A stretch of DNA of 45,537 nucleotides from a virus. The stretch's first letter is position 1. Each line of letters begins with the position of its first letter. Made by a program: the position numbers and the translations under genes. The notes under the pieces are model-generated. The model had not been told where the DNA came from. It searched no databases and saw only the letters and a list, made by a program, of their open reading frames with translations. The stretch is from IMG/VR virus record IMGVR_UViG_3300048591_000441, positions 1-45,537 of that record; one strand, 5' to 3'. This document shows, piece by piece, positions 1 to 45,537 of the stretch.

Positions 1-105
1 CGCACGAGGTCGGGATGTATGAGGTTTGCTGGATCATTTTTGCCTGCCCAGAATGATGGCCCGCCAAAAGCAACGACCCCTTGATAATACAACCAGGCCA
101 GGGCT
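1..105. repeat. Left copy of 105-bp terminal direct repeat
   Basis: Bases 1-105 are identical to 45433-45537. An open reading frame on the minus strand continues across the join, so the two ends are contiguous in a circular map or the molecule is terminally redundant. A short assembly overlap and a real short terminal repeat cannot be told apart from sequence alone. Confidence 0.97.
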
Positions 106-368
106 GACCTCAACTTCTTGAGCCAGCTCTGTTTGGTTCCCGCCTCGATCAGGCGCAGCATGTTGTTGAGAAAGACATGGTCAGCGATTGCCTTGTAATC
201 AAGGCCGGCATCGGCTGGATAGGTATACATGAAGTCGTGAATGCAACAGGCAGGCTTGATGTCGAGGCCGAGCAGGGAATCGGGAACAAGATCCCGATGC
301 CAGCCTGGGCGTCCACACTCACAACCTCTTGCTTCCGCGTACCCGTCAGGAGCCCAAAGTTCCGGCAT
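1..368 (-). CDS. Phospholipase A2-like phage protein (crosses the genome join)
   Basis: Reading from ATG at 366-368 on the minus strand, the frame stays open through base 1 and continues at 45432 to a TGA at 45396-45398, giving 134 residues. Residues 41-48 read CCIHDFMY, with a His44-Asp45 pair, followed by an Asp63-containing helix (ADHVFLNN). This resembles the Cys-Cys-x-x-His-Asp catalytic helix of phospholipase A2 and a phage family that shares it. A second Cys pair (C16, C18) lies near the N-terminus. The start follows a GGTGGGG ribosome site. If active it would hydrolyse phospholipids and could assist lysis or envelope passage. That is inference, because phage members of this family are mostly uncharacterised. 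It is convergent with the dehydrogenase gene and their 3' ends overlap. Confidence 0.65.
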   Translation of the reverse strand, partial: MPELWAPDGYAEARGCECGRPGWHRDLVPDSLLGLDIKPACCIHDFMYTYPADAGLDYKAIADHVFLNNMLRLIEAGTKQSWLKKLRSALAWLYYQGVVAFGGPSFWAGKNDPANLIHPDLV

Positions 369-392
369 GTTCGCCCCACCGTTATAAGTTCA

Positions 393-1217
393 TCATCGGA
401 GTCTTGTCAGTCTCGAAAAATCCAGGCGTGAGATCTGCAAAGCGAGAAGGTGTGCAAAGAACAACTGCGCCATTATGTTTAACCAAAGTATTCTGGTCCT
501 GACATCAGCCGCGGTCGATCCCGTGATGCGATCTCCCCAGGAAGCGTCAAGGCGCTGACGCTCGGCCTCGATCCGCTTCATATAGTCATCGGCCATCGAG
601 TTGGCCTTGAGTCGATCGGAGACCCTGCTTTCGGGGATTGAGGAAAGCAGGGCTGATGTCTGCTCGTATCGTTGCTGAAGTCGGGCCAGCTCCGGGCTGG
701 ATCCTTCGGCTGAGGTTCTGGCCGATACGTCCATGGTGTTGAAGACGTGGGCTAGCAGAAAGCCGATGATTAGAACCCTGGCAACATTGAGCAGAACAGA
801 TTTGGTCCTGGCCACTGTGACCCCAATCAAAGTCAGTTCCAGGATGGTCGCAAGCACCAGCCCTTCGCGCCCATCCCCATAGAGACTTTTCTGCGCGGCG
901 ATCTGGTAGATGGTTATTATGCAGAGCATTATGGCACAAAGCGCAGGGAAAATGAAAGGCCGCCAGAATTCAAACGACTCAGGCTCGGGCTCCTGTGATC
1001 GACGCGATGCCATGTCAATGACGTTCGATGATGGGGGCATAAGTGGCTCCAATGCGGCGCGTGTCGCGGTCATGTCATCCATGCCTTTCTCGCGCTTGTT
1101 CTTGTTTCGTCTCGCTCGGAAACGATCCCACTCCAGGCCGCCCTGTTTCTCAAGTGCGTCAAGAGTTTGTTGCTCTTCGGCTGTCAGCGTCAACGATGCT
1201 TGCTCGATTTTACTCAT
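393..1217 (-). CDS. Membrane protein with four predicted transmembrane segments
   Basis: The product is 274 residues. I chose ATG 1217 rather than a longer upstream start because AAGGAGAT lies just before it. The N-terminal part is charged and soluble, with a lysine/arginine-rich stretch. Three hydrophobic segments follow in the middle (roughly residues 87-110, 120-138 and 147-166). Next comes a hydrophilic, coiled-coil-like region rich in Glu, Arg and Leu, and then a last hydrophobic segment near the C-terminus. No family was recognised. Position beside the phospholipase-like gene makes an envelope or lysis role possible, but nothing in the sequence proves it. Confidence 0.7.
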   Translation of the reverse strand: MSKIEQASLTLTAEEQQTLDALEKQGGLEWDRFRARRNKNKREKGMDDMTATRAALEPLMPPSSNVIDMASRRSQEPEPESFEFWRPFIFPALCAIMLCIITIYQIAAQKSLYGDGREGLVLATILELTLIGVTVARTKSVLLNVARVLIIGFLLAHVFNTMDVSARTSAEGSSPELARLQQRYEQTSALLSSIPESRVSDRLKANSMADDYMKRIEAERQRLDASWGDRITGSTAADVRTRILWLNIMAQLFFAHLLALQISRLDFSRLTRLR

Positions 1218-1322
1218 GTGCGGTATCTCCTTTCGAGCAATGGAGATAGCCCGGAACGGGGGTTTCGCTCTAGCGGAATCCTCGCCGCTCGCCGGATCAG
1301 TTATCGGAACCAACCGGAACGA

Positions 1323-1661
1323 CTAATATTTCGGGAGCCAGCCGGACTTCAGATGGATCTGGCCAGTCTCCGCGAGGAACCACGGCATGTTGCACGATGC
1401 ACATTTCATCTCGCCGCCAGGGTGAATCCCAGGACCATATAGATGTCTGGATCTGATGATCTGCCCTTGGTAAAGGTTCTCAACGAACGTGGCGATAGGT
1501 CGTCGGCAATACTGGTTGGGACAGACCACCTGAGCGCCTATTTCGATGAATGGCTTGTTGGCTTGGTCATGCGAGAACGTGCGCTTGATTGGCGACTTCG
1601 GCAGCTTTGGAAACAGCGCATTGATGCGTCTGACCTGCTCCTCGAAGGGGAGAAATTTCAT
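1323..1661 (-). CDS. Small zinc-ribbon protein of unknown function
   Basis: The product is 112 residues. ATG 1661 is preferred over an in-frame ATG at 1688 because a GGAG element precedes it and because it overlaps the upstream stop codon in a TGA/ATG arrangement (ATGA, 1658-1661). The C-terminal half contains two Cys clusters, CPNQYC and CASC, spaced about 40 residues apart, as expected for a structural zinc site. The N-terminus is basic and amphipathic. No named family was recognised. It is one of several phage zinc-ribbon microproteins in this operon. Confidence 0.65.
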   Translation of the reverse strand: MKFLPFEEQVRRINALFPKLPKSPIKRTFSHDQANKPFIEIGAQVVCPNQYCRRPIATFVENLYQGQIIRSRHLYGPGIHPGGEMKCASCNMPWFLAETGQIHLKSGWLPKY

Positions 1662-1870
1662 CGGAAGCACTCCAGGGCAAGACAGCATCCGGCTGCCACT
1701 GAGGCATAGAAAGTCGGCTCAGCAGCCTGCGATGCGAATAGTGAGATCATCGTTCCGTATATGGCAAAGCGCCCAAGTCTCTCCATGATCTTTGCCTTGA
1801 GCCGGCGCTTGCGATCGAATGAAGACGATTGGACCTTGGCGAACATGTTCATATACAGCGCGTCTGACAT
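1658..1870 (-). CDS. Small two-helix membrane protein (holin-like candidate)
   Basis: The product is 70 residues starting at ATG 1870, which has TGGGAG eight bases upstream. A longer in-frame start at 1885 lacks this. After a basic stretch (FDRKRRLKAK) there are two hydrophobic segments, around residues 35-48 and 52-66, separated by a short polar turn. Size and layout fit small holins or other inner-membrane phage proteins, but holins share no diagnostic sequence. The stop overlaps the next gene's start by four bases, so translation is probably coupled. Confidence 0.55.
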   Translation of the reverse strand: MSDALYMNMFAKVQSSSFDRKRRLKAKIMERLGRFAIYGTMISLFASQAAEPTFYASVAAGCCLALECFR

Positions 1871-1896
1871 CTCGAAAACTCCCACAAAGGGTTTAT

Positions 1897-1918
1897 AAAA
1901 ACGCGGGTCGATCCCGCG
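1897..1918 (-). terminator. Rho-independent terminator, minus strand
   Basis: Read on the minus strand there is a stem CGCGGG / CCCGCG (1902-1918) with a short loop, followed at once by TTTTTAT (1897-1901). It lies downstream of the 1967-2116 gene and upstream of the 1658-1870 gene. Confidence 0.65.
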
Positions 1919-1966
1919 CGTGCGTGCTTCGATGGGTGATGCTTCGATCTTTCGACCGTTATACCG

Positions 1967-2116
1967 CTAGGGGCGTATGAACGGCAAGACCTCCTTGACC
2001 AGATGAATGAATGATACGGCTGCTTGAGCGAGCCCTTGGGCTGTCAGAGCGAGAGCACAGGTGATGATGATTGCGCGGCGCAGCTTTCCAGGCGGCAGAT
2101 ACTTGAACGACGACAT
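1967..2116 (-). CDS. Very small single-pass membrane protein
   Basis: The product is 49 residues from ATG 2116, which follows a run of G residues that can serve as the ribosome site. A longer in-frame start at 2209 has no comparable signal. A basic N-terminus (PPGKLRR) leads into one long hydrophobic segment at about residues 15-38, so an N-in membrane anchor is likely. It is followed by a terminator. Function is unknown; small holin or spanin-like roles are possible but unsupported. Confidence 0.45.
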   Translation of the reverse strand: MSSFKYLPPGKLRRAIIITCALALTAQGLAQAAVSFIHLVKEVLPFIRP

Positions 2117-2205
2117 TGCAATCCCCCCCGTTGATTTTAGCATGGGGGATTGCTTTGGAGCGGGTCCCAGTGGTAGACAAACCGTGCTCGATTTTGCACG
2201 GAAGA

Positions 2206-2254
2206 GCACGTCGGGGGTGGCTTGAACAGCGTCAATGTCACCCCCGATCTGTGC
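2206..2254. repeat. Strong inverted repeat in a gene-free stretch
   Basis: TCGGGGGTG (2211-2219) and CACCCCCGA (2239-2247) are perfect inverted repeats around a 19-base centre. GCAC (2206-2209) and GTGC (2251-2254) extend the symmetry outward. The whole stretch 2117-2523 has no convincing gene. It also holds a smaller hairpin, CCGTGC / GCACGG (2182-2201), and the terminator at 2408-2437. The repeat could be an RNA hairpin or a dyad protein-binding site. Confidence 0.5.
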
Positions 2255-2407
2255 TTGAATGTTTCACATGGAACACTTTTCGGGCATTTGCTTTGTGGGA
2301 AAATCCATGAGGATTGTGGTAATCCCTTGGGTAATGCGCAGCCGGGGTCCTAGGGGCTGGGAATGCGAAGCTGCCCGGAGTCGACACACCCAGCCCTTGC
2401 GCAGGCG

Positions 2408-2437
2408 AAAAAAAAACCCGCTACATAACGCGCGGGT
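2408..2437 (-). terminator. Rho-independent terminator, minus strand
   Basis: On the minus strand a stem ACCCGC / GCGGGT (2416-2437, loop about ten bases) is followed by an unbroken run of eight or nine T residues. It lies about 85 bases beyond the stop of the 2524-2697 gene and would end the long operon that begins near 5901. Confidence 0.8.
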
Positions 2438-2523
2438 TCCCCTACCTTCGGTTGTCAATACCATCATCCGAGTCAAACGAGACACAGAGTCGGGTGTGCT
2501 TATATCAGCGGCAGGTCTTCATT

Positions 2524-2697
2524 TCAAGTCTCAGGGTTTTGCTTTGCGGCAGCCGCGGCCTGAAGCTTGTAGATTTCATCACCGACCAGCTTGAAGCATT
2601 TGCTGCAATATCTCATGTCTCCGATCCTGGCTGTGGCTTCAGTCTTGACTGGCCTGTGGCAGCAGGCGCAGTCTGTGAATTGATTAAGATCCAACAT
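2524..2697 (-). CDS. Zinc-ribbon microprotein
   Basis: The product is 57 residues, starting at ATG 2697, which has AGGAG seven bases upstream. It contains CACC and CSKC motifs about 20 residues apart, a classic treble-clef or zinc-ribbon spacing, followed by an alanine-rich C-terminal helix. Such proteins occur widely in phages, where roles range from host-enzyme inhibitors to structural proteins. No closer assignment is possible. It is ten bases downstream of the secreted-protein gene, so it is in the same operon, just ahead of the terminator. Confidence 0.75.
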   Translation of the reverse strand: MLDLNQFTDCACCHRPVKTEATARIGDMRYCSKCFKLVGDEIYKLQAAAAAKQNPET

Positions 2698-2706
2698 GTC
2701 TCGCTC

Positions 2707-3510
2707 CTAATAGTTCTCGGCATCCTCGCCGTCATATATTTTGCAGTTCTCACAGCTCGCATCCCATGAGCCGCCTGTCACGTCACCGCCTGGGAGAAAC
2801 ATGGGTCGATACCCTGCTCTTGTCGGAGTGTGCGGTGGCCTCTCGCCTGACTGGATCTCCCGCTGAAACTCAAGGGCGGCCTGTGTTTCCTGCCCGCCTG
2901 TGATCGCATCGAAGCAGGCTTGATCGGAGATGGCGCAAGCCTTGAGGATGCGATTGATCTCCGCGTCGATCTCGGCTTTCTTGTCTGTGACGAACTTCTG
3001 ACAGACGCCAAGGCCACCCGCGCAGAGAGCGATGAGCGTCTCCTTGAACTTCTTCATCTTCGCTGCCATGGCTCCACAGTAGGGACCCATTGCGGTATTG
3101 CAGGCAATGCCCACATATTCCCACTGGCTTTTCTGAGCCTCCAGCTTTGCGATCTGGTTGCTATAGGGATGATGTTCCTGAGCCTCGCGCCTTGTTGTTG
3201 CATAGTCCTGCTGGACCTCTTCGGCGATTGCGCGGTCCATATAGAAAAGGAACCTGCCCGTCTTCTTATCATGCACAGAGAAACCGCGATCATGGCTGCC
3301 ACCAACGGCTTGGCAGTAGGTCACAGCATCGAAACCCTGGCACATCTCTCTGGATGATTCGATAAGAAACTGGCCGCCGGCGAGAGTCCATGGCACCCGC
3401 TTGAGCGATTCAACGGGCGGTGGTTTCGGCTTGGATGCCAGCATATCATCGACCACTCCGATCGAAGGAGGCGGCGTCATGACGAGTAATGCGATAGCGA
3501 TGCTTTTCAC
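2707..3510 (-). CDS. Cysteine-rich exported protein of unknown function
   Basis: The product is 267 residues. The first 20 or so residues (MKSIAIALLVMTPPPSIGVV) look like a short signal peptide. The mature part has about twelve cysteines, some in near pairs (CNTAMGPYC, CENC), which suggests disulfides and a periplasmic or extracellular location. The middle is helical and charged. The C-terminal stretch is rich in Gly, Pro and acidic residues. No family was recognised. The gene starts four bases inside the end of its upstream neighbour, so the two are coupled. Its place next to small membrane proteins suggests an envelope job such as lysis, superinfection control or adhesion. Confidence 0.65.
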   Translation of the reverse strand: MKSIAIALLVMTPPPSIGVVDDMLASKPKPPPVESLKRVPWTLAGGQFLIESSREMCQGFDAVTYCQAVGGSHDRGFSVHDKKTGRFLFYMDRAIAEEVQQDYATTRREAQEHHPYSNQIAKLEAQKSQWEYVGIACNTAMGPYCGAMAAKMKKFKETLIALCAGGLGVCQKFVTDKKAEIDAEINRILKACAISDQACFDAITGGQETQAALEFQREIQSGERPPHTPTRAGYRPMFLPGGDVTGGSWDASCENCKIYDGEDAENY

Positions 3511-3851
3511 GTTTTGATCTCCCTTGCGATCAATCCTTGAGCCTTATCCTTGAACTCCTGGGTCAGGCGATAGTCGTTCTTGCCACTGTCGATGAAGTCC
3601 TGAAGCATGCCCGAGAGCAGGCGATTGCCAAGGGCTTCCATCTCCCATTGGTCGATGCTGAGATGGTTTGTTTCCTTGGCCGCCATCTTCTCAGAGAGAG
3701 CCTTGATGATCTCGAAGTCCTCTTTGTAGAACGGGAACTCGACGATTGGCACATCGCCGTTCTCCATCGTCTCGGGTTCTTCGGCATCAGTAAAAGGATC
3801 GACAACGAAGGGGATGCCAGTCACGCTGCACTTCTGAAGATTCACAGACAT
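3507..3851 (-). CDS. Hypothetical protein
   Basis: The product is 114 residues if translation begins at ATG 3851 (MSVNLQKC), just past the stop of the upstream membrane-protein gene. A longer in-frame start at 3980 would lie inside that gene and is less likely. The ribosome site is weak, so translational coupling is probable. The N-terminal third is acidic and Pro-rich. The rest is predicted helical with alternating charges. No motif or family was recognised. Confidence 0.6.
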   Translation of the reverse strand: MSVNLQKCSVTGIPFVVDPFTDAEEPETMENGDVPIVEFPFYKEDFEIIKALSEKMAAKETNHLSIDQWEMEALGNRLLSGMLQDFIDSGKNDYRLTQEFKDKAQGLIAREIKT

Positions 3852-3870
3852 GGCGTGCCAGCGAATCTCT

Positions 3871-4218
3871 CTAGTTTGCTGCACGTCCTGACTCCTTCCA
3901 CTCGCGCTTGAATTGCTCGATTGATTCAGCTCTCTGGCGCGGCATCTCGAAATAGTTGAGCCACGCGGCCCAGATGGCAATGCCGGCGACGATCAACACG
4001 AGCGATCCGATGGCCAGCGTCTCGGCTCTCATGGATCGAAAGGCGCGATCGAACATATCCGGTGGCAGGTCTGAGCGAGCGCGGACGAGCTGGCCCATGG
4101 TCACTGCGAAGAAAGGGAACCAGCCTGTGAAGCCAAAGTCTCTTATCCACTGCCATCCGGCGAACATGCCGACCGTTGAGATCATTGCAAAGAGGTACCA
4201 TATCCAGTGTGCTCTCAT
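3871..4218 (-). CDS. Membrane protein with two or three transmembrane segments
   Basis: The product is 115 residues. Hydrophobic segments lie near residues 6-24 and 71-90, with a weaker aromatic segment near 31-46. A basic, Arg-rich stretch lies between them, and a charged C-terminal helix (RQRAESIEQFKREWKES) may be cytoplasmic. The start overlaps the stop of the upstream zinc-ribbon gene by four bases. No family was recognised. It could be a lysis or membrane-remodelling protein, by context only. Confidence 0.65.
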   Translation of the reverse strand: MRAHWIWYLFAMISTVGMFAGWQWIRDFGFTGWFPFFAVTMGQLVRARSDLPPDMFDRAFRSMRAETLAIGSLVLIVAGIAIWAAWLNYFEMPRQRAESIEQFKREWKESGRAAN

Positions 4219-4373
4219 GCGTTTCGCTCCTCATCCATAACGTCATAGCAGGACCTGCAAAAGATCCGGCCATCTCCCCACTCCTTGAGGTTCTTGAGTT
4301 TGAAGGCTCGCATACAGCCATCGCATTCGACAGCGTAGTCCTTTCCTTCGCCTTGAGGCTGATCATTGATCAT
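4215..4373 (-). CDS. Zinc-ribbon microprotein
   Basis: The product is 52 residues. ATG 4373 is chosen because AAGGAG sits eight bases upstream and because it overlaps the upstream stop. Two longer in-frame starts have no such site. It contains CDGC and CRSC motifs separated by about 18 residues, a compact zinc ribbon, with an acidic tail. It is the second of two consecutive zinc-ribbon genes, coupled to both neighbours by four-base overlaps. Function is unknown. Confidence 0.75.
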   Translation of the reverse strand: MINDQPQGEGKDYAVECDGCMRAFKLKNLKEWGDGRIFCRSCYDVMDEERNA

Positions 4374-4570
4374 GTCTTGGTCTCCTTGAATGAAAGCCAT
4401 TTGTTCAGGCAATTCGATGAACAAAAATCCATTATGATTGGTTTCCTGTTTGTTCCTGTGTCCCATCTTCGCCAGCTCTCCGGGAACGGTTCCTTCTGTC
4501 TATCTCTGTCGCCAGTCATGCGTGCCCATTGAGTCTCCACCCCACAAAGATCGCATTTATATTTGATCAT
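4370..4570 (-). CDS. Small zinc-finger protein
   Basis: The product is 66 residues from ATG 4570, preceded by AAGGAAGAAG. It has CDLC near the N-terminus and CSSNC near residue 50, consistent with a single zinc site. The intervening loop is basic and Trp-containing. The layout (Cys pair, 40-residue loop, FCSxxC, then a helix) resembles small zinc-binding proteins in which the second pair caps a helix. Start and stop each overlap a neighbour by four bases. No specific function can be given. Confidence 0.7.
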   Translation of the reverse strand: MIKYKCDLCGVETQWARMTGDRDRQKEPFPESWRRWDTGTNRKPIIMDFCSSNCLNKWLSFKETKT

Positions 4571-5067
4571 GATGACTTCTTCCTTGGCTTGCAGAGGTTG
4601 AGAAGATGCGGCAGCCATGGCCCGTAAGAGCATTGGATGTGGTTCATCTCCAGAGCCTCGGGCAATGAATAGTAGTGCTTCTCCTGAATTCCCCAGGTCT
4701 TCTCAAACTCGTCGCGCTTCCATGTGATAAAATACTTTGTACCAAACAGCGTCGAAGAGTTGATCACGGTTCGCTTGCCTTTTTGTATCCACGCATGAGC
4801 GAAGGGCTTGCGATCCACAGGAGCGAGGCAGACACCATGCACGAGTTTATAGTCCATGGCTTTTGCAGCATCATGAATCGAGTTCTTGCCGAGGCCCTTG
4901 GCCTGATACCAAAGCCAATCGAGAGCATCATCGAAGCATTTGCCAGTTGGTCGGAGATCCTTAAAAGGGACCTCGCCGATTTTCACTAGATGCGGGTACC
5001 ATCGGTTGACGATGTTTCCAAACTCATCGTGGACGAGGACTTCCCTATTCTGATCGTTCGCGTTCAT
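4567..5067 (-). CDS. Putative papain-like cysteine hydrolase
   Basis: The product is 166 residues. Cys44 (in TGKCFDDALDW, at the start of a helix), His91 (in PFAHAWI) and Asn103 (in VINSS, on the following strand) are arranged in the order and spacing typical of papain-like or NlpC/P60-like hydrolases. No full family match is apparent. Possible roles are a peptidase, an amidase acting on peptidoglycan peptides, or a deamidase. The assignment rests only on the triad pattern. It overlaps the upstream gene by 23 bases and the downstream one by four. Confidence 0.5.
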   Translation of the reverse strand: MNANDQNREVLVHDEFGNIVNRWYPHLVKIGEVPFKDLRPTGKCFDDALDWLWYQAKGLGKNSIHDAAKAMDYKLVHGVCLAPVDRKPFAHAWIQKGKRTVINSSTLFGTKYFITWKRDEFEKTWGIQEKHYYSLPEALEMNHIQCSYGPWLPHLLNLCKPRKKSS

Positions 5068-5467
5068 GCTTCAACACTCCTTCGAGAAGAACCTGCATGT
5101 CGTGTATGGCGGCAATCAAGGTATTGAATTCGGTGGCCGTGATCAGTCCGTCGCCATGAGTGATCAGATCAGACTTGAAGTTCTGCATACTGGTCAGAAT
5201 CCTTTTCAAGCCGAAAAGGCTGGCCCGGTAGAAGATCTTGCACTTTGGGCAGTAGCTCTGATCAATGTCATGAGCATTATGAGTCACCGCTTTGCATCGC
5301 GGGCATTCAAAACTCGGGCGCATGTCGCCTCCTCGCTTTCGTCGGGGTTTTTTTCCTTCGATCTGCTGACAGCTTTTGCAGACAAGAAAAGATGAGTCAT
5401 CGGAAGCGGGAAGCTTGCCCATGAAGCTCCCGCAGACTGAACACCGTACCGGCTTCAGTGTTCCCAT
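5045..5467 (-). CDS. Protein with two zinc ribbons and a C-terminal helical domain
   Basis: The product is 140 residues. The first ribbon uses CSVC and CKSC (residues about 9-33). A basic linker follows (KKPRRKRGG), then a second ribbon with CPRC and CPKC, and a helical C-terminal half. An internal ATG at 5323 has a much better ribosome site (GAGGAGGCG) than the first ATG, so a shorter 92-residue product holding only the second ribbon is likely to be made as well, or instead. The first ATG comes directly after the upstream stop codon and would depend on coupling. Confidence 0.65.
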   Translation of the reverse strand: MGTLKPVRCSVCGSFMGKLPASDDSSFLVCKSCQQIEGKKPRRKRGGDMRPSFECPRCKAVTHNAHDIDQSYCPKCKIFYRASLFGLKRILTSMQNFKSDLITHGDGLITATEFNTLIAAIHDMQVLLEGVLKHERERSE

Positions 5468-5470
5468 GGC

Positions 5471-5713
5471 TTAGAGTTTCAGACAGGCGAGAAAGCCTTT
5501 TATGGTTCGGTGATAGCTCTTGAGGTTGCAATCATTCAAGGGGTCGTGCATGTCGGCCACGGATCGGCTGAGGGTCGAGACGCAGACGGCGTCATCGTCC
5601 TGCTGATACCAAGTGCCGATTGATGTCGGGGTATCGACCTGAAAGCGGTTGTCGATCTTTTCGATCTTGAGGCCGTGCTTGTTGAGGGTCCTTACCAGAC
5701 TGTTGTGTTTCAT
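5471..5713 (-). CDS. Hypothetical small protein
   Basis: The product is 80 residues with a basic N-terminus and a pattern of short beta strands (LKIEKIDNRFQVDT) followed by polar segments and a C-terminal helix. It resembles no family I can name. The ATG overlaps the upstream stop by four bases, and the stop lies just before the next gene, so it belongs to the same operon. The single-domain alpha/beta pattern would fit a small regulatory or inhibitor protein, but this is only a guess from composition. Confidence 0.6.
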   Translation of the reverse strand: MKHNSLVRTLNKHGLKIEKIDNRFQVDTPTSIGTWYQQDDDAVCVSTLSRSVADMHDPLNDCNLKSYHRTIKGFLACLKL

Positions 5714-5901
5714 GTTTCATTCTCCGAAAAAATTGATAAGCCTTCATATCTCATGATGATCATTCCATCAAGATCAAACACAGACGCGCGAAGGGGTTGC
5801 AGGTAATTCCCCCATGTGCGATCCTGCATCGTTTCTGTTTCAAAAGAAAAATTGATTTCGGCCCATGTCAATACTGGCATGGGCTGTATTCGTTCGATCA
5901 T
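5710..5901 (-). CDS. Hypothetical small protein, first gene of the minus-strand operon
   Basis: The product is 63 residues. It is the promoter-proximal gene of the operon that runs down to 2524. The ribosome site upstream of ATG 5901 is weak (purines but no clear AGGAG). The protein is predicted mainly beta with acidic patches, and no family was recognised. The four-base overlap with the following gene supports it being real. Confidence 0.5.
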   Translation of the reverse strand: MIERIQPMPVLTWAEINFSFETETMQDRTWGNYLQPLRASVFDLDGMIIMRYEGLSIFSENET

Positions 5902-6010
5902 GTTTGATCTAAAATTTCGATCATGTTGAACGCAGGAATGGAGGGAACCGTGTAGGACAGATCAGTCATGCCATTGGGGATTGATAAGAGGAAAGCCTTG
6001 GGGGGATTGA

Positions 6011-6057
6011 GGGCGGGGATGGAACCCATTTTTTACGTGGATTTTTTTTCCCCGCCC
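6011..6057. repeat. Nine-bp perfect inverted repeat with T-rich loop
   Basis: GGGCGGGGA (6011-6019) pairs with TCCCCGCCC (6049-6057). The 29-base interval is T-rich, including eight consecutive T. The flanks ATTGA and AAT nearly extend the symmetry. It may be a terminator-like hairpin, an origin-associated structure or a protein-binding dyad. Confidence 0.5.
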
Positions 6058-6534
6058 AATCATAGAGATCTGTGTCAATGTTCGGAATTGTCGTGTGTCG
6101 TTTCTCAGGCCACTCACGAAAATCCCAAGCAGACCTCGGGTATCGGGTTCTTATTATGACTCCAGAAGCGAGTCAAGTAAAGATCTTCGATGATCTCTCA
6201 GGACTCTCCCAAGTCCTCAAGATCAGGCCGGAATCAGCTTTGCGGATTTTCCCCCGACCTGAAAATCATACACCGAAAACATCTCAACATTGGCCGATGC
6301 GGAATCGGCTGCGGCGTTACCGGAAGTCGGGGAGATCTTGCTTGCCACAACTCCCCATAGGCATAGGCACTGGATCAGAATAGGGGATCACCATGAATCA
6401 AAGGAACCCCAGGCCATCTGGCCGAAGCGAGTCGAGGGACTTAAGTCTGCAAGGAGCATTGGGAACTGTGAGTGACCCCCACCAATGATACAGACCCCCT
6501 TGGCTTGGAATGATGGACAGAGACAGGGTGACAG

Positions 6535-6587
6535 GACCCCCGCAAGGGTCTTCGCTGATCAGGAATACCAGGGGATAGGCTCCCTGG
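6535..6587. repeat. Two adjacent hairpins in non-coding DNA
   Basis: GACCC / GGGTC (6535-6550, six-base loop) is followed 17 bases later by CCAGGGGA / TCCCTGG (6568-6587, one bulged G). Neither has a T run, so they are not typical terminators. They may be part of a structured RNA or an origin region. Confidence 0.35.
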
Positions 6588-6838
6588 CTGATTCCGGCTC
6601 TCACTTTCACAGAGGATTGAGCTGATCACCTGCATGATGCAAGACGAGGAACTGATGCGTCCTCAGATCAGCGTCAACCCCGTTCGATGTCCACAACATA
6701 GACCTGTTCTTCGGAGCAGTGACAGATAGCTGGGACGAGCTCACCCCTCAACTCTGTTATCCATCTCCCACCAGCCGGTAGCAGGCTGATGCAGGAGAAT
6801 TGGGGGGTCCATGCCCGGAGTCCGAGATGGATTGGGCA

Positions 6839-6869
6839 TTGAACAACATGACGGACCTAGGGTATAGAT
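6839..6869 (+). promoter_or_regulatory. Candidate sigma70-type promoter
   Basis: TTGAAC (6839-6844) lies 18 bases before TATAGAT (6863-6869), about 42 bases ahead of the first gene of the plus-strand operon at 6912. Both boxes are partial matches to the consensus. It is the best candidate in the 100 bases upstream. Confidence 0.4.
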
Positions 6870-6911
6870 AACGAAACCAAATTTTCAACGCGATCGGAAA
6901 GGACCCTGCCC

Positions 6912-7205
6912 ATGTTTACCCTTGATGCGTTCTACACCCGCCTTGATGAACTGACCTCTGCAATGTATCCAGCGCCCGATCTGTCAGCCGTGCGAGAGAC
7001 GGTTTACCCGCCTCAGCAATCGAAACTTCTTTGGAGCTACATGACAGACATTCAAAAGAGACGACCGCGCGGCACACCCGAAGACAACCCCGTCATCGTC
7101 TCGGCTGAGATCTGGGCCAAGTTTTTCCCTGCATGGAAGACGAAGGCTTTGAATCCGAACATGCAGACATTCAGCTTCCCCAACCCTCAAGAGGAAACAC
7201 CATGA
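6912..7205 (+). CDS. Hypothetical protein, first gene of the 6912-9280 operon
   Basis: The product is 97 residues, starting at ATG 6912 with AAAGGA eight bases upstream. The sequence is mixed alpha/beta, with Trp and Pro-rich segments in the C-terminal half (IWAKFFPAWKTKALNP). No domain was recognised. The following gene starts within its stop codon. The operon consists only of small proteins of this kind, a pattern typical of early phage genes directed at host functions; this is inference. Confidence 0.65.
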   Translation: MFTLDAFYTRLDELTSAMYPAPDLSAVRETVYPPQQSKLLWSYMTDIQKRRPRGTPEDNPVIVSAEIWAKFFPAWKTKALNPNMQTFSFPNPQEETP

Positions 7206-7435
7206 GCACCTACGACCCAAGCAAAGCGCGGGTATTCATCGGCGGCAGAGAGATCGAGCCAGCCGGTATCACTGACTTCAAGGTTGAGATCTCTCTGCCA
7301 GAGTCGATCATTTCTCAGCTCAGGACCCTGGTATCTGAATCATCTGATGCCATGGAGGCGGTTGAGAAAGCCTTTCGACTCGGCTGTCAATACGTTGTCA
7401 ATGTTGACGTGAAAGAAGGGGACAATGACGATTGA
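7202..7435 (+). CDS. Hypothetical protein
   Basis: The product is 77 residues from ATG 7202, which overlaps the preceding stop in ATGA. It begins with a beta-rich part (KARVFIGGREIEPAGITDFKV), followed by a helical region and a final strand with an acidic tail. This strand-rich start resembles many short phage proteins of unknown function found near DNA-metabolism genes. No motif permits a functional call. It overlaps the next gene by eleven bases. Confidence 0.6.
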   Translation: MSTYDPSKARVFIGGREIEPAGITDFKVEISLPESIISQLRTLVSESSDAMEAVEKAFRLGCQYVVNVDVKEGDNDD

Positions 7436-7676
7436 ACAAATCAGTCTCGGGCTCAGCACCGGCACATTCTTTGTCCTCGTCTATCTCGTTTGGTATCTGC
7501 AAAGACTTCAGCGCGAGATTGATTGGGTCAAGAAGCAAATATCTCCCAAGCCAGAGAGCGAGGATGGGACGCTGCCTCTGCCGTTTCGAGAAGAGGAGGA
7601 CGCGCCAGTCGGCTATGTTCGCTTCCGCGATCCGCCGCCCGGGACGCGCATGACCGAGATCGACGAGAGGAAATGA
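7425..7676 (+). CDS. Small membrane-anchored protein
   Basis: The product is 83 residues. A hydrophobic segment at about residues 9-25 (LSTGTFFVLVYLVWYL) is followed by a short basic coiled-coil stretch and a Pro/Glu-rich tail. The topology, a single N-terminal membrane helix with a soluble charged tail, resembles inner-membrane spanin subunits and also small holin-like proteins. No neighbouring endolysin supports a lysis cassette here, so the role stays open. Confidence 0.6.
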   Translation: MTIEQISLGLSTGTFFVLVYLVWYLQRLQREIDWVKKQISPKPESEDGTLPLPFREEEDAPVGYVRFRDPPPGTRMTEIDERK

Positions 7677-7888
7677 TGCCGAGACATGACGAGATAGAAA
7701 GCTGTGACACGTGCGGTGCGAAATTTTATCAGCACGAGATCAACGCAGCCAAGATAAGGGTTTTCCGCATGTGCCCCAAGTGCGAGCGGGAAACCTGTCC
7801 GCATTGCAGAACCCTTGAGCCATGGGCGCTTGAGTATCATGCCGCCTGTGCTCCAGAGAAACCTTCAAAGAAAGTCAAAACCAAATGA
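7673..7888 (+). CDS. Zinc-ribbon microprotein
   Basis: The product is 71 residues from ATG 7673, overlapping the preceding stop. A second ATG follows directly and could be used instead. It has three Cys pairs, CDTC, CPKC and CPHC, and a basic C-terminal tail (KPSKKVKTK). Two of the pairs can form one zinc ribbon. The third pair with a nearby His and Cys could form a second site. The basic tail suggests nucleic-acid binding. It is a plus-strand counterpart of the zinc-ribbon group at 2524-5467. Confidence 0.7.
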   Translation: MMPRHDEIESCDTCGAKFYQHEINAAKIRVFRMCPKCERETCPHCRTLEPWALEYHAACAPEKPSKKVKTK

Positions 7889-8118
7889 GAACAATCGAGA
7901 TCACAGAGGAAGCCTATGAACTGCTTTGCGAGCGCATGGGCAACACAGCCGCTGATTCATTCAGTGATCTGATCATTGCCATGGATGAGTGCGCCGAGAT
8001 CATGACGAGAAAAAGGTTGGGCGGGTCCACCCGATCGCCGATCTCTGTCCTCACAGGAGAGCCAATAAGTCCAATCACCGCAAAACTGGAGAAGTTCCAT
8101 GACGGCAAGCATAGCTGA
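7885..8118 (+). CDS. Small protein with possible ribbon-helix-helix start
   Basis: The product is 77 residues. The N-terminal strand and helix (MRTIEITEEAYELLCERM) followed by a DSFSDLI segment is reminiscent of VapB-like antitoxin DNA-binding domains, which share the pattern strand, helix, S-F-S-D-[VI]-I. No toxin gene is adjacent, so a small DNA-binding regulator is more likely than a toxin-antitoxin pair. The assignment is weak. It overlaps the preceding stop by four bases and the next gene by 20. Confidence 0.5.
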   Translation: MRTIEITEEAYELLCERMGNTAADSFSDLIIAMDECAEIMTRKRLGGSTRSPISVLTGEPISPITAKLEKFHDGKHS

Positions 8119-8281
8119 CAAGACCAGAGAAAAGCATATCCAGCGGGCGGTGCATAGGCTCCGGGAACTCGGCATCACCTGCTGCCCTGAGCACACAAAG
8201 ATGATCGAGTCGATCCTGCATGATCTGGCTGAGAAGTCTTTCGATGATGGGTACAACTATAAGACTGCGGAGCTGAATTGA
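8099..8281 (+). CDS. Hypothetical small protein
   Basis: The product is 60 residues and mostly helical, with Cys-Cys and His residues in the middle (ITCCPEHTKMIE) that might bind metal. It overlaps the preceding gene by 20 bases and its stop directly abuts the next ATG. These packed borders are the main evidence that it is translated. No family was recognised. Confidence 0.5.
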   Translation: MTASIADKTREKHIQRAVHRLRELGITCCPEHTKMIESILHDLAEKSFDDGYNYKTAELN

Positions 8282-8701
8282 ATGAAAACGAAAAGGCATC
8301 CGCTCATTCAAAGAATAGTAGATGCTCACTATCATGGCGCTGGAAGGCTTGGCATATCATTCATTCAGCCAGAGATAGATGAGTTGGCGAAGTATATACT
8401 CAATGAGGAGAAGCGGCAGGAGGCACAACAATTCGCAGCCGACATCAACAGGGCGAGTGCAAGGCGACCCTCAATCGGCGACATTGTTCTCCTCCATCTC
8501 GATCTTGGCGGGCCTGAGAAGACCCAAGCCTTTGCGGCTATCGTCACAGGCATCCACGAGGCTGGTCTGTCTCTGCAAGTATTCTGGGACCCCATGCGGG
8601 TCGTTGAATCGTCGATCAAGTATTATGCAGCAGTTCCCTATTCGGCGACCCCGCAACATCACACATGGTCATGGCCAGGGGGGAACGATGGCATCCGATA
8701 A
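8282..8701 (+). CDS. Hypothetical phage protein
   Basis: The product is 139 residues. A helical N-terminus is followed from about residue 62 by a beta-rich domain (PSIGDIVLLHLDLGG, then AAIVTGIH, then LSLQVFWDP) that ends in HHTWSWP. Alternating strands with a terminal aromatic motif resemble small SH3-like barrels common in phage genomes, where they are annotated only as hypothetical proteins. The gene overlaps the following one by 14 bases. Confidence 0.6.
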   Translation: MKTKRHPLIQRIVDAHYHGAGRLGISFIQPEIDELAKYILNEEKRQEAQQFAADINRASARRPSIGDIVLLHLDLGGPEKTQAFAAIVTGIHEAGLSLQVFWDPMRVVESSIKYYAAVPYSATPQHHTWSWPGGNDGIR

Positions 8702-9005
8702 CAGGCGAGTGGGCAGAGAGATCAAGCAGGTCTTTGAAAAGGGATTGATCTACTGCCATCCGAAAATTCCGGCACAGATCGCCCGCAGCGTTTCCATGGC
8801 AACGGCTTTCAGCAGCGAGAACGCCCGCCAGATCGAGGAGCATCAGGGCGACCACATCGCAATTGCATCGGCACCGGCATTGACTCTTGGGGCTCGACCC
8901 TTTGTTGAAGGGGAAGGGCCTGACATTATCGAGATGGACACAGCCATCCTTGTCCGGCGCCGGATCTCTTTTGATCTCTGGGAATGTGTGGGGGTGAAGC
9001 GATGA
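8688..9005 (+). CDS. Hypothetical protein
   Basis: The product is 105 residues from ATG 8688, which follows GGGGGAACG. Longer in-frame starts lie deep inside the preceding gene and are shadows. The first half is basic with short helices. The C-terminal half contains beta strands, including MDTAILVRRRISFDLWECV. No family was recognised. The stop overlaps the next start (ATGATGA). Confidence 0.55.
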   Translation: MASDNRRVGREIKQVFEKGLIYCHPKIPAQIARSVSMATAFSSENARQIEEHQGDHIAIASAPALTLGARPFVEGEGPDIIEMDTAILVRRRISFDLWECVGVKR

Positions 9006-9280
9006 TGATAACAGCGCGAGCGCGAGACATGATTCTTGTGGCTCTGGGCAGCCTGGGCGGGTTTCTGATCTTTGAAAAATGCGTCCCCGAGATCGGGCAC
9101 GATCACCGCCCACTGGTGATGGAGCCGAATGAATGCGTCGAACTCTGCATCAAGAAGATCCAGGATGACAGGGTCTTCCCCGACTTCCCTTCGATCGTCA
9201 AAGAGTGCGATTGGCGCTTTGGCAATGGATGCTCGATTGAAGGCACTGGAAAGCCACCAGAGGCCGCGAGGGGTAGGTGA
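9002..9280 (+). CDS. Small membrane-anchored or exported protein
   Basis: The product is 92 residues. It starts with a basic N-terminus and one hydrophobic segment (about residues 10-25), which could be a signal anchor. The soluble part has four cysteines (positions near 27, 45, 49 and 69), consistent with disulfides in the periplasm. It is the last clear gene of this operon. A possible overlapping gene at 9225-9389 lacks a ribosome site. Family unknown. Confidence 0.55.
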   Translation: MMITARARDMILVALGSLGGFLIFEKCVPEIGHDHRPLVMEPNECVELCIKKIQDDRVFPDFPSIVKECDWRFGNGCSIEGTGKPPEAARGR

Positions 9281-9489
9281 GCTGATCAAGGATCTGGGAC
9301 TCATGTTCCGCCAATCCCGAAGGCCTATTCCCCCGGTCCCAATGAAACGTGCAGTCAAGACCAGCTCACCCGGGGCTCTCAACCCCTGAGCGGCATCGTA
9401 TCAGCCGAGGCAGCATGCGTCAAAGTCCTGACAGCCCGCCCGATTTATGCAAGCAATCAACCATCATTTCGATCTGTGTTTTAAGAGAA

Positions 9490-9550
9490 AGGGGTCAGAT
9501 CATGACCCCTCTCAGGAAAGAAGATTCCTGTCATGACAGCCTTTCGGCTG
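9490..9550. terminator. Hairpin cluster between convergent operons
   Basis: Three hairpins lie in a row: AGGGGTCA / TGACCCCT (9490-9510), CAGGAA / TTCCTG (9513-9530) and CAGCC / GGCTG (9537-9550). On the minus strand the first is followed by TTCTCTTAAAA, a plausible terminator for the 9573-14847 operon. The plus operon ending at 9280 also needs an end signal here. The rest of 9281-9572 shows nothing else convincing. Confidence 0.5.
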
Positions 9551-9572
9551 CTATGCAGGATGGATGAATATT

Positions 9573-9857
9573 TCAAACAGAGACGCATCCCTGAATGACG
9601 ACGATGCGCTCAACCAGACGGAACTCGATCGTCTTGGCATTGTGATCGACCTCGGCTTGTATCTTGTATCGGCGTTCGGCCAGGCCAGCATCCTTATCCG
9701 ACAGCCGCGAGAGGAAAGCCTCGTTCACCCTTCGAGGCATCTCTGCCCAGGTGATCGAAGGATCAGATGTCAGCACATCATGACTGGCCTGCATGAGAGC
9801 AAGCTTCAATCTATGGAACTGTTCCTGAGCCCTTGTCATCCTCCGCAGCCGCTTCAT
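9573..9857 (-). CDS. Hypothetical protein, last gene of the recombination operon
   Basis: The product is 94 residues from ATG 9857, which has GGAAGGG eight bases upstream and overlaps the previous stop. A longer in-frame start at 9875 has a poorer site. The sequence is helical and basic at the N-terminus (MKRLRRMTRAQ), suggesting nucleic-acid or protein binding, and ends with strands (IEFRLVERIVVIQ). An antisense frame of nearly the same extent is rejected because neighbouring genes are all on this strand and coupled. Confidence 0.6.
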   Translation of the reverse strand: MKRLRRMTRAQEQFHRLKLALMQASHDVLTSDPSITWAEMPRRVNEAFLSRLSDKDAGLAERRYKIQAEVDHNAKTIEFRLVERIVVIQGCVSV

Positions 9858-10033
9858 TCGTGATGCCCTTCCCATTGCTGTTTCAACCTCGCATTTTCCG
9901 CCTGGAGTTCCCTGATCTCAACGCAGAGCCAGAGAACTATGTTGGCTGGGCTCAACATCCCGAGCCGCCGCCAGTCAGCGGCCACATGCTCGATCTCGAT
10001 TAGGTCGATCTCGGTTATGCGGCCCGTCGTCAT
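9854..10033 (-). CDS. Small coiled-coil-like protein
   Basis: The product is 59 residues. It is linked by ATGA overlaps to both the preceding and the following gene, which is the strongest evidence that it is translated. The C-terminal half (LWLCVEIRELQAENARLKQQ) has a heptad pattern typical of a short leucine-zipper coiled coil. The N-terminal part is acidic. It may act as a dimeric adaptor or regulator. No family was recognised. Confidence 0.6.
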   Translation of the reverse strand: MTTGRITEIDLIEIEHVAADWRRLGMLSPANIVLWLCVEIRELQAENARLKQQWEGHHE

Positions 10034-10347
10034 GAATACATCTCTGTTATAAATTGCGCCAGTGCCAAAGCTGCCTTTCGATCGAGCTTGATCAGCTCAT
10101 CCCTTTTGGAGCATCGTCTCATGTCGCTGACTGTGACCCTGATCAGATCCTTGCCCAGGACCAGTTCACCGAAGTCATTGATCCTGGCCACCGTCTCAAC
10201 CTCATGATCATCATCGGCATACGTGTCTGCATCGAGGATGATGCGGATCTCTTTGGGTCTGGACTCCACCCATCTCTCGTAGGTGCGTGCATGTTCTTCG
10301 GCTTTGGACAAGAGTCGTGCGGTAACAAGATCAGATGGCTGACGCAT
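10030..10347 (-). CDS. Hypothetical protein
   Basis: The product is 105 residues. Helical ends surround a central beta region (KEIRIILDADTY, then ELVLGKDLIRVTVSDM). The ATG is preceded by AAGGAGAAATA. It lies two bases downstream of the previous stop and overlaps the next gene by four bases. Position between RecT-associated genes suggests early expression. No recognised domain. Confidence 0.6.
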   Translation of the reverse strand: MRQPSDLVTARLLSKAEEHARTYERWVESRPKEIRIILDADTYADDDHEVETVARINDFGELVLGKDLIRVTVSDMRRCSKRDELIKLDRKAALALAQFITEMYS

Positions 10348-10349
10348 GA

Positions 10350-11165
10350 TTATTTCTCCTTCTTAAATTCTTTGGCTTCCTTCAATGCTCTTTCGAGGAC
10401 CTCGACAGCAAACCGTTTGCCATAATTCATTTCGCTGTTCGAGCATGGATAATCTGTCGTCTTCATCTGAGCCCGCATGAGTCTCACCCCGAGAAGGCAG
10501 ATCGCATCGGCGACATTGATCCCGAGGTTGTCCTTGAATTTTCCATACTCATGGATCTTTGAGAGCATGCAATTGAGCATGGGCTCGACGTGGCCGCTAT
10601 GTTCATCCATGTGATCAATAAAATCGTCGTAGGTCATATTCAAAGCCATTGCGACGATCACCGCGTTCACTGAATCGGCGAGAGAAAGATCAACCCTCTC
10701 CTCGTCGTCTTCATCATCATTGTCGAACTCATCGACATCAGTGCTGCTCGTGATCTCGACATCAATGATCTTCCCCTCAGCCATGGCAACCCCAAGATCT
10801 GCGAAAGGGTTGGATGCCACAGCTAGCTTATCGCGTTCCGTGACCATGGTGTCCATCGTGGGACCTGACAGGCGAGCAACAAAGCTCTGTTCGAGCCAAA
10901 AGGAAATTTCGTCAAGAAGCCTGGGATTGGTGAGGCTGAATGCAAACTTCTGCTGCGCCTTTGGAACCAGATCTTTGAGGATTGGCTTGAAGTCTCTCGG
11001 CAGAAAAATAGAAAGCATCTTAAGATTCAGGGCTGGACCTTTCCCATCGAACCCCTTAAAGACAGCCCCGTTCATTATGGGCTCTCCAAAACCGATCGTC
11101 TGTCGAATTGATTCGCGGCTTATAAAGATGGTCCCGTATCTTCGTAGTGATTCAAACGGCGTCAT
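10350..11165 (-). CDS. Hypothetical protein of the recombination operon
   Basis: The product is 271 residues from ATG 11165 (MTPFESLRR), chosen because AAAGG lies eight bases upstream. A further ATG six bases earlier is too close to that site. It has mixed alpha/beta structure with an acidic low-complexity stretch in the middle (around residues 140-160, mostly Asp and Glu). A helical C-terminal domain with Cys and His follows. It overlaps the preceding gene by 14 bases. Its place with RecT hints at a role in recombination or replication, but no catalytic motif is visible. Confidence 0.6.
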   Translation of the reverse strand: MTPFESLRRYGTIFISRESIRQTIGFGEPIMNGAVFKGFDGKGPALNLKMLSIFLPRDFKPILKDLVPKAQQKFAFSLTNPRLLDEISFWLEQSFVARLSGPTMDTMVTERDKLAVASNPFADLGVAMAEGKIIDVEITSSTDVDEFDNDDEDDEERVDLSLADSVNAVIVAMALNMTYDDFIDHMDEHSGHVEPMLNCMLSKIHEYGKFKDNLGINVADAICLLGVRLMRAQMKTTDYPCSNSEMNYGKRFAVEVLERALKEAKEFKKEK

Positions 11166-11451
11166 TGACATTACCTTTCTGTCTTGGTTGCAGCTTATCG
11201 AACACAGCCATGGCCTTCCTGAAGTCCATTCGACCGAAACCGACATCGGTCAGGACCCCTAGCTCGCCCATCTGTTTGCATATATCCATCGCGGCGTCAA
11301 CAGAATCGACCGTCCGGCTTGTCTCCCAGCCACCGCCGAAATCGAGCTTCATGCGCTTCGTTTGATAATGGGGGTGGCTACCCATCTGAATCACTGCAAC
11401 GTTGGAAGTCCGGTAGATCGTCTGCCATTGCCATGCAACGCGAGATGACAT
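11152..11451 (-). CDS. Hypothetical protein
   Basis: The product is 99 residues. ATG 11451 has GGGAGA seven bases upstream. The N-terminal half is beta-rich with several aromatic residues and a Gly-rich turn (LDFGGGWETS). The C-terminal half is helical. It is the first gene after the terminator that ends the recT transcript, so it may be expressed by read-through. No family was recognised. Confidence 0.6.
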   Translation of the reverse strand: MSSRVAWQWQTIYRTSNVAVIQMGSHPHYQTKRMKLDFGGGWETSRTVDSVDAAMDICKQMGELGVLTDVGFGRMDFRKAMAVFDKLQPRQKGNVNDAV

Positions 11452-11464
11452 AAATTTTCTCCCT

Positions 11465-11500
11465 TAAAAAATAAAGGGCCGGGGGGTCAGATCCCCGGCC
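11465..11500 (-). terminator. Rho-independent terminator downstream of recT
   Basis: On the minus strand GGCCGGGG / CCCCGGCC (11477-11500, eight-base loop) is followed by CTTTATTTTTT (11465-11476). It is strong and sits 15 bases after the recT stop. Genes beyond it (11451 down to 9573) must rely on read-through or a separate promoter. Confidence 0.85.
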
Positions 11501-11515
11501 ATGAACATGATGCGG

Positions 11516-12565
11516 TCAAACGACAAGGACTTCGAGACAAGCTTGCAGAGCCTCGATGTCCAGGTCTTTGATCATTTCCAATTTTACCCCAAGCGCCTCC
11601 TCGAATTCAGCCCGTTTGATCTTGTGAGAAAAATAGAGCTGTTTGATTCGCGCCTGGACCTCAGAAACCTTGGCCAGCCTCTCAGCTTCCGCCTTGGCTT
11701 CCTTCTCTTTTCGCAGAGTCTCCTGGGTCTGTGTTTCGCCGCGCTCATTCTTCTCCGCCGGCATCTCATGGCTGTGTTCCATGTCGATGGTCGTTGGATC
11801 GGTCTGGCGGTCTGAGATCTTGATGATTGATTGATCCACCGCAATCGCCCGACCAATCGTTTGCTCTGTGCCCTTCGGCGCTCTCTTGCAAAGATCCTTG
11901 AGCACAGTCTTGAGAGCCATCGCATCAAAGTGCTCGAACCAGGGACCGCTCCCTGATCTGTAAGCCTTGCTGTGCTGTCTTGCGTGTTCAATGATGTGAG
12001 CCCGTGGCCAGATCTTGAAGTCAAACCCGCCGTGGATCGTTTTGAAATAAGCATAATACTCGATTGGCTCCAGCCCGATGGGTCTTGAACTCTGCATGAC
12101 ATGCTTGAAATAGGTCTGGCTTCCCTTCTCATACTTCAACTCATCGCCCGGGAACACCTTGTCGCAGACGATCTCTGAATAGAGCCCGGTGTTGGTCATC
12201 AGTTTGGGCCAGCCCATATATCCGATCTGGAAGGTCGCTTCTCCGGCGTATGGAATGATCCATGATTCGTTGAGAGCGCCGACCCCAATTTCGAGTCCCA
12301 TCTGAGCGGCTGTGAACAGCGAGCCCAGAAATGAATCGACACTACAACTGAGAAGCGCCTGGTTCTTCCTCAAAGTATTCAAAGCCAGAAAGCGCATGCG
12401 ATCCGTCGTCTGGAGATGGCTCGGCATACAGTATCTGATATTCTCCGAGAGCGACATGATGATCTCGGTTATCTCCTGCTCTCTTTTCTTCATCCAATCC
12501 GACGACTGCTGCTGTCGATCTCGCGCTTGATCTTTTTGCGGCTGGCTTACGATTATTTTTCCCAC
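11516..12565 (-). CDS. recT: RecT-family single-strand DNA annealing protein
   Basis: The product is 349 residues. RecT proteins anneal complementary single strands and promote strand invasion in phage recombination and replication. The family core begins near residue 37. It contains RMRFLALNTLRKN, then the typical SFLGSLFTAAQMGLEIG, the GYMGWPKL region and the closing DAMALKTVLKDLCKRAP. After that comes an extended charged C-terminal tail, probably coiled coil. The track start is a GTG at 12565 behind GAGGACAAACCCC. An ATG at 12493 (residue 25) is an alternative that would keep the core intact. No partner exonuclease of the RecE type was recognised. A terminator follows. The 5' end overlaps the upstream gene by 224 bases. 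Confidence 0.92.
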   Translation of the reverse strand: MGKIIVSQPQKDQARDRQQQSSDWMKKREQEITEIIMSLSENIRYCMPSHLQTTDRMRFLALNTLRKNQALLSCSVDSFLGSLFTAAQMGLEIGVGALNESWIIPYAGEATFQIGYMGWPKLMTNTGLYSEIVCDKVFPGDELKYEKGSQTYFKHVMQSSRPIGLEPIEYYAYFKTIHGGFDFKIWPRAHIIEHARQHSKAYRSGSGPWFEHFDAMALKTVLKDLCKRAPKGTEQTIGRAIAVDQSIIKISDRQTDPTTIDMEHSHEMPAEKNERGETQTQETLRKEKEAKAEAERLAKVSEVQARIKQLYFSHKIKRAEFEEALGVKLEMIKDLDIEALQACLEVLVV

Positions 12566-13112
12566 GGGGTTTGTCCTCTCTCACGATGTCGAATTCGGGT
12601 TTGACTCTGACGCCGATGCTGGCGATCTGTTCGGCCTTGGCCTTGAGTTCGGGGTCGCTCGATTCCAGAGCCTTCGTGATCGCGGTCTTCGACCATTCGT
12701 ATTTCACTCGGACCAGATCGCCGTAGATGACCCGATGTTTCGGCAGGCACTCCATGCCCTCTTTGATCTCGCAGTATTCATCGGCTCGCATCTTGATCAG
12801 ATATTCATTGCCCGTGAACATCTGAAAGCCATTGGACTCCATGGCCCATTTGAGATGGCGCATAAACGAATCGAGGTTTGATTGGACTGATTTTTTCTGG
12901 GCGGTGAATCGTTTGACGAGATCGTCGAAGTGCTGAAGCTGGAGGGTGAGCTTATCGTGGATGTACTTGTACGAATCGACTTTCAGTTTTCCTGCTTCCA
13001 TAAGGGCGTCTTGCTCGTCCCAATTGATAGCATAGAGCGCATCGTCGGCTTCATTCAGGGCGCGGAGAAGCTGATGCAGAGGCTTCTCAGACGCGAGTTC
13101 AAGCGAACTCAT
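12342..13112 (-). CDS. Gp157-like phage protein (Siphovirus Gp157 family candidate)
   Basis: The product is 256 residues. The N-terminal 190 residues are helical and coiled-coil-like, then a beta-rich piece (FTGNEYLIKMRADEYCEIKEG) and a strand motif ending in GVRVKPEF. This layout, long helix pair followed by a small beta domain containing an E-Y or L-P-x-x-Y motif, is seen in Gp157 proteins, which lie next to recT or ssDNA-binding genes. A basic linker follows (KNNRKPAAKRSS). The last 75 residues are encoded within the recT start in another frame. ATG 13112 is preceded by AAGGAGAAC. Function is unknown; a recombination accessory is likely by context. Confidence 0.6.
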   Translation of the reverse strand: MSSLELASEKPLHQLLRALNEADDALYAINWDEQDALMEAGKLKVDSYKYIHDKLTLQLQHFDDLVKRFTAQKKSVQSNLDSFMRHLKWAMESNGFQMFTGNEYLIKMRADEYCEIKEGMECLPKHRVIYGDLVRVKYEWSKTAITKALESSDPELKAKAEQIASIGVRVKPEFDIVREDKPRGKNNRKPAAKRSSARSTAAVVGLDEEKRAGDNRDHHVALGEYQILYAEPSPDDGSHALSGFEYFEEEPGASQL

Positions 13113-13248
13113 GATCTTGTTCTCCTTTCAAAGAGATGGTTTTGACCAGGGCCGAAGTGCCCGATTTGAATCGCTGGATCATATCAATTAAAGAGAGAGA
13201 AGAAAAGATCAAAGACAGATGGGACAAGGGTTTGATGGCGAGATGATC

Positions 13249-13284
13249 TGATCAATTGATCAAGACCAGATCGAAATGATCTGG
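13249..13284. repeat. Perfect palindrome and hairpin in intergenic DNA
   Basis: TGATCAATTGATCA (13249-13262) is a perfect 14-base palindrome containing two GATC sites. It is followed by CCAGATC / GATCTGG (13266-13284), a perfect seven-base-pair hairpin with loop GAAAT. The 181-base gap 13113-13293 between two minus-strand genes contains no other evident feature. It may be a regulator-binding site or a weak terminator. Confidence 0.45.
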
Positions 13285-13293
13285 CCTCTCTAA

Positions 13294-13485
13294 TCAATCC
13301 TGGTGGGCTTTTCGGATCTTGAGAATATCACGAGCCACCACGGCTGGGCTTTTCTCGAAAAGGTCTGCGATCAATACTGTTGTGATATAACCTGCGATCG
13401 TCTTCGCTGAGAGAGCCATGGGTGAGCCCGAATCATCATTCAGAGCTATCCAAAGGACTGCCTCGCGGTATAGATCTTTCTTCAT
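13294..13485 (-). CDS. Hypothetical small protein
   Basis: The product is 63 residues and almost entirely helical. It has a basic start, a hydrophobic middle (AKTIAGYITTVLIADLFE) and a basic C-terminus (RDILKIRKAHQD). It could be a small DNA-binding or membrane-associated protein, and I cannot choose between these. Only its operon position supports it, since flanking genes on the same strand lie within 70-180 bases. Confidence 0.45.
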   Translation of the reverse strand: MKKDLYREAVLWIALNDDSGSPMALSAKTIAGYITTVLIADLFEKSPAVVARDILKIRKAHQD

Positions 13486-13551
13486 TTTGATGGCCTCTGG
13501 TTGAAAAAAGAGACCGGAGGAAGTGATTCCCCCCGATCTCTGGAGTCGTGT

Positions 13552-14361
13552 TCAACCGATCTTTTCGACCGGGAACCCATGATGTTCAAGCCAGGATAGC
13601 GCGCGATGGGTGTTATATTCCCAATCTATTTCTTCAAACCCATCAAGCTCGAAAGCCTTGGCGTAGACCTTTCTGGGCGCGAGCTGCACGCCATCAATCG
13701 TCACCGCCCAGACGGCAAGGTTCTGAGGGGTTTTCGCAAGAGCCTTTGCGGCTCTCTTGATCAGATCGGGACCGACCCGCAATTCGTCATCGTCGAGTCG
13801 ATGGGTCTGATAGCCCTTTTCGACTTTCTTGTTGGTCGGATCTTCGGGGTCATTGATCCGAGCCTCGATCGTCTGCATGAGATAGCCGGAAGGGTTCTTC
13901 TTCCCATCGACTATCTCGACGAGTTGGGCGGCTCTGGCCAGCAGGGCCCGAAGTTCGTTCATCGTCGCGTCAGGGTTTTTGCCATCGGGCAGAGATGCCT
14001 TGACGTCTTCGAGCAGAACCTCGGCGGCCAGTGAGCTTTCTGATGGCTCTTTGGCTTTCTTGGAAGTGACCTTCTTCTTTGGTTCGACTTGAGCAGCGGC
14101 GATCTTTGCGGAAGCTTTCTTCTTGGACATTGGGTTCTCCTTTGAACATGAGTCCGTTATGGAATCACGGGCATTAGGCCCGATGATCTTTGGTTGTCGA
14201 TCTTTCAGAATCGGAGCGATCTTGATCTCTGCCAGAATCTTCTCGGCTCTTGCCTTCGTCGAATAGGTGCCGAAAGTGACCCAGCCGTAGACGAATGATC
14301 GAGTCGCGCTATCCCATTGGGGTTCGCCGAGGCAAACGATCTGCCAGGGTTTCTGTTTCAT
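13552..14361 (-). CDS. Unknown protein with lysine/alanine-rich middle; two likely start sites
   Basis: The full frame gives 269 residues. The N-terminal 76 residues form a small mixed domain (with QIVCLGEPQWD, FVYGWVTFG). Next comes a lysine/alanine-rich segment (SKKKASAKIAAAQ, then KKKVTSKKAKE) like histone H1 tails, and then a helical domain with acidic and Leu-rich stretches. An internal ATG at 14130 has a much stronger ribosome site (AAAGGAGAACCCA) than the first ATG. The second part is therefore very likely also made as a separate 192-residue protein, and the frame may be a fusion of two former genes. The basic segment suggests DNA binding. No family was recognised. Confidence 0.6.
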   Translation of the reverse strand: MKQKPWQIVCLGEPQWDSATRSFVYGWVTFGTYSTKARAEKILAEIKIAPILKDRQPKIIGPNARDSITDSCSKENPMSKKKASAKIAAAQVEPKKKVTSKKAKEPSESSLAAEVLLEDVKASLPDGKNPDATMNELRALLARAAQLVEIVDGKKNPSGYLMQTIEARINDPEDPTNKKVEKGYQTHRLDDDELRVGPDLIKRAAKALAKTPQNLAVWAVTIDGVQLAPRKVYAKAFELDGFEEIDWEYNTHRALSWLEHHGFPVEKIG

Positions 14362-14588
14362 TCTGTGACTTTCAGGAAGTTCTCAATCATGATGTCAGGG
14401 TCGCGTTTGATCATGTTGTTGTTGAGAAGGTATTGCAGAACCTTGCGGATCTGAACCCAGTCTTTGACTTCAAAATGTTCTCTGACAGCGGCAACGATCT
14501 GATGCCATTCGGCTTGAGGATTGACAGTGTTCATTATGATGTTGGCAACGGTTTCAGAGTCGTGAGTCAAAGTAAATTTTTTCTTCAT
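14358..14588 (-). CDS. Hypothetical small protein
   Basis: The product is 76 residues. ATG 14588 follows CGGAGAAAACCC, a good ribosome site. The sequence is helical with a pattern (WHQIVAAVREHFE, then WVQIRKVLQYLL) that fits a winged-helix or helix-turn-helix fold, so a DNA-binding regulator is possible. This is weak evidence. The stop overlaps the next start by four bases. Confidence 0.6.
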   Translation of the reverse strand: MKKKFTLTHDSETVANIIMNTVNPQAEWHQIVAAVREHFEVKDWVQIRKVLQYLLNNNMIKRDPDIMIENFLKVTE

Positions 14589-14676
14589 GGGTTTTCTCCG
14601 TTTTTCGGGGCGGCTTCATCGCCGCCCATGTAGATCTTATCGGGTGTTCTGTCGATTCTCGTGACCGAAAAATCGG

Positions 14677-14847
14677 TCATTCTGTGATTTCGTCGGCTTT
14701 CATTTCGGCAAAGACTTCAAGGCATTTCCGCATGAAGCTGATCTGATCTTCGCTATCTTCCATCAGACCCTCGTCCACAGAGTCCGAAACGAAGGCTTTG
14801 AATTCTTCGACCAGGGCAAGCATTTGTTTCTTTTGAAAGTCGTTCAT
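14677..14847 (-). CDS. Small acidic helical protein, first gene of the recombination operon
   Basis: The product is 56 residues from ATG 14847, preceded by AAAGGCCCG. It is strongly acidic and helical, with many Glu and Asp residues (DEGLMEDSEDQ). Small acidic phage proteins made early often mimic DNA or bind host enzymes, but no specific match is visible. A hairpin TGACCGA / TCGGTCA (14662-14679) overlaps its stop. It is promoter-proximal to the divergent region at 14848-15039. Confidence 0.55.
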   Translation of the reverse strand: MNDFQKKQMLALVEEFKAFVSDSVDEGLMEDSEDQISFMRKCLEVFAEMKADEITE

Positions 14848-15039
14848 ATTTTCGGGCCTTTCTTTCTGTGGATCACAAGGGGGATCTGTTATTCATCTCT
14901 CACAACCTACATATCTCTTATCGGCTGATTGGCAGAAATCGTTAGCGAAAACGGTTACTTACCGAATACCATTGGTCTTTTGACATAGGTTTAATCATAC
15001 TCTGACAAACACCCAATGAAATCGGAGGCTTAAAAACCT
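14848..15039. promoter_or_regulatory. Divergent control region between the two central operons
   Basis: This 192-base gap separates the minus-strand recombination operon from the plus-strand DNA-modification operon. On the plus strand TTGACA (14980-14985) is a consensus -35 box. No good -10 box sits 16-18 bases beyond it, the nearest being CATACT (14996-15001) at poor spacing. An eight-base inverted repeat ATAGGTTT (14985-14992) / AAACCTAT (15034-15041) ends on the first start codon. GGAGG (15024-15028) would serve the first gene. Confidence 0.45.
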
Positions 15040-15603
15040 ATGGCCATGGAGATCGTGCATCGTGATCTTTCGTCACTAATCCCCTACGCGAACAACCCTC
15101 GGGTCAACGATCACGCGGTTGATCAGATGATCGCGGTCATCGAAGAATTCGGGTTCAAAATTCCGATGCTCGCTCGATCGAATGGCGAGATCGTCGATGG
15201 GCATTTGCGATTCAAAGCCGCGACCAAGATGGGATTGCCCGAGGTCCCGGTGATTCTCGTCGATGATTGGTCTGAGGCTCAGATCAAAGCCGCTCGCCTC
15301 GTCATCAACAAATCAGTGTCATGGGCTGAGTGGGACAATCATAAACTCAAAGATGAGTTTGCTGCATTGCAGGCACTCGACTTTGATCTGAACTTCACCG
15401 GCTTCAATCAATCCGAGCGCGATCTCATTATGAAAGGCTGGGAGTCTGATCACGAGGGCCTGAGCAAGATCAAAGAGAACGAGGACGGGATTCCCGTGAA
15501 GATCACTCTGACCGTGCCGCAGGCAATGAAGCAGGAGATCAAGGATTGGCTAGAGGGCATGATCGAAGATAGCGAGTATGTCCATGACATCAAACTTTCC
15601 TAA
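15040..15603 (+). CDS. Stand-alone ParB/Srx-fold protein next to DpdA
   Basis: The product is 187 residues. The N-terminal 90 residues have the ParB/sulfiredoxin nuclease-like fold: DLSSLIPYANNPR, a helix with HAVDQMIAVIEEFG, then the key NGEIVDGHLRFKAA motif and LVINKS. In many phages this domain is fused to a DNA methyltransferase. Here it stands alone and its C-terminal 90 residues are unrelated. It overlaps the dpdA start by 26 bases, so the two are probably co-translated. Inference: it may bind or guide DNA for the transglycosylase, in the same way that the fused versions help DNA-modifying enzymes. Confidence 0.8.
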   Translation: MAMEIVHRDLSSLIPYANNPRVNDHAVDQMIAVIEEFGFKIPMLARSNGEIVDGHLRFKAATKMGLPEVPVILVDDWSEAQIKAARLVINKSVSWAEWDNHKLKDEFAALQALDFDLNFTGFNQSERDLIMKGWESDHEGLSKIKENEDGIPVKITLTVPQAMKQEIKDWLEGMIEDSEYVHDIKLS

Positions 15604-16444
15604 GCTGAACCTTCTCTGCGCTTATCCATATTTCAAGCAGCCGGTCATCGAAGTGATGAAGAGCCGCACCTTTCAGGAGAACACCAACGTGCTCGTGGAC
15701 TCTGGCGCGTTCACGGCATGGAAGGCCGGCAAGCCGATTCGCCTGCAAGACTATCTGAGGTTTCTCGATTCACTTCCGTATCAGCCCTTTGGCTATTTCA
15801 TGCTGGATGTCATCGGGCAGCCGGATCAGACCCGCGCGAACTACTCGCAGATGTATGAACTGGGCTATCGACCCATCCCGATTTTCACGCGCGGCGAGGA
15901 CTTCGACGAACTCGAAAACTACTACGAGCGCACCGACTATGTTGGGGTGGGCGGGCTCGTGAAGACCCCAGGTGCTCAAGGATTCGTCAAGCGGATCATG
16001 CAGAAGATCAATGGGCGCAAGGTTCATCTTCTTGGCTTTACGAATCAGGTCCTTCTGAAAGCAACCCGCCCATACTCTGTCGATGCCTCCTCATGGTCGG
16101 CTGCGCTCACCTATGCTCGGCTGGCTATCTATGTCGGCAATGGTCGATGGATCTCACTCGGCAAGAAGGATTTTCAGAAGCAACCCAAGCCGGAAGTTCT
16201 TGCAGCGCTTTCACGTTATGACGTAGATTACCTCGATCTTGCCAAACAAAAAAACTGGCGTAACAGCGGCAAAGGTGATGTTGCAATCGAGCATCTAACC
16301 TTTCGATCGTTCATCCGTTACGCGACCGACATCGAGCGGGCTATCGGCACGAAATACTTTCTGGCCATCGCCTCTGACTGGCAAGCAAAGCTGGCTTTGG
16401 ACGCCTACCTGTGGGCGAAAGAAAAATATGGAGGTTCGACATGA
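15578..16444 (+). CDS. dpdA: DpdA, DNA 7-deazaguanine transglycosylase
   Basis: The product is 288 residues. DpdA proteins are DNA-acting relatives of tRNA-guanine transglycosylase that swap guanine bases in DNA for preQ0 or a derivative. Matching features are DSGAF with Asp41, GYFMLDVIGQP, a VGVGGL motif (residues 122-127), HLLGF (150-154) and YSVDASSW with Asp169. The two aspartates fit the general acid/base and nucleophile positions of the family. The cysteine zinc site of tRNA enzymes is not evident, as expected for the shorter phage forms. It lies directly upstream of queC, queD, queE and folE, whose products supply its substrate. A second ATG six bases on is possible. Confidence 0.88.
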   Translation: MSMTSNFPKLNLLCAYPYFKQPVIEVMKSRTFQENTNVLVDSGAFTAWKAGKPIRLQDYLRFLDSLPYQPFGYFMLDVIGQPDQTRANYSQMYELGYRPIPIFTRGEDFDELENYYERTDYVGVGGLVKTPGAQGFVKRIMQKINGRKVHLLGFTNQVLLKATRPYSVDASSWSAALTYARLAIYVGNGRWISLGKKDFQKQPKPEVLAALSRYDVDYLDLAKQKNWRNSGKGDVAIEHLTFRSFIRYATDIERAIGTKYFLAIASDWQAKLALDAYLWAKEKYGGST

Positions 16445-17133
16445 AGCGTCTTGTATTGCTAAGCGGCGGCATGGACTCATCAACGGTTCTGGGCTATGTG
16501 CGGTCGATCGCTCTCAAGGGCGAAGAGATCGCGGCCCTCTCATTCGAGTATGGCAGCAAGCACAATGAAGCGGAGTGGGAAGCGGCTCAGAACGTGGCAC
16601 ATTTCTATGGTGTGGAGATCGACCGCGTGCATCTCGACTTCATCGCGCGTCTGTTCAAGTCTGACCTGCTGGCTTCCGGAGAGGAGGTCCCGGAGGGTCA
16701 CTATGCCGACGACTCCATGAAAAAAACCGTGGTCCCTTTCCGCAACGGGATCATGCTTGCGATCGCGGCTGGCTATGCAGAGAGCAATGGCTATCAGGAA
16801 ATCTACCTAGCAAACCATGCCGGGGATCACACGATCTACCCCGACTGTCGGCCTGAGTTCACGGAAGCGATGCACATGGCTGTGAAGCATGGGACCTGGG
16901 CGGGCATCGAATTCGTTGCGCCGTTCATGAATCTCAGCAAGGCGACGATCTGCAAGCTCGGGGTGTCGCTCGGGGTCCCGCTCGATCTCACGTGGTCATG
17001 TTATAAAGGCGGGGATGTGCATTGCGGGGTCTGTGGCACCTGCCATGAGCGCAGAGAGGCTTTCATGCTCGCGGGCGTCGACGACCCTACCGAGTATCTT
17101 GAAACGCCTCCCTTGCCTGCTGTGGGGGCCTGA
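16441..17133 (+). CDS. queC: QueC, 7-cyano-7-deazaguanine (preQ0) synthase
   Basis: The product is 230 residues, from ATG 16441 with GGAGG upstream. QueC converts 7-carboxy-7-deazaguanine to preQ0 with ATP and ammonia. The N-terminal LLSGGMDSST is the PP-loop ATP pyrophosphatase signature. FEYGSKHN and NGIMLAIAAGYAE are typical. Cys187, Cys195, Cys198 and Cys201 (in CGVCGTC) make the structural zinc site. There is no fused amidotransferase domain, unlike the Gat-QueC proteins that make archaeosine-type bases in some phages. That suggests the end product inserted is preQ0 itself. The start overlaps the dpdA stop by four bases. Confidence 0.95.
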   Translation: MKRLVLLSGGMDSSTVLGYVRSIALKGEEIAALSFEYGSKHNEAEWEAAQNVAHFYGVEIDRVHLDFIARLFKSDLLASGEEVPEGHYADDSMKKTVVPFRNGIMLAIAAGYAESNGYQEIYLANHAGDHTIYPDCRPEFTEAMHMAVKHGTWAGIEFVAPFMNLSKATICKLGVSLGVPLDLTWSCYKGGDVHCGVCGTCHERREAFMLAGVDDPTEYLETPPLPAVGA

Positions 17134-17136
17134 GCC

Positions 17137-17574
17137 ATGAAAATTTCAATCATGAGGACTCTGGAGTTTGATGCTGCTCATCGGGTGATGCACCATGAGA
17201 GCAAATGCGCCAACATGCATGGTCACAGATACAAGGTCGAGATCCACGCCCGCGCTGCGGAACTCGATCCGCTCGGTCGCATCATCGACTTCTCTGCGAT
17301 CAAAGCCCGCATCGGCGGGTGGATAGATACCCATTGGGATCATACGACGATCCTTCATGAGAACGATCCATCTGTCAGAGCGTGGCAGTCTGATCTCATT
17401 CCCTTCAACAAACCCATCTATCTGATGCCCGAGAACCCGACCGCCGAGAACATGGCCAAGTATCTTCTCGCCAAATGCAATGACGAGCTGATGCTCGGGA
17501 CAGCGATCGAGGTCTACAGGGTTGTTATCTGGGAAACCCCGAACTGCAAAGCGGAGGCGGCGCTGCTGATATGA
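17137..17574 (+). CDS. queD: QueD, 6-carboxy-tetrahydropterin synthase
   Basis: The product is 145 residues. QueD turns dihydroneopterin triphosphate into 6-carboxy-5,6,7,8-tetrahydropterin, the second step of the preQ0 route. Visible hallmarks are FDAAHR with His15, CANMHGHRY (Cys24 nucleophile, His28 and His30 zinc ligands), DFSAIK, the WDHTTIL catalytic region and NPTAENMA. Length is normal for the family. The gene starts three bases after the queC stop and overlaps queE by four bases. Confidence 0.95.
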   Translation: MKISIMRTLEFDAAHRVMHHESKCANMHGHRYKVEIHARAAELDPLGRIIDFSAIKARIGGWIDTHWDHTTILHENDPSVRAWQSDLIPFNKPIYLMPENPTAENMAKYLLAKCNDELMLGTAIEVYRVVIWETPNCKAEAALLI

Positions 17575-18233
17575 AGACCTATCGAGTCAAAGAGATCTTT
17601 GGTCCAACGCTCCAGGGTGAAGGCACTCATGCTGGTCGTGCGGTGATCTTCCTTCGGTTTGCTGGTTGCAATAAGTGGAACGGTCGCAAGGAGAGTAAGC
17701 CAAACTCGGTCTGTTACTACTGCGACACGGACTTCACAGGTGGCGAGAAGATGACAGCCGTGGAGATCGAACAGGCTATAGTTGATCTCGCGGAGAGGCA
17801 TGGACACGTCTATGCCCTTGGCAATTACCATGTGGTCATCTCGGGCGGGGAGCCGATGATGCAGCTCGACGAAGGGCTCGCGGAACTCCTGAGCCGTCAG
17901 CATTTTCTGCATCTTGAAACCAACGGCTCCATCCCGATCTCCCCTCTGATCAATCGCCATCTCAAGCATGTGACCGTTTCCCCGAAACAGCCATGGTCGG
18001 AAACGAAAGTGCGGTATGCAGAAGCGCTCAAGCTTCTGTTCCCATACCTGGGCAGCATGGGCTCGCTCGTGTCGCTCGATTCATTCCATCAGTTCAAGGC
18101 TGGCGAAATTTTCATTCAGCCAATCCTTGACGAAACGTATGAGGCAAACCTTAAGGGCGCTATCGGGGAATGTCTTAAGAACCCGCATGTGCGTCTCTCA
18201 CTTCAGCAACACAAAATTCTGGGGCTTCAATGA
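17571..18233 (+). CDS. queE: QueE, 7-carboxy-7-deazaguanine synthase (radical SAM)
   Basis: The product is 220 residues. QueE is a radical S-adenosylmethionine enzyme that rearranges 6-carboxytetrahydropterin to 7-carboxy-7-deazaguanine. FGPTLQGEG is the family start motif. The iron-sulfur cluster cysteines are Cys33, Cys48 and Cys51, a C-x14-C-x2-C spacing used by one group of QueE enzymes rather than the usual radical SAM C-x3-C-x2-C. VISGGEP is the SAM-binding GGE motif. ETNGS and VSPK follow in order. Overlaps with queD and folE by four bases each indicate a tightly coupled operon. Confidence 0.95.
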   Translation: MKTYRVKEIFGPTLQGEGTHAGRAVIFLRFAGCNKWNGRKESKPNSVCYYCDTDFTGGEKMTAVEIEQAIVDLAERHGHVYALGNYHVVISGGEPMMQLDEGLAELLSRQHFLHLETNGSIPISPLINRHLKHVTVSPKQPWSETKVRYAEALKLLFPYLGSMGSLVSLDSFHQFKAGEIFIQPILDETYEANLKGAIGECLKNPHVRLSLQQHKILGLQ

Positions 18234-18814
18234 TGACGATGAATCGACGCGAGCAGGTAGAAGAGCACATCAGAGGGATCATGCAACTGTTTGATCTTGA
18301 TCTGAACGATGAGTCGCTGCGCGACACTCCGAAGCGGGTTGCGAAAATGTTCGAGGCCGACCTGTTCTGGGGTTTGAAGGAGGAGCACATCCCTTCGATG
18401 ACGACCCAGGAGAGCAAGGGCTATAACGAAATGCTCATAGAGACGAACATCACCGTCAACAGTCTTTGCGAGCATCATCTGGTTCCAATCATCGGATCTG
18501 CCCACATCGCATACATCCCGAACGATCGGATCCTTGGGCTCTCGAAGTTCAATCGCATAGTCGATTACTTTTCGCGCAGGCCGCAGGTTCAGGAAAAGCT
18601 AACGAAGAACATCAAAGACTTTCTGGTCAAGGTCTTGAACACCGAAGACGTAGCCGTGGTTATCGACGCAAGCCACATGTGCGTTAGAATGAGAGGGATA
18701 CGTGACCGCGCATCCATCACCCGCACCAACATGCTGGGAGGTCGATTCATGGCGGGCGAAGTGAGAGCCGAGCTGTTTGCCTCTCTGCCCAAGCCTTCGG
18801 ACCTCCAGCTATGA
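18230..18814 (+). CDS. folE: GTP cyclohydrolase I (FolE)
   Basis: The product is 194 residues. FolE opens the GTP ring and forms dihydroneopterin triphosphate, the first step toward preQ0. Diagnostic segments are DTPKRVAKMF, the zinc and catalytic motif SLCEHHLVP (Cys80, His82, His83), GLSKFNRIVDYF, the RPQVQEKLT stretch, and ASHMCVRMRGIRD with the third zinc ligand. It completes a GTP-to-preQ0 pathway with queD, queE and queC. Gene order is the reverse of pathway order. The start overlaps the queE stop by four bases; a second ATG at 18233 is also possible. Confidence 0.96.
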   Translation: MMTMNRREQVEEHIRGIMQLFDLDLNDESLRDTPKRVAKMFEADLFWGLKEEHIPSMTTQESKGYNEMLIETNITVNSLCEHHLVPIIGSAHIAYIPNDRILGLSKFNRIVDYFSRRPQVQEKLTKNIKDFLVKVLNTEDVAVVIDASHMCVRMRGIRDRASITRTNMLGGRFMAGEVRAELFASLPKPSDLQL

Positions 18815-18827
18815 GAAGGGTTCGAGC

Positions 18828-19304
18828 ATGGCTGGACCGAAACCCCCGGCCCGAGATCGAAAGTCAAAACCTGTAATATCAGATCGCCCAGACCGCAGAG
18901 GACCGAAGTTGAAGGGACCAACGACTGAGGAGGACTTTCAGGTCTTCGAGTCGCTCTGCAAGATCCAATGCACGCTGCACGAGGTTGCGGCGTTCTTCAA
19001 TTGCGACACTGACACGATTGAGAAGCGGGTGCGCGAATTCTACGGGATGAAATTTTCGGAAGTTTTTCGGGTAAAAAGGAAAGCCGGGATAGTCTCGCTA
19101 CGCCGCATGCAGTATGAGAAAGCACTGGCAGGAAACACCACAATGCTTATCTGGCTTGGGAAACAGTATCTCAACCAAATGGAAGAACCTGCGCCGCATG
19201 ACCCAGACCCGATAACGAACAACCGGACTGATGAGGAGATCGAGGAGGAAATAGAGCGCCGCATCAAGCGCCGCATGGACCGCGAGGCGAGGATGAAAAA
19301 ATGA
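18828..19304 (+). CDS. Terminase small subunit (probable)
   Basis: The product is 158 residues from ATG 18828, with GAAGGG upstream. It lies directly before the large terminase gene and overlaps it by four bases. The sequence has a basic N-terminus, a helix-turn-helix-like segment (LHEVAAFFNCDTDTIEKRV), a helical middle typical of TerS (GNTTMLIWLGKQYLNQ) and a highly charged C-terminal coiled coil rich in Glu and Arg. TerS binds phage DNA and regulates the packaging motor. Family sequence identity is always low, so the call rests on position, fold pattern and the conserved WLGKQYL-type motif. Confidence 0.85.
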   Translation: MAGPKPPARDRKSKPVISDRPDRRGPKLKGPTTEEDFQVFESLCKIQCTLHEVAAFFNCDTDTIEKRVREFYGMKFSEVFRVKRKAGIVSLRRMQYEKALAGNTTMLIWLGKQYLNQMEEPAPHDPDPITNNRTDEEIEEEIERRIKRRMDREARMKK

Positions 19305-20749
19305 GGACCCAATCCATCGAGCTATTGGAGGACATGCGCGAGTCTGATCTCAGGTGGGCTCGCAAGGATCTTTTGGAGTTCATTCTTGAGATCATGCCTC
19401 AGTACAAGGTCAATTTTCATCATCGCATCATCTGTGATCGTCTGACGAAACTCCTCTGGCAGAAAGGCCAGAGGCTTATTGTTTGTGTCCCGCCTCAGTA
19501 TGGCAAGAGCCAGATAGTCAGCCGATGCCTTCCGGCCTTCGTTCTCGGCAACGACCCGAAGGCCAAGATCATCATGGGTTCCTACTCAGCGTCACTCTCC
19601 ATGACATTCAATCGAGCCGCCCAGGCGGTGATGGAATCGGAACGCTATCGGCAGATATTCCCCGACACTCTGATCAGACCATTCGCGCCCAGAAAGTTCA
19701 TGCGCACAGCCCAGCTCTGCGAGACGAGCGAGTATGGATACCTATATACGGTTGGCGTTGGCGGCTCGACCACAGGCCGATCGGCTGATCCTCTGTTGAT
19801 CATTGATGACCCCTTCAAAGACTGGAAGGAAGCCCTATCACCAGTGAGACGGCAGAACGTCATTGATTGGTTCGGCTCCGTTATCGAGTCCCGTCTCTCG
19901 CTGAATGCCAATGTCGTGATCGTTCAGACCCGCTGGCACGAGGGCGATCTGTCCGGCTATCTCCTCAAGCGGGCACTCGAAGATAAGGAAGCGACTCAGT
20001 GGGAGCTGCTTAACTTCCCCGCGATCGTCGAGTCGATGGACGAGCTGCATCCTGAAGATCCAAGAAAAATGGGCGAGGCTCTTTGGCCAGAGGTCAAAGG
20101 CGACGCCGCGAAGCTATCAAGGATTAAGAAGGATGTTGGGTCTTATATCTTCGCTGCACTCTGGCAGCAAAGGCCGCGATCGGCAACAGGAAACATCGTC
20201 GATCCCAAATGGTGGCGGCGTTATCGGGTCATTCCGCATGACTTCGAGGAAATGATCATTTCATGTGATGCCGCTTTCAAGGACTTCGAGACGAGCGACT
20301 ATGTCGTCATCCAGGTCTGGGGTCGCAGGGGAGTTGACAAGTATTTGGTGGATCAGCGCAGGGATCACATGGATATCATCCGAACCTGCAAAGAACTTGT
20401 TAACATGAAAGTGAAGTACCCGGATTGCGATTCGGTTTATGTCGAGGACAAAGCGAATGGAACACCGATCCTCCAATTGCTTAAGAAGAAAGTCAGCGGC
20501 CTAATCGCTGTCGAGCCGGAAGGTTCCAAGGTCGCCCGCGTTCACTCGGTGTCGCCACAGATCGAGGCGGGCAATGTCTACCTTCCTGATGAAAGCATAG
20601 CCCCGTTCCCCATTGACAAGTTCATCGAGGAGTTCAGCAACTTCCCACTTGCAGACAACGACGATCAAGTGGATGCTGCCACTCAGGCACTAGAGAAATT
20701 ATCGGAAGGCGAGAACCACTACCTGCGAGCCCTTTTGGGAAAGGAGTAG
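19301..20749 (+). CDS. terL: Terminase large subunit (TerL)
   Basis: The product is 482 residues. TerL is the ATP-driven motor and nuclease that packages DNA into the prohead. The Walker A variant PPQYGKS is at residues 64-70 and Walker B LLIIDD at 165-170. TRWHEGDL follows as the coupling region. The C-terminal nuclease has SCDAAF (Asp323), VEDKANG (Glu382, Asp383) and a DDQVDA metal motif near residue 455. Length is normal. The class resembles terminases of Mu-like and DUF1073-portal phages, often headful packagers, but the mode cannot be fixed from sequence. Confidence 0.96.
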   Translation: MRTQSIELLEDMRESDLRWARKDLLEFILEIMPQYKVNFHHRIICDRLTKLLWQKGQRLIVCVPPQYGKSQIVSRCLPAFVLGNDPKAKIIMGSYSASLSMTFNRAAQAVMESERYRQIFPDTLIRPFAPRKFMRTAQLCETSEYGYLYTVGVGGSTTGRSADPLLIIDDPFKDWKEALSPVRRQNVIDWFGSVIESRLSLNANVVIVQTRWHEGDLSGYLLKRALEDKEATQWELLNFPAIVESMDELHPEDPRKMGEALWPEVKGDAAKLSRIKKDVGSYIFAALWQQRPRSATGNIVDPKWWRRYRVIPHDFEEMIISCDAAFKDFETSDYVVIQVWGRRGVDKYLVDQRRDHMDIIRTCKELVNMKVKYPDCDSVYVEDKANGTPILQLLKKKVSGLIAVEPEGSKVARVHSVSPQIEAGNVYLPDESIAPFPIDKFIEEFSNFPLADNDDQVDAATQALEKLSEGENHYLRALLGKE

Positions 20750-20757
20750 ACCCTTTT

Positions 20758-22215
20758 ATGTTGCTTGATACCTTGAAACAACAGATCACGGTTCGTCTTG
20801 ATGATTGGGTCAACACGCTGACCAATCTGAATGTCCTCGGCAAAGACAAGAGGCTTGGCGCTGAGGCCCAGGCGTATCTAATGTCTGAGGCGGAAGCAGA
20901 ACATACCTATGCAGGTGATGACATCGCCGCAAAGGTTGTCGATACCCTTCCCAAAGACATGGTACGCGAAGGGTTCAAGCTGAAAGTGCCGAGCTGGGAT
21001 GAGGACGAGATCAGATCGTTCCAGACCTATCTTGAGCAGGACATGAACTGGAAAGCCACGTTCCAAAAGGCTCTGAGCTGGGCGCGGCTTTACGGTGGCT
21101 CGGGAATCATCCTCGGTATCGACGATGGAGCGCCAAACCCCTGGTCGCCTCTCAACATCAATCGCATTCGCCGCTTTGACTTCACAACAGTCCTCAATCG
21201 CCATGAACTCATCTGGCACATGATTGACGAGGACCCGAGATCAAAGAATCTCGGCATGCCCTTGATATATCAGATGCAGCCGAGGTTTGTGATGAAGGGC
21301 TCTCCGATCACGATGCTCCATCACACGCGCATGATTCGTTTCGATGGGGCTGCTCTGCCAAGGCAGCTGTTCATCCAAAACGGTTTCTGGTCAAACTCAG
21401 TGCTGGCAACCTTCCGGGGGCCTCTCTCGAATTATTCACAGACTCAAGATGGCGTGGCCACGCTCATGACAGAGATGGCGGTCGGCGTATTCAAGGTCAA
21501 GGACATGCAGCGGCTGATGTCCATGAAGGGCGGCAAGAACCTTCTGCAAGAACGTCTCAACCTGATGGACCTTGCGAAGTCGATCGTGAACTCGATCATG
21601 ATTGACGCCGACGAAGAGTATGAGCGGAAGACCACATCGGTCACGGGCATCGCAGACATCATCGACCGGATGGAGCGCAGGCTCGTGACCGCTTCCGGAT
21701 ATACCCACACCGTTCTGCTTGGTGAGGCTCCGGGTGGTGGGATGGGCGAGACAGGAAAGTCTGAACGCCATGACTACTATGATTTTGTCAGCAAAGAGCA
21801 GGAGGTCCAGCTCAAGCCGGCTCTGATGCAATTCATCAAGCTTTGCTTCCTCAACCGCTCCGGGCCAACACGGGGAATCGAGCCACCGGAGTGGGACATA
21901 GAGTTTTGCCCTCTGTGGCAGGAGCCTGAGAGCGAGATCATCGACCGCAAGGAAAAGCAGGCTCGAATCGACGATTTGTATATTAAGAACCAGACGCTCA
22001 CGCCAGAGGAGGTCGCGCGTTCTCGCTTTGGCTCTGGCGAATTCAGCTACGAAACAAAGCTCGACTTTGAGCGGCCTTTGATGGAGGAAACCCCGACACG
22101 CGAAGAGGTTGAGGCCGGGTTGCCGCCTCTTGAAGACGAGGAAACAGAGGTCGAGGATGACGATGAAGGGACTGGCGGCGGTCAATCGAACCCGCCGGCA
22201 AACGGGGGTGAATGA
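20758..22215 (+). CDS. Portal protein (DUF1073 / anti-CBASS-type portal family)
   Basis: The product is 485 residues. It forms the dodecameric ring through which DNA enters and leaves the head. Family features are AYLMSEAEAEHTYAGDDIAAKVVD near the start, followed by the WARLYGGSGIILGIDDG stretch, a loop with GEAPGGGMGETGKSE, and YYDFVSKEQEVQLKP. The C-terminal 60 residues are acidic and Gly-rich. It is preceded by GGAGTAGACCCTTTT and overlaps the MuF gene by four bases. Confidence 0.93.
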   Translation: MLLDTLKQQITVRLDDWVNTLTNLNVLGKDKRLGAEAQAYLMSEAEAEHTYAGDDIAAKVVDTLPKDMVREGFKLKVPSWDEDEIRSFQTYLEQDMNWKATFQKALSWARLYGGSGIILGIDDGAPNPWSPLNINRIRRFDFTTVLNRHELIWHMIDEDPRSKNLGMPLIYQMQPRFVMKGSPITMLHHTRMIRFDGAALPRQLFIQNGFWSNSVLATFRGPLSNYSQTQDGVATLMTEMAVGVFKVKDMQRLMSMKGGKNLLQERLNLMDLAKSIVNSIMIDADEEYERKTTSVTGIADIIDRMERRLVTASGYTHTVLLGEAPGGGMGETGKSERHDYYDFVSKEQEVQLKPALMQFIKLCFLNRSGPTRGIEPPEWDIEFCPLWQEPESEIIDRKEKQARIDDLYIKNQTLTPEEVARSRFGSGEFSYETKLDFERPLMEETPTREEVEAGLPPLEDEETEVEDDDEGTGGGQSNPPANGGE

Positions 22216-23102
22216 TGGCGCGAGCGCCCAGGATCACAGACTTCATCCCCAGGACTCGGGGAAAGCCAGCCCCGATCCAATACCCGAGGAACCTTGAGCG
22301 GCGCTACGAGGCCATCGTTCAGGGCCTTGTCGTCGATCTTAAGGAAGACCTCCAGAAGCAGATCATCGAAGTCCTGCCCATGCTTGAAGCGATGTTCCGC
22401 TCCGACATGGGTCAGACGCGGCGGGTCGATAGCAGCGATAAGCCGATCCGCAAGGATGCCTTTGATGCCTTCGATCTCCTTGAAGCGGCCCTGTCCCGGA
22501 TCCTTGTCAGGTTCTCAAAAGCCCTCGACGACAAGCGCCCGACGATCTTCGATGTGGGCAAGGCCTTGAATGAAGCGAATGAGGAAGCGACCCGGAAGTC
22601 ATTGGGGGTCGATCTTCTCCTCGGGGATCCTCAGATCACGAAAGCCATTGATGCCTGGACCAAAGACAACGCCCGCATGATCACGCGTCTTGCTCAGGGG
22701 GAGACTGATCAGATCAGCACGATAGTTCTTAACGGTTATCGGCAGGGACTCTCGCCAGCTGGTTTGAGATCAGCGATACTCGATACATTCAGATCAGCTG
22801 ATCAACGTGAAAGCCAGATGGTTCGAGGGATGTCTCTTGAAGATCGGGCGAAGTTCGTCGCGCGTGATCAGGTCGCAACCCTGAATGGACAGGTCACCCG
22901 TATGAGACAGGAGCGGGTAGGGATCAAGAAATACATCTGGCAAACCTCTGAGGATGAGCGGGTCCGTCCATCTCATGCGGCGCTCAACGGCGAGATCAGG
23001 AGCTGGGACGATCCGCCTCCATTCGGTCATCCCGGCATGGATTACAACTGCCGATGCGTGGCGATCCCATATCTCGATGACACAGATGATGATGACGAGT
23101 GA
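22212..23102 (+). CDS. MuF-like head morphogenesis protein
   Basis: The product is 296 residues. The C-terminal 110 residues match the phage Mu F domain, with DERVRPSHAALNGE, a FGHPGMDYNCRC ending (YNCRC at 278-282) and the preceding VARDQVATLNGQ. The N-terminal half is helical. MuF-type proteins are minor head proteins, thought to enter the host or bind the portal during assembly. No fused toxin domain is present. Its position between portal and protease/scaffold is standard, and it overlaps both neighbours by four bases. Confidence 0.93.
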   Translation: MMARAPRITDFIPRTRGKPAPIQYPRNLERRYEAIVQGLVVDLKEDLQKQIIEVLPMLEAMFRSDMGQTRRVDSSDKPIRKDAFDAFDLLEAALSRILVRFSKALDDKRPTIFDVGKALNEANEEATRKSLGVDLLLGDPQITKAIDAWTKDNARMITRLAQGETDQISTIVLNGYRQGLSPAGLRSAILDTFRSADQRESQMVRGMSLEDRAKFVARDQVATLNGQVTRMRQERVGIKKYIWQTSEDERVRPSHAALNGEIRSWDDPPPFGHPGMDYNCRCVAIPYLDDTDDDDE

Positions 23103-23149
23103 GCCCGTTTGGGGTTAGAGTCACAATTAAATTTCGAGGTCACAAAAAA

Positions 23150-24418
23150 ATGAAGCAGCAGATCAGGATGGATCGCATGTCTTTTGGCAGCCCGCAACGC
23201 TTGCCCAATGGGTACTTGCGGGTTCCGATCACTGCCACACGCGCGGGCATCTTTGTGTATCGGCGCGATGATGGCTCGGAGTGGCGCGAATATCGGCCAG
23301 CCGAAGAAGTCTTCAAACCCAGTTCCATGGAGACTTTGAAGGGTGTCCCGGCGACCAACGGACACCCGGAAGTCAATGATGGGATTCTGAACGCTGATAA
23401 CACCGCCGATCACATGGTGGGCTTCACTTCTGAGAAAGTCGAGCGAGTCGATGATCTCCTGGCCACGTTCATGACTATCACTCACGCCCCTAGCATTCAA
23501 GAGGTTGAGACGGGCGACAAGCGGGAAGTGTCATGCGGATACCTGTGTGATCTTGAAATGAAACCCGGGTCGTATCAGGGCCAGCGGTATGATGCGATCC
23601 AGCGCAACATTCGATACAATCATGTTGCCATCTGTAAAACTGCACGAGGCGGCTCCCAGGTCCGCATCCACCTGGACTCAAAAGATCAGGTCTTACGCTT
23701 GGACTCAATCCTGAGTCCCGATGAAACCCCTAGAGGAGACTCTTTAATGGAAAAGACGATTGTAATTGATGGTGTGGAGTACAAGGTTTCAGCAGATGTT
23801 CACGCTGCCGTAACCGGAAAATTCAACAAGGACCATCAGACGATCCAGGGATTGAGCGACAAGCTTAAGCTGGCCGACGACGACAAGGCCAAGGTTCAGG
23901 CTCGCGCTGATTCGCTGGAGACCGATCTCAAGAAGGCGAAGGAAGGCGCTGGCATTCGCACGGACTCTGCCGAGTTCAAGGAAGCCATCAAGGCCCGCGT
24001 GGCTCTTGAGCGTTTCGCCGAGCCGCGTCTGGACGAGAAGCTTGATCTCTCCACACTCAGCGACCGCGACATCATCGTTGAGCTGATCAAGCTGGACTCC
24101 CCAGACTTCAAGGCCGAAGGCAAGTCTGATGTCTACTTGCAGAGCCGTCTTGATCACATGATCGAAACCGCTGACGACGAAGTCGAAGATGAGATCCATC
24201 TCGACTCGGAGGACGAGGAAAGCGAGGAAGTTAATGGCCAGGGCGGCGGCAGGACCCGTCGCTCTGGTGCTTACGAAGGTGTTCGCGCAGGCGTGCGCTC
24301 GGGCGCTCGTAACGATGCGAAGGGTCGTCAGAAGTCTGCTGACGAGATCCGCAGCGATGCGATGGAAGCCGCAGCCAATGCGTGGAAAAAACCGATCGGC
24401 AAAACCCGCAAGGCTTAA
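23150..24418 (+). CDS. DUF2213 prohead protease/scaffold protein
   Basis: The product is 422 residues from ATG 23150 (MKQQIRMDRMSFGS). The ATG at 23099 would add 17 non-conserved residues. The N-terminal 190 residues belong to DUF2213 (GYLRVPITATRAGIFVYRR, then VPATNGHP, then REVSCGYLCDLE and the YNHVAICKTARGG end), a family thought to act as a capsid maturation protease. The C-terminal part is a charged helical scaffold rich in Lys, Asp and Glu, with a basic tail. A second product from an internal start is likely (see the 23747 entry). Confidence 0.88.
   Translation: MKQQIRMDRMSFGSPQRLPNGYLRVPITATRAGIFVYRRDDGSEWREYRPAEEVFKPSSMETLKGVPATNGHPEVNDGILNADNTADHMVGFTSEKVERVDDLLATFMTITHAPSIQEVETGDKREVSCGYLCDLEMKPGSYQGQRYDAIQRNIRYNHVAICKTARGGSQVRIHLDSKDQVLRLDSILSPDETPRGDSLMEKTIVIDGVEYKVSADVHAAVTGKFNKDHQTIQGLSDKLKLADDDKAKVQARADSLETDLKKAKEGAGIRTDSAEFKEAIKARVALERFAEPRLDEKLDLSTLSDRDIIVELIKLDSPDFKAEGKSDVYLQSRLDHMIETADDEVEDEIHLDSEDEESEEVNGQGGGRTRRSGAYEGVRAGVRSGARNDAKGRQKSADEIRSDAMEAAANAWKKPIGKTRKA
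23747..24418 (+). CDS. Internal in-frame start: probable separate scaffold protein
   Basis: ATG 23747 is in frame inside the DUF2213 gene and has GAGGAGACTCTTTA upstream, a better ribosome site than the full-length start. It would yield 223 residues containing only the helical scaffold domain, beginning MEKTIVIDGVEYKV. This mirrors lambda C/Nu3 and similar nested protease/scaffold genes. The domain boundary falls at the same place, which supports the idea. Confidence 0.7.
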   Translation: MEKTIVIDGVEYKVSADVHAAVTGKFNKDHQTIQGLSDKLKLADDDKAKVQARADSLETDLKKAKEGAGIRTDSAEFKEAIKARVALERFAEPRLDEKLDLSTLSDRDIIVELIKLDSPDFKAEGKSDVYLQSRLDHMIETADDEVEDEIHLDSEDEESEEVNGQGGGRTRRSGAYEGVRAGVRSGARNDAKGRQKSADEIRSDAMEAAANAWKKPIGKTRKA

Positions 24419-24463
24419 TCAAATCATTACCGAACCCTTCAAAACATTTAGGAGAGATGAATC

Positions 24464-24937
24464 ATGCAAACCTCTGTTTCGATGAACATGGCTCGCGCCC
24501 GCGCCGGTCAGCTCGCCCACGGTTTCAAGTCCGAAGACATTCGTTCGATGCTTGCCGAGGGTGCAGTCCCTTTCGGTCATGCGGTTGTTGAAGGCACAGC
24601 GACCCGCCAGGGCAAAGTTCCCTCAGCTGATACTCAGGTCTTTGCTGGTATCGCAGCATTGACCCAGGCTCTTGAATCGCGCACCGGGGTTTCTGCCCCA
24701 GGCTATGCAGACAAGGAAACTTTGAACGTCTGCCAATGGGGTTCGGTCTGGGCTCAGTGCACAGACACCAACGTCCCATCGGTCAACGGCTCCGTCTATG
24801 TCGTCGTGGGCACCGGCAACGCTGGCAAGCTGACAAGCTCGGCATCGGGCAACATCAACATCACGACAAAGGTGATCGTGCGCGAAGTCGATAGCGACAA
24901 CAAGCTTGCTCTCATCGAGTTCCGCGAGCGCGTCTAA
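24464..24937 (+). CDS. Head decoration (structural cement) protein
   Basis: The product is 157 residues. It follows the protease/scaffold and precedes the major capsid gene, the usual place of the decoration protein. It is Gly, Ala, Thr and Val-rich and beta-structured (SVYVVVGTGNAGKLT, then INITTKVIVREVDSDNKLALIEF), similar to structural cement proteins of DUF2190 type in related phages. Ribosome site AGGAG lies eight bases before the ATG. Such proteins trimerise on the capsid surface and stabilise the full head. Confidence 0.8.
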   Translation: MQTSVSMNMARARAGQLAHGFKSEDIRSMLAEGAVPFGHAVVEGTATRQGKVPSADTQVFAGIAALTQALESRTGVSAPGYADKETLNVCQWGSVWAQCTDTNVPSVNGSVYVVVGTGNAGKLTSSASGNINITTKVIVREVDSDNKLALIEFRERV

Positions 24938-25021
24938 GCCTTGATCTGATCCCGTTCCGCAGATTGACGATTGATCCGTAGTTCCTGAAAAACCTTGATA
25001 ACCTTTAAGGAGACAACATAG

Positions 25022-25981
25022 ATGAAGCGTCGCAACCAAAAAGGCCCGCGCTTTCCCCGCCTCGACTCGAACGAAAGCATCTTCTTTGCCCGCGAGTTGG
25101 AGACGATCAAGTCGCGCTCCTACGATGTGCGGTATCCAACTCTTCGTCAGCGTGAAGTTATCCCTCTCAGTTTCGAGGGTGATCCCGCTGCGCAGACCAT
25201 CACCTACTCACAGTATGATCAGGTGGGCATGGCAGCGATCGTCGCGGATTACGCGACCGATTTCCGCAATGTCGAGATCAGCGGCAAGCAGTTCACTGCG
25301 CCCGTAAAGTCTCTTGGTGCTTCGTTCCAATACAGCATCATGGAGATCCGCAGCGCGGCCAAGACCGGCAAGCCTTTGACCCAATCGAAGGCCAATGCCG
25401 CTCGCCGTGCGATCATGCAGCTTGAGCGCGACATCGCATTCTGGGGTGATAGTGCTTCCGGCCTTCAAGGCTGGCTGACGAACACAAACATCCCTGATGT
25501 GACCCTGGCTCATGGCGCATGGCTTGATGATGCGCAGACCAACGCGAACATTCTCGCGGATCTGAACAACCTCGCCAACTCTGTGATCGACACCTCCAAG
25601 TCGGTCGAAGTTCCCAACACGATGCTCCTGCCGATCGCCTATTACACCAAGCTGGCAACAACGCCTCGCTCGGATGGCTCGGACATGACCATCCTCAACT
25701 ACTTCCTGGAGAACACCCCGTTCATCGAGTCGGTGGATTGGCTTGCAGAACTTGCAGCAGCCAACTCCGGCGGCAACCTCTCAGACGATACCGCTATCGT
25801 CTATGACCGCAACCCAGAGAAGTTCACCCTGGAGATCCCCCAGGAGTTTGAAACATTCGCCCCCGAGCTGCGCGGCATGGCCTACAAGGTTGCTGTGCAT
25901 GAGCGTTGCGGCGGTGTGATCATCCCTTATCCTTTGTCGCAGGCAATGACCGACGACATCGGCGGAAACGTTTCGAGCTAA
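25022..25981 (+). CDS. Major capsid protein (DUF2184 family)
   Basis: The product is 319 residues with an AAGGAG site upstream. It builds the icosahedral shell. It is of the DUF2184 group of HK97-fold capsid proteins. Typical stretches are the N-terminal ELETIKSRSYDVRYP, the KSLGASFQYSIMEIRSA region, FWGDSASGLQGWLTN, and the C-terminal AVHERCGGVIIPYPLS. The order portal, MuF, DUF2213, decoration, DUF2184 is a common syntenic block in simple myophages. Confidence 0.93.
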   Translation: MKRRNQKGPRFPRLDSNESIFFARELETIKSRSYDVRYPTLRQREVIPLSFEGDPAAQTITYSQYDQVGMAAIVADYATDFRNVEISGKQFTAPVKSLGASFQYSIMEIRSAAKTGKPLTQSKANAARRAIMQLERDIAFWGDSASGLQGWLTNTNIPDVTLAHGAWLDDAQTNANILADLNNLANSVIDTSKSVEVPNTMLLPIAYYTKLATTPRSDGSDMTILNYFLENTPFIESVDWLAELAAANSGGNLSDDTAIVYDRNPEKFTLEIPQEFETFAPELRGMAYKVAVHERCGGVIIPYPLSQAMTDDIGGNVSS

Positions 25982-26030
25982 TTGTTCCCCGGAAAAAACC
26001 CCAGTTAACCCCAAACGAATGGAGTGTTGA

Positions 26031-26468
26031 ATGCTGATCAAAAACAATCGGGAAAGGGTTCTTAGAGTCTTTGAACCTTCTGGACGTGGCTTTATCCTCG
26101 TGCCCGGTGTGAATCAACTTGATGCAAGGACGTGGGAATATCTCAAGACCAATCGCAACTTTGCGAAGGATGTTGAGCGCGAACACGTCACGGTTTTGAC
26201 AGAGGAGGAGCCGTCATCGAAGTCCTCTCAGATCAGCGTCTTCCGCAATGTGCGGGAGGCTTTCGATATTATCCGGGCAACGTTTGACGTTGCTCTTTTG
26301 AATAGCTGGAAGGTCGGCGAGGAGCGGGGCACGATCATCAAAGCCATTGATGAACAGCTCGCCAAACTCGAACGCAACAAGCAAAAGGCTTTGGCGAAAG
26401 CCAAGGCCATAGCTGATGGCGCGACCGATGAAGGCGATGGAAGCGAAGACGAGAACATGGACGAGTGA
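26031..26468 (+). CDS. Head protein of unknown function downstream of the capsid gene
   Basis: The product is 145 residues. The first 60 residues (LRVFEPSGRGFILVPGVNQLD, then WEYLKTN) look like a small beta domain found in many phages between capsid and connector genes. The rest is helical, ending in Lys/Ala-rich then acidic residues. It may be a head-completion or internal protein. The ATG has GGAG upstream and the gene is nine bases from DUF4054. Call is by position and partial similarity. Confidence 0.6.
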   Translation: MLIKNNRERVLRVFEPSGRGFILVPGVNQLDARTWEYLKTNRNFAKDVEREHVTVLTEEEPSSKSSQISVFRNVREAFDIIRATFDVALLNSWKVGEERGTIIKAIDEQLAKLERNKQKALAKAKAIADGATDEGDGSEDENMDE

Positions 26469-26476
26469 GGTGAGCC

Positions 26477-26830
26477 ATGGCTGATAGTGTGGCGGCAACA
26501 GTCCGCATCATAGCCCCCGAGCTTAAGGACAGACCGACGAGCGAGTTTGAGGTGTTTCAATCCCTCGCGGAAGTCTGGCTGGACGAGGATGTCTGGGGAG
26601 CGAAGTTCACAGTCGGGCTTGCCTACCTTGTGGCCCATCTGATGACGCTCTCAATCTCCCGAGGCGGCGAGATCGCGGGTCCGCTCACATCAGAAACCGT
26701 GGGCGCAACCTCAGCGTCTTATGGAACCTCTGGCCTCACTGAAGAGGAAATGGGAACGACAGGCTATGGGCAGATGTTTGTGAGTCTGCGCAGGGGCATT
26801 GTCTACTCTCCTCTGGTCGGGGGTCAGTGA
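26477..26830 (+). CDS. Head-tail connector (DUF4054 family)
   Basis: The product is 117 residues. It has the helical connector fold of the DUF4054/gp6-like group: FQSLAEVWLDEDVWG, then AYLVAHLMTLS, then the SASYG and GTTGYGQMFVSLRRG segments. This small family attaches under the portal as the adaptor ring. It is preceded by GAGGTGAGCC and overlaps the next gene by four bases. Confidence 0.88.
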   Translation: MADSVAATVRIIAPELKDRPTSEFEVFQSLAEVWLDEDVWGAKFTVGLAYLVAHLMTLSISRGGEIAGPLTSETVGATSASYGTSGLTEEEMGTTGYGQMFVSLRRGIVYSPLVGGQ

Positions 26831-27402
26831 TGGCTCGATTGCTTTCTGATGAGGAGATCCAACGGCTGATGTCTGGCAAAGGTTTCACGACCAAAGTCAA
26901 AGGCAGCAAGGGCTTCGATGTGAAAGCAGTCAACAAGTTCATGGATGATGTTGGCCACGGGGTGACTCTGACCGTTGGCATACATGAGGACGCGGGAGAG
27001 AATTCGGGAACCACGATCGCGCAGATAGCATCGTGGCAGGAGTTCGGCGTCAAGACCAAAGCGACCACCGTTGATGGCTCGCCCTGGCGAATTCCCCCGC
27101 GCCCCTTCATGCGTCCGGTTATCGACTCACAAGGACCCAAGGCTGAGAAGATGTTGGCAGCTGAGATCGAGAAGATCTTTCAGGGCAAGAAGAAAGCAAA
27201 CATCCTGACCGCTCTTGGGAGAGTCGGCGCTTTCCTGGCTGGCGCCATCCAAAGGAAGATAACGACACTCAAGAGGCCACCCAATGCGCCATCGACGATC
27301 AAGAAGAAGGGATCGAGCAATCCACTGATCGACACCGGAGCTATGCGGCAGGCGGTAGGTTTCAAAGTCACACAAGGTCAGGGCGAGGAGAACAAGGAAT
27401 GA
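26827..27402 (+). CDS. Neck/virion morphogenesis protein (gp10-like)
   Basis: The product is 191 residues. Recognisable segments are a long N-terminal helix region, VGIHEDAGENSGTTIAQIASWQEFG, IPPRPFMRPVID and the C-terminal LIDTGAMRQAVGFKV, which together identify the HK97 gp10-like / virion-morphogenesis group found between connector and tail terminator. It probably helps close the head or join head to tail. The four-base overlaps with both neighbours are typical of the structural operon. Confidence 0.85.
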   Translation: MMARLLSDEEIQRLMSGKGFTTKVKGSKGFDVKAVNKFMDDVGHGVTLTVGIHEDAGENSGTTIAQIASWQEFGVKTKATTVDGSPWRIPPRPFMRPVIDSQGPKAEKMLAAEIEKIFQGKKKANILTALGRVGAFLAGAIQRKITTLKRPPNAPSTIKKKGSSNPLIDTGAMRQAVGFKVTQGQGEENKE

Positions 27403-27779
27403 GCGTTGCCGGAATGATCAGACGCGCCGCTCGCAGAGGCGGCAACAGAAAGATCACCCTGACCCGATACAGCCCTGGCTCATTCCGAGGCGGGGTTTTC
27501 CAACCGGGCGGCGTCGAGTTCAGACGCGAGATCGAAGCCTCGGTCCAGCCGTTGACGCAAGACAAGGTGGAGATCACCGTCAACGATCTCGCCCGCATGT
27601 CGAGCTATGTGATGATCCTGACCACAGAGCGGCTGGTCGCAGCTGACAAGACTCTCGGGCAGAACGCCGACGAGCTGAACATAGACGGGGAGCTATTCAT
27701 TATCGAGTCGGTCGACAACTTCCGATTCCGCCACCTGCAACACTTTGAAGCCGTAGCCTCAAGAAAGGCGGTTAGATGA
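27399..27779 (+). CDS. Head-tail joining protein
   Basis: The product is 126 residues. It is a small beta-barrel type protein: basic start (RRAARRGGNRKITLTRY), then VFQPGGVEF, the EASVQPLTQD core and IDGELFIIESVDNFR. The pattern is that of head-tail joining proteins in the DUF4054-linked connector set, located between the gp10-like and tail-terminator genes. It is coupled by four-base overlaps. Confidence 0.75.
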   Translation: MSVAGMIRRAARRGGNRKITLTRYSPGSFRGGVFQPGGVEFRREIEASVQPLTQDKVEITVNDLARMSSYVMILTTERLVAADKTLGQNADELNIDGELFIIESVDNFRFRHLQHFEAVASRKAVR

Positions 27780-28387
27780 GTGCAGTCATACAATCAATTA
27801 TTAGACGCCGAATGGATGAAGTCAGGGCCGGTATTCGCTCCTGGCTTATGGCGTGTATGCCTCCTGGTGTCCCTGTGGTCGATGAAAACCAGTACAAGCC
27901 AGAGCCGAAGGGGCCGTATGTATCATTTGGTTTCGTCGGCGGGCTCGTCAAACTTGGCCGCGCAGATTCCTTCCCCTACGACAAAGCTATCAACGCTTTC
28001 AAGGTTAGAATGCATCGACAAGCCACGCTTACGATCAATGCTTTCGGAAAGCCATACACCGATCTCTATTCAGACCTCTATCGCGCGACGGACATCCTGA
28101 GCGGGGTCCAGGCTTGCATCGACGAGCCCACGGCATACGCGCATCTCCAGTCGCGTGGCATTGCGATCTGGGGTGACAGCTCTGTCCAGGATCGAACAGA
28201 GCTGGAAGATAACGTCTACTACCCTCGCGCCACGCTCGATCTCATACTTGGCGTTTCAATCGAGGCGACAATCGACCCAGGCTATATCGAAACCGTCAGA
28301 GTCACAGGCCGCCTGGACGCTGATTTCGATGGTTCTTTTGAGAAGGAAATAGGTCCATTCACCATTGAATTGGAGGACGAGGAATGA
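27776..28387 (+). CDS. Tail terminator / neck protein
   Basis: The product is 203 residues. It lies directly before the sheath gene. An N-terminal helix is followed by VSFGFVGGLVKLGRADSF, a strand set with ATLTINAFGKPYTDLYSDLYRAT, and a C-terminal beta extension. This is the pattern of neck or tail-terminator proteins that cap the tail tube and join it to the head. It overlaps the sheath gene by four bases. Confidence 0.78.
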   Translation: MSAVIQSIIRRRMDEVRAGIRSWLMACMPPGVPVVDENQYKPEPKGPYVSFGFVGGLVKLGRADSFPYDKAINAFKVRMHRQATLTINAFGKPYTDLYSDLYRATDILSGVQACIDEPTAYAHLQSRGIAIWGDSSVQDRTELEDNVYYPRATLDLILGVSIEATIDPGYIETVRVTGRLDADFDGSFEKEIGPFTIELEDEE

Positions 28388-29415
28388 GTTTGAATGACAT
28401 CATAGACATCGTGATCACGCGCCAGCCTGTGGTGCCCACCGCCGAAGGGTTTGGGTATGCGAACTTTGTTTCGCCGCTCTCGACCTTCACGCCGCGCATC
28501 AAGAGCTACGCGAGCATCCAGGAGGTCGAGGCAGACGTGCAGGTCGGCTCTGATGCGCTCGACTTCGCCGGTCGATACTTCGGCCAGGCCGTGCGCCCGC
28601 AGAGACTTTTCGTCACAAAGAAAGGTGGCGGAGATACCTACGTGCAGGCTCTGACAGCCGCCGAGGAAGCCGGGTCAACGACAGACTGGTATGGCGTTGC
28701 GGTTGATTCAGACAGCGATGCAGACATCCTGGCTGTCGCAGCATGGGCTGAGGCTCGGGTGAAGATCTTCGGCGCGAAGACCGCTGATGCCGGGGTCTAT
28801 GATCCCGATGACGAGTACAACATTCTGAGCGTCCTCAAGGATCTCGGCTATGACCGGACGTTCCTGTTCTACCACCACGAGTCGGCAACAGAGAATGTCG
28901 AAGGCGCTCCCTTTGGCCTCCAGCTGCCGAAGAACCCGGGATCGAGCAACTGGGCATACAAACGCTTCTCGGGCGTTTCGTCGAGCCCTCTGAATTCCAC
29001 GCAGCGGACTCAGATCCTCGATCGCTATGGAAACTGCTACACCAACCGGAACAACTTCAACGTCTTTGAAAATGGCCGGATGGTTTCGGGCGAGTGGATT
29101 GATGTGATTCAGGGGATCGACTGGCTGCATTATCGGATGCAGAACAACATCTGGACCGCGCTCGTCAGCAACGAGAAGATCCCATACACCGATGATGGCA
29201 TCTCAATCATCCTGAACCAGATCCGTGAAGCACTTCGTACATCTCAGATCCGTGGCATCATTGCCTCTGCTCCCGAGTTCGAGATCTCGGCACCTCTGGC
29301 GTCTGAAGTCTCTGCCAATGACAAGGGCGCTCGCTTGCTCCCTGACATCACCTTCCAGGCAACTCTGTCGGGTGCAATCAACAAGACACAGATACGTGGG
29401 CGTATCCTGATCTAA
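28384..29415 (+). CDS. Contractile tail sheath protein (DUF3383)
   Basis: The product is 343 residues, short for a sheath. It has the DUF3383 features: an N-terminal VITRQPVVPTAEGFGYANF segment, SYASIQEVEADVQVGSDALDFA, WYGVAVDSDSDADILAVAAWAE, YDRTFLFYHH, and the C-terminal LLPDITFQATLSGAINKTQIRG that inserts into neighbours. It wraps the tube and contracts to drive DNA injection. It is the first and best indicator of myovirus morphology. Confidence 0.95.
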   Translation: MSLNDIIDIVITRQPVVPTAEGFGYANFVSPLSTFTPRIKSYASIQEVEADVQVGSDALDFAGRYFGQAVRPQRLFVTKKGGGDTYVQALTAAEEAGSTTDWYGVAVDSDSDADILAVAAWAEARVKIFGAKTADAGVYDPDDEYNILSVLKDLGYDRTFLFYHHESATENVEGAPFGLQLPKNPGSSNWAYKRFSGVSSSPLNSTQRTQILDRYGNCYTNRNNFNVFENGRMVSGEWIDVIQGIDWLHYRMQNNIWTALVSNEKIPYTDDGISIILNQIREALRTSQIRGIIASAPEFEISAPLASEVSANDKGARLLPDITFQATLSGAINKTQIRGRILI

Positions 29416-29441
29416 CCTCAAAGCGATAGGAGCAAGAAGCA

Positions 29442-29873
29442 ATGTTGAGAAGCTATGACCCCAAGGCCGTTTCCATAATGGTCGGCACGCATATCGTGAG
29501 CGAGTATGAAGATGGGACCTTCATCAATGTCGAGAGAAACAACGACACATGGGCGATCAAGAAAGGTGCTTCTGGTGAGACAGCTCGCGCCAAAAGCAAC
29601 GATCGCTCGGGTCGCATCACGATCACCTTGATGGCTACGTCACCATCGAATGATTTCCTTTCGGCACTTGCCATAACCGACGAACAGACCAATGCCGGCG
29701 TCGTCCCGGTGCTGATCCGCGAAGTCGGCGGCACGACTGTCGTTGAAGCAACCGAAGCCTGGGTCGTCCGCCCATCTCCCTTCGAGAGATCGAAGACGGT
29801 CGGCGCGACAACCTGGATCTTTGAATCAGGCGACATCCTCATGAATGTCGGTAGTCTGCCTGCCAATGCGTAA
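29442..29873 (+). CDS. Tail tube protein (DUF3277)
   Basis: The product is 143 residues. The DUF3277 tube family starts with MLRSYDPKAVSIMVGTHIV and includes the DGTFINVERNNDTWAIKKGASGE hairpin, then TITLMATSPSNDFLSALA and a C-terminal SGDILMNVGS strand. It polymerises into the inner tube inside the sheath. It is 26 bases downstream of the sheath gene with a GGAGCAAGAAGCA ribosome site. Confidence 0.94.
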   Translation: MLRSYDPKAVSIMVGTHIVSEYEDGTFINVERNNDTWAIKKGASGETARAKSNDRSGRITITLMATSPSNDFLSALAITDEQTNAGVVPVLIREVGGTTVVEATEAWVVRPSPFERSKTVGATTWIFESGDILMNVGSLPANA

Positions 29874-29914
29874 TTGAACATCATGTACCAGAGAAGCGGA
29901 AAGGATCAAAACCC

Positions 29915-30391
29915 ATGCAGAAACCGAATGATATTGTCATAGATGGGAAAACCTACACGATCGGGCACTGGGATGTTGCCAAGGCTATCGAAGTGTGGGC
30001 GTGGCTTGTCGAATCGCTGGGGCCTGGAGTGAAGGAAGCTTTTGAGAAGTTCCAGAACCTCCAGGCACCCCAGCTCTCTCAGCCTGTCTCGACCGACAAA
30101 TCAGATGAGCAGACAGAGGCTGATCTGGCTGCGATACACGAGCAGAATGTCAAACTTGCGATCGAGGTTTTCGGCATCATCGTCGAAACACTTCGGGCCA
30201 ACGTCCCACCCAAAGAATATGCAGACCGTCTGCTATCCTTCTGTTCGGATGTTCTTGTCAACAACGCCAAGCTCAATCCCAAAGTGCATTTCCAGGGGAA
30301 CCTGCTTTTGATGCACCGGGTTGTCGCTGAGGTTCTGAGGTACCAATACGCGGATTTTTTCGACGAGGCCCTGTCACTTTTAAAACGGTGA
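29915..30391 (+). CDS. Tail assembly chaperone, upstream (G-type) part
   Basis: The product is 158 residues if read without frameshift. It sits between tube and tape measure genes, exactly where lambda G/GT-type chaperones lie. It is helical and acidic. Its last codons read CTT TTA AAA CGG TGA, holding a -1 slippery heptamer T-TTA-AAA (30379-30385), so a fraction of ribosomes would continue into the 30388-30609 frame. These chaperones hold the tape measure during tail assembly and are absent from the virion. Confidence 0.85.
   Translation: MQKPNDIVIDGKTYTIGHWDVAKAIEVWAWLVESLGPGVKEAFEKFQNLQAPQLSQPVSTDKSDEQTEADLAAIHEQNVKLAIEVFGIIVETLRANVPPKEYADRLLSFCSDVLVNNAKLNPKVHFQGNLLLMHRVVAEVLRYQYADFFDEALSLLKR
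30379..30385 (+). promoter_or_regulatory. Programmed -1 frameshift site in the tail chaperone genes
   Basis: The heptamer TTTAAAA is in the correct phase (T TTA AAA) five codons or fewer before the stop of the first chaperone frame. Slipping back one base leads directly into the open -1 frame that runs to 30609. A G/C-rich segment follows within 15-40 bases. This matches the standard G/GT arrangement. Confidence 0.85.
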
Positions 30392-30609
30392 GCATCGGGC
30401 GGGCGTCTTCAATCCCGCCCTTTGAAGCAGGGCACTTGAATATCAACTGGTTTATATGGCGGCCTGTGATTCGCAAGGTCGCCACATACACTGAGATCAT
30501 GAAGCATTGGTCAATCAAGGATCTTCTGGACTGCCATGAGGCGCTTGATCTACAAGACGCCGCCGACCAATACTATCATGACATGCAAGAGAAGCAGCGA
30601 CAGACCTGA
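30388..30609 (+). CDS. Tail assembly chaperone, frameshifted (T) part
   Basis: The frame gives 73 residues from a GTG at 30388, but it more likely exists only as the C-terminal domain of a -1 fusion with the preceding gene. The fusion would read from Lys at the slip site into Thr-Val-Ser-Ile-Gly. The sequence is mostly helical (SIKDLLDCHEALDLQDAADQYYHDM), typical of T domains, which bind the tape measure. There is no good ribosome site for independent translation. Confidence 0.8.
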   Translation: MSIGRASSIPPFEAGHLNINWFIWRPVIRKVATYTEIMKHWSIKDLLDCHEALDLQDAADQYYHDMQEKQRQT

Positions 30610-30620
30610 AAGGGGGATCC

Positions 30621-32459
30621 ATGCCAGGGGCATTCGTTCGGGAGTTTCTGACCAAATACTCGTTTGATGTAAACGAAGGTCCAATCAATCGGATGAATCG
30701 AGCGCTCGCCACCGCTGGCGATCGAATGAAGACCGCATTCACTCGAAAGCCCATCGACGCCACGACTGGCAAGGTAATCGAAGCCGAGAAGGCAATGAAG
30801 AACCTTTCTGATGCCGCTGGCGATGTGGGTCAGGCATTCAGCCGTGTGGCTATCGCAATGGCAGCGATCGGCGCAGCTGCTGGCGGGATCTTCCTTCTTG
30901 CCAAGAGCACGGCTGATGTGGGTGATGAAGTTGCGAAGACCTCGAAGTCTCTTGGTATCGCGGTCGAAGACCTCCAGCGATTCCGCTACGCGGCAGATCT
31001 GTCAGGGGTTTCAACGGAGAGTCTTGATCAGAGTCTCAAGATCCTGTCGCGGAACATGAACGATGCAAAGAAGGGATCGGGCGAAACCTTTGAAGCCTTC
31101 ATGCAGCTCCACCTTTCTTTTCAGGATGCCAACGGAACCCTGCGCGACACCGGGGCCTTGCTCCTCGATGCCGCTGACAGGTTCAAGGGCATGCAGGACG
31201 GACCCACCAAGGCAGCCCTTGCCATGAAGCTGTTCGGGCGGGACGGCGCTCGGCTGATCCCTTTCCTGAATGAAGGGAGCAAAGGCATCAGGGCTCTCAT
31301 GAATGAAGCAGACAGCCTGGGTATCGTCCTGTCAACGGAGACAGCCGCGGCATCAGAGGTCTTCAACGATACGATCTCAAGACTGACCGCCAGCCTGCGC
31401 GGGCTCAAGTTCATTGTTGGCGCGACCATCCTTCCGATCTTTCAGCAGTGGATGGATGCCACCATGGACTTCATTCAGACCAACCGCGAGCTGATCAACA
31501 CCCGAACGAAGGAGTGGGCTGAGGGTCTTGGCAAGACGATGAAGTATGTATTCAGTGCGCTCAAGGGCGGGATCGCAATCGTCGGTCTTGTCGCCAAGGC
31601 TTTCGGCGGCTGGGACAAATTCATAAAGATACTGACGATCTCTCTGCTCGCCTTTGGGGGCGCGAAAATTCTGATCGCAATCGGAACCCTTGGAAAATCT
31701 CTCTGGGTTCTCGTGAAGAGTATCAGAGCCGTGGGCATCGCCGCGAAGTGGACTCAGATCCAGCTATTCGCAATCCCGCTCGCCATCGGCGCTGCTGTCG
31801 TTGCAGCTGCCTTGCTCATCGACGACATCATAACGTTCTTCACCGATCCCGAGGTCGAGACGGCGACAGGGCACTTTGTCGAATTCATCAAGGAGACTTG
31901 GAATGCAGCAGTTCAGTTCATCCAGGACTCGCTCGATAGCATCAAGGGATTCATGGTTGAGGTCGGAGCCTCCATCATTGAAGATCTGGCAGCGCCTCTT
32001 GAGAAGGTGCTTCTCCTGATCAATCGTGCGGTCAAGGGGTTCACAGGCTTTGATGTGCTTGAGTCGATTGGCTGGAAGACCGGCGAGGAAGGTGTTCAGC
32101 AGCGCCGGAATATCGTCCAGGGCGCAGCTGATTTTGTCACAGCACCCATCGCAGAATACGACACGGGCATGCGTGCCGGGGTTGCAAAGCCAAGACCAGT
32201 CCCGACCCTGAGAGCGCCGCCGCCCATCAACAGCCGCCCGATCCTTCCGCCATCGCCCGAGATGCGAGCGGCCACTGTCACAGCCGCAGCGGCTTCGAGC
32301 GCTGGCATGACAACCAACATAGAGAACAAGGTCGAGATCAACGCCAACGGCCTCAGCGAACAGGCTGCCAAGGATCTTGCGACTCAGCAATTCCTGCAAG
32401 GTCAGAAGGAGCTATTCCGCAAGGCTGGCAACAACTCGATCCCGAAAATAAGGGAGTGA
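30621..32459 (+). CDS. Tail tape measure protein
   Basis: The product is 612 residues, short for this role and implying a tail of roughly 90 nm by the usual proportion of 0.15 nm per residue (inference). After a polar N-terminus there are Ala/Gly-rich hydrophobic segments around residues 75-95, 325-345 and 375-405. SLGIAVEDLQRFRYAADLSG and KLFGRDGARLIPFLNEG are characteristic of tape measure proteins of this phage type. No muralytic domain was found. It sets tail length and probably forms a membrane channel during injection. Confidence 0.92.
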   Translation: MPGAFVREFLTKYSFDVNEGPINRMNRALATAGDRMKTAFTRKPIDATTGKVIEAEKAMKNLSDAAGDVGQAFSRVAIAMAAIGAAAGGIFLLAKSTADVGDEVAKTSKSLGIAVEDLQRFRYAADLSGVSTESLDQSLKILSRNMNDAKKGSGETFEAFMQLHLSFQDANGTLRDTGALLLDAADRFKGMQDGPTKAALAMKLFGRDGARLIPFLNEGSKGIRALMNEADSLGIVLSTETAAASEVFNDTISRLTASLRGLKFIVGATILPIFQQWMDATMDFIQTNRELINTRTKEWAEGLGKTMKYVFSALKGGIAIVGLVAKAFGGWDKFIKILTISLLAFGGAKILIAIGTLGKSLWVLVKSIRAVGIAAKWTQIQLFAIPLAIGAAVVAAALLIDDIITFFTDPEVETATGHFVEFIKETWNAAVQFIQDSLDSIKGFMVEVGASIIEDLAAPLEKVLLLINRAVKGFTGFDVLESIGWKTGEEGVQQRRNIVQGAADFVTAPIAEYDTGMRAGVAKPRPVPTLRAPPPINSRPILPPSPEMRAATVTAAAASSAGMTTNIENKVEINANGLSEQAAKDLATQQFLQGQKELFRKAGNNSIPKIRE

Positions 32460-32462
32460 ACC

Positions 32463-33275
32463 ATGGCCGTAGGCGAGTTCATTTTTGGGTATGAGGACAA
32501 GCTATCCGCGATACAGAGCGGGATCTTCGGTTATGAGAAGCGCCTGACGCGCATTGGCGAAAGCATTCTCGTCGATGTCACAGAGCTGCTGACGACCGAT
32601 CTGGAAGCTGAAGTAACCAAGTGGCCGGTCGAGCGGAGCCAGGATATATCCGATCACATCAAGCTGGGACCGGTGCGCATACAGATTCAAGGGTTCATCT
32701 CGAACGCTCCCTTGGGCGGAATCGCGGGCGCTGCTCAATCGGTCGCCGCTGGTGTGCTCTCTGGCTTTGGCGCACAGCTCGCGCAGAACACCCGAATAGG
32801 CGGCGCATCTCTCGTCGGCACCGGCCTTGGGACTGCTGTCGGTGCTCGGCTGGGCGGTGCGCTCGGTAACTATCTGAGAGGGGAGCAGGCTGATCCCTCC
32901 TATCCTCAGAAAGCCATGAAGGCTTTGATTGATTGCTACAAGGATCGAAAGCCCTTCACCATTCGGACCTACTTCTATCCGAACGAGAACGAATCGAACA
33001 TCTACACGAACATGGTCATCACCGCTCTGAGCTTCCCGCAATCGGTTCAGACAGGTGATGGTCTTGTCTTCACGATGTCAGCAGAGCGGATTGAGTTGGT
33101 TGATCTGGAGCTGAAAGGGGTTTCGGGCGAATTCATCTCTGGCTTTCTGGCGGGAAACTCGGCGCCACCCAAGGCCGATCTCGGGAAGCAGGGGACCAAA
33201 CCAGCCTCGGGCCCTGCCTCGCGCCGAGCCTCTGCATTGCTTGATACCTTCCGTGGCCTGACAGGGGGATTGTGA
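32463..33275 (+). CDS. Dit-like baseplate protein
   Basis: The product is 270 residues. The segment VTKWPVERSQDISDHI, followed by VRIQIQGFISNAPLGG, is the pattern of the Dit-like N-terminal domain of simple myophage baseplates. A Gly/Ala-rich middle (GTGLGTAVGARLGGALG) is probably an insertion loop near the tube axis. The C-terminal region is strand-rich, then Pro/Ala-rich. It forms the first ring below the tube. It is three bases downstream of the tape measure stop. Confidence 0.82.
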   Translation: MAVGEFIFGYEDKLSAIQSGIFGYEKRLTRIGESILVDVTELLTTDLEAEVTKWPVERSQDISDHIKLGPVRIQIQGFISNAPLGGIAGAAQSVAAGVLSGFGAQLAQNTRIGGASLVGTGLGTAVGARLGGALGNYLRGEQADPSYPQKAMKALIDCYKDRKPFTIRTYFYPNENESNIYTNMVITALSFPQSVQTGDGLVFTMSAERIELVDLELKGVSGEFISGFLAGNSAPPKADLGKQGTKPASGPASRRASALLDTFRGLTGGL

Positions 33276-33598
33276 TGGCGACCTTACAGATGCCCGTGCG
33301 GAACGATCGACCCAACTATCGGTTTCAGATCACTCTGGAAGCCAAGGTCTACTTCCTGGAATTCCGTTTCAACACTCGCCAGGATCGCTGGCTGATGGAC
33401 GTGCTTGATGAAACTCAGAGCCCGATCCTTATGGGTATACCCATACTAACCGGCCTGCCGATACTCGATGGCTATACGAGAGCCGCGAGGCCACCTGGAA
33501 CTTTCCTGGCAGTCGATCTCACAGGAGCGGAACGCAATGCCGATCGTGAATCATTCGGGGTCGATGTTGTGCTGTTGTACGTGGAATCTGAAAGCTGA
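33275..33598 (+). CDS. Baseplate plug protein
   Basis: The product is 107 residues from ATG 33275, with AGGGGG upstream; a GTG at 33272 is an alternative. It matches the compact beta family first defined structurally as the baseplate plug of the cyanophage Pam3: PNYRFQITLEAKVYFLEFRFNTRQDRWLMD, read in two parts, then GIPILTGLPILDGY and AVDLTG. It presumably closes the tail tube until contraction. Start overlaps the previous stop. Confidence 0.85.
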   Translation: MATLQMPVRNDRPNYRFQITLEAKVYFLEFRFNTRQDRWLMDVLDETQSPILMGIPILTGLPILDGYTRAARPPGTFLAVDLTGAERNADRESFGVDVVLLYVESES

Positions 33599-33609
33599 GG
33601 GGGAGAGAA

Positions 33610-34485
33610 GTGGCTGACTCCAAAATCATAACGGCATCCGGGCAGGGTTCGCAACCCCTGTTTCTCAGATCGGCTCAGGTGGTGCTCCTGAACTTGCGCA
33701 CAGCCCAGCGGCTGACTGTGGACCGGTTGCGATTCAAGTTTCAGGTCGAGCGATCCGTTGGATCACAGACCAACCAAGGGGTCCTTGAGATATACAACCT
33801 GTCGCAGCAGAGTCGAAACTTCTGCAACATACCGCCAGAAAAGACAGGAGCCGAAACCAAAAAAGGACTCTTCATAGAGCTCTCCGCTGGCTATCAAAAT
33901 TTCACCCGAACCATCCTCACCGGCAATGCAAAGGGCGGTAGCGAATACACAGGCCCAGACTGGGTTACGAAGCTTGAGATCATTGACGGCTACACCCAAC
34001 TGCGGACGACCACCATACAGAAATCATACGGCGCGGGCTTCAGCATGAATCGGGTCATCCTCGATGTGATCCAGTCATTCGGGCTGCCTATTGGCTATGT
34101 CAAGCCGGTGCTGACGACCGATGTCGTCCGAACGGGATTGACCCTGAATGGTCTGAACAAACGCATCCTGGATGACTTCGCCTCGACCTATGGCTTCCGC
34201 TGGTCGGTGCAGAATGGAGCCATCAATGTCATCGACCGATTCGGCGCTCTGCCCCAGCCGGCAGTAAACCTCACCCCGAGGACCGGGCTTATCGGCTCGC
34301 CTGTGCGAACGGACAAGGGGGTCAATTTCCGCTCGCTGCTGATCCCTCTGATCGTCCCAGGTGGGAAGGTGCGGCTCGATCAGAACAGCGTCTTCACGGG
34401 CGATCTGATCGTCCAGAAAGCCATCTATTCAGGGGACACCCATGGCAGCGAGTGGAACATCGACGTGGAGGCGACAACACCATGA
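33610..34485 (+). CDS. Tail hub protein (gp27/gpD-like)
   Basis: The product is 291 residues starting at GTG 33610, behind GGGGGAGAGAA. Hub proteins form the central trimer that links tube and spike. Recognisable features are VLEIYNLSQQSRN, LSAGYQ, the IIDGYTQLRTTTIQKSYGAG segment, FASTYGFRWSVQNGAINVID and LIGSPVRTDKGVNFRSLL. These recur in hub proteins of DUF3383-type myophages. Length is normal. It overlaps the spike gene by four bases. Confidence 0.85.
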   Translation: MADSKIITASGQGSQPLFLRSAQVVLLNLRTAQRLTVDRLRFKFQVERSVGSQTNQGVLEIYNLSQQSRNFCNIPPEKTGAETKKGLFIELSAGYQNFTRTILTGNAKGGSEYTGPDWVTKLEIIDGYTQLRTTTIQKSYGAGFSMNRVILDVIQSFGLPIGYVKPVLTTDVVRTGLTLNGLNKRILDDFASTYGFRWSVQNGAINVIDRFGALPQPAVNLTPRTGLIGSPVRTDKGVNFRSLLIPLIVPGGKVRLDQNSVFTGDLIVQKAIYSGDTHGSEWNIDVEATTP

Positions 34486-35216
34486 CACGTCTCGCTCATG
34501 AAACCCCCGATCTGGTCGATGTGATTTCCGAGCTGATCGAGGATCGGATCAAGGATCTCGACATCTGTTTCCCTGGAACGATCAAAGCCATCGACAAGCC
34601 AAAGGGTTTGGTCGATGTGCAATCGGACTTCAAGCGGCTCTACTGGGATCAGGATGACCCGGTCGATCCCCCAACGATCCGCGGCGTGACCCTCTGGCAA
34701 TACCGATCGGGGACCGCCCGAATCAACATGCCGGTGAAGGTCGGGGAGAAAGTCATTTGCCTCTGCTCGCAGAGATCTCTGGACAAATGGAAGCAGTCAG
34801 GAGCGCTCGATACGCCGGGCTCGACCCGCGTGTTCTCGATGTCTGATGCGATTGCCATACCCGGGCTCTACGATCTGACGCGCACCTTTCCGATCGGGGA
34901 CAACTTCACCATTCAGTTCGGCCAGGCCCTCCTTTCATTTATCGAGGACACAGAGATCTCGCTGGAGGTGACGAAAGCCAAAGCCCGGATAACCAAAGAC
35001 GGCAAGTTCAGCCTCTCGAACGGCACGGTCGAACTCATCGACATGTGCATCAAGGCTTTGGAAGCCCAGAATGCGATGATTGATCTGATCAAACAGATCA
35101 CGGTGCCGACAGGCCTGGGGCCTTCCGGAACCCCGATCAACGCCGCTCAGTTCGATCAACAGAAGCAGACGAACCAGCAGCTAATCGACAAGCTGACACA
35201 ACTCAAGCTGGGGTAA
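34482..35216 (+). CDS. Baseplate spike protein (Gp138 N-terminal domain)
   Basis: The product is 244 residues from ATG 34482; longer in-frame starts lie inside the hub gene. The N-terminal OB-like domain (CFPGTIKAIDKPKGLVDVQ, then VTLWQYRSGTARINMPVKVGEKVICLCSQRSLD) is the Gp138 family of membrane-piercing spikes. A beta-helical repeat region follows (ISLEVTKAKARITKDGKFSLSNGT), then a helical C-terminus. It is the tip that punctures the outer membrane. The Cys residues may bind metal. Confidence 0.9.
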   Translation: MTRLAHETPDLVDVISELIEDRIKDLDICFPGTIKAIDKPKGLVDVQSDFKRLYWDQDDPVDPPTIRGVTLWQYRSGTARINMPVKVGEKVICLCSQRSLDKWKQSGALDTPGSTRVFSMSDAIAIPGLYDLTRTFPIGDNFTIQFGQALLSFIEDTEISLEVTKAKARITKDGKFSLSNGTVELIDMCIKALEAQNAMIDLIKQITVPTGLGPSGTPINAAQFDQQKQTNQQLIDKLTQLKLG

Positions 35217-35220
35217 GGGG

Positions 35221-35760
35221 ATGGCGCTTGATTCTGAAAACGATTGGATTGAAGCCTTTGCAGAGGATCTGCCCAATGTTGGCAATGACGCATGGAAAGC
35301 GAACCTTGCCAACCTTATTGATGGATTGGTTACAAATAAACTTTCTTCTCCTGGCCTTATCAATTCATCTGGCGAACCGTCAGCGGTCTTCACCTTTGGC
35401 AAGTCGGCTTTCCAATCGGCGCTCTCAAACAACACGCCAGCAGTCATCTCCGCAGCCATGCAGGCAGGACTCACGGCATCGACCGCAGTCGTCGAAGCCG
35501 GATCCTATATCGTCGTCGATTCGCCAGCGACAAAGTTCTCCTCCATCGTCAGTTCGATCATCAGCCCGGCTTCGATCGCGCTGGCCGCTGCGAAGATCCT
35601 GGAGATAGGTGGTGTGCCGAATGCCGACGATCCCCTTGATAGTGCGGTCCCCCCGATCTTCCGGGAGGCTTTCCTGCTTCTGAAACTCACGACGACAGGG
35701 CTCAACTCAGTCGCGCCGACCCCTGCGACTCTGGTTGATACAGAAAGGGCAATGGGATGA
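35221..35760 (+). CDS. Baseplate-region protein of unknown function
   Basis: The product is 179 residues and lies between spike and wedge genes, so a baseplate role is likely. It is helical, rich in Ala, Ser, Leu and Ile, with a long hydrophobic stretch in the middle (SSIVSSIISPASIALAAAKILE). Related phages carry similar unknown genes at this position. Ribosome site GGGGTAAGGGG precedes the ATG, and the stop overlaps the next gene by four bases. Confidence 0.65.
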   Translation: MALDSENDWIEAFAEDLPNVGNDAWKANLANLIDGLVTNKLSSPGLINSSGEPSAVFTFGKSAFQSALSNNTPAVISAAMQAGLTASTAVVEAGSYIVVDSPATKFSSIVSSIISPASIALAAAKILEIGGVPNADDPLDSAVPPIFREAFLLLKLTTTGLNSVAPTPATLVDTERAMG

Positions 35761-36131
35761 ACATAGGAATCAATGATGCAACGGGCGACATCGCCTTTGA
35801 GAACAACAACTGGGTGATGGTTCAAGGAACTGAGGAGATCTCTCAGATCATAAAGCAGAACCTGCAAACGGTTCTGGGCGAGTGGTTCCTCGATACCTCT
35901 CTGGGTCTGCCATGGTTCACGGAGATTTTTGAAAAGGGTCAGAGCCAGAAAAACATCGACACCATTTTCATCGACGAGATCGGCGCTTGCCCTGGTGTGA
36001 TCTCTCTCGTCAACTATTCGAGCCAGCTCACCGACAAGGCGAATCGCGTCCTGACGATCGAGTTCCAGGCTTATACAGTGGAAGGTATCCTTGATTTTAC
36101 ATCCATCATCACTCCAACAGGGGGCGCGTAA
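35757..36131 (+). CDS. Baseplate wedge protein (gp25-like)
   Basis: The product is 124 residues. gp25-like proteins initiate sheath assembly and form part of the wedge. The sequence has ISQIIKQNLQTVLGEWFLDTSLGLPWF, read in two parts around the Glu-Trp-Phe motif, a helix (IDTIFIDEIGACPGV) and a closing strand set (RVLTIEFQAYTVEGIL). It precedes the baseplate J gene, exactly as in P2 (W then J). Length is normal. Confidence 0.92.
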   Translation: MNIGINDATGDIAFENNNWVMVQGTEEISQIIKQNLQTVLGEWFLDTSLGLPWFTEIFEKGQSQKNIDTIFIDEIGACPGVISLVNYSSQLTDKANRVLTIEFQAYTVEGILDFTSIITPTGGA

Positions 36132-37622
36132 ATGACATTCGGGGTAACGCCGGAAGGGCTGGTAATCAAGCGGCTTGCTGATATTCAGACGGAACTGAAT
36201 GAGGATGCCAGAGGGGTATACGGAAACGCGGTCGATCTCGACCCGAGGCGACCCATCGGCCAGTTCCTTGGCATCATGTCTGAGCGGTTTGCCCAGATCT
36301 GGGAGCTTGTGGAGCAGGTGTATCTCGCCCGCTATCCGCGCACCGCTGAGGGGAAGCAGTTCGATGATGTGGCCTCATTCAACGGTCTGATCCGCCGAGC
36401 GGCGACTTTCTCGACTGTGGGGGTTCGTCTCAGCGGCACTCAAGGGACCGTGATCCCGGCAGGGACCCGGGCGTCTGTCGAAGGGAGTCCCGAGTCGATC
36501 TTTGAAACCGATGCAGCATATACCATTGGCGCAGGGGTGAATGAGATTCAAGAGATCATCTTTGATGATCAGCCGGTCGGCGGTGCCTTCACTCTTGTGT
36601 TCGGTGGCGAGGCGACATCAGCCATTCAATGGAACGATGATGCAACCGACATCGAGAATGCGCTGGAAGCCCTTTCGGGAATCTCGGCGGTTACGGTGAT
36701 TGGTAGTTTCTATTCGGGCTTTACAATCACGTTCACGGGCGCTGATGGGCAGAAACCACAGGCGCTCATTAGCCTTGGGTCCAATACTCTAAGCTCTGAT
36801 GGTATAGCTGTCGGCGATGTGATCCCCGAGATCGCTCGCGTTCAGGCCGGCGTGCTGCCTGGGGTTGATGGGACGATGACCGCTCAAACATCGGGACCGA
36901 TCCCAGCGCCAGCGGGGTCCCTGACAGTCAGAGAGGATAGCGTCTCTGGCTGGGATAGCATAACGAACCCGCTCGATGCAGAGCAGGGAGATGCAGAGGA
37001 AACTGATGCTGCCTTCAAGATTCGTAGGGCGCAGCAGATCGCGCTCGGCGCTCTTTGTACACCGGATGCGATCAGGGCGAGGATGCTTGAGGTTGAAGGT
37101 GTCGAGTCTTGTGTCGTGTATATCAACAACACGGAGGCGACAGTCGATGGCCTCCCGGCAAAATCTGTTCGAGTGGTTTTGCTCGGCGGTGATCCTCTAC
37201 CCATTGCGCGGCAGCTCTTTGCATCCGTGGCCGCAGGCATCAGAACCTATGGCGCAGAGAGCGAGACAATCACAGATGACTCAGGCTTTCCTCAAACGCT
37301 TCGGTGGGACAATGCAGAAGAGGTTTCGATCTGGGTCGAGATTGATCTGACGATTGACCCTGATGATTTCCCGCTCGATGGGGAAGACCTGATCATAGCG
37401 GCCATCCTCGCTTATGGGGAAGGACTTGGGACAGGTGATGATGTTATCGTCTACCCATATTTCATTTGCACGCTTGATGTCATCAGCCGCGGGATTCTGA
37501 ATGCGGCTGTCAGGATCGGGACCGCATCGAACCCGACCCTTGATAGCAACATCAGCATCGCGCCCGACGAGATCGCGCGGTTCGATAGCTCGCGGATACA
37601 GATTAACATTGCCTCCTCCTGA
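36132..37622 (+). CDS. Baseplate J-like protein with an inserted beta domain
   Basis: The product is 496 residues. The core has the baseplate J pattern: DPRRPIGQFLGIMSERFAQIWELVEQVY, in two parts, the TPEGLVIKRLADIQTEL start, the GTVIPAGTRASVEG motif, an AGVLPGVDGTM segment, and the C-terminal IRRAQQIALGALCTPDAIRA. Between residues about 135 and 220 an extra module interrupts it (GGAFTLVFGGEATSAIQWND, then ALEALSGISAVTV, then FTITFTGADG). It looks like a repeat-type beta domain also found in surface proteins and tail proteins, which may help contact other wedge or fibre parts. Longer than ordinary J proteins for that reason. Confidence 0.92.
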   Translation: MTFGVTPEGLVIKRLADIQTELNEDARGVYGNAVDLDPRRPIGQFLGIMSERFAQIWELVEQVYLARYPRTAEGKQFDDVASFNGLIRRAATFSTVGVRLSGTQGTVIPAGTRASVEGSPESIFETDAAYTIGAGVNEIQEIIFDDQPVGGAFTLVFGGEATSAIQWNDDATDIENALEALSGISAVTVIGSFYSGFTITFTGADGQKPQALISLGSNTLSSDGIAVGDVIPEIARVQAGVLPGVDGTMTAQTSGPIPAPAGSLTVREDSVSGWDSITNPLDAEQGDAEETDAAFKIRRAQQIALGALCTPDAIRARMLEVEGVESCVVYINNTEATVDGLPAKSVRVVLLGGDPLPIARQLFASVAAGIRTYGAESETITDDSGFPQTLRWDNAEEVSIWVEIDLTIDPDDFPLDGEDLIIAAILAYGEGLGTGDDVIVYPYFICTLDVISRGILNAAVRIGTASNPTLDSNISIAPDEIARFDSSRIQINIASS

Positions 37623-37634
37623 GAGGGTTTTGAC

Positions 37635-38240
37635 ATGGCTGAATCAAAGATAACGAAAGTCACGACTCATGTTCAGGATGCCAAAGATAGATTGACCGGC
37701 AACAAGAAGGGTCAGCCTCGGATCGAGGGCACCATCGGGATGCTCGCAAAGCAGATCCAGGACCTTGAGAATGTGCTGGTCGATCTCCTCAGCGCGGAAC
37801 TTCTTGCCAACGCCACGGGCGACTTTCTGGACAAGCTTGGCGATCTCGTTGGTCAGGAGCGCGAGGGTTTACAGGACGACTTCTACCGCATTCTTGTTGC
37901 GGTCAAGATCGTCAAGAACTTCAGCAAGGGTGAACCTGATGCGGTGATCAGAGCCACCCGCCTGATCTTCCAGGCCACCGAAGTTCACTACATGAACCTT
38001 GGTGGAGCCAATGTCGGGCTCTATGTGAACGGGATCATCCCGGCAGCGCCGGCATCATTTGTCTATGCCAATCTCCAGGAGGTTGTTGCCGCAGGGGTCA
38101 AGATCAACCTGATCGTCTCGCCACCTGATGACACAGACCCCGATGATGTCTTTGCATTCGATGGTGGCACGTTCGGCGCTGGCTTTGGATCTCTCAGCGA
38201 TCCCGATGTCGGCGGCGTGTTTTCAGGGCTCTATGTCTGA
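37635..38240 (+). CDS. Baseplate/tail protein (DUF2612 or gpI-like)
   Basis: The product is 201 residues. It comes directly after baseplate J, as gpI does in P2. The middle matches the DUF2612-like pattern: LLANATGDFLDKLGDLVGQEREGLQDD, in two parts, then YRILVAVKIVKNFSKGEPDAVIRAT. The C-terminal end is rich in Gly, Phe and Asp (FDGGTFGAGFGSLSDPDVGG), as in proteins that anchor tail fibres. Likely links wedge and fibre. Confidence 0.85.
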   Translation: MAESKITKVTTHVQDAKDRLTGNKKGQPRIEGTIGMLAKQIQDLENVLVDLLSAELLANATGDFLDKLGDLVGQEREGLQDDFYRILVAVKIVKNFSKGEPDAVIRATRLIFQATEVHYMNLGGANVGLYVNGIIPAAPASFVYANLQEVVAAGVKINLIVSPPDDTDPDDVFAFDGGTFGAGFGSLSDPDVGGVFSGLYV

Positions 38241-38266
38241 CCCTTCAATTTCGAGAGAGGTTCGTT

Positions 38267-38905
38267 ATGCCTATTTTTATTACTGAAGATCGCCCGGATA
38301 AGTTCAGCAATTGGGGAGATAGCAACCCCACACCTTTGGTCGATCTCGTCGAGCCACCATCAGGGGTTCAGCAGGCTGGATGGCAGGCTGGGCAAAAGCC
38401 GCCTGCGCCTTATATGAACTGGTTGGAGTATATCACTCAAAGATGGGTGAAGAACCTGGACGAGAGAGCGCCGCGCATTCAAGAATACAACTTTTTCATC
38501 GGCGACTTCTCGGGGGCTCATTATGAAGACCTTGCGACCTGTCTTGCTGCGATCAGCGCCGGCGCTCGTATCCTGTTCGTCGGCAGCAATACCAACCTTT
38601 TCCTGAACGCCACGATCACTATACCGTTCAAGGTGGAAATAGATTTCCTGTTCACGACTTTCTACAAGTCGAACTTTGCTCTGACCAGGGCAATCATCGT
38701 CAACGGTGATGATGTGATCCTGCGCGGTGCTGGCTTTGCATCAGGGTGGTCTGGCGGCTCCGATGCGTGCATCGAAGTCAATGGCGATCGTTGCCGAATC
38801 GAGAACTGCCTGTTTGATGAAAACGTAACTGAATGCATTGATGAGAGCGGTGTTGCCTCTGATCAGTATCCTCAGCTCATCAATAATGCCGTGGAGTGGT
38901 TCTAA
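38267..38905 (+). CDS. Tail fibre or tailspike-like protein with beta-helix features
   Basis: The product is 212 residues. The N-terminus (FITEDRPDKFSNWGD, then PPAPYMNWLEYITQRWVKNLDERAP) resembles attachment domains of tail fibre and tailspike proteins. The rest has short repeating strands (DVILRGAGFASGWSGGSDACIEVNGDRCRIENCLF, in pieces) as in right-handed parallel beta-helices of the pectate-lyase type. It is shorter than a complete tailspike and no catalytic residues stand out. It most likely binds a host polysaccharide or acts as an adaptor. Confidence 0.7.
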   Translation: MPIFITEDRPDKFSNWGDSNPTPLVDLVEPPSGVQQAGWQAGQKPPAPYMNWLEYITQRWVKNLDERAPRIQEYNFFIGDFSGAHYEDLATCLAAISAGARILFVGSNTNLFLNATITIPFKVEIDFLFTTFYKSNFALTRAIIVNGDDVILRGAGFASGWSGGSDACIEVNGDRCRIENCLFDENVTECIDESGVASDQYPQLINNAVEWF

Positions 38906-39717
38906 TGCCTAGTCTCATTCACAGAATAAGATCATCTGTCCTTGAATTCGGTCGCGGTGCAAACGAGCAGCTTGACCTTCTGTTTCGATCGAGCCTCGCC
39001 AATCCCCTTGGATTTCGGCGCGAGGCATCATCATCAGAACTGAAACTGAGATCGAATGGGCGATCGGACTTCAGACGATTCGAGCGCGTCACGGCATCGC
39101 CAACGGGTCCCACGACTGTGACCATGACGGCCTCGCAGCACCTGACGACCTTCCTTTGCGATACCGCCGTGGGCATCGTCGTCTTTGAATTGCCCGCGCC
39201 GGCTGATGGCCTGATCTTCACATTCAAGGATGCCACGGGTGGCGCTGACACATACCCGATCGAGGTTCAGCCCAATGCCTCCGAGAAGATCAACAATGTC
39301 GCCGCATCAAAGTACATCTCTGGCGAGTATGGCGGATTCACCCTTTACTCGAACGGCACTGATTGGTTCACTGTTGACGAGATCTATTCGGAGCCCGGCA
39401 ACAGCCAGCTCACATCCAAAAACGTGGCTGTTGGTAGTGGCACAGGGATCGACCCAGGGAGCGCCGGGGTTCTCTTGATAACATCAGGTGATCTGGTCAA
39501 GGGCATCGTCGCACCGAGCCCGGCAAGACCGAGAGAGCTGGTTGTCATGATGGATGGCACCAGCGAGAACATGATTCTTTATAGCGAAAGCACTGATGAA
39601 ACGACCGCTGCCAATCGTATTTTCATCAAAGGCGTTTCACCTCATACGTCTGTGAACTCTGCGCATCTCGTTTACAACACGGCGGCAAGTCGCTGGATAT
39701 GCGTTGCGAGGTCATGA
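38905..39717 (+). CDS. Tail fibre/structural protein
   Basis: The product is 270 residues from ATG 38905, overlapping the previous stop in TAATG. The C-terminal two thirds are beta-rich (VVFELPAPADGLIFTFKDA, NNVAASKYISGEYGGFTLYSNGTDWF) with the YSNGTDW motif common in tail fibre tips. The last segment (HLVYNTAASRWICVARS) is also typical of fibre ends. It lies downstream of the spike-like gene and before a glycosyltransferase-like gene. Probably a receptor-binding or fibre-cap protein. Confidence 0.7.
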   Translation: MPSLIHRIRSSVLEFGRGANEQLDLLFRSSLANPLGFRREASSSELKLRSNGRSDFRRFERVTASPTGPTTVTMTASQHLTTFLCDTAVGIVVFELPAPADGLIFTFKDATGGADTYPIEVQPNASEKINNVAASKYISGEYGGFTLYSNGTDWFTVDEIYSEPGNSQLTSKNVAVGSGTGIDPGSAGVLLITSGDLVKGIVAPSPARPRELVVMMDGTSENMILYSESTDETTAANRIFIKGVSPHTSVNSAHLVYNTAASRWICVARS

Positions 39718-40277
39718 TGAAGGTCAACCTGTTTACTCTCTATGTGAATGACTATCGGCCCGAGTGCAAGGCGGCGGCATTCCCCGCGTTCGAGCGTTAT
39801 GCTGCCATCCACGGTTTCAATTTTCATCCCATAGAGACGCGCAGGTTTCCTGATCTTCCTGCGACCTACGAGAAGGTCCAGATCCACGAACTCGGACGTG
39901 ATGCCGATTGGAATATTCTGGTCGATGTTGATTGGATCCTTCTTGATGGGTTTCCCAATCTTATCAAAGCGGCTGGGATCCCTGGGGTGGCGACAGTCGT
40001 TCACACGTTCTTTATCAACCAGATATTCCAGACCTTGCTTCCTGAGATAGCTCACTTTGAAGTCAGTCCTGGCGCGGCCTTTGTCGTATCCGATCGAGCC
40101 AGCCATGACATCTGGAAGCCCTTGGCTGATGATCAGGTTCAAAGGGTTCTCGATAGCCTCTGGGTTCCAAAGCATCTTGATGAAGCAACTCTTCTTTTGA
40201 ATAGCCTTTCGGTTCCTTTAAAACATGTGCGGTGGGCAGATCTGGGAGTCGGCCCCGGAACGATGAGGGTGATGTGA
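39717..40277 (+). CDS. Glycosyltransferase-like protein (GT-A type candidate)
   Basis: The product is 186 residues, starting at ATG 39717 behind GCGAGG (ATG 39714 is also possible). The sequence ILVDVDWILLDGFPNL has a D-x-D signature at the end of a strand, as in nucleotide-sugar binding GT-A enzymes, preceded by FHPIETRRFPDLPATYEKVQI. The fold pattern (alternating strands and helices, then a C-terminal acceptor part) fits small galactosyl- or similar transferases. It could modify a fibre or a host surface. Its place between fibre genes makes either plausible, and function is not proven. Confidence 0.55.
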   Translation: MKVNLFTLYVNDYRPECKAAAFPAFERYAAIHGFNFHPIETRRFPDLPATYEKVQIHELGRDADWNILVDVDWILLDGFPNLIKAAGIPGVATVVHTFFINQIFQTLLPEIAHFEVSPGAAFVVSDRASHDIWKPLADDQVQRVLDSLWVPKHLDEATLLLNSLSVPLKHVRWADLGVGPGTMRVM

Positions 40278-40780
40278 TGACATTCGTTGATTGGCCTTAT
40301 GTTCGTCGGGTGCTGGCTCCGTCTGAGATCCCGACAGGAAACCTTTTGCTGATGGCTATCTTCAGGATTGAATCGAGCTACGACCCGAACGCAGTTCGCT
40401 TTGAGCCTGATTTTCAGTATGTCTGGAATGTGGAAGCTCACGCGAAGATGCTCGGGATCACACAGAAGACCGAGCGCATCATGCAGCAGACTTCCTGGGG
40501 ACTCGGTCAGATAATGGGCGGCACGGCTCGCTGGCTCGGATACAACGGGCCTCTGACCGGGCTCCTCGATGTCGAGACGAACATAGTTTTCTCCGAGGCA
40601 TATCTGAGTCGGCTTCTCCAGCGATATAATAACAATATCGAGAAAGCGATCGCATCATATCGCAAAGGCAATGCGAGACATTGCAGTGATGAAGTCTGTT
40701 CGACCGATGACTATGTTGCGATGGTCATGGCCGAGTACAACATGGAAGTCAAAAACTCAGCCTGGGAAAGGAGCAGCTAG
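40277..40780 (+). CDS. Lytic transglycosylase (SLT domain)
   Basis: The product is 167 residues from ATG 40277, overlapping the previous stop. It cleaves the glycan strands of peptidoglycan. [13 protein letters not shown] contains the catalytic glutamate (Glu32), [19 protein letters not shown] is the family motif that places the second conserved Gly-Gln region, and [25 protein letters not shown] with Tyr is the third. It has no signal peptide. It could serve as the lysis enzyme, or as the virion muralytic enzyme, and since no other endolysin is recognised it may be both. Confidence 0.88.
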
Positions 40781-40781
40781 C

Positions 40782-41825
40782 ATGGGCTTGATAAATATCG
40801 GTGGGGAAAATCAAGGGCCTCCTGGACCGCAAGGCCCGGCTGGTCCTCAAGGTCCTCAAGGTCCGCAAGGTGAGCAGGGAGAACAAGGAGAGCAGGGACC
40901 GGCTGGCCCTCAAGGCGATGCGGGACCTCAAGGGGCTCAGGGCGAGCAAGGTCCTCAAGGGGAGCAGGGAGAAACTGGTCCTGCTGGCCCAGGGCTTGCC
41001 GCAGGTGGCACGACAGGACAGATCGCATCAAAAGCGAGCGACGATGACTTTGATGTCGAGTGGATCGACATACCTTCATCTTCTCCTGACCCGGCCACAG
41101 AATATATTGTTATGAAAGACTGGATCAACTCAGTTGAAACGAATCCTCTCGGGGATTTTTCAAGCAGCAGTGCGTTTCAGCTTATAGATTACGCCTTCAA
41201 AGACGGCGCTATTGGAATGCATAGCATGTATTCCAACGCTGCTAACGGCTATGGGAGGTGGACTGAAACTATATCAAACAACCTTGCTTTCAGTTTGCAT
41301 CTGGATGCCTATGGGGCCGGAGCGGGCGCGTTTGCTGGAGTGATCTGGAGCATTGAATACAAGTTCAAATTTTATAATAACAACCTCCCACCTGGGAATG
41401 AACTCTACGCTTTCATGGGTCTTGGCGAGAGGTTGAGCCATAACTCGAACGCTGTCAGTTTTCAAACTGGTCTACACTTGAATGGATCTCTCCAGCCAGC
41501 GAATGGCATTTGGTATATACGACGCAGAGACGGTGGGGTCGTTGGATCGGAATTCACTGAAGTTGAAGCAATAAGCACAAACTGGCGAACATATAAACTG
41601 GAATGTGAAGTCAAACCTGCTGGCGCTGGCCTTATCTGGCGACACTACTTCCAAGGCGCTCTTGTCACGACCTACGAAACGACGAATGCCAATGTTGGAG
41701 CTGGTTTTAAATGGATCAATGCCTATATCCAGGTAGATTCAGCAGGACCGACTCCTCCAGGAACGTTTAGAGGTCTGACTCTTGATTATGTGAAAATGAC
41801 AATGAAACGGAGCAGGACATACTAA
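40782..41825 (+). CDS. Collagen-like tail fibre protein
   Basis: The product is 347 residues from ATG 40782; longer in-frame starts lie inside the lysozyme gene. Residues about 10-76 are uninterrupted Gly-x-y collagen triplets ([18 protein letters not shown] and similar) that form a triple helix. They are followed by a linker ([10 protein letters not shown]) found in many fibre stems and a beta-rich C-terminal domain with jelly-roll features ([13 protein letters not shown], then [20 protein letters not shown]). It is probably a receptor-binding or trimerising fibre. The codon-level repeats (CCTCAAGG) are prone to slippage and recombination. Confidence 0.88.
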
Positions 41826-42196
41826 TGAGCATCAATGTAAAAGTCGGTTCCAAGATTCCGTTATGGGTCGCCATCGACGATGGCTCCGATGATCTGATCA
41901 TCACGGCTCGCGTCACTTCCCGAGATCCGTTCACTCTCTGGGAAGACGCAGCAGTTCTGAGCTATCTCGAATACTCAGAGGGCGAATACGAGAACAACGA
42001 ACTCGACATGCCCGATGTTCCGTTTGTGGATGTCGTCTACTCTGTCTATCAGAACGATGGCCTGACTCTGATCAGAAAGGCTTACGAGCTATTCCTGCGA
42101 GATGATGGTGGTGGCGCATCGGATGATGGCGCTTTGATTGGTCATATACTCGACGAAGATCTGCTGATCGGCGTCGTTCACACATGCGAGGACTAA
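41825..42196 (+). CDS. Small fibre-associated protein
   Basis: The product is 123 residues, beta-rich and acidic, with Asp/Gly-rich C-terminal region (LRDDGGGASDDGALIGHILDEDLLIG). It overlaps the fibre gene stop by one base (TAATG). Position and composition suggest a fibre chaperone or a small baseplate/fibre protein. Nothing enzymatic is visible. Family not identified. Confidence 0.6.
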   Translation: MSINVKVGSKIPLWVAIDDGSDDLIITARVTSRDPFTLWEDAAVLSYLEYSEGEYENNELDMPDVPFVDVVYSVYQNDGLTLIRKAYELFLRDDGGGASDDGALIGHILDEDLLIGVVHTCED

Positions 42197-42200
42197 GGAC

Positions 42201-42551
42201 ATGCAAAGTCAGCTTCTCTCGATCATCAAAGGCACCGATCGGACGATCAAGGTTTTGCTCAAGACGGCGAACGGCGCACCGTTCAGCCTTGAGAATGCGA
42301 CCGCCATCAAGGCTATCTTTCTTGGCTCGGGTGATGAACTTGTCGAGCTGACCCTCGCAGCGGACAAGGTGTCTGTGGTGGGCGATGCCGCTCGCGGGGA
42401 AATCGAGATCACGATGGACACAGAGGACACTGAAGATCTCAAAGACGGCGAGCGCCTGTCGTGGGAAGTCGAGATCATTCGCTCAAGTCGAACCTATGTT
42501 GTGCAATTCCCTGAAACCCTGGACGTAAGGCAGCGCCTCAGCCAGGGGTAG
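42201..42551 (+). CDS. Small beta-structured protein (BppU-like candidate)
   Basis: The product is 116 residues. The pattern SIIKGTDRTIKVLLKTANGAPFSLENATAIKAIFL, in pieces, then RGEIEITMDTEDTEDLKDGERLSWEVEII, resembles the N-terminal domain of upper baseplate or fibre-attachment proteins (BppU type), in which Asn-Gly-x-Pro-Phe-Ser-Leu is common. It is the last gene before a tandem terminator, so it closes the structural operon. Confidence 0.6.
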   Translation: MQSQLLSIIKGTDRTIKVLLKTANGAPFSLENATAIKAIFLGSGDELVELTLAADKVSVVGDAARGEIEITMDTEDTEDLKDGERLSWEVEIIRSSRTYVVQFPETLDVRQRLSQG

Positions 42552-42565
42552 GGTATAATGAGGGG

Positions 42566-42592
42566 ACTCCTGCCTTTGGGTGGGGTTTTTTC
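42566..42592 (+). terminator. First of two tandem terminators (weaker)
   Basis: ACTCCTGCC and GGTGGGGT can pair with one or two mismatches or bulges (about 42566-42586) and are followed by TTTTTT. It precedes the stronger hairpin and lies just downstream of the structural operon's last gene. Confidence 0.45.
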
Positions 42593-42601
42593 CGCTTCTC
42601 G

Positions 42602-42639
42602 ACCACCGCTGGCATCCCGCTCGGCGGTGGTTTTTTTTT
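42602..42639 (+). terminator. Rho-independent terminator ending the structural operon
   Basis: ACCACCGC (42602-42609) pairs with GCGGTGGT (42624-42631), loop 14 bases, followed by nine T residues. It separates tail genes from the 42652-45454 module. The next ATG is only 13 bases later, so that module relies on read-through, an internal promoter or antitermination. Confidence 0.85.
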
Positions 42640-42651
42640 CTTGGGGGAATC

Positions 42652-43086
42652 ATGTTCAAGCATACCATCCTTCGGATCGAGCCCGGCAAGCGCATCATTG
42701 ATCTCACTGAGAGGGTTCAGACGGCCGTCAGGACTTTGAATCTTCGGTCAGGGCTCTGCAATGTCTATTCGAGACACACAACTCTAGGGCTGCGGATCTA
42801 TGAGTTCGAGCCCTTGCTGATGAGTGACACGATGCGAAAGCTTGAGGACTTTGCGCCTCGATACGATCGGTATGCCCACGACGACCTCGATTGCAGGGAC
42901 GTTCCTTTCGACGAGCCGGTGAATGGTCATAGCCACATCAAGAGCCTTCTGGTAAATACAAGTGAAACGATACCTGTTCTTGACAACATGCTTCAACTCG
43001 GGCGCTGGCAGCGTCTGCTCGCGTTCGAGCTTGATGATCCGAGAGGGCGGGAAATAATGATTAGCCTCGTGGGGGAATTCGTATAA
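42652..43086 (+). CDS. YjbQ/UPF0047-family protein
   Basis: The product is 144 residues from ATG 42652 (MFKHTILRI), with GGGGGAAT upstream. The family motif is clear: VYSRHTTLGLRIYE, the acidic HDDLDCRDVPFDEPVNGHSHIKSLLV region with conserved His, then LQLGRWQRLLAFELDDPRGREIM and the terminal GEF. YjbQ proteins are widespread trimeric or hexameric proteins; a weak thiamine-phosphate synthase activity has been described for the E. coli member and the physiological role is unclear. It starts the module whose other genes make and transfer a polyol phosphate. It overlaps the next gene by one base. Confidence 0.9.
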   Translation: MFKHTILRIEPGKRIIDLTERVQTAVRTLNLRSGLCNVYSRHTTLGLRIYEFEPLLMSDTMRKLEDFAPRYDRYAHDDLDCRDVPFDEPVNGHSHIKSLLVNTSETIPVLDNMLQLGRWQRLLAFELDDPRGREIMISLVGEFV

Positions 43087-44072
43087 TGAGCAAGCGTGTG
43101 CCGGTGGCTTTCTTTGTAAACAACCATGGGTATATTTCTCACTTCCTCCCATTGATCGAACGCCTCCCCGAGATCCACCCGATCATCATCACCACGGTCA
43201 AGGAAACCGCGATCTACGCAAAGCAGATCCTTGGCCTGGAAGCCGTATCAGTCCTGCGCGACGAGCATCTATGGCAGGAGGTGAGACGCCAAGGGATCCT
43301 CAATGTCATTTCATGCTATCAGAAAATGCAGTCAGGGGATTGGCGGGCGCTCAACACAATCCAAATTTTCCACGGCGTCTCATTCAAAGGTCCCGATCTT
43401 GCGAACTGGAAGCCCGAGCGCTGGCAGCATCTCATGATTCAGGGAGAGCATTTCTGGGAGCCCTATCGCACGAGATACCCTGCATTTGTGGATCGAATGA
43501 AGCGGACATCATTCACGCGAGCCTATTGTTATGAAGATGTCCCCGAGTGGAACAAGAAGGCTCCCGTGCTATATATGCCATCGCATCGGGACTCTGGGCT
43601 CCTATCGCTGCGAGAGAACATCAGGCTGATGATAAGCCTTGGGCTCGATGTCATCGTAAAGCTTCACCCGATAAATCATTTGCACGAGGCTTTCATGCAA
43701 GGGGTTTATCAGCTTTTCAGGCACACCGAGCGGGCGCAGCTTATCACTCACGATGACCCTCGCTACTTTCGATACGATGAACTGATGAAGCAATCGAGCT
43801 GTCTCGTTTCGGATTTCAGTTCGGTCGTCTGCGAATACACCTTGCTCGATCGCCCGATCGTGATTCTGAGAGGCGGACCCGACAAGGCCATGCGGCACAA
43901 CGCCCGCGACAACCGACACCTGGAGCCCAGCCTCTTTCATGTCGGTGAAGATCGCAGGGTCGATCGCACGATCCATGACGCGATCATTGACTACAAGCCG
44001 GGGCAGTATCCTGATCTCTATATCAAGGATGGCCAGGACATCTGTCAGGCCATCAGAGAGGCATTGCGATGA
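43086..44072 (+). CDS. CDP-glycerol/ribitol phosphotransferase-like protein (Glyphos_transf family)
   Basis: The product is 328 residues. It resembles the CDP-glycerol glycerophosphotransferase family (TagB/TagF/TarL) that adds glycerol- or ribitol-phosphate to teichoic acids and capsules. The family cues are in the C-terminal half: VKLHPINH (residues 191-198), then LITHDDPRYFRYDELMKQSSCLVSDFSSV, in two parts, with SDFSS at 242-246, and EYTLLDRPIVI. Aromatic and His-rich stretches in the N-terminal half (NTIQIFHGVSFKGPDLANW) fit the GT-B fold. No membrane segment is evident. The acceptor is unknown. It overlaps neighbours by one and four bases. Confidence 0.85.
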   Translation: MSKRVPVAFFVNNHGYISHFLPLIERLPEIHPIIITTVKETAIYAKQILGLEAVSVLRDEHLWQEVRRQGILNVISCYQKMQSGDWRALNTIQIFHGVSFKGPDLANWKPERWQHLMIQGEHFWEPYRTRYPAFVDRMKRTSFTRAYCYEDVPEWNKKAPVLYMPSHRDSGLLSLRENIRLMISLGLDVIVKLHPINHLHEAFMQGVYQLFRHTERAQLITHDDPRYFRYDELMKQSSCLVSDFSSVVCEYTLLDRPIVILRGGPDKAMRHNARDNRHLEPSLFHVGEDRRVDRTIHDAIIDYKPGQYPDLYIKDGQDICQAIREALR

Positions 44073-44260
44073 TCAGCACAGAGGATCGGGACGCATCGCT
44101 TGCTCTCCTGAATTCGCTGGATGAGTCAAGGCGCTATCTGAAAATGCTGAGCGATGCCTGGGAGAAACGACTCGAACATATCACCATCAGTCTCCGTGAC
44201 GATCCGATCAAGCGGATCAATGAGCGCATTCGTTGCGATTGGGAGGCAATGCACAGATGA
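44069..44260 (+). CDS. Small helical protein in the polyol-phosphate module
   Basis: The product is 63 residues, charged and helical. It starts four bases inside the phosphotransferase gene and its stop overlaps the cytidylyltransferase start by four bases. These overlaps show co-translation. No motif. It might be an adaptor or regulator of the module. Confidence 0.6.
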   Translation: MISTEDRDASLALLNSLDESRRYLKMLSDAWEKRLEHITISLRDDPIKRINERIRCDWEAMHR

Positions 44261-44970
44261 ACATAACCGCTCTTGTTCTAGCGGCTGGCGCCGGATCGAG
44301 GTTCGGCTGTGACAAGATGGAGATTCAGATCCATGGGCTGAGGCCTTGGGAGATTGTTGAGCAGAGGCTGCGACCTCTTGTCAATTCGTTGGTGGTTATT
44401 GGAAAGGATATTCCGGGTGGGGAATCAAGGCGGGAAAGTGTTCTGCGGGGGCTCGCCCATGTGAAAACTGATCGTGTTATCATTGCAGAGGGTGCGAGGT
44501 TCTTACCGTCAACCTCTGATTACGAACTCGCCATTCGATCCGAGGGGTCAGCCGTGGCCTTCGGATCACCTTCCATCAACTCTGCTGTGCTCAAAGTCTC
44601 CGCATCATTCACGCCGATCCCTCGTCATCTGATGAATATTATCCACACGCCACAGGTATTTGATACGGGGCTGCTTCGTCAAGTGCTCGATCGTTATGGG
44701 CACCTCTCTGATGGGGATGAATGGTCTTTGATGGCGACCCTTAACCAATGGGACTGTCGGGTGATACCGGGGTCCTGGCGGACCGGGCTTAAGCTGACGT
44801 ATCCAGGGGATCTCGAACTGATGGAGATGGCTTTCGATGCTGGAGCAACAACACAGGATAGTCGTGGTGGGCGCGGGGTCCGACATCGCGCAGGCGCTTC
44901 TCATGCGGATCAGATCGGGACCCTGGCTGAAAGCTGCGAAGGTAAAAGCATTCAGCAGCGCGGAGCTTGA
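44257..44970 (+). CDS. IspD/TarI-type cytidylyltransferase (predicted CDP-polyol synthase)
   Basis: The product is 237 residues from ATG 44257. It fits the IspD/TarI family that couples a polyol phosphate to CMP to give CDP-ribitol, CDP-methylerythritol or similar. Features in order are ALVLAAGAGSRFG (residues 5-17), GGESRRESVLRGL, VIIAEGARFL where canonical enzymes have HDAARP, IHTPQVFD, DGDEWSLM and LKLTYPGDLELMEM. The family's usual end falls near residue 194. The last 43 residues (after AFDAG) are read from the 5' end of the next gene in another frame and look non-native. The adjoining dehydrogenase and phosphotransferase favour ribitol or another polyol over isoprenoid synthesis. Confidence 0.85.
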   Translation: MNITALVLAAGAGSRFGCDKMEIQIHGLRPWEIVEQRLRPLVNSLVVIGKDIPGGESRRESVLRGLAHVKTDRVIIAEGARFLPSTSDYELAIRSEGSAVAFGSPSINSAVLKVSASFTPIPRHLMNIIHTPQVFDTGLLRQVLDRYGHLSDGDEWSLMATLNQWDCRVIPGSWRTGLKLTYPGDLELMEMAFDAGATTQDSRGGRGVRHRAGASHADQIGTLAESCEGKSIQQRGA

Positions 44971-45454
44971 TGTCACCAACCAAAGCCAGATGACGAGGAT
45001 AACGATGGCGAGGCCCGAGACTCTTATCGTGTTCGCGGGAGTCATCAAACCGGAAGCTGTCACGGGCGGGTCTGTGAGTGCATGGCATCGACAGATCAAT
45101 GTCAATCTCCTCGGATCCTACAATTGCGTGCAAGCCGCTCTCTCAGTGAATCCCAGATGCCGGATCATTCTGATCGGATCATCGGCGGCGCGGAAGGCCA
45201 GGGCAACCTGGAGCGCATACTGCGCATCGAAAGCCGGGCTCACGATGTTCGTCGAGTGCATGATCAAGGAAGGGGTTGATGCGTGGTGTTTGAACATAGG
45301 GCGAACGGCAAGCAAAATGCGCCGGGGTCTTTTCCCTGATGAGGACCAGGGTGCTCTGATGCAGCCCGATGTCGTCGCAAATGAGATCGTTCAGATCATG
45401 CTGAATCGGAGAGTCGATCGGATATCCTGGCTCGCACGAGGTCGGGATGTATGA
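44837..45454 (+). CDS. Short-chain dehydrogenase of the CDP-ribitol capsule type
   Basis: The product is 205 residues. It has the Rossmann start IVVVGAGSDIA (residues 8-18), catalytic Ser115/Ser116 in IGSSAARK and Tyr128-x3-Lys132 in YCASK. The C-terminal RTASKMRRGLFPDE resembles the ribulose-5-phosphate reductase domain of Acs1/Bcs1, which makes ribitol-5-phosphate for CDP-ribitol. Its ATG is preceded by GGAGATGGCTTTCG and lies inside the cytidylyltransferase gene; the two overlap by 134 bases. Together the two products correspond to the two halves of one Acs1-like enzyme. Confidence 0.85.
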   Translation: MLEQQHRIVVVGAGSDIAQALLMRIRSGPWLKAAKVKAFSSAELDVTNQSQMTRITMARPETLIVFAGVIKPEAVTGGSVSAWHRQINVNLLGSYNCVQAALSVNPRCRIILIGSSAARKARATWSAYCASKAGLTMFVECMIKEGVDAWCLNIGRTASKMRRGLFPDEDQGALMQPDVVANEIVQIMLNRRVDRISWLARGRDV

Positions 45455-45537
45455 GGTTTGCTGGATCATTTTTGCCTGCCCAGAATGATGGCCCGCCAAA
45501 AGCAACGACCCCTTGATAATACAACCAGGCCAGGGCT
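45396..45537 (-). CDS. 3' end of the phospholipase A2-like gene (part continuing from base 1)
   Basis: This is the end of the gene described at 1-368. Bases 45433-45537 are the repeated copy and 45396-45432 hold the last codons, ending in TGA at 45396-45398 (read on the minus strand). It overlaps the dehydrogenase gene's 3' end by 59 bases in antisense orientation. Confidence 0.65.
   Translation of the reverse strand, partial: ALAWLYYQGVVAFGGPSFWAGKNDPANLIHPDLVRARISDRLSDSA
45433..45537. repeat. Right copy of 105-bp terminal direct repeat
   Basis: Identical to bases 1-105. It contains the last codons of the dehydrogenase gene (stop at 45452-45454) and part of the phospholipase-like gene. Confidence 0.97.

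Follow-up and report, generated by a model that had tools for sequence, protein, structure and literature searches.

The virus record IMGVR_UViG_3300048591_000441 contains an operon for the four enzymes of preQ0 synthesis, a putative DNA guanine transglycosylase of the DpdA type and a ParB-like protein. With a probability of roughly 0.8, these genes constitute a self-contained phage system for the partial replacement of DNA guanine by dPreQ0. The ParB-like protein probably serves as a partner of DpdA, and closely related phages carry one additional gene in the equivalent operon.

Genome and operon organization

The analysed stretch, referred to below as the window, is the whole virus record of 45,537 bases. 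The record is probably a complete genome, because an exact repeat of 105 bp is present at both termini; therefore, the absence of particular genes (QueF, GATase_6 and ArcS-type) carries meaning. The GC content of the genome is 54%. In the right arm there are genes for portal, head, tail sheath, tape measure and baseplate proteins, which points to a contractile tail; the left arm is encoded on the minus strand and includes genes for RecT-like and Gam-like proteins. Several genes of the left arm have no assignment.

Positions 15040-18814 are occupied by one tight operon of six genes on the plus strand, encoding the ParB-like protein, DpdA, QueC, QueD, QueE and FolE (Table 1), with successive spacings of -26, -4, +3, -4 and -4 nt. 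The sequence GGAGG at 15024-15028 is a ribosome-binding site ahead of the ParB-like gene. A scan for promoters and terminators over the operon gave matches no more numerous than in shuffled sequence. The gene of the putative small terminase subunit, for which family searches gave no match, begins 13 nt after folE and is followed by the gene of the large subunit.

A sequence-only reading of this DNA had placed folE, queD, queE, queC and dpdA here in one operon, and all five genes were found on the plus strand at that place. Its inventory was incomplete in that the sixth gene, encoding the ParB-like protein (15040-15603), was missed and the operon was counted as five genes. The start coordinate given in that reading, 15040, is the start of this undescribed gene.

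Table 1. Features of the operon and the adjacent terminase genes in the window.
Feature	Position	Strand	Basis
ParB-like protein, 187 aa, candidate DpdB-like partner	15040..15603	+	phrog_620 E=2.4e-44; ParB/sulfiredoxin fold
DpdA, putative DNA guanine transglycosylase, 288 aa	15578..16444	+	phrog_887, fold, residues
QueC, preQ0 synthase, stand-alone	16441..17133	+	PF06508 E=2e-61; TIGR00364
queC-queD junction, site of the extra DUF6884 gene in sister phages L006-L008	17134..17136	.	blastn breakpoints
QueD, 6-carboxytetrahydropterin synthase	17137..17574	+	PF01242 E=4.5e-32; phrog_2389 E=6.9e-42
QueE, radical SAM 7-carboxy-7-deazaguanine synthase, CX14CX2C type	17571..18233	+	TIGR04508; PDB 4njg
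FolE, GTP cyclohydrolase I	18230..18814	+	NF006824; PDB 4du6 E=1e-49
Putative small terminase subunit	18828..19304	+	By position only; CRB2 TerS at equivalent place
Large terminase subunit	19301..20749	+	phrog_38 E=3.1e-109

Enzymes of preQ0 synthesis

The catalytic residues are intact in all four enzymes of preQ0 synthesis, although QueD and QueE score below the NCBI equivalog cut-offs. FolE reaches 232 bits with NF006824 (cut-off 202). QueC, with 185.8 bits for TIGR00364 (cut-off 150.3) and 2pg3 as the best PDB match, contains the SGGMDS loop and the four-cysteine Zn motif and has no amidotransferase domain. QueD scores 85.3 bits with TIGR03367, just below the cut-off of 89.25; its HxH zinc motif is intact, as are the Cys, Asp-His and Glu residues at the positions known from E. 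coli QueD, where their roles are established. QueE matches TIGR04508 with E=5.9e-47 (160 bits against a cut-off of 240) and aligns, cysteines included, with the solved 7-carboxy-7-deazaguanine synthase 4njg (E=3.6e-34).

The putative DNA transglycosylase DpdA

DpdA matches the family phrog_887, queuine tRNA-ribosyltransferase (E=9.6e-31), and is approximately 27-31% identical to the 9g- and mycobacteriophage-type enzymes of isolated phages. A search of the whole record with Pfam TGT (PF01702) gave no match, and all 14 control genomes matched; accordingly, DpdA was identified from phage families, fold and residues. A PDB sequence search with DpdA gave nothing useful, and no relative of the window DpdA, and no close DpdA, turned up in the bacterial and archaeal genomes scanned.

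According to the AlphaFold model made from 36 relatives (pLDDT 92.9), DpdA has the tRNA-guanine-transglycosylase fold. In VIA-align, the 50 best entries were all TGT or DpdA (Z 12.7-13.4), among them TGT 2z1v (Z 13.4) and the DNA preQ0 insertase DpdA 7ui4 (Z 13.2 over 237 residues, 3.8 A). Residues D41, D77, D169 and H150 are kept in all 76 dereplicated DpdA homologues. H150 is aligned with H196 of phage 9g, and a histidine at this 9g position is a feature described for phage DpdA (PMC6884629). No cysteine column is widely conserved among the 76 homologues, and a TGT-like zinc site is thus apparently missing. The window DpdA belongs to a clade of 30 (support 100/99), and DpdA of the 9g type (Queuovirinae) falls into a different clade.

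The ParB-like neighbour of DpdA

The product of the first gene scores 24 bits with ParB_N (PF02195), just under the cut-off; a Pfam search at E<=0.01 gave ParB_N alone and no DndB domain. Its AlphaFold model (pLDDT 86.6) matches ParB/Noc chains, with a best E of 1e-6 and 26 chains at E<=0.001. In phage records most of the best matches, up to approximately 51% identical, are to the ParB domains that phage DNA methylases carry, and PADLOC assigned the protein to MTase_II.

Conservation of the gene pair was surveyed in the best 80 of 419 viral loci from an alignment search with DpdA, together with reference phages, a sample that leans to relatives of the window. For 64 of the 93 DpdA genes in this sample, the gene immediately upstream is ParB-like; after dereplication at 90% identity, a ParB-like neighbour is present in 52 of 76 cases, absent from 21 and cut off by a contig end in 3. 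The neighbour was found for 27/30 members of the clade of the window DpdA versus 1/15 in the 9g group. Adjacency, usually with overlap of the genes, persists down to approximately 25-30% DpdA identity. Some phage DpdA genes have no ParB-like neighbour, as in the 9g-type loci, which counts against the partner role.

Bacterial DpdB, for which a DndB domain is reported (PMC11888242), is a ParB-like ATPase serving preQ0 insertion, although for some dpd clusters it has been described as dispensable (PMC12839542). The authors describing CRB2 suggested that its ORF1 could be a DpdB. By analogy, the ParB-like protein of the window probably acts together with DpdA in an NTP-dependent manner; since it has no DndB domain, we propose that it works like DpdB and not that it is DpdB. 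A separate regulator, or a leftover of a ParB-methyltransferase fusion, standing beside dpdA by chance is an unlikely explanation: the phage methylases among the best matches and the MTase_II assignment do indicate that this domain moves between systems, but the adjacency across distant DpdA genes exceeds what a chance neighbour would keep, and a ParB-like protein, DpdB, belongs to the bacterial insertion machinery (PMC12839542).

The DUF6884 gene of sister phages

Contigs L006-L008, with approximately 78-84% nucleotide identity to the window, have a single additional gene at the very junction of queC and queD (blastn breakpoints 5909/6315 in L006 versus 17133/17124 in the window). The product of this gene in L006 matches PF21818 (DUF6884) with E=2.3e-18, shows weak similarity to YaaA and has both the CxxxK and the LSAxxG motif of the DUF6884 family. 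In the window no match to PF21818, the DpdC-type domain, was found, and tblastn with the sister-phage protein also gave none. Genes for DUF6884 proteins were found in the 7-deazaguanine operons of contigs L018, L023, L041, L053 and L064 and of Acinetobacter phage HD01 as well. Among 32 records checked, DUF6884 is present in 6 of the 16 with QueC versus 1 of the 16 without QueC. The domain is also encoded by many mycobacteriophages, so that it proves nothing on its own.

Because DUF6884 is the reported match of DpdC, which makes dADG (PMC11888242), the sister phages may make dADG, with the window phage stopping at dPreQ0. Close operons with and without the DpdC-like gene form a natural pair for comparing how single genes determine the final base.

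The pairing and the extra gene can be combined into a broader, tentative reading, to which we give somewhat less than even odds. Most phage DpdA proteins outside the 9g group would be two-part DNA transglycosylases, in which DpdA is loaded onto DNA, or directed on it, by a ParB-like protein that binds NTP, and close relatives within this group would switch between dPreQ0 and dADG through the gain or loss of one DpdC-like gene at the queC-queD junction.

Predicted pathway and final base

In the proposed pathway, FolE would convert host GTP to dihydroneopterin triphosphate, QueD would convert the latter to 6-carboxytetrahydropterin, QueE would form 7-carboxy-7-deazaguanine and QueC would release free preQ0. 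DpdA would then exchange guanine for preQ0 in phage DNA already made, with the ParB-like protein most likely assisting it as an NTP-using partner that handles DNA, the role of DpdB in bacterial dpd islands. The independence of the phage from host preQ0 genes and the insertion of preQ0, both proposed in the sequence-only reading, are supported as predictions by the gene content and the intact active sites.

The same reading had excluded Gat-QueC and a QueF-like reductase, and the searches agree: QueC is stand-alone, and no match to GATase_6 or to an ArcS-type domain was found in the whole record. The sole QueF match in the 45.5-kb record, at 18494-18658, was rejected as a reductase, being FolE itself, a fold relative, with a score below the cut-off. 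Since no enzyme for a further change of the base was recognised, dPreQ0 is the expected end product.

It is improbable that the inserted preQ0 is converted further to dADG, dG+ or dPreQ1, whether by an enzyme of the host or by a phage gene that escaped recognition. This course could draw on the unassigned genes of the left arm; the equivalent operon of L006-L008 does contain a DUF6884 gene, bacterial DpdC, which converts dPreQ0 to dADG, is reported to match this domain (PMC11888242), and minor dADG occurs in Rosebush DNA (PMC6884629). Against it, searches of the window for DUF6884 and for QueF, GATase and ArcS-type domains identified no such enzyme, and the DNA of phages of equal gene content contains almost only dPreQ0 (PMC6884629). 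We therefore retain dPreQ0 as the predicted product.

FolE, QueD, QueE and QueC also supply queuosine synthesis in bacteria. Delivery of the preQ0 to host tRNA queuosine or to some purpose other than DNA is nevertheless highly improbable, as the transglycosylase belongs with the phage DpdA enzymes (the DpdA histidine, the ParB neighbour and the lack of a widely conserved cysteine column), QueF is absent from the record and phages with this gene set have modified DNA (PMC6884629).

Palindrome avoidance and restriction

Palindromes of 6 bp are strongly avoided in the window, with 439 seen against 737 expected under a Markov model (ratio 0.60), whereas the direct-repeat control gave 1.07. For ATCGAT, CTCGAG and TCGCGA, the numbers of sites seen and expected were 0/43, 0/25 and 0/19, respectively. 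The palindrome ratio is 0.35 in CRB2, 0.56 in a sister contig, 0.58 in Stenotrophomonas phage B2, the annotation of which shows no dpdA, and 0.74-0.85 in 9g-type genomes. No clear pattern emerged when a modified motif was sought from the avoided palindromes.

The idea that modification relaxed selection on restriction sites was rejected for the window; avoidance persists, and selection against palindromes has therefore continued in this lineage despite the operon. As indirect evidence, such a composition fits partial or motif-bound modification, or acquisition of the operon in the recent past. Any protection from restriction enzymes is probably incomplete, and, given the very strong avoidance, a full shield is unlikely. 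The persistence of avoidance raises the question of which nucleases are really blocked by the modification.

Comparison with known systems

The operon extends an established anti-restriction chemistry of DNA to a lineage of phages represented in this analysis by metagenomic contigs only, and the survey shows a DNA transglycosylase that is commonly encoded with a ParB-like neighbour. The sequence-only reading had named Escherichia phage CAjan as an example. This holds for the enzyme set, since CAjan, likened here to the window by description, has these five enzymes and no amidotransferase; the closest arrangement is not that of CAjan, as the gene order matches mycobacteriophage CRB2. In CAjan DNA, dPreQ0 makes up approximately 32% of G, and deletion of dpdA led to the loss of both modification and restriction resistance (PMC6884629). 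Its kin 9g and FritzHoffmann have a looser cluster with another gene order, Gat-QueC and no ParB-like neighbour. Phage 9g, with Gat-QueC, makes dG+, whereas the window encodes plain QueC with no GATase domain; the conserved Asp and His residues are common to DpdA of both.

CRB2 (subcluster B2, Rosebush-type) has the identical order ParB-DpdA-QueC-QueD-QueE-FolE-TerS-TerL. The proteins are distant, with approximately 29% identity for DpdA and 17% for the ParB-like protein, and the two DpdA belong to different clades. CRB2 is a member of Bclasvirinae with approximately 70% GC; the phage of the window, by contrast, encodes a tail sheath, and its GC content is 54%. In the DNA of Rosebush, likened to the window by description, dPreQ0 accounts for approximately 28% of G (PMC6884629).

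Bacterial dpd islands (dpdA, dpdB, dpdC and dpdD-K) resemble the window in that DpdA has a partner of the ParB superfamily. They differ in the presence of DpdC (DUF6884/YaaA type), which the window lacks, and in the DndB domain reported for DpdB, which is absent from the ParB-like protein of the window. The window operon thus joins the known kind represented by CRB2, Rosebush and CAjan, and what it adds is the pairing of DpdA with a ParB-like protein, together with the DpdC-like gene of its sister phages.

Palindrome avoidance and the right-end genes of the window

Palindromes of 6 bp are very strongly avoided across the whole window genome relative to the Markov expectation: ATCGAT, CTCGAG, TCGCGA, TTCGAA and CTGCAG have 0 sites each. 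Avoidance is absent in the same genome for some GATC-containing 6-bp palindromes, for example TGATCA and CGATCG. The row of genes at its right end (see the table) looks like a polyol-phosphate surface-modification cassette.

Location of genes in the window and in the sister phage L006
Feature	Location	Note
UPF0047, CDP-glycerol glycerophosphotransferase-like, IspD/TarI-like cytidylyltransferase and short-chain dehydrogenase genes	window 42580-45454	consecutive
DUF6884 (DpdC-type) gene	L006:5915-6331	inside 7-deazaguanine operon

Composition of phage 7-deazaguanine operons

Among the viral loci compared (L numbers), a DUF6884 (DpdC-type) gene was found repeatedly within 7-deazaguanine operons, namely in L006, L007, L008, L018, L023, L041, L053, L064 and L086, at positions differing between loci; none was found in the 45,537-nt window.

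QueC is missing from the records of L019, L020, L024, L025, L029, L030, L075 and L076, the operons of which are represented by genes of ParB-like protein, DpdA, FolE, QueD and, usually, QueE, with a methyltransferase-like gene, backed by Pfam in L075 only, directly after dpdA. The base inserted by these systems may be 7-carboxy-derived.

Two DpdA genes per operon are present in L066, L085, L041, L053, L078 and L079, the first two of which also contain two or three ParB-like genes. Such paired enzymes could have different target motifs.

Operons of 10 loci (L011, L019, L021, L022, L024, L025, L027, L028, L031 and L052) encode a small protein with the motif VDDIIDTG. It had no match in the Pfam search and might be involved in the salvage of released guanine; its motif resembles that of type I phosphoribosyltransferases.

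What the first reader, a model, noticed from the sequence alone, without database searches (positions are those of the whole stretch)
42652..45454. A phage-borne polyol-phosphate synthesis and transfer module
Five consecutive, mutually overlapping genes follow the structural operon's terminator: YjbQ-like, TagF/TarL-like phosphotransferase, a 63-residue protein, IspD/TarI-like cytidylyltransferase and a dehydrogenase of the ribulose-5-phosphate reductase type. Established knowledge: reductase plus cytidylyltransferase convert ribulose 5-phosphate to CDP-ribitol (Acs1/Bcs1 of Haemophilus capsules), and TarL/Bcs3-type enzymes polymerise or transfer ribitol phosphate. Inference: the phage makes its own activated polyol phosphate and decorates a host surface polymer (blocking superinfection), its own virion, or another acceptor. 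I know of no described phage system with this combination.
Basis: partly seen in the sequence, partly recalled or inferred. Interest (0 to 1): 0.85.

Follow-up and report, generated by a model that had tools for sequence, protein, structure and literature searches.

The report
Phage module for activated polyol phosphate
A complete phage genome carries a conserved set of enzymes that appears to make an activated sugar-alcohol phosphate and attach it to something, probably the surface sugars of its host; the same four enzymes sit together in one bacterium's surface-polysaccharide gene cluster, which also ties the poorly understood protein family YjbQ to this kind of pathway.

Summary
The five genes are real and lie where stated. 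The window is a complete circular phage genome (exact 105-bp end repeat). The module keeps its place in four related records, at 82-93% (three) and 48-64% (one) protein identity, under purifying selection: not host contamination. The 63-residue gene is absent from the distant relative.

Transferase: PF04464 above cut-off; Foldseek's best hit is TagF with CDP-glycerol.

Cytidylyltransferase: neither IspD nor TarI. It forms a separate clade (support 100/99) with phage YerA41's IspD-SDR fusion and a gene of an unnamed gammaproteobacterium, G260.

G260 holds PF04464, this cytidylyltransferase, the SDR and YjbQ in one ABC-transporter surface-polysaccharide locus and has its own housekeeping IspD.

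Not established: that the polyol is ribitol (grouping with TarI is rejected), or the acceptor. Phages YerA41 and SP-15 carry comparable genes linked to DNA hypermodification, and this phage has 7-deazaguanine DNA-modification genes, so DNA remains a rival acceptor. Verdict: new variant of a known kind; chemistry largely supported, details not.

The parts
42548..42640 (+). Intergenic element before the module: GTAGGGTATAATGAGGG (TATAAT-containing) followed by two terminator-like hairpins with T runs
   Evidence: The 17-mer occurs once in the window and its pattern is kept in L008; also seen in L003; terminators
42652..43086 (+). YjbQ / UPF0047 protein (144 aa), long form with insert RDVPxDEPVNGHSHIK
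   Evidence: PF01894 102 bits, TIGR00149 89.6 (cut-off 67.75); 50% identical in L008; a homologue lies beside the SDR in G260
43086..44072 (+). PF04464-type CDP-polyol phosphotransferase (328 aa, GT-B-like)
   Evidence: PF04464 41.9 bits; motifs IFHGVSFKG, KLHP, SDFSSVVCEY invariant in the phages; Foldseek best hit TagF + CDP-glycerol 3l7k E 1e-6 on a low-confidence model
44069..44260 (+). 63-aa protein of unknown function; not essential to the module
   Evidence: No family above cut-off; 82-84% identical in L002-L004, absent in L008
44257..44970 (+). Compact IspD/TarI-superfamily cytidylyltransferase with IIAEGAR in place of HDxARP
   Evidence: PF01128 42 bits, TIGR00453 62.5 of 181 needed; clade with YerA41 and G260 proteins 100/99; nucleotidyltransferase motifs kept
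44837..45454 (+). Short-chain dehydrogenase/reductase (205 aa), proposed polyol-phosphate-forming reductase
   Evidence: PF00106 60.3 bits; GAGSDIA, SS and YC[AS][SA]K kept; best cellular relatives lie next to a cytidylyltransferase

Best explanation
The module is a short CDP-polyol pathway plus its transferase. Inferred steps: the SDR reduces a ketose or aldose phosphate with NAD(P)H to a polyol phosphate; the compact cytidylyltransferase activates it with CTP to a CDP-polyol; the PF04464 enzyme transfers the polyol phosphate to an acceptor. YjbQ carries out an unidentified step of the same pathway. The most likely acceptor is a glycan of the host surface (LPS, O-antigen or capsule), which would change the receptor during infection and reduce loss of progeny or superinfection. 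Shown here: the families, retained catalytic motifs, purifying selection, conserved position in a phage lineage, and the co-location of four homologues in a cellular ABC-transporter polysaccharide locus. Inferred: every substrate, the acceptor and the benefit. The polyol is not known; ribitol is possible but not favoured by the sequence.
For: Families above Pfam cut-offs. Same gene order in four related phage records; dN/dS 0.04-0.19 against L003. G260 locus L063: Wzm-Wzt-PF04464-cytidylyltransferase-SDR-YjbQ, all on one strand, near a glycosyltransferase and a WbpM-like protein. G260 keeps a separate housekeeping IspD and none of the other 60 genomes of its genus sampled has a match of that strength, so the compact form is accessory. 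In G350 the related SDR sits beside a CTP_transf_like (TagD-type) protein and near PF04464 proteins; in G423 another SDR sits beside an IspD-like protein; in cyanobacterial G927 an IspD-SDR fusion is followed by PF04464. Fold comparison favours TagF bound to CDP-glycerol.
Against: No substrate was tested. The module lacks an obvious membrane protein or exporter. The acceptor could be DNA or virion protein (see rivals). The PF04464 profile covers only about a third of the protein and both AlphaFold models are weak (pLDDT 54 and 43). The host is unknown, so it is not known whether it has such a surface polymer. Only one cellular locus with all four genes was found.
Confidence: 0.5

Rival explanations
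1. The same chemistry serves DNA hypermodification: the polyol phosphate is put on phage DNA to resist host nucleases.
For: YerA41 has an IspD-SDR fusion of the same cytidylyltransferase clade in a cluster ascribed to its bulky thymidine modification (PMC7354516, PMC9023294); its 184 repeat mass equals a tetritol phosphate residue, 184.014 (my inference). SP-15 has a CDP-glycerol glycerophosphotransferase in its base-modification cluster (PMC5977210). This phage encodes a 7-deazaguanine DNA-modification set.
Against: The module lies at the far end of the tail genes, about 24 kb from the 7-deazaguanine genes; the phage DNA was sequenced and assembled from metagenomes, unlike that of YerA41; no thymidine hydroxymethylase or base-sugar transferase was recognised among the genes scanned (not every gene was scanned); the cellular four-gene set is in a polysaccharide locus.
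Confidence: 0.15
2. The module decorates the virion itself, for example the collagen-like fibre protein encoded just upstream.
For: A collagen-repeat protein lies at 40671-41825 with a related one at the same place in L003 and L008; the module follows the tail genes directly.
Against: No direct link; collagen-like phage proteins are common without such modules (general knowledge); the module is separated from the tail genes by a terminator; the cellular counterpart is a polysaccharide locus.
Confidence: 0.17
3. The cytidylyltransferase is a true IspD that boosts host isoprenoid synthesis and the neighbours are unrelated passengers.
For: NCBIfam's ispD model scores higher (62.5 bits) than its ribitol-5-phosphate model (13 bits), and the best PDB hits are IspD.
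Against: 62.5 bits is far below the 181-bit cut-off; joining true IspD is rejected (AU p 0.004); HDxARP is replaced by EGAR; G260 has a separate housekeeping IspD; constant linkage with SDR and PF04464.
Confidence: 0.05
4. The pathway is specifically CDP-ribitol synthesis and ribitol phosphate transfer, as in Haemophilus Acs1/Bcs1 and Bcs3 (a narrower form of the best explanation).
For: Same domain pair and order as the IspD-SDR fusions; CDP-ribitol is the best known product of such pairs (established knowledge; papers found, such as PMC10299916, were not read in full).
Against: TarI and the cyanobacterial IspD-SDR fusions form a different clade (97/92), and joining it is rejected (AU p 0.005); long branches make this test imperfect. 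No Haemophilus Acs1/Bcs1 sequence was compared.
Confidence: 0.25

Closest known systems
Acs1/Bcs1-type IspD-SDR enzymes with a PF04464 transferase (Haemophilus capsules; fused relatives in cyanobacteria L091, L092, L099)
   Same: Cytidylyltransferase followed by SDR, associated with PF04464; surface polymer context in Haemophilus
   Different: Separate genes here, compact cytidylyltransferase of another clade, EGAR instead of HDxARP, YjbQ added, on a phage. Haemophilus proteins themselves were not compared
Unnamed gammaproteobacterium G260, polysaccharide locus (L063)
   Same: PF04464, compact cytidylyltransferase, SDR and YjbQ together; 30-39% identity to the window for the last three
   Different: Different gene order, 714-aa transferase, ABC transporter and glycosyltransferase present, on a 205-kb bacterial contig
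Yersinia phages YerA41 and GN1
   Same: Phage-borne cytidylyltransferase of the same clade with an SDR (clade tested for YerA41)
   Different: Fused protein, large myovirus, KpsC-like transferases instead of a detectable PF04464 protein, no YjbQ in the stretch read; ascribed to DNA modification
Bacillus phage SP-15 gene 151
   Same: Phage-borne CDP-glycerol:poly(glycerophosphate) glycerophosphotransferase (PMC5977210)
   Different: In a DNA-base modification cluster with UDP-sugar genes; no INPHARED phage record matched this transferase at E 1e-3 (presence of SP-15 in that collection was not checked)

Membership tests
PF04464 CDP-polyol phosphotransferases | Profile score above Pfam gathering score | tested here: met
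   41.9 bits against 22.1, profile 191-291 of 367 only
PF04464 CDP-polyol phosphotransferases | HG...K, K-x-HP and DxSS motifs | tested here: met
   IFHGVSFKG, KLHP, SDFSSV invariant in phages; KxHP and DxSS shared with L063, L064, L090. That these are the family's catalytic motifs is from general knowledge
PF04464 CDP-polyol phosphotransferases | TagF-like fold | tested here: inconclusive
   Best Foldseek hit 3l7k, E 1e-6, TM 0.38, on a model of pLDDT 54; polysialyltransferase is a close second
IspD (MEP pathway) | NCBIfam ispD cut-off and grouping with known IspD | tested here: not met
   62.5 of 181.3 bits; common clade rejected, p 0.004
TarI (ribitol-5-phosphate cytidylyltransferase) | NCBIfam model cut-off and grouping with solved TarI sequences | tested here: not met
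   13.3 of 166 bits; common clade rejected, p 0.0005
IspD/TarI superfamily | PF01128 score and nucleotidyltransferase motifs | tested here: met
   42.2 of 27 bits; GxGxRFGxxK, GGxxR, TPQ, KxT kept
Acs1/Bcs1 CDP-ribitol synthases | NADPH-dependent ribulose-5-phosphate reduction and CDP-ribitol formation | not testable with these tools
   Needs enzyme assay
Acs1/Bcs1 CDP-ribitol synthases | Sequence relationship to the Haemophilus proteins | not tested
   No Haemophilus sequence was obtained; only cyanobacterial fusions and YerA41 were compared
Classical SDR | Rossmann glycine motif, catalytic Ser and YxxxK | tested here: met
   Score 60.3 of 26.6; SS and YxxxK kept, glycine motif atypical GAGSDIA
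UPF0047/YjbQ | TIGR00149 and PF01894 cut-offs | tested here: met
   89.6 of 67.75 and 102 of 27 bits
Phage DNA hypermodification cluster | Linkage to DNA-modification genes and modified virion DNA | tested here: inconclusive
   Phage has 7-deazaguanine genes at 15578-18814 but not linked to the module; DNA chemistry not testable here

The most novel reading that the evidence does not exclude
Long-form YjbQ (UPF0047) is a dedicated catalytic step of a CDP-polyol pathway, giving a function to a widespread orphan family, and the phage/YerA41/G260 cytidylyltransferases are a new substrate class (for example making a CDP-tetritol rather than CDP-ribitol) used by phages to coat host glycans or their own DNA.
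Probability: 0.3. Interest if true: 0.82.

Novelty: new variant of a known kind. Interest (0 to 1): 0.64.

Why it matters
If right, a phage brings a complete small pathway for an activated polyol phosphate with its transferase, instead of a single serotype-converting enzyme. It would give a testable function to the YjbQ family, whose true role is unsettled, and define a third branch of the IspD/TarI enzymes. It would also link surface decoration and DNA decoration as two possible uses of one chemistry in phages.

Tried and rejected
Host contamination: rejected (105-bp end repeat, same position in relatives). True IspD and TarI assignment: both rejected on the tree. INPHARED and PLSDB searches with the transferase and the cytidylyltransferase: no matches. 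Genome scan with the transferase: nothing; 399 Pseudomonadota genomes gave only distant PF04464 proteins. Eight viral scans found only the same four records. AlphaFold of the cytidylyltransferase was too poor to use (pLDDT 43). L066 and L090 were left out of the final tree as long branches; the first tree with them gave the same five-member clade. Cellular YjbQ relatives found by scan (L019-L028) have no match to the other module genes beside them by tblastn; three are in one reading frame with an FMN_dh domain, not followed up. Paper searches for CDP-ribitol in viral auxiliary metabolism found nothing; only open-licence papers were searchable.

Full report
Observation. All five genes are present at the stated place. 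Pfam assigns UPF0047 (102 bits), Glyphos_transf PF04464 (41.9, cut-off 22.1), IspD PF01128 (42.2, cut-off 27) and adh_short (60.3) to four of them; the 63-residue protein has no family. A strong terminator (12-pair stem with T run, z -4.5) precedes the module, together with a TATAAT-containing element, GTAGGGTATAATGAGGG, that is unique in the window and also found at this place in L003 and L008.

Phage origin. The window is a whole IMG/VR record with an exact 105-bp repeat at its ends, so it is most simply a complete circular assembly of about 45.4 kb. It has a terminase, portal, head protease, major head protein, tail sheath, tape measure and baseplate genes. In L003 the DNA runs on from the module into the sequence that begins the window. 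The module sits between the tail genes and the opposite-strand genes in three close relatives (82-93% identity) and in L008 (48-64%). NG86 dN/dS against L003 is 0.073 (YjbQ), 0.036 (transferase), 0.053 (63 aa), 0.13 (non-overlapping part of the cytidylyltransferase) and 0.076 (SDR). The 63-aa gene is missing in L008. Contamination is excluded.

Transferase. Only the C-terminal part scores against PF04464, but the motifs IFHGVSFKG, KLHP and SDFSSVVCEY are invariant in the phages and correspond to the HG, KxHP and DYSSV stretches of TagF-like enzymes (the last seen; the first two from knowledge of the family). A low-confidence AlphaFold model (pLDDT 54) still finds TagF with CDP-glycerol first (E 1e-6) and a CDP-bound polysialyltransferase second. 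No similar protein was found in 50,697 phage or 72,556 plasmid records, and 399 Pseudomonadota genomes gave only distant relatives.

Cytidylyltransferase. It lacks a stretch of residues before the GGxxR motif that IspD and TarI have, and reads IIAEGAR where they have HDxARP. NCBIfam: ispD model 62.5 bits (181 needed), ribitol-5-phosphate model 13 (166 needed). In a maximum-likelihood tree it forms a clade (100/99) with the N-terminal domain of a YerA41 protein and with a protein of genome G260; TarI groups with cyanobacterial IspD-SDR fusions (97/92). Constraining the phage sequences to join IspD, or TarI plus fusions, or TarI alone is rejected (AU p 0.004, 0.005, 0.0005). Branches are long, so this is strong but not final.

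SDR and cellular counterparts. The best SDR relative among 399 Pseudomonadota genomes is in G260 (130 bits), far ahead of ordinary SDRs. Its surroundings (L063, on a 205-kb contig) read, on one strand: ABC-2 permease, ABC ATPase, a 714-aa PF04464 protein, the compact cytidylyltransferase, the SDR, a UPF0047 protein, then a 299-aa protein and a GT2-like glycosyltransferase, with a WbpM-like protein beyond on the other strand (the last two are my reading of the sequence). So four of the five phage genes have homologues together in a surface-polysaccharide locus, in another order and at 30-39% identity for three of them. G260 also has its own housekeeping IspD, and none of the 60 other genomes of its genus sampled has a comparable match. 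In G350 a related SDR sits beside a TagD-type CTP_transf_like protein with PF04464 proteins nearby; in G423 an SDR sits beside another IspD-like protein. The common theme is an SDR feeding a cytidylyltransferase and a PF04464 transferase.

Mechanism. Most likely: the SDR makes a polyol phosphate, the cytidylyltransferase activates it, the PF04464 enzyme transfers it; YjbQ does an unknown step. That chemistry I hold at about 0.75. The host surface as acceptor is inferred from the G260 locus; I give the whole statement 0.5. Substrates and acceptor are not shown.

Rivals. YerA41 carries a fused cytidylyltransferase-SDR, and GN1 a homologue of it, which the YerA41 authors place in the biosynthesis of sugar-modified nucleotides (PMC7354516); YerA41 thymidine carries about 1 kDa in steps of 184 (PMC9023294). 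A tetritol phosphate residue weighs 184.014; this match is mine and untested. SP-15 gene 151 is a CDP-glycerol glycerophosphotransferase in a base-modification cluster (PMC5977210). The present phage has its own DNA-modification genes: a TGT-like protein, QueC, a QueD-like protein (my reading of the sequence), QueE and GTP cyclohydrolase I at 15578-18814, but 24 kb away. DNA as acceptor is kept at 0.15, virion protein at 0.17.

Known versus new. The parts are known families. A single glycerol-phosphate cytidylyltransferase occurs in phage CRP-6 (PMC6918029). I found no report of a phage with cytidylyltransferase, reductase, PF04464 transferase and YjbQ together, within an open-licence library. 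It is a new variant of a known kind; the YjbQ link is the most unexpected part.

Noticed in passing
window 15040-18814 (+): 7-deazaguanine DNA-modification cluster: ParB_N-like, TGT/DpdA-like, QueC, QueD-like, QueE, GTP cyclohydrolase I, just upstream of the terminase.
   Followed up: partly
window 40671-41825 (+): Collagen-repeat protein after a transglycosylase gene at the end of the tail operon; related collagen-like proteins at the same place in L003 and L008.
   Followed up: no
L062 7041-8408 (YerA41): IspD-SDR fusion in the T-hypermodified phage YerA41; the published 184 repeat mass equals a tetritol phosphate residue, suggesting a polyol phosphate chain on thymidine. Speculative.
   Followed up: partly
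L019 6624-8408, L020 6756-8384, L023 6846-8384: YjbQ/UPF0047 in one reading frame with an N-terminal FMN_dh domain in three bacterial genomes, a possible clue to YjbQ function.
   Followed up: no
window 1-368 and 45396-45537 (-), L003 8287-8691 (-): Protein with a CCIHDFMY stretch resembling a phospholipase A2 motif, running across the window's ends; seen by eye only.
   Followed up: no
L091 751-2115, L092 1501-2871, L099 736-2121: IspD-SDR fusions in small cyanobacterial genomes grouping with TarI; in L091 followed by a PF04464 protein.
   Followed up: partly
window 42548-42564 (+): Conserved noncoding TATAAT-containing element before the module, unique in the genome; may be its promoter.
   Followed up: partly
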